Part shown: piece after piece, positions 1-49,881 of the stretch
How positions within the stretch are numbered: position 1 is the stretch's first letter
How the letters are laid out: every line of letters starts with the position of its first letter
Source of the DNA: Clavulina sp. PMI_390
Taxonomy: Eukaryota; Basidiomycota; Agaricomycetes; Cantharellales; Hydnaceae
Reading direction: 5' to 3'
NCBI GenBank assembly: GCA_015039315.1
Contig: WIDE01000165.1
Location: forward strand, 1-49,881
Length of the DNA: 49,881 nucleotides
Position numbers and translations under genes: made by a program
The notes under the pieces: model-generated
Seen by the model: only the letters and a program-made list of their open reading frames with translations
What the model was told of the DNA's origin: nothing
Databases searched by the model: none

Positions 1-1377
1 CCTCTTGCACGAACTCCAATCATTTGTTTGGAACATCTCGGCGAGCCGTTGCGAAGTCCCTACACCTCGACCAGCCGGTTCGAGCTCACGCTTGGGCCCT
101 ATCTGATCCTGCAGTACATCTCCATCCCTGCTCATGCGGCAGGCATCTCTCTCACTTCCTCGTCACTCATCTTAGTTATCAACTGGATGAGCGGTGATGT
201 TATAGCGGTAAGTGGTGTTACGGCGACATAGATTATTATGGCTCTGATAGATTTTCTAGAGGCTACATTTTCCCTTCGAGGGTAAAATGCGCAGCATCCA
301 TACACTCTTCCCTATCTCAGCCACTTCATTCGTTGTTCCCGAGGTTTATTATTCAAACACACTCTCCGAAAGCTGCATGCACTTTTCCTGCCTGCTGCGA
401 GTGTACGATTTCTCACAATCCACCGCTGGAGAGGCACAGATTCCCGTGCCTAAACTCACGGGCGTCTTTGCTCTCCCTCCACTTCAGCATCATCCCCGAT
501 CCGTCAACTCTGTCCTGATCCGATCTCATTGTAACTTTTCTGTTTCGGAGGAGACAAGAACGCACACCTGCTGGAAGCCGTTTCGTCCTGTGGCGAAGAT
601 TGCAGCCCTAGAGTTCTCCTTATATCACCAACGGGGCTTGCTGGAACCACATCTTGTTGTGATGGACGCACGGACGCTCCTCTCTAGCAACGCATCAGTG
701 TCAAGCGATCCAACTGTCCCGATATCATGGGAGACCTGGGGTATTCCGCATGCTGTATGCATTTCTGGCATCCTTCCTGGTTCTCGGGTCACTTCGTTCA
801 ATTCTCGCCTGGCCATCGCTTTTCCTTCTACCGAAGAAGGTAAAAGACGGAATCGAGCGGCGTGGACTGTGGAAGTTCTCGATTTCAACCCCAACCGAGT
901 TCGCCGCTTCATATCCTCATGCAACTCTGCGCAGTCCTCTATCAGCGGTTCTGATCAGCCAGAGTCTAAGAATGGAGGCGTGGAAGGCTCCGTAAATCCT
1001 ATATGGCCTCCTCTGGACCCCGTGCTTCATGAGTACCTCACTGTTCACTCGCACCCCCCATTGTTCCCTTTCGTTTCTCCTGCTCCATCTACCCTAGATA
1101 ATGAAGGCGGCATGTCTTATCTGCGTAGTGTTGCACACATCATCTCCGAATCACAGGATCACGGATATTTCCATATGACGATGGATGCAGAGCGCCTTAT
1201 TCTCACAATGCCTCAGGTACCATTCCGTAGCTTCCTCTATCCTTCTTGGCTAATGCTGCTTGTTTTTAGAAGATAAAGCTTTCTACTTTGGAGGGGGGAG
1301 ACGAGGCTGATCAGCGAGCCTCAGTGGAAGAGGATGGAAGAGGCAAGGCGATGAGTCTGGAGGTCTTCACGTTTTGA
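1..1377 (+). CDS. F-box family protein A, 5' end missing
   Basis: This is the C-terminal two thirds of an F-box-type protein, the first of four tandem copies. Visible exons are 1-207, 260-1216 and 1270-1377, joined by GT-AG introns, and the frame is open from base 1. The exon ends mirror those of the complete copies downstream: exon 3 ends in a VINWMSGDVIA-like strand, the long exon carries LEVLDFNP and ends at MDAERLILTMPQ, and the last exon ends SLEVFTF-stop. The F-box itself lies upstream of the window. From family knowledge, such proteins recruit substrates to SCF ubiquitin ligases; the repeated strand-turn motifs suggest, by inference, a beta-propeller-like substrate domain. The substrate is unknown. 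Confidence 0.8.
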
Positions 1378-1523
1378 TCATCCAATTAGCTATGATGGGT
1401 CCCCAAATACACAGTACTCTTCTATAGTGACATTAATCTTACTGTTCAAACGCACTATTGTACAACTCAACTTGGATGGTATGAATGTCGAATCTCCGGG
1501 GCGTCGGGTTTGCTTCCCCGCAG

Positions 1524-1529
1524 CACGTG
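1524..1529. promoter_or_regulatory. CACGTG E-box upstream of F-box gene B
   Basis: A palindromic CACGTG followed by A lies 57 bases before the gene B start codon. The same hexamer followed by A sits just ahead of gene D. In fungi this is the core site of bHLH factors of the Cbf1 type. Binding here is only inferred. Confidence 0.3.
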
Positions 1530-1585
1530 ACTGACATCACTTCCTTCCCAAGCCAGCGAGCGCCGCAACCTCGCCGCTAAACACG

Positions 1586-3842
1586 ATGAGCTCGCCAAAT
1601 CCCAACTCAAATATTCCTGCAGAAATCCTGATCAAGGTGTTCTGCGAGGTGGACTATGTAGGCATAGTAAAATGCCGAGCCGTACGCGCTTTTCTACCCT
1701 AGTTCTGGCAGGCAAACGTCCTACTGAAATTATTCATCGTTGCCGTTACGTTCAGGTCTGCCGATTCTGGGCATCAGTGATATCGTCTTCTGCCACGCTA
1801 CAGTATCTTGTGTGGATGGAGATCACCCAGAAAGCTGACGGGAATAGCTCGTGTTCCCCTCGAGCTTCCGCGGATCGTCTCAAGTTGCTTCTCGACCACG
1901 AGTTTTCTTGGTCCAGTCTCCGACCGCAGCGCTACCGCCGCCACGAAGTTCCTTTTGGGATTAAAGCCTATATCTCTGGACAAGACTCTGCCACCATTCG
2001 CCATGACATCACCGCTGGCCCCGATGAGACCAGCCAGATGTTATTTCTTCATCACCTTGACTCCACGTTAGGGTCTTCCGAAGAGGTGTCGAAGCCCATA
2101 CGGTCTCCGATTCATGCCTTTGGCGTGGCAAATGAAGGGTGGACTGTGGATGTAGATAATGAGTTAGTGGTTATTGCCTCAAGGTATGTAAATGTTCTTA
2201 CCGCCATTCACACACGGGCGCTCAACCTCCGAGCGTTAGCCCTTCAGAGATAGCAGGTGGAAATCCACTAAGGATACAGCTTCGCTCGCTAAAGGACCCA
2301 AGTCACAACCATCCTTTAGCACAACAACCTACCATTGAGATTGAGAATCTATTCGAGGAAATAAGAGGGTCGTATTCCTACGCCAAGCGTGCCCAGTTCA
2401 CAGCAGGACCGAATCTCATCCTTCAATACTCTTCCGTGACTATCGGTGGTGCCTCGATACAGTCGGCATCTATTATCCTCGTTATTAACTGGATCACTGG
2501 TCAAATCGTTTCCGTGAGTACTACTTTTGCGCACGTATGCCTAAATCCTGATTTGACTGACACCGTATGCTAGCGACTGTGCTTACCGTTCACCTCGAGG
2601 GCATCATATGATGTTCAAAAGCTGTGTCTTCTCTCACCAACTTCATTCGTCATCCCCGAGCTACGTTATCTTGATTCTTCCAACGAAAAGCATCAGATCT
2701 CCTGCTCTCTGCATGTCTATGACTTCTCCAAACCGAGCGGCGCTGATGCCCTCGGCTGTGCTGTACCAACCCTTACAGGAATATTTGCGCTTCCGACGTT
2801 TCCAGATCAATCTAGCAATCTTGGTTTTGCTAGAGCTGAATGCTCATGCAGCAATCCTGTCAACTACCAACACCAAAAGTCATCAAAGGAGTCTAAGCCA
2901 TTCATCCTACGCGACGAGGCCAGGATTCTTACCACAAAACTAGTGTCTCCGACAAAGAAGGGTATCGGGCAGCCCTGTGTCTTCGTATCCCAAGTGGATA
3001 CACTGCTCGCGTCGCAGTCTCCACTGAGTGTGAACAACTCTATCACTCCAACCCCTTGGGCTGACTGGGGCGAAACCAGTACCATTTCCATCCCTACTGT
3101 TCCGCGCTTCTCCGTTTTGGCCACGTGTGGGGAGCGGCTGGCAATCATATCGTATCCAGACGGCCTTCCCTCCAAGCCCAGTGGAACAGGCTGGACTTTG
3201 GAAGTCCTTGACTTCAACCCCGTGCGCATTCGCAGGTTTGTTACATTTCAAAGGGGCGACCCACTACCCCCAACCCAACCTTCCCGCCGCAGACCGAGCT
3301 TGGAGTGTGGAACCGATCACGCCTCGCCCCCATCAGAATGGCCCTCCTTGCGCACTGAGCTCGGCAATACTGTCAGCTCACACATCGAACCTCCTCCCCA
3401 TCCCGATATGACTACCACCTCGTCTGTACCCAAAGATAAGCCTGCTGCAGATGTTGGATACTTGAGGACAGTGAGGCATCTGTCAGGAAATCGGCCACGC
3501 CACGGAGTCGGCAAGGTCGGGTTGTGTATGGATGCGGAGAGGATCATTCTAACGATGCCGCAGGTGGGTTGTCATTTTCAGTAGTCTGCCCCTTCATGTC
3601 TAGCTAACCCAACACTTGCCGATCTTACAATCTGGTATTTCAACCCCATTTATATCGGTCCCACCTAATTTCACACCTTCCCCGTGTCTGGCGCCACTTA
3701 GGTCGTTTGTTCGTCCGGCTGCAGCAAAGACGATGGAGATGATGGTTTCAAGGCTACTCTCCGACTTGACAGCGACTCAAGATGCGACGGCTCTGCCGAT
3801 AAAGAAAAGCTGGCGATGATGATGGAAGTCTGGACCTTCTGA
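1586..3842 (+). CDS. F-box family protein B (complete)
   Basis: This is a complete member of the first F-box subfamily, predicted at 642 residues. Exons are 1586-1681, 1756-2183, 2240-2513, 2574-3563 and 3702-3842. The N-terminal F-box reads IPAEILIKVFCEVDYVGIVK, then CRA, an intron, then VCRFWASVISSSATLQY, so intron 1 cuts the F-box in half. Later landmarks are INWITGQIVS at the end of exon 3, LEVLDFNPVRIRR and MDAERIILTMPQ in exon 4, and a C-terminal MEVWTF. The exon 3 acceptor is a choice: 2239 gives the only reading that keeps phase and matches paralogues. By family knowledge it is an SCF substrate adaptor acting with Skp1; the substrate is unknown. It lies between copies A and C in the same direction, each with its own promoter gap. 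Confidence 0.85.
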
Positions 3843-4000
3843 GGTTCGTGAATTGCGCTCATGCTTCCATCTCTATCCTTCGAGTACCACTTCGGTCCAC
3901 AGACAGTAAATGTTCAATCTGTTGTCCCTTATGGTTGTTTGTTGAGTCGCAACCTGACTCGCCGACTCACTTTGCACGATTACGTTTCCTCTTGGCGACG

Positions 4001-6190
4001 ATGTCGCCGAATACAGTCCTTGCTATCTCCTCAGATGTTGTGGTGAAGATTCTATGCGAGGCCCATTATATGGATATCGTGAGGTGCCGTGCAGTATGCA
4101 TTGCCAGTAAGATTGACCCAAACCTTTGTTCATAAGAGTACGATTTTCCGTATTTCAGGTGTGCAAACTATGGGAATCTACGATATCATCTTCGGTCGCT
4201 CTGCAATATGTTGTCTGGCTAGGCATACACGGGAAAGAGGATGGGGATGATTCTTTTCAGCCTCGAACGTCTGCTGAACGCCTCCAGTTACTGTTGGACC
4301 ATGAACAGGCGTGGGCTACTCTTCGGCCTCGGATCCGCAGTCTCCATCCTATTCTTAGGTTCTCTCCGTCCTACCTTTGTGGACCAGACCTGCTACTTAT
4401 TCGTAGTATGCGTCTTCCTGACCAGACTTCTGAGGGTGTGCTTCGCCACCTACCCTCCACAATTGCCGCTAGCGATGATACTTTGGATGAAATAGTTGGG
4501 GAGGGCTTGATTCTTTCTTTATGTATTGTGGACACCGAGAATGATCTGATAGTTTACACTGGTATAAGGTTTGTTCTCAGCTGTTTGCATGCTCAGCAAT
4601 CAAACTTACCAATAAGGCAGAGGAGGGGTTTCTACGGACTTCAAAATTCATATCCGTTCCTGGCATGCGCCATCTATTAATCACCCTCTCGCTTTGACTC
4701 CATCCCTCGACTTGAGGTCTTTCGTCCAGATGCCAGAGGATGCCTTGAATAGGTGGAAAGGCCCAGTATATTCGCCTCTCTTAAAGGTCACGGGGCCCTA
4801 CGTTGTCTTACAGTACTCTCTATCGAGCTACCCCCACCCCTTTACGGATTCATGGGGAGTGCAAACTCACCACTCGGCTTCCATCATTCTGGTACTGAGT
4901 TGGATTACTGGCCAGGTCGTAGCAGTGAGTACTAGATTAACGAGCTTTTTCTCTAAATTTGACTACACTATGTCTTTCTTTAGAGATATGTGTTTCCGTG
5001 GCGAAGAGGCGAACACTACGAAATCAAAGAACTTTCCCTTGTTTCGTCAACAACGTTGATTGTCCCGGAGGTTCACTATATCGGCGCGATAAGTCAGGAA
5101 CGCAGATACGAGCTCTCTGTGTCGCTCCACGTCATTGACTTCTCCAAGTCCTCCGGTATTGACGACCTCGGTTGTCCAATACCAACTCTCACTGGCATCT
5201 TCATGCTCCCAGCCTTCGAAGATCACGATCGCAAGGAGGTAGTCACAATAAAGTCCGGCTGTAGCGTCAGTAATGAAGATCTAGGATCCCATTGGCCTCC
5301 AGGTAGCAACCCCTCAACTGCTGAAAAACCGTTCCGCCAATACCATAAAACAGATGACAAGGTTTTCACCATCACCATACAGCGGGGTTTCTACGGGCCC
5401 AAGCTGCTATTTGCGATTCAAACGAAAATCTTGACTATCTCGAATGAGACACCTGATTGCCCGACTCCATGGGTCCGCTGGAGCGAGGCGAATGCGGGAT
5501 GCATCTGGATCCCACGTCATTCGGTTGTAACGACTTATGGGGAGCGGGTAGCTATCGCGTCCTGTAATGCGTATCAATTTGACCTCGCCTATGATGGAAG
5601 GTGGTACCTGGAACTGCTTGATTTTAGCCGTGCGCGCGTGAGGCGGCTTGATATCTTGCGGAGAAGTGATCCAGGCTCCCATGAAAAATTCCCTTCCGGT
5701 AATGCTGAGGTACCACAGGTGGCACCACAGGAAATTAGTGCCATAGCAAGACAAATAATCTGGCCAGAACCTTGTGCGAGTTTCAACAATGACAATGTGC
5801 CTACCTTGCGCAATGCGCTACAATCACCCACCGAGGCCTCTTCTCAATCCTCCGCAGATGCTTCCCTCAGCGGTATCCGTTTTCTCCGTACCATCCTCCC
5901 GCTTCCTGGATCACGCCGCAGTAACGATGACTCGTTCTTGGAGATGAGCATGGACGCAGAGAGGATCATTCTTACCATGCCACACGTAGGTGTCGAAGCT
6001 TGACTGCTGGGCTTAGTTGACTGACTAATTTCGCCGATATCTCCCTGCCATGCGTTGATTATATCGTAACACACCCCGTGCTCTTCACTAGTTTGTGGAT
6101 CATGCCGAGCCTGGTGACTTGGTGGACACTGATGACCATGGCAGAAGGCTGCCACCAACTCGATCGTTTATGGAAATCATTACATTTTAA
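4001..6190 (+). CDS. F-box family protein C (complete)
   Basis: This is the third tandem copy, predicted at 635 residues. Exons are 4001-4093, 4159-4568, 4621-4924, 4984-5985 and 6092-6190. The F-box is spread over exons 1 and 2 (DVVVKILCEAHYMDIVRCRA, then VCKLWESTISSSVALQY). The ATG at 4001 was chosen because it gives an exon 1 of almost the same length as its neighbours. The exon 4 core holds LTGIFMLPAFEDHD, LELLDFSRARVRR and MDAERIILTMPH, and the protein ends FMEIITF. It is closest to copy D: both have WLGIHGKEDGD after the F-box and RRGE/RRNE after the third intron. A role as an SCF adaptor is known for the family; anything more specific would be a guess. Confidence 0.85.
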
Positions 6191-6321
6191 ACATAGTCGA
6201 AAGAGTCAGGGCTGTTAATAACGAAATTGATCTATACCAAACGGTCTTTATCAGTAACTGAAATTGCGCCGAAGCTTAAGCGTTTTTCAGTTGTCAACTT
6301 CGACTTGACCATCCGCTGCGT

Positions 6322-6327
6322 CACGTG
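6322..6327. promoter_or_regulatory. CACGTG E-box upstream of F-box gene D
   Basis: The CACGTG lies within TCACGTGA, 25 bases before the gene D start codon. It matches the element ahead of gene B in core and 3' flank. Its closeness to the ATG would place it in the leader or at the transcription start. Regulatory function is inferred only. Confidence 0.3.
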
Positions 6328-6352
6328 AGGCTAGATTATCCCGACGGCCATC

Positions 6353-8552
6353 ATGGAGAATAGCCCTTTCAGCACAAATTCAGATATTATTGAGAGAATC
6401 CTCTTCCAGGCGCATTGGATAGATATCTTGAGGTGTCGCATAGTACGTCTAAACTGCAGATCATGCCCCTAGTTGGATCTTGATGTACCGAGTTCCTCTG
6501 CTTAGGTATGTAGGCTATGGAACTCCATGATATCGTCCTCGACTGCCATCCGGTATATGGTATGGCTTGGGATACATGGAAAAGAGGATGGTGATGGCTC
6601 ATCCCACCATCAAACATCCGCCGAACGCCTAGCACTACTACTAGACCATGAGCGCTCGTGGGCTACTTTACAGGCTCGATTTCATAGCCGCCACCAATTC
6701 GATGAGAACTCGATATACTATCCTTGTGGCTCGGATGTCGTCTTTGTTGGTAAACAGCATCCCCCTCCACAGCGGGGTTTCGAAGGGGTCCTTCGCCACT
6801 TGCCATCCACAATCGCCCCTAACGGCGACCCTCGAGACGAAAAATTCGTGGGCGATTTCGGCCTTTATACATGTTGGGTGGACGTCGAGAACGATCTGGT
6901 TGTCACCAGAGTTGGGTGAGTTGAAGATCATCCCCCCCTGCAGTTGAATTCATTGGACATACCAAATAGTCGCGATTCTATGATAAAGCTTCATATACGC
7001 TGCCTACATGCCCCACATGCTGATCATCCACTCGCTCAAGAACCAACAATAGACTTGAAGCGTTTTCTCGAGATGCCGCATGGCCGCTTTGATAGGTCAA
7101 ACTCGCGTTCCGGATATGGTTTCCTGATGATCACATCGGGGCCATACTTGATTGTTCAGCATTCTTTAACTAGCTACTCGAGTTCTGGTAGTGATAATCG
7201 GGGACTCGACGATCCCCTGTCGGCCTATACAATCTTGGTCTTGAGTTGGATCACTGGTGAGGTGTTAGCGGTAAGCTTTGCTTCAGCAGCCAAGTGTAAG
7301 GGACAAATTAATCAGATTCCATCTCCCCAGCGATGTGTCTTCCCGTGGAGAAGGAACGAATATGATGAAATAAAGCAATTTTGTCTTATTTCGCCAACTG
7401 TGTTTGTTGTCCCAGAGGTTCGCTGGATCGGCCCTGTCAACCAGGAACGCCGCTATAAGCTCTCCATATCTCTTCACGCTTTCGACTTCTCTAAATCGTC
7501 CACCACTGATGAGCTTGGCTGCCCTGTACCAACTCTGATTGGCATCTTTTTGCTTCCGGTATTTGAGGATCAGGATCGCGGATGCCAGCTTACGATCAAA
7601 CTTGGCTGTAGCGTCACCAGGCGCGAAATGCTACCCTACTGGCCCTCAAGTAGCAAGGGACCGGTCACAGATAAACCGTTCCACCCTCATCATCAGGTTG
7701 ATGACAAGATCTTCACTATAAGCGTGCAGCTGGATTCAAACGAGCGCAATATGCTGTTCATGACGTATACAAGATCCCTGCTCGTCTCAAACAGCGTACC
7801 TACCAACCCGGTTCCGTGGGACATGTGGGGTAAAGCACATGGGGGATGTCTCTGGATTCCGCGCGATTCGGTCGTGGCAACGTATGGGCAGCGGGTAGCA
7901 ATTGTGTCCTGCCGTGCAAATCGCTGGAGACTACAAATGGAACTGGGATGGACTCTGGAATTGCTTGATCTCAACCGTGCACGCACGAGCCGGCTGGTTG
8001 TTTTGCAGAGCAGCAATGACGATGACTTGTCTCCCAGTGACTCACACTCGGAAACTATGGAGAATCCAGCGGCCTCTGAATCGGGACCTCCCACTCTCCC
8101 CATGATGTGGCCTCCCCCAATTGAGAATCTTGATGACTACGATCAGCTGACCTTGCGCATTGCACTTCATTCGCCTATTGATATGTTTCCCCATTCTTCC
8201 CAAAACATATCTCTCGATGTTACTGCTGGCACCCTTCGATTTGCGCATAACGTTATGCAACTTCCTGGCCTGCGCCGCTGTAGGGAGAGTTGGCGGCTGG
8301 GGTTGGACATGGATGCAGAGAGGATCATTCTAACTATGCCACACGTGCGTCCCGATCTCTGTCTTCCCGAAAGCTTCGTCCCTGGCACAACCTAAACAAC
8401 CTTTTTTTCTCCCTCGCGCTCGATCCATATATTGACGATTTGCTCAGGTTGTGGACCGTGCTGAGGCTGAGGCTGAAGACGAACCAGGGACGGATCAGTA
8501 TGGCGATGTGCTACCACCGACGCGGCCCTACATGGAGATATTCGCCTTTTAA
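6353..8552 (+). CDS. F-box family protein D (complete)
   Basis: This is the fourth tandem copy, predicted at 639 residues. Exons are 6353-6442, 6506-6915, 6970-7270, 7331-8344 and 8448-8552. The F-box halves are IIERILFQAHWIDILRCRI and VCRLWNSMISSSTAIRY. The exon 3 acceptor at 6969 rather than 6943 keeps the phase-2 intron shared by all copies. Intron 3 is short and has no stop in frame, so a retained-intron reading is possible but disagrees with the paralogues. The exon 4 core has LIGIFLLPVFEDQD, LELLDLNRARTSR and MDAERIILTMPH; the C terminus is YMEIFAF after an acidic EAEAEDEPG stretch. The SCF adaptor role comes from family knowledge. It ends 158 bases before the carboxylase gene. Confidence 0.85.
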
Positions 8553-8710
8553 ATTTAGCGTAGTATGCACCTCATTGATTGGAATAATCGTAACAGCTAG
8601 CACGAAACTTGTGTCATGCCAAGCTGTGAGTTGCGAACGAACCCATCGTGGGAACAACCTGAGGCTGTCATCTGCACCACCAACAACGGCCAACATAACC
8701 GGTTGCCCCG

Positions 8711-11300
8711 ATGTCATCGACTTTGCAATCGTCGACTCGCTCTCTGCGGGCTAGATCGCTTGTGAAACGATCCATAGCTACTTCTGCAACAAAGCGTCCG
8801 AGAAGACCACTTTTTTTCTCCTCGACGTCGCCTTCTCTTGTTTCGTCATCGTTCCCGACATCCTCAGCTACCCCGCACACAGCATCTTCGCGAATCCTCG
8901 GCCAAAGACAGTTTCACTATGGTCCCGAAACCGTTTTACCATCTCTCATCTCCACCTCGTCGCCAGAATTCCTCGAGAAAGCCGAGGCTATGGACAAACT
9001 GGTTGCTGACCTGGATGAGCACCTGACCACGGCACGGCTGGGTGGGGGGCTTAGCGCCCTCGAGAAAATGAGGTCACGAGGCAAGAAGACTCCCAGAGAA
9101 CGTCTAGGACTATTGCTGGATAAAGATTCGCCGTTCCTTGAGTTGTCGAGCTTGGCGGCGCATGACGTCTACCCTGGCCAACATGTTCCTGGTGCAGGAC
9201 TTATCACTGGGATTGGCAGGATAGCAGGCAGAGAGTGCATGATCATCGTGAATGATGCCAGTGTAAAAGGTGGCAGTTATCTCCCTCTCACAGTGAGCAA
9301 TCCTTTCTTCGTTACCTCCCTCCCTACTTGCTCACAAGTTATCGTAGGTCAAGAAGCAACTTCGTGCACAAGAAATCGCTCGAGAACATGGAATTCCCTG
9401 CGTATATATTGGTAAGTGCTGATCGAATAAGGCTTGCCTAAGTTCCTCCCTGTTCCTAATGGCACCTTCGCGCATTATAGTTGAATCTGGTGGTGCTGCA
9501 CTCCCACATCAGGCAGACGTACGACGTCTTTACTTCCTCCCTTACCGTCCATATTTAAACGCCCCCCGCATCATAGGTCTTCCCTGACAAAGAGCACTTT
9601 GGTCGCATATTCTACAACATGGTATGGCTCTTCCTATTCCCTTCTTCATCACCACTTTCCAGGCACCACTTCATCCGCATGTCTCTCTGCTCATCGGACG
9701 ATGAGACTCCCTCCCCTTCTTTATTACATACCATCCCAGCCAGACCATCAACTATGACACGTACTAATGCTGATCCTGATGACTAGGCCCAGATGTCTGC
9801 TCTCTCGATCCCTCAGATCGCCGTGGTGCACGGCATCTCTGTCGCTGGAGGAGCGTATGTCCCTGCTATGGCGGATCAGAACGTCATTGTCGCCAACCAA
9901 GGTCGAATCTTCTTGGCTGGGCCACCACTCGTATGTCTAGTCTCGCCCTTCCTGAAGAATTTCTATTGATTTTTCGACTATTCATCCCGCCACCACGTCC
10001 GCGCCCCGTTTTTTGAACGCTTGAATTAGGTCAAGGCAGCGACTGGAGAAGTTGTCGATGATGAAACACTCGGCGGTGGGCTGATGCATTCGTCCGAGAG
10101 TGGGGTCACTGATCATCTGGCGCGCGATGATGCCCACGCCTTGGAGATTGCGCGTAACATCGTGGGGGATCTAGGAAGTGCGGGAAGAGGGGTTGTTATT
10201 CCGGTCCGTCCTATCGCAGCACCTCTCCTACTGTGTTCAAAATGACCATTCTGACAATTGCCATTACCAACAGCCCCCGCAAGCCCCCGAAGATCCTCTT
10301 TACCCAGCTCATGAGCTGCATGGGATTGTGGGAACTGATCTTCGTCAGCCCTTCGATATGCGAGACGTGATAGCTCGCGTTGTCGACGGCAGCAGATTCC
10401 GGGAGTTCAAGAAGGAATATGGGACTACGATGGTTACTGTGAGCGTTGCTGTTTCCAAATTTCTTCTGCTTTGCAACGTCCAAGCTGATCATAATTTCGA
10501 TCTATGACCGATTTCTCTCCGATAATAGGGGTTCGCGAACATCCACGGCTACCCTGTCGGCATCATCGCCAACAATGGCATCCTCTTCTCTCCCTCAGCA
10601 CTCAAAGCTTCGCACTTCATCCAACTCTGCTCTCAGCGACGCATCCCTCTCCTCTTCCTCGTGAACGTCACTGGCTACATGGTTGGTTCGCGTGCCGAGA
10701 AGGGCGGTATTGCTAAGGACGGTGCAAAGATGGTCCGCGCTGTGGCATGTGCAGATGTACCGAAGCTTACCGTTATTGTGGGTGGGAGCTATGGTGCTGG
10801 TAATTATGGGATGGCAGGACGCGCCGTAAGTGTGTTTCGCAACCGAGGACACTCACATTGCTGATGACTATGAAACGATATTCACCTGCATTTTTGTAGT
10901 ACTCTCCCAGATTCCTTTGGATGTGGCCAAACGCCAAGGTCTCCGTAATGGGCTCTGCACAGCTCTCTTCCGTGATGGCCTCTGTCTCCAAGTACGTGAA
11001 CCAATCTCACCCATTCTTCGCTTATCACTAGAAACTATATTCCTGACAATCGTCATGCACATTAGGGACCCATCTCAACACTCATCACTCCAGGACCAGA
11101 TCGAGCACCAATCAACGGCCCTTTACGCGACAGCCCGCCTTTGGGACGACGGTATCATCAAACCGACCGATACCCGAAGTGTCCTCGGTCTCGCGCTTGC
11201 TTTGAGCTCTGGGAAGACTCTGGGAGGACACTCAGCGGCGAGTGGGGGTTCGACGACTTGGGATGGACACTCAAAGGGTTTCGGAGTGTTCAGGATGTAA
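8711..11300 (+). CDS. Methylcrotonoyl-CoA carboxylase beta subunit, mitochondrial
   Basis: This is the carboxyltransferase subunit of 3-methylcrotonyl-CoA carboxylase, which works with the biotin-bearing alpha subunit in mitochondrial leucine breakdown. Ten exons join to 611 residues: 8711-9292, 9348-9411, 9481-9518, 9577-9621, 9787-9930, 10030-10203, 10274-10438, 10529-10825, 10900-10991, 11066-11300. The Arg/Ser-rich N terminus ([19 protein letters not shown]) fits a mitochondrial presequence. Diagnostic blocks are [58 protein letters not shown], and [15 protein letters not shown] followed by [13 protein letters not shown]. The protein ends in the family FGVFRM, but a Gly/Ser-rich insert of about 20 residues precedes that tail. 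The donor of intron 6 (GTCCGT) is weak. The gene has no functional link to the F-box genes on either side. Confidence 0.95.
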
Positions 11301-11620
11301 CGCTTCTCTCAAAGTTCTCATATGGATAATTAAGCATTATCCCCCGATTCATGTATCACTGCATAGCATTCAGGTTATGGCTAGGGGGATTGAACAAAAG
11401 CCAATCCTCTGTCCTCAAATACATCCATCTATACATATCAAGAAATACCAAGATCAAGGTTTTCCGGGAAGAGGGAGAGAACTAACTTTTGGCCAAAGAG
11501 GATATGCATTTTGATGTATTGTGGGGTTTATCGTGGAGACGGAAGCAGCACAGCAGTCCAGGGAGCAGAGTATTCGTACAAGAGGAGAACAAAGAGCAAT
11601 TTGATATACCCTTCAAGGAT

Positions 11621-13624
11621 CTAAAGGCGAGCTCCAACAGAAATGGAAGCATCCTTAGCAGCCCTGGAGTATCTCTTGTCCAGGAAATCAAACACCGTGT
11701 CGGCTACAAGCAGATATGGGTGAGCATCAGTGGTACGTTGCTACAACCTCATTTTATTGCAACATACCGACGAGCTGCGGTGACTCTTGCACCATCAGAT
11801 GGGAAGAGTCAAGTTTTAAATTTCTAGTGTTCTTTGGCCGACGATAGGCTACGTGTCGAGTGGAAATTTCGCCGCCGGTTCTATCGAATATAATGAGAAT
11901 GAGCCTTAGGGGACTGAATTCCAATGTAGTCTAGTATTGAGCCCGACTTACCCTGCAGAACTTCGGGAGCTGTAAAGCAGGAGGAGCTCTACGCTTGGGG
12001 GCAGTCGGGCCAACGTCTCGTAAGCCTTAGTCAACGCATCAGCCTCCATAAACCACATGGCCTCCTGTGCGTGTGCGAGATTTCAAATTGTTAGTGAAGG
12101 ACATCACAACTTGGCAGAACACTTAACAACCTGAATTGTTGGGGTCTTCAGCCTCACGCCTCCCTTCAAGTCCTCAATAATTCCGTGGTCGACAAAAGCT
12201 TTGAGCACATCAGAGTCCCAGTATGAGAAAGAAGGAGAAATTCTATAGAGTGATAGTGCCTCCTCCCTGAAGTGTAGTGTCGCCATGAGCTTGGTGAGGT
12301 TGAGGATAACGGCAAAAACTATGGGATGGAATACCTCGAATCCCAGTGTGTCCGTCTTCCGATCGCTCCCTTTCTCCACTGAACAGCTATTGGTACCTCG
12401 GTGAACTCCTTTAAAACGATTATCGGCTCTATCGCCACGATAGAATGGTACAGTGCTGGTTCGTTGACAGCCGAAGATATCCTTGTCAGCCATGCATCAA
12501 TCAGGCTGCGCATCAGTACTTGCTTAATCATTGAATTGATGCAAGACTCACATGACCGCAGCGCCAGCACTATGTCCAAGCCCAACAACCGTCCTATCAC
12601 CTGCATACCCAAGGGTTCGTCGGCCCTCGGCGATCTCCCGCGGGAGTCTTTTCAGGTGGACAGGAAGGTTGCGATAGTCTGCGCCCGCGTTATGCGGGAG
12701 GTAATTCAACATGAAGTTGATAATGTCGCGGGTGGTGTCCTCGAAGCAGTCTTCCAAGAGATCGATCAGAAAATGAAGGTGAGGGGAGAGCAGGAGGTGC
12801 TGTACTCATTGTGCCCATATTGCCTTCGTTAATGAGGGCACTTTCGCCATGATTGTAGGCCTCAAACGCCCAAATTTCGTTGATCTTGGGGCCATGTGGT
12901 GAGTGCTCTGTTTGATCAACAAGCTTCGCCAGGGTATATTCCCATATCTGGACAGCAAAGATGCTTCATGAGCGGATAAATCACAGAAAGCATGCATAGA
13001 GCGACCATTGAAACAGAATCCAGAAAAACAAATTGTCTCAGCCTTGAATAACATCGGCGAAGTCAGGAGGGCATCGAGGAACGGCACGTTCCAGTCCCCC
13101 ATCCAAGCGAAACGAAAAGCCGCACGTAGCACAACACTTGCCTCCTTAGGGAAACCGACTCCGTGGGTCACGAATAGAGTGATCCCTCTCTCGCCACCTT
13201 CCCTAATCCATCTATCCTTCCTCCTATATCGATTCAAAACATTGTACAAGACTTCCTTCCGAGCGGGGCCTTCTCCACGATCAGCCAAAATACGGGATCC
13301 GTCAAGTTTAGCATAGATTTGGTCCACCCGGGCACGACGCTCGGCTTTTCCCTCATTTTGGGGCACCTCGTACGCCGCAGGGTCGTAGAGCTGCGAGGGG
13401 AGGCGCGGCCATGCGGCTGTCACGATGTGGGTCGTGAGTTTATAGTCGCGAGCGAGCGCGGGAGGGAGGCTGGATTTTGCACGCGGTGGGGAAGGGAGTT
13501 CAGGGAGGGAAGATGCTGGGACCTCGGGAGGCACTTCGAGTGGGGCATAGGATGGCTTTCGTGGGTTCTGAGGCATTAGCAAGGGTGGCTCTGGAGGAGC
13601 ATACGAGTTGCTCGGCAGAGTCAT
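11621..13624 (-). CDS. Alpha/beta hydrolase fold protein
   Basis: Eight exons give 452 residues: 13624-13142, 12947-12806, 12750-12552, 12481-12335, 12266-12131, 12064-11952, 11823-11768, 11703-11621. A Pro-rich N terminus (1-60) is followed by the fold core: TLFVTHGVGFPKE (oxyanion region), INEIWAFEAYNHGESAL, the nucleophile elbow GLGHSAGAAVM with Ser269, EPIIV, RRTHWDSREEALSLY, and LDSSHLMVQESP with the catalytic His415. These are the usual landmarks of a fungal lipase/esterase-like hydrolase family; the substrate is unknown. Intron 1 appears to use a GC donor (GCAAGT); splicing it joins GFPKE to IWEYTLAKL as in the family. The exon 4 acceptor at 12482 was preferred because it keeps family spacing after the elbow. 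The gene is convergent with the carboxylase gene, 320 bases apart. Confidence 0.82.
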
Positions 13625-15683
13625 TTGGTTCCTGGGGAAGATAACGGCAGGGACAAAAGGTTAGGTATCTTGAGTAAAGGAAGGTTATACTAGTGAAGCA
13701 AAGCAGGTGGTTGGAATATGGGGGATGAAGAAGTTACTCTCCTTGCCCATATTATAAGGCAGAGCTAGACGCAATGGTGGCGCCAAAGACGAGAGGAACG
13801 GGATTGCAAGTCCTTGGTCGAAAGAGGGAGAGCTTGATAGCGATGGCGCCTGACTGATTGTCATATAGTCGTTTAAATTGTTGGGAGGAGCGACGGCCTA
13901 TGAAACCGCCCGATCGACGACCCAGATCGCCATTTGCTGAAAATGCGGCGTTTTTGGGGCGCAACGTATTCATTTTCGATAAGTTCCGGCGCCGAGAGTC
14001 AGCTAATACTTGCCATTGGAAGCCGCAGTAGTGAGTAAGCAAGGATGCTGTCAAGGCTTATAGCGACAAACCATGGCCCTTTTGGTTTATGATTAGCGCC
14101 AATACGAATAGTTCTCTCGCCGTTGGTTAAAGATCTGAGCTAGAGCCTGATAGGCCCCACCGGCCCTGTGGGGGTCGGTCCACATGGATAGCACTGATAG
14201 GAGCCGAGTTAAATCTGTCGAGTTGTGAGGTGTAGGCGTTTTCAGGTGCAAAGCCTAATGTGAAGTAGCTCTCTGCCGGTATTGAACCGGCTGGTGTAGC
14301 CTGCACAGGCCGTCAGCCGGAGAATGACGTTATGAAAATAACCATCCTAGCTCTAGATATGCGGGCTTGCAAGCGAGCGGAAGTGAAGTGTCAAACGAGC
14401 GCTCCTGTACCGCATCGCCAGAATCAGCCAGTGAGTCCAAGGTGAGGTGAGTTACGCCTATCAGCGGCTAAGACGCTTCGAGGAAGAACTTTCAAGTGTG
14501 TTGTGAATTTAGGACAGTCCTAAACTTTGGAGTACTCTCTAGGAAGCGACCTCAACACAAAGGTTGAATGTTGGTGCCAATGCCCACGCAACATGAAGCC
14601 TCTCTTACATGTGGGCCGCCGACATCAAGGCCCTCTTAGCTCATAGCGCCGGGAGTATTACTGATCATATCCACGGAAATTATTCCCCAGCCTTTGTCTT
14701 GTCAAAGACGGCGATGTCGACTCCATCATAGGTCTGATGACTAACGCAGCCGTGAAAGAGGGTTGGAGTATGTGGTCCAGCTATCTATGGTGACAGAGAG
14801 CGCTCCTCCTGAGGGTACGGGCCAATCTCTATTATTTCCTCTATTATCCCACTGCTCCTGCGCAACGTAGTTCAACTAGCCTTCACCAGTGGGGTCGGTC
14901 ATTGGCGACATTGATTGCTTTTCGATTCAACTGGCTATCTACCACTGATGAGCCGAAATGCGCCCGTAATTTATCGCACCTCCATAGTTTTCTCGCCTGC
15001 CTGCGGCTTTTGGCCGGCCAAACGCTGTCGTGCTTGTTTCTGTGACATCATTTAGATGCTATAGGATGTCTGAACTCGCGATCACGGATGTCTTTTTATC
15101 CATGCACAGCTGGTTTACGGCCGCTTATAAGAACAACAATGCAAAGAGCTTACGAAATCCCAGTCCTTATACTCGGCAGAGGAATGTTGCTGGTGAGAGA
15201 TGTTTATTTAACGTTGTTTGGCCAAGCGCCTGAAGTGGCCTGCGAAACGCGAACGGAGAGGTCCCGAATGGGCAAATCGCACCTCGTGGGATCAAGCCTG
15301 CCTGAGGATGGATCCCCAAAGTCAGGAATCACTCAGAATCGATTTGTTACGTTTTTCTCACCTGTTATACTGGCGAGAACGATGAGGCTTGTTTCGTGCC
15401 ACAACCCAAGGATTCCCTCACAACATTGGTCGGTCTCAAACGTCCGGAACTCCGGGTGTGCGCCACAGCCTACGTCGCAGAACCTCGTTGCGTCCACTTT
15501 GATGTCCTTATTGCCTGTGATGCATGCATCACACGCCAGCGTCTTTGGGGAAGTGGTAGACGCTGGTATCCACTAGCACCCTCGTTCAAATATGGATCAC
15601 GCTGGAGCAGCATCTTTCTCCTTCACGACCTCTCCTTCCCTTCCCCTATTAGCCCTCCTGCTTCGCTCGCGGCCGACTCCTAG
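13625..15683. other. Gene-poor interval with promoters of two genes
   Basis: This 2 kb separates the divergent hydrolase and sedolisin genes. The end next to the hydrolase holds an AT-rich TTATAATA about 130 bases before its ATG. Between 14150 and 14320 lie several small GC-rich inverted repeats, for example GGCCCCAC/GTGGGGGTC near 14154 and GCCGG/CCGGC at 14275-14291. The stretch just before 15684 is pyrimidine-rich, as is common for basidiomycete promoters. The open frames present (such as 15088-15576 +) show no family motif and I do not call them genes. Confidence 0.5.
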
Positions 15684-18026
15684 ATGCGTGCCGTTGCCTG
15701 GGTTGCTAGCGTCGCCAGTGCGCTCGCCGCCACCCCAGCTTTAGCTGTCCCACAACAACAAGATCACTCGAAGCGATTTGACGACTATTCGATCCACACA
15801 GAGCGATCTTTGATTCCTCCTGATTGGGCACTTCGTAGTCTCCCTGAACATGCGTCGCCTGCTCATGACAGACGTGAGGCTGCTGGCTTTGACGATCTGG
15901 TCATCCCAGTCCGCATCAACCTCATCCAGAACAATATCGATGAAGCTCATGGTCGGCTGATGGATATCTCTCATCCTGAGAGCTCCAATTATGGCCAGCA
16001 CTTGACTCCCGAAGAAGTTGCAGAACTCGTGAGTCCATCTATTTTGGTGTTGCATGTCAAAGCGATGTCTTGGCGCACACAAGATCCTCTCAGTATGAAA
16101 CAGAGCTAACTGGCTGCCGCATGTTCAACCCAACCCCTCTTTCCCCATCTTAATCGAATTAGTTTGCTCCGTCCGACGAGTCTGTCGATGACGTCCTCGC
16201 TTGGCTCATCGACGCTGGCCACTCTGTCTCGCGGGAAGACAACTACGACCACTTCAAAGGGGCCATCACCGTCAAGATGCCGGTCTCTCATGCTGAAGAC
16301 CTACGTAAGTCCGCCAGTTCGTTGCCTGGATTTGCATTCCATTATGAGTTAATGGGCGCTAATCATGTGTCTGATCCAATCCTCCACGCCTTGATGGACG
16401 TTTGACGACCAACCACACCTTGCAATATATTGGCGCACATTCCTTGTTGACAGTCAGAACAACCTACGAGATATACGAGCACGGTCCTTCAGGGACTCCA
16501 CATGTGGCTTGCACCTCGTATTCCGTTCCCTCGCCGATCGCCCACCACATCGACTTCATCACACCCACCACTGATTTCGATATCCATGTCCCTAACACTC
16601 GGAACGCGAAGCGTGACGGTTCCTCGGGCACGAGCACCGGCCCCAAGTTTGTGGCCGATATCGACATTACCACTCATGATGCTGTCGGCACCTCAAAGTG
16701 CGACCAGGCGATCACCCCCGCCTGCCTCCGCGCCCTATACGGCATCGACTACACACCCACTAAGAACATGCCCAATGGTTTTGGTGTGGTTGAATACACT
16801 CCTGCGTCGTACAACCCCGAAGATCTCGATATGTTCTTCGAGAAACATGCACCTGCACTTGTAGGTAAACGCCCAGCCAACAGGTCCATCGATGGGGGTG
16901 TGCTTGATACGACCCACAAGACCCTCAACATCAATGGCGAGAGCGACCTTGATCTCGAATACGCCATGGCGCTTGTCGGCCAGCACCAGATTGTCAGCCT
17001 TTACCAGACTGGCGACACCGTCATTGGGGGATCACACAATACTTTTTTGGACGCTCTCGATTCATCTTATTGCGCTGGAAACGATCCGAGCTATGATCCG
17101 ACGTATCCTGATACCAAGCCTGGTGGTTACAAAGGGAACTCGTGCGGTGTTTACAAGAACGAGCTGCCCAAGGTCGTCTCTACGTCATATAGCTATGACG
17201 AGTTCGGGTTGACCCTCGCATACAAGAAGAGGCAATGCAACGAGTATTTAAAGCTAGGTCTTCTGGGTGTCACCTTTGTCTTCTCGAGCGGGGATAATGG
17301 TGTTGCTGGGAACGGTGACAAGTGCATTGATGCGAAGACTGGGGAGGTTACGAAATCTGGAACTAGAGTGAATCTCTCTCCTCGCGCCTGTTTTTGGTAG
17401 TAAAGAGAACCCGATTTACTCACTATCCATCGGCCTTTTTTTTTTGGCAATAGTTCAACCCTTCTTACCCAGGTACTTGCCCATACGTCCTTGCCGTCGG
17501 AGCCACCGAGGTCTACCCTGGCAAGAAGGTGACAGACCCCGAAGGAGCCTCCAATGAGGTCATTTACTCTGGTGGCGGATTCTCGAATCACTTCCCGTTG
17601 CCGACCTACCAGAGCACGGCGGTGAAGAAATATTTCGCCCAACACAAGCCCTCCTTCACCGGGTCACAGTATGACAACACGATGAAGACGCGCGGGTACC
17701 CCGACATCAGCGCGAATGGCGCCAAATACGTTGTTGCTGCCGCGTCCAAGTTCACGAAACTCTACGGCACGTCGGCTTCGGCGCCTGTCGTTGCCTCTAT
17801 GATTGCGCTCATCAACAATGCGCGCCACGCCAAGGGGAAGAAGCCCGTTGGGTTCATTAACCCGGCGCTCTATGCACACCCCGAACTATTTCATGATATT
17901 ACTTACGGCAGGAATCCGGGGTGCGGTACGAAGGGCTTCGAGGCTGTCAGCGGGTGGGACCCTGTGACGGGTCTGGGCACGCCTAGGTTCAAGAAGCTAA
18001 TGACATACTTCTCTAACTTGCCTTGA
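15684..18026 (+). CDS. Secreted sedolisin / tripeptidyl-peptidase (family S53)
   Basis: This is a serine-carboxyl peptidase active at acid pH, predicted at 657 residues. Exons are 15684-16028, 16163-16304, 16454-17367 and 17454-18026. A signal peptide (MRAVAWVASVASALAATPALA) is followed by the activation prodomain (HGRLMDISHPESSNYGQHLT, then FAPSDESVDDVLAWLIDAGH). The catalytic domain begins after about residue 220. Catalytic residues are visible: Glu325 and Asp329 in GESDLDLEY, the oxyanion Asp443 in SSGDNGVAG, and the nucleophile Ser574 in YGTSASAPVVASM. The calcium-site pattern FHDITYGRNPGC and SGWDPVTGLGTP closes the protein. It probably serves extracellular or vacuolar protein digestion. 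The intron 3 donor is GTGAAT, chosen because KSGTR then joins FNPSYPGTCPY as in the family. Confidence 0.93.
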
Positions 18027-18436
18027 GCCTTCACTCGTTCTTTCCCGAGCCTCCTCCACAGCCTCGGGACCCCTTACTTGGTCAGCTTTACACACCCACC
18101 GAAACGTACTATCATCTCACATTACGGACCGTATTCTGTCTCACTCTCAAATCTCTTGTAATCTTCGCTTCTTGCTATCGCTCGCCTTTAACATGCTCAT
18201 TTTCAAGAAATAAATTGTGTACATACATAGTCTCGGTGCCTGTAGTTTTTTTTCCATGTTGTTGTTGCATTTGAACTTCAACTGCACGAAACTTTGCGTC
18301 CCCTTCATAATTTCCCTCCATCTAAAATCTATTCCGCCTCACGCTAGTCAAACCTCATCAAGCAATGGCTGAAATCTGTGAGACAGCAGGATCCATCCTC
18401 ATTTTCCCACGGTGATGATCCCACTGATCAACCATC
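18027..18436. other. Intergenic, 3' region of protease and promoter of F-box gene E
   Basis: AT-rich sequence with a possible cleavage/polyadenylation region near 18215 (AATAAA-like GAAATAAATTG). The second half is the upstream region of gene E. I see no coding signal. Confidence 0.45.
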
Positions 18437-20477
18437 ATGATTCCGGACCAGGTGCTGCTGGAAATTCTTCAATGCTCTGATTTTTTGGATATTGTTACAT
18501 GCCGTGCGGTACGCCCATATCGCGCTAGTAACAGCTGCCGTGTTTCGTACAGACTTCATAGCGATCAACTAACTACATCTTTCCAGTAGGTGTGCCGAGC
18601 CTGGAACGCTCTCATTTCATCATCTATGACTTTGAAATATATCGTCTGGCTTGGTATAAGCGGGAGAAAAGATGGAGATCCCATGTTTATCCCAGGGACA
18701 ACCGCAGATCGTCTCAAAATGCTACTTGAACTAGAATCGGCTTGGGAGAATCTTGCGCCTCGGCGCGTTGAGTCGCTCAAAGTCGTACCTAGGATCTATC
18801 CCGAGTCAATTAATTTGCAAAACGGGATGATAGACTATTATGCGGATGAAAGTTCAGGCGTAGCGCAGCTGTGTCTCCAGAAGCTCCCCTCCATTGTCTC
18901 CCCAGTCGCCAAGCTCGGAGAACCATCTCAATTTCGCGTTTGGTGGGCACCGCACAACGATGAACCAACATGGGACCTCCACCAAACAAAACTGTTTGTG
19001 AGGGTTAGATTGTGCGTGTAGTATCCTCCTTTGGGATGATTTATTGGCTTTAAACGTTTGAGTTTTCTAGTGGCGACTTCCCCCCTGAGAGTTTGGTTGA
19101 TCTGGTGTACCTCAAGGATTTGCAGGACCCTTCATTTCCACCCCCGAGGGTTCGCATATCTGAGATTCCCGCTGCTGCTCTGCAGCTACTGCCGCCACCT
19201 GGTGCTGGTCCAAATACTGTTTTTGACCTTCAACGATGCACTATTCATGGGGATTTCCTTCTCTTTGAGATTGAGGCTCGCCCTCTCCTTGAAGCAAAAG
19301 ATGGTGCACTCTGTCTCGTGCTTTGGAATTGGGTTGAGAGCGCTTTAGCAAATGTGAGTCCATCGTCTCGAAACTAGCAGCTTCTGACTATTATGAGGCA
19401 CAGCGATTCTGGCTTGATCCATTCTGGTGGACAAATCAACATCCATATGCATGTGAAATGCTGGATTCATCGACGGTCATTGTGGTGCACAATCGGACAT
19501 TGCTATCCCCATTTATCGCAGTTAGGGTTTACACTATCCCTAAGGAGGGAGGAAGCGAGTCATATGGTATGGCTCCCATCCTACAACGTACCCTTCTTTT
19601 ACCAGAAATCGGGGAAAAATCCAACCTTGATATTACTTTTACTGTCTCTGGGCTCGAGGAATCTCCAATCTGGTCTTCTACTGATTCATCAAACCAGTTT
19701 CACATGAGGTCCAACCTCCCGGAGGATCTCAAGCCCTTCGGCTCAGCTGATGCTACACGCAATCGGCTCTGCCAGATTCGGCTGACGAGTCATGAGCGCA
19801 GCAACAATCGACGTCGCCTTTATACCTGGCGGTTCGTATTCTTGGCTGGAACCCTTCTATGCGACTATGATGGGGACGTGGTTCCTTGGGAGCAATGGGG
19901 TGCACCAAATGCGGCATGCTTCCATGGTGTACCAACAATTTTGGGACCTGATGGCGACGGACCGATTGAAGCGATGGCTGGCTCTCGACTGGCACGCCTT
20001 CATGCACCATCATCTGACGTGGAGGGAGAGGGTCACGAGGTTAAGCGCCAATGCCATATACTCGAGATACTTGATTTCAGTAAATGTCGGGTGTGGCGTC
20101 ACATGAGCCCAAGGTCGTGGCCAGAAGCGCTCAGCATTCCAGATTCTGCAGCATACCTTCTCGGCGATGCACCCGCACAGCATGATACCGCCAAGGGACT
20201 CTCAACATGGTCGGAAAACTCTTCTCCACCAGATGTATTTCTCAAATGGCCACTATCCGCCGGTCTTCCCTTCACCATTACCAGAGTGAAGATACCTGGT
20301 TGGAAGAATAAAGCCTTCGCTCGGATGGTGATGGATTCTGAACGGATAGTTCTCTCCAGCTCGGTAAGGTTTCCCAAAATCTGTGATATCGGTTGTTAGC
20401 TGTACTCAACATTTCTTACATCTGATGACAAGCTCTCATCCGGCGAGACTCCTGCAGTGCTAGTAGCTACTTTCTAA
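18437..20477 (+). CDS. F-box family protein E (second subfamily)
   Basis: This is the first of three tandem copies of the second subfamily, predicted at 593 residues. Exons are 18437-18508, 18590-19011, 19071-19353, 19404-20363 and 20433-20477. It starts MIPDQVLLEILQCSDFLDIV, then TCRA; after intron 1 follows VCRAWNALISSSMTLKY, so the F-box is again split at the same codon as in copies A-D. Further landmarks are WLGISGRKDGD, LQRCTIHGDFLLFEIE, MLDSSTVIVVHNRT, LEILDFSKCRVWR and MDSERIVL (equivalent to MDAERIIL in A-D). The last exon encodes only 14 residues ending VLVATF. Intron phases 0, 2, 0, 0 match the first subfamily. It probably acts as an SCF adaptor of unknown substrate. Confidence 0.85.
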
Positions 20478-20695
20478 CCAACGAGTTCAGAAGCGTTGCA
20501 CAACCACTCTCTCTCTTGTCCTCATAGATTACCTCCCTTGGCTCACCATTGACAAGGTTTTTTTTTTTGGATAAATGTGCGCTTTTGTAACATCCTGCTG
20601 GTTGAGCTTGCTGGTTCCATTTCCAAACTGTCTGGACCGAACCGCAGTATTCCTTGTTGGATTATGGATTTCCGCGCGGAGAGCCAATGAAACGC

Positions 20696-20832
20696 GACCA
20701 GAAAGTTCAATATGGCGTGTTCGTGTAGTGGCTTCAGGAGTGGTGAGCTCCTGGTTGGAGAGAGAAACGAACGAGATATAAGCGCCGTGGGGGCCAATTG
20801 GCTTGAGAGTGTCTCACGGTATGGAAACAGGC
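20696..20832 (+). promoter_or_regulatory. Promoter module of F-box copy F, shared with copy G
   Basis: This segment shares ordered blocks with the one ahead of gene G: a GACCA..AAA block, ATATGGCGT followed by a TTCGTG/TTGCGTG block, GAGAGAGAA, a TATA-like element (GATATAAGCGC here), and CTCACGGT just before the start. Shared order and spacing show that the promoter was copied with the gene. The TATA-like element lies about 58 bases before the ATG at 20833. Confidence 0.5.
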
Positions 20833-22879
20833 ATGATTCCGGAACAAGTGCTACTTGAGATTCTCCAATGCTCTTATTTTCGGGATATTGTGATGTGCCG
20901 CGCGGTCAGTTTGCCTCGCGCGATATAGCTTTGCGGCGACTTCTACAAATGCACGATGGATCGCCTGATCGCATCTCTCCAATAGGTATGCCGAGCTTGG
21001 AACACACTCATCTCATCATCCATGACGTTGAAGTATATCGTTTGGCTTTGAATAAGCGAGAAACGGGACGGGGATGCCACGTTTATCCCCAGGACATCCG
21101 CTGACCGGCTTCGAATCCTGCTCGAACAAGAGTCTGCGTGGCAGAATCGTGCCGCTCGCCGTGTTGAAACGCTCGAAGTCGAGTCCGAAACCTACTTCGA
21201 TACTCTGCACGCCGGAGTTCTCGGCTATTATGTGGAAAGATCACCAGAAGTGCCTCTACTAGCTCTTCGTAGACTCCCTTCTATCATTTCCCAAGCTGAG
21301 GTTGGAGTCCCATCACAATTCCGTGTTTGGTGGGGGCAGCTTAATGACGGACCAGCATGGGACCTCCACCTGGCCAGCTTATTTGTCAGTGTGATTTTGT
21401 ACGTCAGCTCTCCCGTGATAATCCCCGGGCTATCAGTTCATTTCTCTCTGAATGTTAAATTTCCTAGCGACGACTTTGAGCCTGAAAGTCTTGTTACCCT
21501 CATATACCTTAAAGATTTGCGAGATATCTCACTACCGCACCCTCTGGCTGGAGTATCTAACATTACTGCAGCTGCTTTGGATTTACAACCGCATCCTGAT
21601 TTTGGAACCAGCGCTACATATAATCTCCAGCGCTGCACAATCCATTCAGACCTCCTCCTTCTGGAAATTGAATATCATCGCCTAGCTCGAGCGGAAGAAG
21701 TCTCTGTGTGCATTGTACTTTGGAACTGGGTAAAGGGTCATGTAACCACGGTAAGTCCCTCAGAAAGCTCCACTCAGCTTTACCTTCTGACAGTACTCGG
21801 TCCGCAGAGATTCTGGCTTCCTACCTTTTCATGGAGAAACAATCGATCTTATGACTGCAAGATGCTAAATTCATCTACGCTCATTGTTGTACACAATCGC
21901 ACATCCCAGGCCCCATTCATCGCGGTGAGAGTGTACGATCTCCCGGAGGTAAAGGCGACTGAGTCAAAGAGTTTGGCTCCCATCCTCCGCCGCACCTTTT
22001 TGATGCCAGAAGTTAATGAGAGTAACAAATTTGATGTTGCCTTCTTTCTCTCTGAACTCGAGGAGTCACCAAAATGGCCCCCAAACGCTTCCATGAACCA
22101 GTCACAGGCGGAGACCCATTCCATGAAGAACGCAAAGCCCTTCCGCCCGACCGGTAGTGAGCAGGAGCGACTTTGCCAGATTCGGTTGACGAGTCATGGA
22201 CGAAGTGGTAGTCGGCGTCACATTCATTCGTGGCGGTTCTGCTTCCTTGTTGACGTTCTACTACGGCGCTATGAGGAAGATATTGTGCCATGGGAACAAT
22301 GGGGGGCATCAAATGCGGCCTGCTTCCACGGTGTGCCAACGATTTTGGGACCCGAAGATGATGGGCCGGTTGATGCTATGTTTGGTTCTCGACTAGCACG
22401 TTTTCATTCGCCCCAGTCCTTGTGGGATGGCAACATTAGCAGCACTGATTATACAAACCACGTTATAGAGCTCCTTGATTTCAGCAAAAGTCGGTTCAGG
22501 CGCCGTATGAACCCAGATTCGTGGCCTAAGTTACCCAACGCCGCGCATTCTGCGGCCCTCCCCCTTGTGGAGTTTCTGCCACACTATGATACCGCAACGG
22601 GCCCCTCAACGTGGTTCATCAACTCCGATCCCCCAGAGGTCTTTATTGAATGGCCTTTGTCCGCCAGTCTCCCCTACGTCATCACGAGGTTTGCGATACC
22701 GGGCTGGAAAGATAAAGACTTCACCCAGATGGTGATGGATTCTGAGCGGATCGTTCTGACAAGCTTGGTAAGAGTCCCCACTATTTGTTATGTCAACTTC
22801 TAAACCTCATAAATATCCTTATTTTGACTGCAAGGTATCGTCTGACGGCCCTCCTAAAATGTTAGTCATCACATTCTAG
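20833..22879 (+). pseudogene. F-box family copy F, interrupted by an in-frame stop
   Basis: The copy has the exon plan of its neighbours: 20833-20904, 20986-21398, 21468-21750, 21808-22767 and 22835-22879, with exon lengths 72, 413, 283, 960 and 45. In exon 2 the conserved WLGIS/WLGIT motif reads W-L-stop-I-S because codon 21049-21051 is TGA, where E has GGT and G has GGA. One G-to-T change from GGA explains it. Everything after the stop remains open and well conserved, including LQRCTIHSDLLLLEIE, LELLDFSK-like IELLDFSKSRFRR, MDSERIVLTS and the C-terminal MLVITF, so the lesion looks recent. Alternatives are a sequencing error, or translation restarting downstream without the F-box. An in-frame ATG also exists 12 bases upstream. 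Confidence 0.75.
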
Positions 22880-22987
22880 TTAGTAGATTCGGGGATTGCT
22901 GGTTCGATTTTTAGGCCGCCTGGTCCCTATTGAACGATACGATCATCCGTTGGTCGTGGTTCCCCACCTAGATAATCATGGAAACTG

Positions 22988-23150
22988 ACCAAAAAGGGTC
23001 GATATGGCGTTTTTGCGTGGTTGTCACATGATTAGTGCATTGGCTATTAGAGAGAGAAGATAAATACGCAAGCGCTGATCGGACCAATCGCAGCTTTTTA
23101 TGAGTTTGCTCAATCATTCTGGAAATCTCTCACGGTGCTTTTGAACAAAC
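22988..23150 (+). promoter_or_regulatory. Promoter module of F-box gene G, shared with copy F
   Basis: Ordered blocks match the region ahead of copy F: GACCAAAAA, GATATGGCGT with a TTGCGTG block, GAGAGAGAA, a TATA-like GATAAATACGC about 90 bases before the ATG, and CTCACGGT. The same CTCACGGT ends both modules, but here it is followed by 16 extra leader bases. Confidence 0.5.
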
Positions 23151-25183
23151 ATGATTCCGGAATCGGTGTTACTCGAGATTCTGCGATGCTCTCATTTCTT
23201 GGATATTGTGAGATGCCGTGCGGTGCGTTTGTATCGCGCAAGTGATAATCCTAGCGGCCTCTATATAAGCTCACTACAATCGCTGCAATAATTTATAGGT
23301 ATGTCAAGCCTGGACAACACTCATCTCATCATCCGCGATGTTGAAATATATCGTCTGGCTTGGAATAACTGGACAGCATGATGGAGACGCCTCATTCATT
23401 CCTCGGATGTCGGACGATCGTCTTAGAATACTGCTCGGACAAGAAGCTGCGTGGGAGAATCTTGTTCCTCGGCGTGTTGAAACGCTCAAGGTTGCGGCCG
23501 AGAGTTATCTCAACACCCTACAGGATGGAACACTCGGCTACTGCACCGAAATAAGCTCATCGGAGGCGCTATTATGTCTTCAGAAAATCCCTTCTCTAAT
23601 CTCCCAAGTGGAGGTCGGGGTGCCATCCCAATTCCGTGTTTGGTGGGGAGAGTACGGCTTCGACGAACCAAAATGGGACCTCCACCACAGCAGCTTATTT
23701 ATCAGGGCAGTATTGTGCGCTCACAGCTCCTCGCTGTAGCTTCTGTTTTATTGGTTGATTTGTGTCTCAACATCAAAAATTCTAGCGACGATTTCGACCC
23801 TCAAAGTCTTCTTCCGCTCGTGTACCTCATGGATCTGCGGGACGTCTCACTTCCCCACCCACTAGCCGGCATATCTGAGGTTACAGCCGTTGCCCTGCAG
23901 CTGCAACCGCCTCCTGGCCCTGCGCCAGACATCAAGTTCATACTCCAGCAATGCACAATTCATTCGGATCGCCTTCTCTTGGAGATTGAAGGCCACCCTC
24001 TTCCTCGAACGAGAGACAATTTCATCTGTATTGCGCTCTGGGATTGGGTCAAGGGTTATACAGTAACAGTCAGTCTGACCCCTCAAAGCTGCCTTGTTTT
24101 CTGACCACACTTTGTTCACAGCGATTCTGGATTCCCCCATTTTGGTGTACAAAGCACCATTCGCATGCATGTGGGATGTTGGACTCATCAACAATCATTG
24201 TAGTGCACAACCGTACATCGCATTCCCCATTCATCGCGCTAAGATTGTACGAGGTTTGTAAGGAAGGGGAGGACGAGCTGGGAGATTTAGATCCCAGATT
24301 GCGCCGGACTTTTCTCCTACCAGAACTTGGTGAAGAGAATAGAAACCTTGACATCCGTTTCTCTCTCTCTAGCCTCGATGAATCAACAAAGTGGCCTCAA
24401 AACCCTTCAACGGAGCAGATCCCTATGAATTCTGATTTGAGGATGAATTCAAAACCATTCCGTCCTACTAGTGCCACGAGCGACCGGCTTTGCGAAATTC
24501 GGGTGACAGACCGCAGGCGTTCTTGGGAGCATACTTGTTGTTTCGTCTTCCTTGCCGAAGCCCTCCTCCGTGATTACGATGGTGAAGTTGTGCCATGGGA
24601 GGGTTGGGGTGCGTCAAATGCAGCATGCCTCCACGGTGTACCAACGGTGTTCGGACCTGGTACTGATGGGCCAATCGAAGCCATGTTCGGTTCTCGTTTA
24701 GCACGCCTTCATTCGCCCCGACCAGCACGGGGGGACGAAGTTCGCGGCATAAACCACACACTACATGTGCTTGAGCTTCTTGATTTCAGCAGGGACCGGG
24801 TCAAACGTTATGTGAACCCGTTTGCGTGGCCGAACACACTTGATAGTGGGGATTTTGCCACAGACCACCTTGGAGAGGCGCCGGCAGACCATGATACGGG
24901 CAGCGGGCTCTTAGCCTGGTCTGCAACATGGACGAGCCCGGGAATATTTACCAAATGGCCTCCCTCTGTTGCTCTCCCGTTTGTTATCAGCAGGTTGGAG
25001 ATACCTGAGTGGAGCGACAAAGATTTTACTCAGATGGTGATGGATTCAGAGCGGATTGTCCTGTGCACTTCGGTAAGGTCCCCGAAACTCTTTAAAGCCC
25101 TTTCCCACAACCCACTCAATATTCGGTTCCATTGCAAGGGTTCCTCCAACGAGACTCCTGAAATGTTGGTAGTGACTTTCTAG
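23151..25183 (+). CDS. F-box family protein G (second subfamily)
   Basis: This is the intact third copy of the second subfamily, 588 residues. Exons are 23151-23222, 23299-23714, 23786-24068, 24122-25072 and 25139-25183. It starts MIPESVLLEILRCSHFLDIV with the second F-box half VCQAWTTLISSSAMLKY. Later motifs are WLGITGQHDGD, LQQCTIHSDRLLLEIE, MLDSSTIIVVHNRT, LELLDFSRDRVKR and MDSERIVL; the C terminus is MLVVTF. Exons 1, 3 and 5 have exactly the same length as in E and F. Two donors are weak (GTGCGC after exon 2, GTCAGT after exon 3) but hold the conserved positions and phases. Function is as an SCF substrate adaptor by family knowledge only. Confidence 0.85.
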
Positions 25184-25579
25184 TATCAACTGCCTTGTCA
25201 ATTTAGATGCGTCAGATGAAAGCCATCTCTTATCTTCACGCGTGGAAAAAGCGCTACAAGGAAGAGACGATATCTAGTTGCGAGATACAACACATCCTGC
25301 TCCTGTTATACTATCATTCCGCTGGTGCTGCAGCCATGCTTCATTACAGCTTGAAACAAATACATAGTGTATGAGTATTGTACGGCGTTTCTCGACGAAT
25401 TGGGCGGTCTAGAGTGGTTTTGGTAACTGATCACCTCGTGAAATTACCCCAGCGACAAAACGAGAGGGCATGAGGGATGTTTGGCTGTGTTGATGCCGAG
25501 CAGTCTTGGGAAAAGTTCTTTTGCTACTTGTCGCTCGTGTCCTTCGCCTTCATCCTTTTCTCTCGCCCTCTCATTCAAA
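25184..25579. other. Intergenic, end of F-box array and promoter of the bL12m gene
   Basis: About 400 bases with no coding signal. The last 60 bases before the ribosomal protein start are rich in C and T (CTCGTGTCC, CTTTTCTCTCGCCCTC), typical of highly expressed fungal genes. Confidence 0.45.
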
Positions 25580-26728
25580 ATGCGTGCTGTTCAGGTTCTA
25601 AGAGTCGCCAGAATGGCTTCTTCGCGTCGTCTGTACGTTCCATTTCCCTCCCTCGTGGATCCCACCCAAAATGCACAATTTCTCGCGTCCTGTGCTTGGG
25701 CGAATGGCAGACCAACTAAATATTCTATTTTCACCACCTCCTCGTTACGAATCCTTCTCGCTCCCCTTCCTTTGCTATATTAGCGCGTATGGCGGTTATG
25801 GTGTTCGTGCTATGGCAACAGATGCTGCACCAGCAGCAGCAGCGTCAACATCCACTCCCCCTCCCCCTCCCGCTACCTCATCAGATCCATTACTGAACAA
25901 GATAGTCGATGACATCTCGGGGCTCTCACTGCTACAAGCTGCCGACCTTGTTACCCTGCTCAAGGTGTGCCCCATTCCATCTACAAATATTGCTCATGAA
26001 GGTGTTATATGCTCATTCCCTTTGGATTCCCCACCATTTTCTATGCGCTTCCTGCTGCCTAACGCTTCTGGCGAGTACAGTCGAGGTTGAATATCCAAGA
26101 AATTGCGATGCCAACTGGCCCCGCTGCTCCTGTGGCCGCTGCTCCAGTTGAGGATGCTGCACCTGTGGAGGTTCGTTCACTCTATTATGGCTCACTATCC
26201 GTCGTTGGCGTTGCTTGTTGCTGACCTATCGTCACTTTCTCTTCCCTCGCCTGCGTGAACCGACCCTTTCGTTGGCTCGAATTGCTGTCGCGTGAAAATA
26301 TCGTTCGTCGCGTAGGAGGCGAAGCCAAAGGAGAAGACTGTATTCAATGTCACCCTTGAGAAGTTTGATGCTGCAGCCAAGCCCAAGATCATCAAGGAGA
26401 TCAAGAACTTGATCCCCAATATGAACCTTATGGAGGTTCGTGACCAACTATGGTTTACTTCCGTATCTTCAATCACTAACTATCTTACTTTCACTTTCAT
26501 GCCGCTCCTTCGCCCTAATGTGCTCATGCATCTCGTCGAATCACCTTCCCACTCTTCACCGACTACCCCATTGCTTGCCCTACCGGCGACGTTACTGGTA
26601 CCTATTTACAGGCGAAGAAATTCGTTGAATCTGTACCAAAAGTCCTCAAGGAGAACATCCCCAAGGAGGATGCTGAGAAGCTGCAGAAGACCCTCGAGGC
26701 TCTTGGTGCTACCATTACCCTGTCGTAA
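25580..26728 (+). CDS. Mitochondrial ribosomal protein bL12m (L7/L12)
   Basis: This is the stalk protein of the mitochondrial large ribosomal subunit, which recruits translation factors. Five exons give 186 residues: 25580-25632, 25784-25964, 26081-26170, 26316-26435, 26612-26728. The N terminus MRAVQVLRVARMASSRRL fits a mitochondrial targeting sequence. An Ala/Pro-rich linker precedes the dimerisation helix region (LNKIVDDISGLSLLQAADL). The C-terminal domain reads EKTVFNVTLEKFDAAAK, IIKEIKNLIPNMNLMEAKK and ENIPKEDAEKLQKTLEALGA, the classic L7/L12 C-terminal pattern. Introns are 5 to 15 times shorter than would disrupt transcription, and all splice sites are GT-AG. The next gene (Spc3) starts about 300 bases later; that gap shows no coding signal. 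Confidence 0.93.
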
Positions 26729-27035
26729 TGCCCCCTTGGCGAGCCGCATTATCTGGTGATTTAGAGAGGCAGCGAGATTCATTACTTTGGTTATTACACT
26801 CCCCAATAATATCAATAATCCTCTACCTTCTCTTACTCCCCACAATATGATTAATCATGCTTCAATTCACTGCCCGAGATGTATGAATGCAAAGCGATAA
26901 AGTTCAACCACCATCGCTTTGTTTGGTCCGAGGTCACAACTGCCACGCACACAGACACGGTGGACATCCACGCTCCCTCGTTCACTCCCTCGCTATCTCC
27001 CGTCTGCACCATTCTCAGCTAAACTTGGCGTAATC

Positions 27036-28191
27036 ATGTTTAGCGCCTATCAGCGCGTCAACTCGCTCTCAAGTCTCTTATCGTCATGTTTGCTTGGGCT
27101 TTTGGGCGCCATAGCACTCTCATCATTCGTGTTCACAAACCAGGCAACGGGGACGGTCTCCCTTGAGCCATTGAAAGTGTGAGTCTGGTCTCCATACCTC
27201 TTTGTTGAATCTTGGCTGTTCTATTGGCATGAAAAGCGGTACCGGAACTGTGAACGACGAGGATCGGGAGCCAAGCGCATAGCAGGGTTGATGATAAAAT
27301 GCCATACAGCCAACATAGTGTTTGAACCAAAATGCTCTCTCTATGGCCTGTCTTCCCTGACGGGTGCATGGGAAACCCGTGGTGACCCCAAGCCTCAAAT
27401 CACGATGCCCACTACCAGCTTGCTTCCAACCCCTCTCCCTCTCCCTCTTCCAAGTTCGAGAACTTCCCAAAATGAATCTGACAATCTCATTCACTCTCAA
27501 TCTTGACCAATAGCCGGTTTGGTGCCTCTGGGCGGTTCCCAGCACAAGAATGGGCTTTCGTCCGATTCGACGTTGATTCTGGTATGCAACATTCGTCCTC
27601 ACCACCCCTCCCAATCTCCCAGAGTTTCTTATGACTATTACCTTTCGTATCTCTTGCCTCTCCATTTACACGCGTCCACGGCACCCTTATCAGATCTCAC
27701 TCCGTTATTCAACTGGAACACCAAGCAACTCTTCGTCTACCTTGCCGCCGAATACACAAATTCGAAGGGGGTACGTATCTCATTTCTTTCATATTACAAT
27801 CCTCTACTCACTCGACACTAACTTCAATTTTTCATGTCCTCGGAACAGGTCTCAAATGATGTCGTGCTTTGGGATCGCATTGTGCTCCGCAAAGAAGACG
27901 CGCATCTCAAAATTGCAGGCGCAAAGAACAAATATGCGTTCAGGGACTATTCTCGCTCGTTCCGGTATGTCGTACTTCATGCGTTACTCTATCGCACACC
28001 TCTATTGACTTTCTTGCTTCTATCCCCAATCATGTGCGATTTGCGTTTCTAGAAATGCCACAGATGTCGTCTTCTCCCTGCGGTATAATGTTATGCCCTA
28101 CGTCGGTGTCCTCACTGAGGGCGTCGCTGCCCGGAGCGACCGAGATAGTACAGTAGCTGCGATGAAGTTCCCGGAGCTATCAAGGGCGTAA
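27036..28191 (+). CDS. SPC3: Signal peptidase complex subunit 3 (SPC22/23 family)
   Basis: This is a subunit of the ER signal peptidase complex, a type II membrane protein needed for cleavage activity in yeast. Five exons give 180 residues: 27036-27178, 27514-27581, 27694-27770, 27849-27964, 28053-28191. One N-terminal membrane segment (SLLSSCLLGLLGAIALSSFV, about residues 16-36) is followed by the lumenal domain. Family hallmarks are QEWAFVRFDVDSDLTPLFNW, NTKQLFVYLAAEY, VVLWDRIV, and SLRYNVMPYVGVL near the C terminus. Intron 1 is long for this locus (335 bases). The gene is convergent with the Ecm11-like gene; the two stop codons are 274 bases apart. Confidence 0.92.
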
Positions 28192-28465
28192 TGTAATTTC
28201 TCCTGTAATGCATGTTTTGCTAGCAACGAATGTCAGAACACGCACGCCAAATCCGCTATTGGGGTGGCTAACAGGTAAAATCGTGACACGCGTCATGTGC
28301 AGTCAAAGTTGTATATTTGGTAGCCGCTGGCAACGTGGCAAACGACGACGGCGGTAACAAGACAAATGCGTTGCACAAGAAAAGCAGCAATGTTTCGGCC
28401 AAAAAAAAGGTTTCTGAAAGCACGAATCTCAAGATGTTTGAGCTTGGCCCGCGACCAGCGGTATT

Positions 28466-30621
28466 TCAATCACCAGCGTTGGCGCCACCACCACCACTCC
28501 CATCACCAAGACCAACGGACGAAAGACTGCCATCCGAAGCAGAGTGGACCGAGCCCCCAGAACCAGCGCGTGAAGCAATTTGAGATTTTTTCCCACCAGC
28601 TTTCCTTCCACTTCCCGTACCCTTATCAGCCTGATTGCGAGAACGAGGTTCCCCACCACTCGCGCCCACAGCTTCCACGTCAGCATCAGCACCAAAATGT
28701 TCATCGTCCCACTCAAGGCCAACGCCCGAGTCAGCAGCACCCTCACGTCCCACGTTCCCAGCCCCAGCCCTACCGTCTTGATTGCTAGAGACAAGCGTTC
28801 CAGTGCGATCGACCAAGCTTCTTTGAGCTTGTTCAAGCAGCTCGTCGCGCTTATCCAGCTCACCATTGTGAGCATGGATTGTTGTGCGAGCTGAGGCGTA
28901 TTTCTGCATGCGCTGCCTGTTGAGTATGAAGGAGGACAGTAGGTTGTGGGCGGGAAAGTTGGATTGAACGAGTTGGGATATTAGTGCCAGTGATCATGCA
29001 CCAAGGAAGCAAACTCGGTGGAGGCGGTTTGGGGTATCGAGCAGAGTAGCCGGGTGATGTGACATGGACTGAAGGAAGCGGGGAGCTGGAAGACGCGAAG
29101 CGAAGAGCGAACTCACATCATGTAATTTTGGATCTGTTGTGACAGCACCATGAAGAGAATGAGGCGTCAAGATGTGAAGCACCAAGTTAACAAGCGCCTC
29201 GAACACTTACCAGACTAGTCAGTTCCCCGAATTGTTTATTTAGTTCTGTACAATCGTTTGCATGCGGTCAGTGACGCAGTGTACGAGTCGACGGAGAGAC
29301 ATAGCCAATCGTAGTATGATTAGGTGGGATTCGTACCTTCACCATCATTCTTCCATTCTTCGAGCGAGCATGTCGTCCACTTATTTCGCAGTTGTTGAAC
29401 GCGGGCGTCTTCACTATGATAAAATCCTTCGAATTCTCTGTGCAGCTTTGCTGAGGTCTGTCGATGGGAGCATCAGTTGGAAAGTCATTGGGGCCGAAGA
29501 CTCCTGTAGCCGCGATGGCTATGTCCAAAAGGAATCATTACCTGGAAGGGAGGGTCATGTGCAGAAGATGATGACAGAACCGATGGGAGGCGAACCCGTT
29601 TTGCTGAAGGGGAGCCATGAGAACCGGCAAATACGTCGAAACCTTCCTCATAATCAGTCTCTACATCAGTCAAACGTCGCTTTCCGGCCCTGGAACTACC
29701 GTGCGCCTTGTCCAGATCAGAAGGAAGGTCAGGGGCAAGGCCTCGCGAGACATCAGCCGAATCAGGCTCGCTTCGAGCTCTGTTCATAGGAAGCTGATTA
29801 CCCTGAGTATCGACGATACGCTCATCAGTGTCCATATCTTCGTCCGCGTATTCGCCGGCAGCAGGAATTTGTGCGCTTTCTTGAGCATGTTGGCGAGGTT
29901 GAGCGGACGGCCAATACTCTTGCGACGCTCCCTGAGAGCGAAGACTGGCGAAGTCTTGCGGGTGTCGACCGGAGTAAGAGTGACTATGGTCCCTATCAGA
30001 CGGGAAGCGGACGTTTTGAAGCTGTTGATGTGCCGAAAGCACAGTTGAGGATGAGGAGAATTGCGTCATCGGATGTTGGGTGTTGCGGGAAACAGAGCGA
30101 GGGGGTGGGATAAAAATTTCGTGCTTGGAGATAGCAGGTGCGGTGGAGGCAGGGCGACTGATGATCGGGCGATGGTTTTCTGCAGCAGATGGCGTGAAAT
30201 GATGAATGCGATTGGAAGGTAGAGGTTCATCAGCAGTTTTAGCATTGGGAAAGGTTGGGGGCTTGGGTATCAAGAAAGCAGGAGCGCCGCGAGCAGTATA
30301 ATTAGGCTGAGGGTTAATCGCGTCCTGGCGAAGCTGGTCGGAGGGAATAGAAAACGCAGAATGTATAGCAGGAGATGTCGAGCCGATCAGTGGACTATGG
30401 TGGACGCGTGAATTAGGATGAGGAAGTGTGGATCGAGCTCCTCCATTGCGGCGGGAAAGATGAGCTGCGTTTTCAGCAATAGAATCTTTGAACGTGGAGG
30501 GCTTCAAGCCGCTAAGGTCAAACTTCTTGATCCCTACGTTGTCGCTGCTGTGATCTTGCTGAGGACTAGTGGACTGCAGCAACCTGGGTGAGGGAAAATC
30601 CGTTGTCTCTCTATAGGACAT
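28466..30621 (-). CDS. Ecm11-like protein (putative meiotic/synaptonemal factor)
   Basis: Five exons give 567 residues: 30621-29542, 29457-29337, 29245-29211, 29133-29117, 28916-28466. The first 360 residues are low-complexity and Ser/Pro-rich, with a possible nuclear motif AGKRRL. The conserved part begins at exon 2 with AKLHREFEGFYHSEDARVQQ, then NKWTTCSLEEWKNDGE, KQFGELTSL, and a helical QRMQKYASARTTIHAHNGEL followed by DKRDELLEQAQRSLVDRTG. This pattern matches my recollection of the Ecm11 C-terminal domain. In budding yeast Ecm11 is a SUMO-modified component of the synaptonemal complex; function here is inferred. A Gly/Ser-rich tail follows. Exon 4 is only 17 bases, so the model is easy to miss by automatic prediction. 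An ATG 32 codons upstream (30717) is also in frame. Confidence 0.72.
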
Positions 30622-31087
30622 AGCGACTGGATTTTCCTTTCTCTCTTGGTTGATACGAAACGCGCTCGTGAAACGGTGCGATCGAGGATGGGAGTAAACA
30701 CGGCACCACAATGACAAACAGTCATCATCGTGCCCGAGCCAGCGTTCCGTCTTGCTATGGGTATGGATCTGTGCCTAAAAAATTCTCACGGAATTGGACA
30801 CCTAATAGTAAGGAGAGCGAAACTAAGCGCTCGGACAATCGATGAGGATGGCTCATAACGATCGTGGAAGGGCGAGAAGCGTGAGAGCTGAACACAGTGA
30901 ACAGTACAATCTTCTCTGGTTGAATGAAAACATATACAATAACTCCATATATTCAACATCGAGAGGTCTCGTGATTGCAATCGTGGGGCAGGTCCTCCCA
31001 ACCCTCAAAGGTGAGCTCTCTTTCTCTCTTTCTATCCTCCTACACTATTCGCATTTCTGACGCATCACGTCGAGTCTAGTAGCATTC
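30622..31087. promoter_or_regulatory. Shared upstream region of two divergent genes
   Basis: This 466 bp lies between the starts of the Ecm11-like (-) and SANT-like (+) genes and must contain both promoters. It also holds an open frame at 30842-31010 that ends in a good donor (AAAG, then GTGAGC) and could splice in phase to 31080, giving the + strand gene about 60 extra N-terminal residues. I cannot decide between a coding exon and a leader. Confidence 0.4.
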
Positions 31088-32529
31088 ATGCATCCCGAGC
31101 CAGTAACACCATTAAAAACTCGTGAGTCACCGATCGTTCAAGCATCATTGAGCTTGAGTGGCTGACTATAATCACACGAATATTTCCACATCTCCATCAT
31201 CCCGAACGGTCTCAGTATCATCAACTCGCATCAAGGGCCGCTCATCCTCACCTGAATCTGATGATGACATAGAATCATCTCAGCAGCCTGGCGATGTGAA
31301 TAGAACATTGGTAGCTTGGTCTAAGCAGGAAGTCAACAAACTTTGTGCTATATTCAGGGAGGAGTATCACTCTGAACGAGATACCTTGGGACGATTCTGC
31401 AAGCGACTCCATGAAAAGGTCTATTTCGTGAAGGACAAATATACCACAAGCTCCCTACGTGAATAGCTAATGTGAACAATTTCCAGGGCCATTTTGGGAC
31501 TCGGAGTTGGGGTTCGATCTGCTCCAAGGCACGGAAGCTGGGCTTGCACGATATCGATGCTACAATTCATGGATATGGCGCTCGGCCTACATCGTCCCGG
31601 ATGCCTAATCCTTGTGAGAACTTGTTTTTCTAGCTGGGGTTTAGGTGTTTATCTGTGTCCTTCTCCCTTATACCGTGATCAGTGGCAGGAATGCCCACTC
31701 CTCACCAAATCTCTCTCGCGAAGAGCCTTCCTTTAAGCTCCAAACGTGTCGCACCCGGGAGCCCAACAAGTTCAAACACCATCAGGCCCCAAACAAGGAG
31801 TCGCACCAACGTTGATAGCACTGCATCGACGTCAGCACATGCCGAGCCTGTAGCTAGACGCTTGAGCTTAGAGCCAGAACAGCTGTATCAGCGTCGCGCG
31901 TTGGGCCGCTTCGATGCGCTCCTCCGCGCCATACTCTTACCCAAAAAGAGACCAAAGCTGCACGACCTTGCTGCCGTCACAAAGCTCATTGCGGGGCTTC
32001 TGGATGCTAGTGATAAGGTATGTTAGAATAAACCACTTGACTTGCTTAGTTATATATTCTCTAATCCTCTTTGCGGCAACAGAACAGTCACTTCGAGTAT
32101 ATGAGGGTCTACTTGGACAATCAAGATTTGTTTCTCAATGCCCGTGACTCTTGCAAGCGACGCAATAGACCTACCTTACCCTTTGAATACCGTCCTTCGG
32201 AAATGGGAAACGTGTTGGTGTGTGCTATCTTTCACAACATTATTCCCCAAGTCACTAGAGTGGTTACACTGGAAGAGGACATCGACCGCTATCTGCCTCG
32301 TAAGGTAAGCCGAACTCCAGCATGTGCAAACAGACCCGCACCCGCCGTGCAAAGGCTTATATCCTTTCTACTCCTGTCCCTCCCTTCTGGTTTCAAGGCC
32401 AAAGCTAGACAACCGTTAACGCACTGGGTGGCCATATACATGGCCAACATTAACCTAATTGATGAAATTTGGGAGGCCCGCGCAAGCATCTGTCCGGCGA
32501 TCAAGTTCGAGGATAGTACCACCTCGTAG
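31088..32529 (+). CDS. Unrecognised protein with SANT/HTH-like segment
   Basis: My model has six exons and about 350 residues: 31088-31121, 31216-31418, 31487-31613, 31683-32017, 32083-32304, 32398-32529. After a Ser/Asp-rich start, LVAWSKQEVNKLCAIFREEY and a SWGSICSKARKLGL helix resemble the trihelical SANT/Myb-like fold, suggesting DNA or chromatin binding. A basic Ser/Thr-rich linker (SSNTIRPQTRSRTN) follows. The C-terminal part (RALGRFDALLRAILLPKKRP, FEYMRVYLDNQDLFLNARD) is helical and I recognise no family. The exon 3 frame was chosen because it alone stays open and reaches a GTGAGA donor; the competing frame ends at a TAA. The last intron is divisible by three and open, so it may be retained. 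The start may lie at 30842 instead. Confidence 0.5.
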
Positions 32530-34105
32530 AATTTAAATCTAACGATCTTACTGGTTAGGAGAAGTTTTGCTCTTTTGTCCCTTTGTGCCTCGCCAGATTC
32601 TCGCTTCTCTAATGATTGATTGATCAAGCAAGGCTCTCGACATGGGTGTCCGGAGTTTCCTTGAGTGCCTCTCACCCGACATGGTTCGCTCTATTCTCTC
32701 CAGCCGACCCACCTGTCTCATGTTAAGTAGCACTGATTGTCATTTGTTGCACTGGACATCCAATATTTGTTCTATCATCCGGAGTGGGTTCCCACTGTCG
32801 ACGTTGCCACTCTTGCCTCTATCATATAATCTTCCCTTGTCACCTGTCTATAGGTTCAACTCTCCTTTCCTTTGAGCCGAGCACTCAAGATTAGGTTATT
32901 TGCTCAATTGTGCTTTGCGGGAGCCTACTGATAGCTAGGAAAACATCCGTTGTCACGCTCAATATCATAATGGAGCCATGCGGGAACCATAACAATCATT
33001 CATGGAACAAGCTGATATTCGAATAAATGAGTATCGCTTCGAGAAGCATTTAAGATATTCATGGCTTGTCCCTCAATGTTGGGGCCAGAAGGCCCGGTCT
33101 CAGAATGTGAGGGATGTATGTACCCGGGTGTGAGCGCAATCCTTGCAGCTTAGATATTTCAAGGGGGGAAGATGACCTTAGTGGAAATCAAAGTAATGAA
33201 TTGATAGTATGGAGTTCAAGAAATGCCTTTCAGTGGTGACGGATTACCAGGTTTGGAGGGCTGCTTGATGCATAGCCCGGTTAAATGTAGAGGTATTAGT
33301 CGGGAGGGATCGATGTACGAAACAACGGTGATAAGGCTTGCTTACGGAAAATAAAGATTTGAGCTCGATATCGTAATGGTACATGGGCATTGATACGATC
33401 AGGCGTACGGGTGTCTCGTCCTACGATGAGGATCTCCCTCCTTTCGAGTGAGAACAATGCTCAAGAGGTTAGGACATGGCATGTGAAGAGGAAAGAGATT
33501 GCTCCTCGCGAATACGGAGCGAGGTGGTGGTGACGAAAGGAACCAGCAAGATGTATATTGGCCAGAATCGCAATGATACCCACGCTGCAGAGATTAGGAG
33601 GAATGGGGGAAGGAGACAAGTCCGTGGGTAAGAAAGAAATCAAAGGATGTATATTCAGGCAATGATGATCAGGCGGTGACGAGACTATGATATACACATC
33701 CAAGGATCGCGAATGCCATTCATGATCGCAGGAATTGAAAGCCACACTCTAGGGAGTCCCCCACGCACTCGAGACGGAGGCCGGTGGTGATGATGATATT
33801 AGCGACAATGGTGGAGATCAAGGCACCTCAGCACTCCAAGAAGGGGGGTGATCCAGTTGTGTGCAATTCTACATATCCTGTCGCCTCGCCCTTCTTCAGG
33901 AGCCGTTTATTGATCGAAGGGATTGTATTCACAGACGAGTGGCCTGCTTGATGAGTTGTCGCAAGGGTCGCAAAAAACGCAGACGCATGGTGAACGATGA
34001 ACAACTCACTGAATGACTGGCTGGCGTTAATATTGCAAGAGCCTAAAGCGATATCGTGCATTTTCCTGAGGGTGATGAAACACATACGACGGGGAGTGAG
34101 GTGTT
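32530..34105. other. Gene-poor left flank of the mobile element
   Basis: No convincing complete gene. On the - strand near 33585-33475 an acceptor (CTCTGCAG) leads into an open stretch encoding a hydrophobic FWPIYILLVPFVTTTSLRI followed by a polar tail and stop, which looks like the last exon of a membrane protein. Another open piece lies at 33780-33680. They do not assemble into a known family and may be remnants. The rest shows no coding signal. Confidence 0.35.
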
Positions 34106-34114
34106 AGCAGTTGG
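34106..34114. repeat. Left copy of target-site duplication
   Basis: AGCAGTTGG here is repeated exactly at 40351-40359, directly outside the other end of the element. The next base (T) also matches, so the duplication is 9 or 10 bp. Confidence 0.7.
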
Positions 34115-34122
34115 TAGGCAGG

Positions 34123-34155
34123 ATCCCAGCCTCTCCTATAGGTAGAGGCTGGGAT
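34123..34155. repeat. Perfect hairpin at the left end of the element
   Basis: Two 12-base arms (34123-34134 and 34144-34155, ATCCCAGCCTCT and its complement) flank a 9-base spacer. The right arm is the tip of the left terminal repeat. The right end of the element has no such fold-back, so the left end appears to have gained an inverted copy of its own tip. Confidence 0.85.
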
Positions 34156-34256
34156 TACAATGAATACACGCTATAGTAGGCTTTACTGAATGGGCATAAA
34201 GGCACATTAAAAAATGCATTCAATCAATACAAAATTTAAGCGCCTTATTCAGAATC
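34144..34256. repeat. Left terminal inverted repeat
   Basis: It pairs with 40350-40230 in reverse complement. The best blocks are GGCTGGGA at the tip, AGTAGGCTTTACTGAAT, CATAAAGGCACATTAAAA, and TTAAGCGCCTTAT near the inner edge, in the same order and nearly the same spacing. The distance from GGCTGGGA to AGTAGGCT is identical (28 bases start to start) on both sides. The first ATG of the DUF6589 gene lies inside this repeat. Confidence 0.85.
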
Positions 34257-37200
34257 CGATGGCAGCGAGATCTGGTCGAAGGAACAGCACAGCCTCCAAG
34301 GTTAAGCTTGGTGACTTCGCTCAATTTTGTCCAGAACTTTGCATGCTACCGAAGTCTCCACACAAAGAAAACGCTCCCACACGTCCCAACGCCGCCTGCC
34401 CATTAGGAAGACCACGAAAGCACCCTCTTCCAGCCTCCAGTGATGTCGAGTCTTTCTCCAAACGGCGTCGAATAGCTATTACCGACAGCCTGACTGAGGG
34501 CCTTCCTTCAACCTTTATCCTCAACGCCACTCCACCTCCTGCGCCTGTATCATCTGCGAATGGAACTTCATCATTCAACCAACGGCTATACCTTCCGCAC
34601 AACTCGACTCCACCTGCCCTGCGGCCACGACCATTTCCACTCACTCCAGAGTCCCCCTTCCAGTCGTACGGTCAACCACTCCTCCATTCTTCCAAACCTG
34701 CTCTGCCGCCCATTTCCACTCTGCTTTATGTGGCGTCAGCCACTCGGCCCACTTGCGGGCTCTGTGGACATAGATTTATTGTGGACATGACTGAGAAAGC
34801 TGCACGTGAAGTGCGAGAGAAGGATTGTGGTACCTCGGTGATCTTCGACCTGCTTCGTCGACAGAGGTTTACTCTTGGTGGCTTCCTTGCCCTTGCTTTC
34901 ACGCCAACCAGCCCTGTCTTCAAGCTTTCCGAATGCGGAAGACAGATGGTTACCTCTTTCCTTGGTCATCAAACCATTAACCACCGACCAGTAGATATTG
35001 TCGATGCAATGTGGAAGCATCCCTATTCAAGAGACTCGGGCCCCATCACTGAAACCCCTATCCCGTTTTCCGCCTCCTATCCTCCTCCACATGCGCGTCC
35101 ACTTTCCTCTGAACCATCTCCGAATGAAGTTAACATTCCCATAATCCCTCCCCTCGATGCAGAGTTGTTTCCAGGTAATCCACATCCTACCTCACCCCAC
35201 TCTCCCCCTAACCTGTCAAATGACACCAGGGCAAGCGACTCAAAGGAGAGAGCACACATTGCGCTCTCCCGTTACTTTGTTACTCGAGTCAGCAGCTTCA
35301 TATCTGGCGAGATGAAACGCTTAGCCTCTCAGCCAGAGGTTCGGGCTCATCATGGACAGGAATTCTCCTGGAAGAGTCTGCTGTCATTTTCATTTAGTCA
35401 ACTCCAAACTAAAGTGATCGAGGTGGCGCCTACGCTTTGGACAGTTCTGGCAACGGCAGCAGTTGACACCTCCAAGCGGCCTGAAACTGCTTCAAGTGTC
35501 TCAGCTGATGGTCGTACGCACACGCCTCGCGATCCTTGGATTGTGAGTTTTTTTTTTTATCAGTATACAACGTCATCTGTCCAGCGGCTCATTCTTCGTT
35601 ATCTATAGTCGTGCACAGTGTCTGCTTTGATGCTGTTGTATCATCGAAATATTCGCTGCAATATCATGCAGAGTATCATCGGAACGACTCTTTTCAGTAC
35701 CAATGCCCATCGGACTGTCCATGCCATTCTTTCTCGTTTGGGCCTAAGTGTCGCTTATTCCACGACAACTAGCAGTCTTCACAACCTCGGCTTTTCGGCA
35801 TCACAGAAACTTCTCTCCATTGGGCGCCTCATGATGAATGGTGTCCTCTCAGCCCATGTTGTCTATGACAATATCAACCAGTATCGGCGAGACTGGCACA
35901 GCTCACTTGGCTCCAAGAACCACCTCGAGTCGGGAACGGCAGCGACTTGCATCATACAAGAGAACGTACCAGGTGGTGCATTTCAAGGTCCCCCCTGCTA
36001 CACTCGCCCACCTGTACCTCCACAAGAAGACATTACATTTGACACCCTGTGCAATGAGATCAACGAAGTGCATCTTGAGGAGACGGGAGTGGTTGTCATT
36101 CTTCGATCACTTTTTGATCGCCTTCCATATCTTGCCCGGCGTCATCCAGATCTCCTTGGGCAATTTCTGGACCATCGGATTGCAAAGCACAAACTGGCGC
36201 TCCGCAAGACAGCCTACTACCCGATGGAATGCTCTAATGCGGATGAATCGACAACAGCAGGGAACTTGGAAGTCATGAACGACATTGCCCGCCAGCTTGG
36301 TATTCAAGATGAGGAATTCGACCTAAAGCGGCCAATCATCACAGTGTCGGGTGATCAAATGTCGGTTGCGCGACTTCGCTCAGTGAAGTACGCAACGCAG
36401 TTCAATCGCTCTTGGTCTCAGGCAAAGCGTTGGGTGTTTCCGCTGATTGAGCTCTGGCATATGCGTTATGCTTATCTCCATGGGATCTTCTCATCTCATT
36501 GGTCATCTGCCACCATGAGCGGGGATACCGGCCTTCGTTCATGGGCGGAAAAATTGAACCGGCATATCAACCCGCTCAAACTTGACTTTTACCCTGCTGA
36601 CCGCCTCGCTACAACGTTGAAGGACGCTTTGACTCTCAACTTTGTTCGGTGAGCGCATTGTTAGCAGTTCGTCCCAATAAGAGCATGGAGCTGATCAGTT
36701 GTCAACAGTATTTATATTCGTCATAAATGTCCTATCCTCTCACGTCGTACCCCTAGCCCTACCTCCCTTCACCTTCACGAAGAGTTACTTGAGTCATGCG
36801 AAGCTGGTGGCTTTCTTCATAAAGCATCCAGTGAGGAACTCATAGCCATGGCACATTCGATCTATTGTACCTTTGGCACATCGCAGGCGGCAATCAATGC
36901 TCTTCATGAGTTGCCTGCAGCTGCGTCGGAGTTCTTTCACGAATTCTCGGCACCTCTTCCCTCCTATCCTCGTCCCTCCACCTCGTCCTTTCATGTTCCC
37001 TCATCTGAGCCAGGAACAGCTGATGTTGAGGCCGGGGTCTCGTTCCTGTCGAGTCCCACCGGCTGCGATTTGCCCTCCGATGAGATGATGTACACCGCCA
37101 ATCATCTTGCTGGGTTACATCCTGTTGCTGACGACGATGACGACAATGTTGAGGAGAAGTCTGATGCACATTCACATCCAAACTCGAACGCAAGCTCTGG

Positions 37201-37995
37201 AGCAGGGAGTAGCGGCTCAAAACACCTGCGGGTCCCCCTGGTCAAACCTTTACCTCCTCCAAAGATGCTGCAAGGTGACCTTCAGCTTTATAATACAATC
37301 ATCCTTTATCGTGACTTGATTCGATACTCCGAATTTCGTGAGAGTGTCCATGATGGGGATATTGGACGGACATTTGAGGTTATCAAGGTAATTTTTTCCC
37401 CTCCAATGTCAGTGGTAGGAATATATTGTCTCATGATCTTTATCAATTTCAGTGGCTTCGCTTCTACTTTTTTGGTTCATCACAATATAACTATGGGAAC
37501 GAGCTACTTCGACAATTTGCCGACTTTCGGTATCGATGTACCCCGGATATGCTTACAGCAATTATGGAGAACTATCTCGTCAATCCCTCAGGGCTATGTG
37601 GCAGGTGGCATGAACGCGATCTACTCCAAGAGCACCTTAACTTCTGGCTGAAGCGCGTATTCAATGGGCAACTTCTCACCTTTGACTCGTCATTTTACCG
37701 CGAAGCTGTCTCACTGAATATTGTTGGCTTCAAAGATCTTTCTCAGTCAATCTTCAAGACCCTTGGGCTTTCGCCAGTTCACTCAGGCCACACACTGCGG
37801 GATGTTACAGCGGACATCAATCACTTGGGGCTCTCATTCCTGGACGAGAATTTACACATTTACACTCCTGGTCGAGCTCAAACCTTCGCATGTAAGGACA
37901 GTGTCACACGTGGTGGCGAGAAGTTGCTGGATGGGAAGCTTGAGTCATTCCTCAACCAGTATGACGCAGAAGAGTACTTTGATGATCCTCATTAA
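34214..37995 (+). CDS. DUF6589 family protein, proposed transposase
   Basis: Four exons give 1196 residues: 34214-35542, 35609-36648, 36709-37387, 37453-37995. A second in-frame ATG at 34259, just outside the terminal repeat, may be the real start. The N-terminal region has an AT-hook-like CPLGRPRKHP and a Cys pair with CGLCGHRF. The middle and C-terminal parts match the DUF6589 pattern as I recall it: YHRNIRCNIMQSIIGTTLF, HVVYDNINQYRR (Asp530), IITVSGDQMSVARLRS (Asp692), ELWHMRYAYLHGIF, and ERDLLQEHLNFWLK (Glu1070, Asp1072, Glu1076). An acidic Ser-rich insert (DDDDDNVEEK) separates the last two. The order D...D...E would suit an RNase H-type catalytic core, but this is inference. Its position inside matched inverted repeats supports a transposase role. 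The last exon ends 29 bases before the helicase stop. Confidence 0.85.
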
Positions 37996-38024
37996 CTATG
38001 CTAAAGATTCTAATCATAATACTG

Positions 38025-40129
38025 CTAATCTGACCGCTCTCTTCGAAGTTTCATTGACAGCTGAGGGATTCGTTTTCCACTTGTCCGCACCAACATTGCG
38101 GCAACATTGCTACCCTTTCCATCCTCATCAGCCATCTGCTGGTCTTTGGCCACTTTGGGGCGTTTTCGAGCAGTCTCGTCTCCGGCTCCGCTTGTGCGCT
38201 TGGTCCCTTTCCCTTTCGATTGAGCTTTAGCTGCTTGACGGTCTTTGGTAGTCTTTGCAAGTTCCTCTCGTATGATTCTCATTTCATCCCATAGCGCATC
38301 AAGCTCAGCGTCCGTCAGCTGCCTTGTTGAGGAGCCGAGCTGCTCTTCAATCCATATTCGATGATCAAGCCGGTGGATATTCGAGGCAAGTTTCCTCAAA
38401 GCGGAGTCGGTGATGATCCAATTTGGCACCGCTGGCCGGTTCTTTGCTTGACGCTGTTTCCAAATAGACAAGCGGTACGTATGCAGCCTTGCTTCTGCTC
38501 CACTGATTAGATCTTCATCAAAAGGTGCGCGTTGGACTGGAAGCAAACTGGTCTGGGGAATGGCCTGTCGGCGGGGGACCGTACTTGGCGCTCTGCAGTC
38601 AAGGTATCGTTTTGCTGCTGTTTCTTCCTTCCCTCGCTCCTCAACGTCATTGTTGGCTTGGCAGACGGAGCAGCATGGAGCCTGAGCTATATATTCATCG
38701 CCATAGAATTCGCAGATTATTTTGCGCAGACACCTTCTATTTGGATTGAAAACGTCAACCAAGGCAGGCTGTATGCTTGCGCGGAAGTTGGCTCTCCTAG
38801 TAAGCTCAGCCTTTGACAATTTTTTTTTGCCGTACGCTTCACCACTCTCCTCTTCCCATGTAGGTGCCTGTATTTGTAATGGGGCATAGATCACAAATGT
38901 ACCTTGGGCAAGAGGAGGACGTCCTGCTCGACCACCCCACTGGGTAGCTTCCTCTAGGGTCTTTGGTAGACCAAAGAGGAGTACCTGCTCGATTTCTGCG
39001 TCCAATCCAACATTTCCAGCAGCAGTGGAAACAACAATACGAATGTCGCCCGCACTCAAGGAATTGAGTGTTGTTATTCGATCCGTCCCCGACACCATCG
39101 AGTGGAAAGGCTCAACCATGCGTTGTACATTTGGTAACTGCTTTGAGATCCGTTCGTTAAGCCACCGGATGACGCGAGTGGCTTTCTGAATGGTGTCGAC
39201 TGCAATCATGGTGCGTGGAATTTGTTTTGGATTGCTTAGGTTGGCCACAAGGTATTCGAGATCTGGAAACTCAAAGTCCTTGGTCGAATGTTGAATGATT
39301 CTTGTTTTATAGATGATGTTTGGGCGATCAATTCGTTGCCGTTCATCGTGAAAACGGCCTGGTGTGAATCCGAGCTCTTGCTGGGCCTGAAACCGACCAG
39401 TCTTGTTTTCAAGGGTTGCTGTCATAGCAAGAAATGCTATCCGTGTGGGGAGACGAGGTCGTAATGTTGTTATATGCTTGTAGGCATCGCGAAATTCTCG
39501 CCATGCACCAACAAGGTGAGCCTCATCGATCACACACATTCCGACCCTCCTCAGGAAATGCTCTTTCTCAAGCAGCTTCCGGAACCGCGATGTTGTGATC
39601 ATCTCCGGGCTTAGGAACAACAGCTCCCATTTTCCGTCTTCTGCCTCATTCCAGAGGTTTCGATTTGCTGTGGTAGCTTGCCCAAGGGATTCCTGATGAA
39701 TTGCGAGTGCCCGAAGCCCTCTGTTCTGCGCCTTCTGGACCTGTTTAGACGCAGATAAGATTGTGTTTGCTTTCAATTTAACAGTCAATAGCTAACCTGA
39801 TCGTCCATAAGTGCACGGGTTGGCTGGATGATGAGTGCAATGGAGGGTTTCCCCTGAATGGCTCGAGCCAGAGTAAAAGCATGGACAATCGCTGACTTGC
39901 CGCTTCCAGTTCCGGCAGTGAGGAAAACATCAGTACCATCAACAAGGATTCGAGTGCACGCTGCCTGCCATCCCTGTGGTGTTTCATGACCGAGACCATG
40001 AGGACCAAGGATGGTCCTGATCCAGTCCACATTTTGATCGCAAGCAAAATTCTCGCCATGTACTTCAATGATTTTTTTATGTAGTCGCAGGACCTTCTCT
40101 GCATATGACCCACCGTCCTCAGAGAACAT
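38025..40129 (-). CDS. RecQ-like superfamily 2 DNA helicase of the element
   Basis: Two exons (40129-39797, 39740-38025) give 682 residues. Helicase motifs are all present: TAGTGSGKSAIVHAF (Walker A, residues 71-85), IIQPTRALMDDQ (Ia), VIDEAHLVGAW (II, 181-191), LAMTATLE (III), TMIAVDTIQKATRVIRWLNE (IV), IVVSTAAGNVGLDAEI (V) and EATQWGGRAGRPP (VI). After them CLRKIICEFYGDEY and CCSVCQANN form the Cys pattern of the RecQ zinc-binding domain. A long helical, basic C-terminal region follows (KGTKRTSGAGDETARKRPK). No HRDC domain is visible. The start codon lies about 100 bases inside the right terminal repeat. It may unwind DNA during transposition or repair of the donor site; that role is inferred from location. 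Confidence 0.9.
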
Positions 40130-40229
40130 GGTGGTTTGAGAATAAACGTTTCATTTTTTGGTTGCAGAGCCCTGCGTTGGAGGTGCCAAGGAGCATAGGG
40201 TACTCAGGGTGCTTTCCAGGGTGTTCAGG

Positions 40230-40350
40230 GATTCTATAAGGCGCTTAACCTTATTTTAGGAGACTGTATTAATCAATATAATTTTAATGTGCCTTTATGG
40301 CCTATTCAGTAGAGCCTACTAGAGCGCCAATACGTTCCCGTCCCAGCCTA
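40230..40350. repeat. Right terminal inverted repeat
   Basis: This is the reverse complement partner of 34144-34256. It ends cleanly at 40350, directly followed by the duplicated AGCAGTTGG. Relative to the left copy it has a 5-8 base insertion (around 40252-40262) and scattered substitutions, so the two ends are recognisably paired but diverged. Confidence 0.85.
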
Positions 40351-40359
40351 AGCAGTTGG
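40351..40359. repeat. Right copy of target-site duplication
   Basis: AGCAGTTGG matches 34106-34114 exactly and sits directly against the right terminal repeat. The following T (40360) also matches the left copy. Confidence 0.7.
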
Positions 40360-41429
40360 TTATAAGAGCTTGGAGGGCAAACATCCAGCGCGCAAACGAG
40401 AGCACTAACCTAAAGGAGGTTCTGGCTTGAATTCGCCATTATACGATGTCGCGTACACGGCTAATGATGATTGTGCTGTCCACCGTGCCATCTTCGCTGA
40501 CTAGCCATGATGTTCGAGATCTTTGGACGTGTTGGTTTTGGTGAAATCATAGGGAGTGCAGACAGCGTGATGCAGAGCGGTGGAAATTTAAACAAAACAA
40601 ACGCTTGAGCAATTTTTTTTTTCGGCGGTTGCGGATGGCGGTTGTAGATGGTGCCTCCGTGTCAGTTCGGTGAGGCGCAGCGATGGCAGGCGGGTGGGTG
40701 CAAGAGAGGCGAATTGAATGTCGGCGGTGATGGGGACCTCGCCGACAAATTGAAAAACTGAGAGAAGCGGAAGATCACTCACCTCCTTTTCTTCTTCTTC
40801 AGTCCCCCCATGTGCCCAGGGAAGCTCTTTCAGTAGAGCCGAACACGTGTTCGAGTTCGGCAGGTTTTGTGACAGGCAACAAACTCAATCTTTTTCTTCA
40901 AATTCATTCGCGGTTTCGTTTGGCTCCTCTCTCCGCGCTTTTGGGTCTCCTGGGGCCTCCTTGCCGCTACCGCGACTACCATCCTCCTGTGAGATGAGTA
41001 ACGACCGAAAAGTGCTGACAGGTTTATCATAATATGAGAATCATTTCCTTATTGGTTGGCTCCATTATCCCGTTTCATCACCATATTTGTCACTATCCTC
41101 TGCGATCGTCGTCCACAGATCGAGCCACCGTGCTCTTGAGGGTACGGAGGCTCGTCATTTACTCGCACCACATTCTTTGCTAGCTACCTTTAGACGTCCC
41201 CAGATCCTACATTTACGACCCAATTCACGAGCGATCGAGAGCTAGCATATCCATAGACCTTACCTTGCTGCTTGATCACCTTCGAACACATCATGGAGCG
41301 TTCCCTTTGAGCGACGTATAGCTTGTCACAGGGATGGTAAACTTTTTCATGACACTATTCTACACGATGACCACCCCTCTAAACGACGATGTATTTAGGG
41401 TTCTAACTAAGAAGCAAGACCACTTCCTG
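40360..41429. other. Gene-poor right flank of the element
   Basis: No supported gene. A - strand ATG at 40811 opens a Lys-rich stub with a GTGAGT donor and a pyrimidine tract, but no downstream exon that I recognise. Around 40838-40855 there is a GAACACGTGTTCGAGTTCG stretch that includes an 11-base palindrome around CACGTG. The last few hundred bases are the 3' side of the kinase gene. Confidence 0.4.
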
Positions 41430-42956
41430 TCAGGTTTGCTCTGTGTCGAACACACCCTCCAAGCGCAGCAAGACAGTGTCGCTTGAGGGCCGCTTGTTTG
41501 GCTTCTGCGCCCACATTTCCTCCAGTAGTGCCCAGAGTGTCGAGTCGACATATGGACTCAACAACATCCCACCTGGTCGATTCGGCCTCACGCCTTTGGC
41601 TACTTTCGATACTACTTTCCACTCACTCCGGTCCTCAGCGAACGGCATTTCACCGCTCCAGACGTTTAGCAACGTCATGGCGAGAGAGAAGACATCGCTC
41701 GCTGGGGTGGTGCGAAACTGTCCTTCTAAAGACGAGGATAGTTCTGGAGCCAAAAAGCGAATCCTACCGCCCTCTTGGCGCATCGTGCGTGTCCGGGTAA
41801 CTTCGTGACGAATACGGCATAGGCCAAAATCGCACAGAAGTGGATTTCCAGACCCGTCAAGGAGGATGTTTCCCTGCGGCAATCCAGAACACATCATGAG
41901 AAGGACTTCGTGGGACAGGCAAACCCGGCACTCACTGGGTGGAGGTCCCCGTGTATGACTGGCGGTATCCGTGAGTGCAAGTACACTACTCCTTTACTTA
42001 TACCAATGGCCTGATTAAGACCATGATGTGAGCATTGCGCACGAACCTGTGGTGTCCACGAGACGAGTTTGCAGCGGAAACTCACTATACCCCCCAAACT
42101 ATTCAAATTGATCGATTTATTAGAGATTGAATCTTGCAGAGAGCCACGCGCCATGTACGGCACGGTTGTCAGCGGGAGTGTGCCAGGTCCCTCGTGATAG
42201 ATCCCCAGAAATGGAATGATATTGGGGTGTATCAGCCGCGAGTGTGTGATAGCCTCGCGATATACAAGCTGCGCGCGCCTTTGAGTGACGTATATGGGGA
42301 GAAGGCTGGCGGACAGACTTGTATAACTCTACGTCCCAGTGGGTTCTCTCTCTCTTGGGGGGTGAGAAATAATTCTCGAATAGCTACGTCAAGGTCACCA
42401 AATCTCCCGTGATAGATAGTGGCCTCACCCCCTTGTCCGATGACATTCCTCCTATCGAATTGAACATTTTTCAACCTCAAGGTGGCAGGGATACAGCCTA
42501 AATGGAAACAAAAGTCTTGCAAAATCTTCAGTGTCTCTATGTACTCGTTAGAGTTAGGGCGCTGTGGTTCGAGGCCCTGTGATTCAACATGGTTTTAGAT
42601 GTGAAACGGCACTGAGAACCAAGGGAGAGGCACACGTACGGCGTATATACGATCCAACAGGACTACTGCCTCGTCTTTTGTTAACCGAGACAAATCGCAG
42701 CGAGGGTCAATACCCAGTCTTCCTCGAGTGGAAATGGAGATAATTGGTACCGAGTCCTCAAGGTCGCTATTGATATTCTTTGTTTGTTGTGAGCCAATCA
42801 CTGGCGCCAGAAAAAAAAAAAAAAAAAAAACAGCTATTGATCACTAACACGATGGTCCTTAAGAGTTTGTTTTTGAAGCGAAAAAAGGATTCCTGCCGCA
42901 ATTCCAATGAATTAAAACGATCACTGAGAGTAAAGGATCCACTCACGACTCCACAT
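41430..42956 (-). CDS. TKL-type protein kinase with atypical ATP-site residue
   Basis: Six exons give 388 residues: 42956-42947, 42800-42640, 42576-42319, 42268-42086, 42046-41936, 41873-41430. The N terminus (SRLTKDEAVVLLDRIYA) is a short helical region. The kinase domain starts near residue 98: glycine loop IGQGGEATIYHGRF (103-116), beta-3 strand VAIREL with Arg124 where Lys is normal, REAITHSRLIHPNIIPFLGI (alpha-C Glu148), catalytic loop VIHGDLHPGNILL (Asp238, Asn243), DFGLCR (Asp256) and FLAPELS. The HPNI, GSLQD and HGDLHPGN wording is typical of the large TKL expansion in mushroom-forming fungi. The ten-base first exon and an intron containing a 20-T tract (A20 at 42811-42830 on the + strand) make the start uncertain. 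Substrate and role are unknown. Confidence 0.78.
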
Positions 42957-45400
42957 ATTAGTTGAATCTGGTTAGAGCTGACTAGCGGTGAGAGCGAGAG
43001 TCTGAGAGCTATTATTATAGAAGAACTGTTTGAATCACGGGTATTATTTTAGAATAGCTACACCCCTTGAAAAAGCTCTAGGCGGTGACAGGTCTGGCCG
43101 TCTGCAAGATCCAGTTGCGCCCTGTTTTTAAGGTCCTCCCCCAGTTCTTGTGGATATCTATCGTTAGCATTTGCTTTCGGCTCAATAGCTCGGCTTTATA
43201 ACATGCCTTGAATCAATTTAAGCTTGCTAGACGTGTCCAGACCTTAAATCAGCGGCCAGACGTGAAAGAAAAAATCAGACGTCCGCCACACTATAATCCG
43301 GCCTACCTCCTGTGAATACTGCGTCAGAGGCGCATTTTAGCATCACTATGCTGTTTTTCTGTGGCCCTAAACCACTCCCTACGCAGTGTTTACTGCTCTG
43401 TACGACTGCAACAATACTCAACGACAGCCAATTTGATCTCAACTGAAACTCGCTACGTCGCACAAGAACGCACCAGACGGAGCATAGACACAGGAAAGAC
43501 AATTGCATTTGGAATTCCGAGTCTTACGTACGTACGTGGTAGCCCGTGGCCACCATGAAGTACTAGTGGTGCAAGGAAGCTGAGGCACCAAGTCAAGCAA
43601 AGACCAACGGTCTCGATAGTCAAGGATACGCCTCGAAGGAACATATGCCCTATCGTTTAGCCTCAAGTTCGGTGCGGGTATATCTTTCACCCGCCGGCAG
43701 ATTGGCCGGAAGAGCAGGCCCACGCGAACCATTGAAATCTGGATAAAATGATTGTCCTGAATATTATAACCATCGGTGAGGGCGAACAGGGAAAAAGTGA
43801 GCATCAGAGCTCGAGCGCGTGCTGAGGATGAGATGGAGTGCAAAAAGACCGAACAGATCATCGAGTGGAGAACCGCCAGCGGGAGCCTTGATGCTGGCCA
43901 CCTGCCAATTTGGGGGTCATTGTCGTAGAGCACCTCAATAGAAAGTACATCATAGGCAAGTGAATATTTGGGAGATGATAGGACTATCAGGACGCCGGAG
44001 TAGGTATGGATACTTACTAGTACAATGTCATCTCAGCCCGCAGTAAGATCACATACCTATTCTCACCACATACGGTGGGAGTTCTTAGCCCCAACATGGG
44101 ATCGAATTGCCTATTGGCGTCGTAGGACATGACAAAGGCAAGAGGGGGACGAGGCCATCATAGTGAGTGATTGTTACCCGTCGTTGGATCCGTGGAAATA
44201 CCGTAGGAATAGCAATGCCGTGGAATCACCGGAGACCGCGGGTTAGCCAATTTGAGCAGAATTTATTTCCCTATTAGTGCAACATACAGCGCAATGCAGG
44301 TTGGTTATGAGGAAATACTAATAGGAGAACTCACGCTTTGTCCTATCCCACCGATGTGTACAAGCGCGAGGGAGTACGATACGATCATGCATCAACTCTT
44401 ACGCCAAGCCAGCCGAATCTTGACTATCCACGACAACCCAGAAGGGGCCCGAATGTTGGGGAGCCGAAGAAAACAGGGGGTCTTTGAAAGGAAGGACCTC
44501 AGAAGCAGAGAAGCCTTTCTACTAGAAACAAGTAGAACTAGAAGCTACCCTGGGGTTCTATTAACCAGGGTGGCCGCAGCCGCGCAAGTTTCCAAGTCCT
44601 AACAAAAACCCATAATACGCTTAGCCACTCGCGTAAATCGCTGGTGTCTAAGCGAACTGTCATGAGCGGGACTTCGCGTAGAATCGAGGTCCTGTTGTAG
44701 CCCTAGAAAGGCCCAGGCACAGACAGGACTCGGCCTTGCTGCTTCGGTCAACCGATTGCTCCACATAGGCATAGAATTCGATGAGAGGTTTTGCAAGTAA
44801 CTCGAGTTCCAAAATTGTGATTGAGTGGATCGGCGAATAGCCTCATCCGGTGAATGACGCGTGCCACAGTAAGCGTAAAGTGCCTTTGGATAGTATTTGG
44901 TTTGGATAGTCAGCTTGGTATGGGGCTGACCTCAATGAGCGGTCCAACATTTGTGTTGAGTCCAAAGGGTGGGGAGGATCATGAAGACGTATGCCTGCGG
45001 TTCTTCGAGAAGGGAAGCCAGCTCGGATACTTTCAGCTTCGAAAGTGTTCGTTTTACGCCTCGATGAAAATGGCCCTGCTCGATCTCTGCTCTCGACCGG
45101 AGAGACTTAACCGAGCCCACTCGAACAGAGAGTTCATGTTTGCCCCAATGTTTCCATGTCTGCTCCCCAGCCAGATGCACACAGCCATCGCCGCCGTGGA
45201 ATATTGCCGCAGGAAAGTATCTTGTTCAAACTCTCCGAATCACCATTATCGACATCGTCTCATGTCGTCCACCAGCAAAATCACTCGTTCCCGCCACCAC
45301 ACCACCGTCGTCTCTGCTACGTGCCTCCTCTTGCTCCGCCGATGAATAATCGCCGCCTTTGCCACTGCAACAAATCATAGAGCGCTCTAAATACTGGTTC
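42957..45400. other. Gene-poor sequence, upstream of the kinase gene
   Basis: The first several hundred bases must contain the kinase promoter. Apart from the weak - strand frame listed separately, open frames here are short, lack family motifs and show no consistent splice partners. Confidence 0.4.
43439..43933 (-). CDS. Weak hypothetical reading frame
   Basis: An open frame of 164 codons on the - strand encodes a hydrophobic first half (VLHSMICSVFLHSISSS, ALMLTFSLFALTDGY) and a basic, Pro-rich second half (RPICRRVKDIPAPNLRL, RRILDYRDRWSLLDLVPQLP). I recognise no family. An ATG-led stretch further upstream on the same strand (44129-44060) has plausible donors, so this could be part of a spliced gene. 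It may equally be chance. No start codon in a good context supports it. Confidence 0.2.
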   Translation of the reverse strand: MLYDNDPQIGRWPASRLPLAVLHSMICSVFLHSISSSARARALMLTFSLFALTDGYNIQDNHFIQISMVRVGLLFRPICRRVKDIPAPNLRLNDRAYVPSRRILDYRDRWSLLDLVPQLPCTTSTSWWPRATTYVRKTRNSKCNCLSCVYAPSGAFLCDVASFS

Positions 45401-48400
45401 CCTGTTCGAGCTTCCTCATCACTTCTTCCTTGTAGCAGCCTTGGCTATATTAGTTGCATCATCAGCATTGCAGAGATGGCTTATGATGTTTCTTTTTTAT
45501 TTCCCCTTTTTTATGACTAACATCGCTATCTTTGACAATCCTCAATCCTCAATCATCTATTTGAACACATTCCGTGCGCTTCCCTCATTCTACTCCAGAG
45601 CAGTCGCCAAGCCCGCAGATGCCCCCCTTCTTTCTCCACATAATTCTGGTCCAACTTCCATTTAATCCATCAAAGTGATTCATGACTACTATTATATTTC
45701 CCTCTCCGCGTTCCCATATTTTTCTCCACCTTGCAGCATGCATAATCTCTATCTACGCTTATGATGTTTATTTCGCGAACTATACGCTCATTCGCCTTCC
45801 TCTTCTCTCGTGACACGAGCAGCTTTGACTTTCAGCCCTCCCTGTTTTCTAGCGCCAGAAAAAACGATGCTCCAGATATCGACAATTATTTCCAATCCAT
45901 TCTCAGTTCATCTTCCGAAGTGTACGAGAACCTCAATCTACCAGACCAGCCGAAGTTGACCCTCATTGGCACCGAACGACAGCGGACTGGTATCTGCAAC
46001 TGGTGCTCAGTTGCAACATTCTATACGTTCCCACTAACTACATTCACAATACCATGCAATGTACCCTTCCATCCCTAATGTAGATAAATGACATATTGCT
46101 TGCTAATATATGCTACAACCGCTGCTCCCATACTCAAAATGAGTGCTCTCGTTCTCTCTATCGATATCATCACCTGTTTAACCCGTGAGACAAATTCTCA
46201 TGCGTTAATTCGTTAAGCAGACAAACCAAAGCTTCTCCGACTGAATAGGAGGGTTTTCCCAGACTGAATAAGGAGGGTACTGTAGGTGCTGGGGTTTCGG
46301 GTTCCGGGGATGACAATAGTGTTTTTTGGGGCATATGGTCAGCTCCCATGGTACCCCTACGTTTCAGGAGCGCGCGTGCCCCCCCATTTCGTCCATTATT
46401 TAAATTCTCGTTTAATTCCCGATTGCTGCGCTCCATCCGTTTTTGGCTGTGTCGGCCTTTGATCTTTCCTGATATCTTTGTTTGGTCATGTTTCCATCAG
46501 TGTCTCTGAACACCATTTCTTGATTATCTTTTTCGTTTTCTTGACGATTTGCAAACGAAAACCTATTCCGAGGGCGTAAATTACATTCGCGTAAGATTCC
46601 GTGATCGTATGTCCTAACATCTGAAAACTGGAAATCTCCCTTTTTCCCTCATCCCTCTCACTGCTTTCGGATTCCGTGAGACATTTGTCAGTCCGACTGC
46701 GCCCCCTGCTGAGATACGTAGTTGAGTTTATTAATTACACGTTTCCGCAGTTCATTTCTCGTTCTTTTCCTCGTGTTCCCCTCATGGCCACCCCCAGAAG
46801 CCAGAGCATCCCAGTATTTCTTTACCCCTTTTCTACACTACTATTTTCCGTACTTGTAGTATAAATACGACCTGTAGGTAGTTAGAAATCGGTGTGTTCA
46901 GCCGGTCCAGAATATCAGTCATTCCCCCCTGTGCAACCAAGTGTCTCCCCTCCAAGCCTGAGCCCATTGGCTATTATCCATATCGCATGACTACACAGAA
47001 TACCTCTGATTTGACTAGACGGGAAGATTCCCCAGTTAGGCTGATAGCTGAGCGACGTATCCACTAAGCTTGTAGACCTCAGTATTGGCATCTAGTGCTC
47101 TGCTAGCTATATTCGTCCAGTATATCCATCTCCTTCATTTGACACTTGTAAAATCTTCCCGATCGAGACGGATTATAACTGCTTTATATTAGTCTATCTA
47201 AGCCTACGCTAAGTACAGCGTATCTACATCTACTTCTACTCGCCCTTTGCAACCCTACGGGTTGGGGAGAGATTTCCGAACCACTCACTTTTTCTCCCGA
47301 CAACACACAAAGTGAAAATCAAAGAGAATCAAGACATCCCCGAAGTCCCCAATGCTCCCCGACGTTAACAAAGTAGGAGGGTTTTATCGGGGATGGAGGG
47401 GGTCTTCGATTTATTTGCTCGGTCAGCATTCAATTCAGTCTGCGACCGTGCCTCTAACAACCATATGCATTGTCAGGGAGCGAGAAAGCTGTCTTCCCAT
47501 TGGAAAAATACAAATCAAGATAAAATATATATATATGAAGGCTTGATAGCGGATGTTTCTCCCCATGCGGAAGAGCCGTAGTCTATATTGAGAGCGAGGG
47601 TTTAGAGTCACCAGCAGCTTGGCACCATTGTTTGGTTCTGTTGTGCCAGGCGAAAGTTGTCCCTCCGATCCTCATTGCGCTTTCGTCCACGAAATTACCA
47701 TATGCCGAATGCTCCCTGGTACTGAAGTTCAAACGCACTGAATCAGATGCCGATTGTATCTTTGAATGCGAAGTTTGTGCGTGTATGAGCGGTCCGCAGT
47801 GAGCAAGAAACTCCTCGAGACGGGATTTATATCAGAATAAAAGCGATGTTGCTGAGCTTATAGTCACCCCCTTCATCTGCGATCCAAATCTCTCGGGGTA
47901 TGAGCTACCTTCAATATGTCAATGCCTCTCAGTACCTGTACCCCGTTCTCAACTCTTATAGTGTCCACGCCCCCATGTCTTCTTCATGAGTGCCGACGTT
48001 TTTTCTCTTGCATGGGTCCCCAAAACTGTACTCTTTACAAGGCAACCTCGATTATTACCACTTCTCCCCCTTTCATTAGTGCTATCTGGAGCTTTCCGCT
48101 CACTCACTGCCAGGTCCTGACGGTTTGTTTTGTTTTTGGGACCAGAATGCAGCGTGGCCTGATGAACATCACAGTTTCACCATAAATGCATATTGATAAT
48201 TTCCCTGCGCATCTTATGGGCTCACCTGACACATCTTCCTTGCCGCCCATCTCGCACCTGCAATACTCTCCCCGAGCACTCTTGCACCATAATCATCATA
48301 TAAATGGATTTATCATCTTGTGGACGCCCTCACTTGAAATAATATATAGGGGACCAGTGCCTCAAGGATGCCGTATTTGAATATACTTTCAACAAAGAGC

Positions 48401-49050
48401 GCGAGTCATACCTATCTCTCAGTCGGAGCAGCATGGCCCGTTTTGGTCAGCCTAGTAAACAAATGCGCTGTGTGAGGGGTTGAACAGAAGCACAATAAAC
48501 AGCACGCTTTGATGAGAAGGCCGGTATTCTGGTGGCTCTTGTTTTATTAATCTGTGCGATGGCTGAGCTGTTAACGGAATGCAGACCCGTAACGACGGAT
48601 CGGATTAGACCTCAGACTCAATGTAGGGAGTTGAGAACTAAATGTATTGTGCCTATGGAGACAGATCAGCTATGTAGATCGTAAGCACATGAGTCTACTA
48701 CAGGGAAGAAGAAAAGAGAGACATGCACTTCTGCCTGATGCAGGGAATCAAGCACGAAGCGGAGTGTCTCACTAGGGTGGACGGAAGCTCGCCGAGGAGA
48801 CGGAGCGAAATAATAACCTGACTATAATCAATTTGTCGCCAAGGAAATCAGAGAAAGTGAGAAGGTCGAGAGTAGATCCAGATATTTTGATGAGGAGAAA
48901 CCGATGTAAGAGCTTGAGTCCTAACATTAGTGCGGCAGGAGTTCGACCTAGCGAGTATATCAGGCTCCGAGAGATTTACACATGGAGTAATAGAATTTTG
49001 AGCGAGACACCATTCCCATTTCCAGACTTCATCCAGGTTTGTTGTGTACA

Positions 49051-49078
49051 TCGGGGACTGGGCGCTTCCCGCCGCTAC
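49051..49078. repeat. 28-base direct repeat, copy 1
   Basis: TCGGGGACTGGGCGCTTCCC plus GCCGCTAC; it recurs at 49207-49234 with two differences in register, 156 bases apart. The spacing is a multiple of three (52 codons). No coding context is recognised. Confidence 0.6.
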
Positions 49079-49206
49079 ACACCCTTGACGGATGCAACGA
49101 GTCGAGAGGGAGACCCACACGCAAGATATAGGGTACATATACGGGTACAATAGTCGCAGGCTCGAGTTTGATGTTGGCCTCAAGCGGCTGAGAGACCGCT
49201 ACACAG

Positions 49207-49234
49207 TCGGGGACTTGGCGCTTGCCGCCGCTAC
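49207..49234. repeat. 28-base direct repeat, copy 2
   Basis: TCGGGGACTTGGCGCTTGCC plus GCCGCTAC, the second copy of the block at 49051-49078. Confidence 0.6.
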
Positions 49235-49737
49235 CAAGTCTGTGTACTTGCAGATGAGGAATATCGAGGCAGCCTCACACATTCAGTATGAATGGAGCAA
49301 CACGGGCGTTGAGATCCCAGTAGTTGCGTCCTTCAGCAAGTAGGTGATGTCAGACGACCCACACCACTGCGACTCTGCAATCCTTCATCGTGGTGGAACG
49401 GGTCGTTATCTGTGATGTGTGCGTTTCTTTGACAGCGTTCACGTGGAGGACAGGTTCATTTGGTGCCCATACGTCCCCACTAGGTACAATCGTGTGGCTA
49501 ATCCATCAAGATTTGCTTTCAAGTAAAGATAGGACCGTGCAAAGCTCAGGACAACAGAACCATGTAGCGCATGTCGACACAGTAGTTATACAAGAAACAG
49601 GATACTAGAAATGAGAAAAATGCAATCCTACACTTTGCGGTTATGGTTTACCTCGTGGCTAGCACGAGGTTAGGCTACAAAACTGCATGTAAGAGTCATT
49701 GGCCTTGCAGTTACATCATGTTTAAGAAGTCATCAAG

Positions 49738-49881
49738 TTAAGCCCAATTCCTCTTGATCTCGTCGTCAATGGCGTCCCTGTCAAACATTGCGTTACTTTG
49801 TGCGACAGATTCCTTCCTCGCAGCGAAATCAAAGGCGTGTGCGTCTCCGATGGCCATGATTTGCGCAGGCACTGTGGAAGG
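49738..49881 (-). CDS. C-terminal exon of an unrecognised gene, runs off the window
   Basis: On the - strand the frame is open from the window edge to a TAA at 49740-49738. It encodes 47 residues including AIGDAHAFDFAARKES, then NAMFDRDAIDDEIKRNWA at the C terminus. Composition is that of a real soluble protein (charged, helical end), and the codon use looks fungal, but the piece is too short to name a family. The rest of the gene lies beyond base 49881. Confidence 0.45.
   Translation of the reverse strand, partial: PSTVPAQIMAIGDAHAFDFAARKESVAQSNAMFDRDAIDDEIKRNWA

Follow-up and report, generated by a model that had tools for sequence, protein, structure and literature searches.

A 6,236-bp transposon occupies positions 34115-40350 of the window analysed here, a stretch of 49,881 bp from Clavulina sp. 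PMI_390 (GCA_015039315.1, 39.4 Mb in 301 contigs; WIDE01000165.1, 1-49,881). Its imperfect inverted ends enclose two converging genes, one for a DUF6589 protein and one for a RecQ-like helicase. With a probability of roughly 0.8, we read it as a DNA transposon with two genes that is likely an AcademH element; its DUF6589 protein is a predicted DDE transposase that would cut the inverted ends and leave a 9-bp duplication. What is new is the role given to DUF6589, predicted to be the transposase.

The element is flanked by two identical 9-bp target-site duplications, AGCAGTTGG, at 34106-34114 and 40351-40359. The tenth matching base, T, belongs to the element itself, as its first base. The left terminal inverted repeat (34115-34257, plus strand) has the tip TAGGCAGG, and the right one (40229-40350, minus strand) has the tip TAGGCTGGG. 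The alignment of the arms, 112 bases at 34146-34257 against 121 bases at 40229-40349, scores 53, compared with a maximum of 20 in 2000 block shuffles. None of 3000 random window pairs at the same distance reached this score, and the highest-scoring pair, at 52, was probably a draw overlapping the element itself. When 200,000 placements were drawn at random, 57 had an exact 9-bp repeat within two bases of both edges, and part of these may coincide with the real site. The left end also contains about 30 bp, a hairpin (CCCAGCCTCTC...GAGGCTGGG; 34125-34153, plus strand), without a counterpart in the right end of the window element. Its stem is present in the left end of all six family-1 copies (the window element, L016, L017, L018, L019 and L084) and is lacking in the right ends. 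RNA folding energies for the outer 48 bases range from -20.8 to -28.0 at left ends and from -7.5 to -16.1 at right ends. The left-only hairpin therefore indicates that the two ends of this family are not equivalent.

In our own splice model, the DUF6589 gene has four plus-strand exons and encodes 1,196 aa. Exon 1 (34214-35542) includes the predicted start codon and has no Pfam match. The other three match PF20231: exon 2 (35609-36648; E=2.3e-40) with the predicted catalytic residues D286 and D448, exon 3 (36709-37387; E=7.2e-09), and exon 4 (37453-37995; E=5.7e-30) with the predicted catalytic E832. Residue numbers follow P0001, the database entry for this gene, which starts further downstream and ends differently from our model. 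The helicase gene lies on the minus strand and encodes 682 aa in our model, with a Walker A motif (GTGSGKS) in exon 1 (39797-40129) and a DEAH box and a QWGGRAGR motif in exon 2 (38025-39740). It matches the Pfam families DEAD and Helicase_C, and NCBIfam RecQ families match exon 2 with scores under their curated cut-offs. Among solved structures, the best relative is 'ATP-dependent DNA helicase Q1' (E=2.3e-20). Scanning the exons of both genes with Pfam detected no nuclease family. An earlier note on this DNA had described inverted repeats with an exact 9-bp direct repeat at their outer edges, enclosing two converging intact genes. Both observations were confirmed, the first by the alignment score, the shuffles and the exact match, the second by gene models and Pfam matches, with both genes free of stops once spliced.

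Elsewhere in the window, six similar-looking long plus-strand open reading frames lie within 287-25183 (287-1276, 4990-6003, 6944-8395, 19458-20399, 21232-22803 and 24044-25183). Three of them have C-terminal motifs like MDAER(I/L)ILTMP and three have MDSERIVL, and the four that were scanned have no Pfam match. By eye, they suggest an unnamed family arranged as a local array. A protein-kinase piece (41430-41897, minus strand) and a gene with a pro-kumamolisin activation domain (16402-17400, plus strand; Pfam) are likely ordinary host genes.

AlphaFold models of two DUF6589 proteins find their best structural matches among DDE transposases (Hermes, P element and Tn5), and DUF6589 is thus predicted to be a DDE transposase. 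The Foldseek E-values are weak, and Hermes, the best match, aligns at an identity of only 8-10%. Academ and MULE entries are absent from the best 50 rows of each structural comparison, but neither is thereby excluded. DUF6589 proteins share a conserved D, D and E (D286, D448 and E832), in agreement with the predicted fold. H483 is conserved in 95 of 96 cases and is preceded, three positions before, by Q (86/95) or E (7/95), so the C/DxxH feature, taken from the description in PMC9587614, is not seen there. The only other histidine between D448 and E832 in the 90% conservation list is the residue-530 column, preceded by FYPA. The first predicted catalytic aspartate lies about 53 residues upstream of the point where the PF20231 model begins, which may be why the enzyme core was overlooked.

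All 99 proteins gathered by sequence searches, including P0001, carry PF20231 and are fungal by source name; only candidates sharing most words were scored in these searches, and the set is uninformative on other kingdoms. A protein search with an alignment recovered four proteins, compared with seven from a single sequence. A profile of the seven confirmed as relatives none of 86 pattern matches in viral contigs, and against solved structures at E<=1 it returned only four weak nucleoporin rows. An NCBIfam scan of one DUF6589 exon gave no match. One DUF6589 protein from Rhizoctonia solani, P0090, is listed under the source name 'putative protein L294 [Acanthamoeba polyphaga mimivirus]'. Because its sole Pfam match at E<=0.01 is PF20231, this name looks like a mis-transferred annotation.

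Searching the same genome for further copies with the ends of the window element, as the earlier note had suggested, was productive: the ends recur at five other, unrelated places in the assembly, all of them two-ended copies. The left end is 84% identical at C254, where the copy measures 1,259 bp, and 75-83% identical at four more places. Apart from the C254 copy, the four others are short (639, 634, 321 and about 333 bp) and match the element at the ends only.

A PF20231 search of the Clavulina sp. PMI_390 genome identified at least three DUF6589 loci. At all three loci found, inverted repeats enclose the DUF6589 gene together with a RecQ-like helicase gene facing it, the tail-to-tail arrangement that the same note had proposed to survey. 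Across the whole genome there are 29 recQ_fam matches (41 of 49 candidates scored), three at the DUF6589 loci and 26 elsewhere. By these counts, helicase genes seem too infrequent for three of three loci to be paired by accident. One of the other loci, L026 (G000:C236, 353638-359821), spans 6,184 bp and ends in TAGTCTCGTACCCAGACCCT. It has two-ended relatives (L076, L077, L078 and L079), one relative truncated at one end (L080) and three single ends (L081-L083). A 58-bp direct repeat lies on both sides of L026, outside the duplication; it may have been left by the insertion event or stem from a local duplication that is older. The remaining locus, L025, has inverted arms of 196 bp (1287-1482 and 6713-6908) that are 100% identical. 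Its left arm adjoins an assembly gap, so its duplication is unreadable and an assembly artefact is possible; the identical arms reflect either such an artefact or a recent insertion. The PF20231 profile matches at L025 and L026 each cross one TAG, pointing to an intron or to decay.

Target-site duplications were surveyed in the 11 two-ended copies whose flanks could both be read, a count that leaves out L080 (one end truncated), L081-L083 (one end each) and L025 (N gap at the left end). It includes L076, in which 5,755 of 6,999 bases are N. Exact 9-bp duplications occur in six copies (the window element, L016, L018, L076, L077 and L079). Four others have imperfect duplications or duplications of another length: L019 matches at 8/9 positions and L017 at 6/9, L078 has 11 bp, and for L026 the length is 8 bp provided that each end is counted in full. 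Only L084 has no target-site duplication. No repeat was found in the flanks of L080, which is truncated at one end. The duplications vary in sequence among copies, so insertion has no fixed target word.

For each of the 11 insertions we also joined the two flanks (110 + 100 bases) and compared them with the same genome, excluding matches that touch a flank without spanning the join. Matches spanning the join were found for four of the 11 (L017, L019, L077 and L078), and these are paralogous sites rather than alleles. No empty site was found among the joined-flank matches in this genome for the window copy or the six others. Two of the four were read at base level. The empty site of L017 (C80:26586) holds a single copy of the 9-mer AATCCGCAT, from which the two flank copies of L017 differ by one and two transitions, explaining the 6/9 match. 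The empty site of L078 (C202:36660) holds one copy of the duplication. For L019 and L077 the matches are gapped, at 71-73% identity. L078 lies at C202:33897-34520 and L077 at C2:443516-444151; the empty-site match of each is only about 2 kb from the filled site on the same contig, and these insertions thus hit locally duplicated DNA. The L017 junction pattern also occurs with three mismatches at C234:82054, a position absent from the joined-flank match list that we can ascribe only to chance. For L078, the junction pattern also matches the copy's own right flank.

Together, the arrangement at the three DUF6589 loci, the duplications, the empty sites of relatives and the predicted DDE fold support, as a prediction, the earlier proposal that DUF6589 is the transposase of a two-gene element. 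In the mechanism we envisage, the DUF6589 protein would recognise ends beginning with TAG and excise the element through a DDE reaction, and insertion by 9-bp staggered strand transfer would generate the 9-bp duplication. The RecQ-like helicase might unwind DNA at the cut ends or at the target, or aid gap repair. Short copies could have been moved in trans by coding copies. Movement may follow a cut-and-paste or a copying route, as both fit these sequences. Because its genome also holds short partners and empty sites, the element is a workable system for studying the role of the helicase in transposition.

PF20231 is a Pfam family of unknown function that now has a testable role, that of a transposase. 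Since DUF6589 is predicted to be the transposase of the element, many similar fungal genes are likely disguised transposon genes. If so, some genes annotated as belonging to the host in fungal genomes would in fact be those of transposons, as the account in PMC6416283 says is often the case for fungal Academ copies.

The earlier note had presented the element as a candidate undescribed class and knew of no named superfamily with this gene pair. Neither claim is borne out by the published descriptions. A helicase and duplications of 9-10 bp have been published for AcademH (PMC10045372), fungal Academ copies are described as carrying DEAD (PF00270) and recQ_fam domains (PMC6416283), and KolobokH is described in fungi with a transposase and a RecQ helicase (PMC9587614). 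An undescribed class is thus not supported, and an undescribed superfamily was dropped as the first choice on the AcademH descriptions. It is still conceivable, if unlikely, that DUF6589 forms a DDE superfamily of its own that does not descend from Academ and took up a RecQ-like helicase independently. The Academ link is drawn from described traits and not from a sequence comparison with DUF6589, and DDE transposases of more than one kind are found with a helicase, KolobokH being an example (PMC9587614). Furthermore, the literature searched contains no mention of DUF6589, and the string PF20231 appears only in unrelated work. Against independent origin, the element matches AcademH as described in combining a helicase with a 9-10 bp duplication, in its host group and in being low-copy (PMC10045372, PMC10799480, PMC6416283). 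In a bolder form, which we hold to be slightly less probable again, DUF6589 would be a superfamily of mushroom-forming fungi with an obligate RecQ-type helicase partner that opens the DNA of the ends or the target and sets the 9-bp stagger, and helicase-assisted transposition would have arisen at least three times (DUF6589, AcademH and KolobokH).

A relative of MULE or hAT elements that captured a helicase is very improbable. Long inverted ends and 8-9 bp duplications are characteristic of MULE and hAT elements, and the window element has long ends and a 9-bp duplication. Hermes and the P element, the best structural matches to the DUF6589 models, have an RNase H-like core in which a helical insert precedes the last acidic residue. 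These likenesses are offset by the low identity of the Hermes alignment and by a Pfam scan of the four DUF6589 exon pieces at E<=0.1 that matched no family besides PF20231. DUF6589 also differs from hAT and P element transposases in lacking C/DxxH at the conserved H483 and in belonging to a two-gene element with a helicase.

The likeness to KolobokH, a fungal DDE transposon whose transposase is paired with a RecQ helicase, does not extend to the insertion sites. Kolobok elements are described with TTAA-specific 4-bp duplications and 5'-RR termini (PMC9587614), whereas the duplications here are 9 bp long, varied and without TTAA, and the termini are 5'-TA. C/DxxH is likewise not seen at H483. 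KolobokH was rejected on the duplications, and we give this identification almost no weight. Equally little is left of the notion that host genes happen to lie between inverted repeats, which could appeal to the missing empty site of the window copy and to its own arms being only about three-quarters alike, but was rejected on other copies with the same ends and duplications, the empty sites of relatives and the same arrangement at three of three DUF6589 loci.

An AcademH transposon thus remains our preferred reading. AcademH reportedly belongs to the Academ superfamily, as set out by Kojima in 2020. If the window element is Academ, AcademX would be its sister lineage. According to PMC10045372, AcademX makes duplications of 3 or 4 bp and AcademH of 9 or 10 bp, a difference tied there to nuclease versus helicase; the 9-bp duplications and the helicase found here set the element apart from AcademX as so described. 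AcademH is described as encoding a helicase (PMC10045372) and as a low-copy element of Basidiomycota, Ascomycota and Mucoromycota (PMC10799480). The window element resembles it in having a helicase beside the transposase, duplications of 9 (or 10) bp, a basidiomycete host and a low copy number. We therefore consider it likely to be AcademH, by description rather than by sequence comparison, on two described traits: duplications that are exactly 9 bp in the window and five further copies, and a RecQ-like helicase at each of the three DUF6589 loci found.
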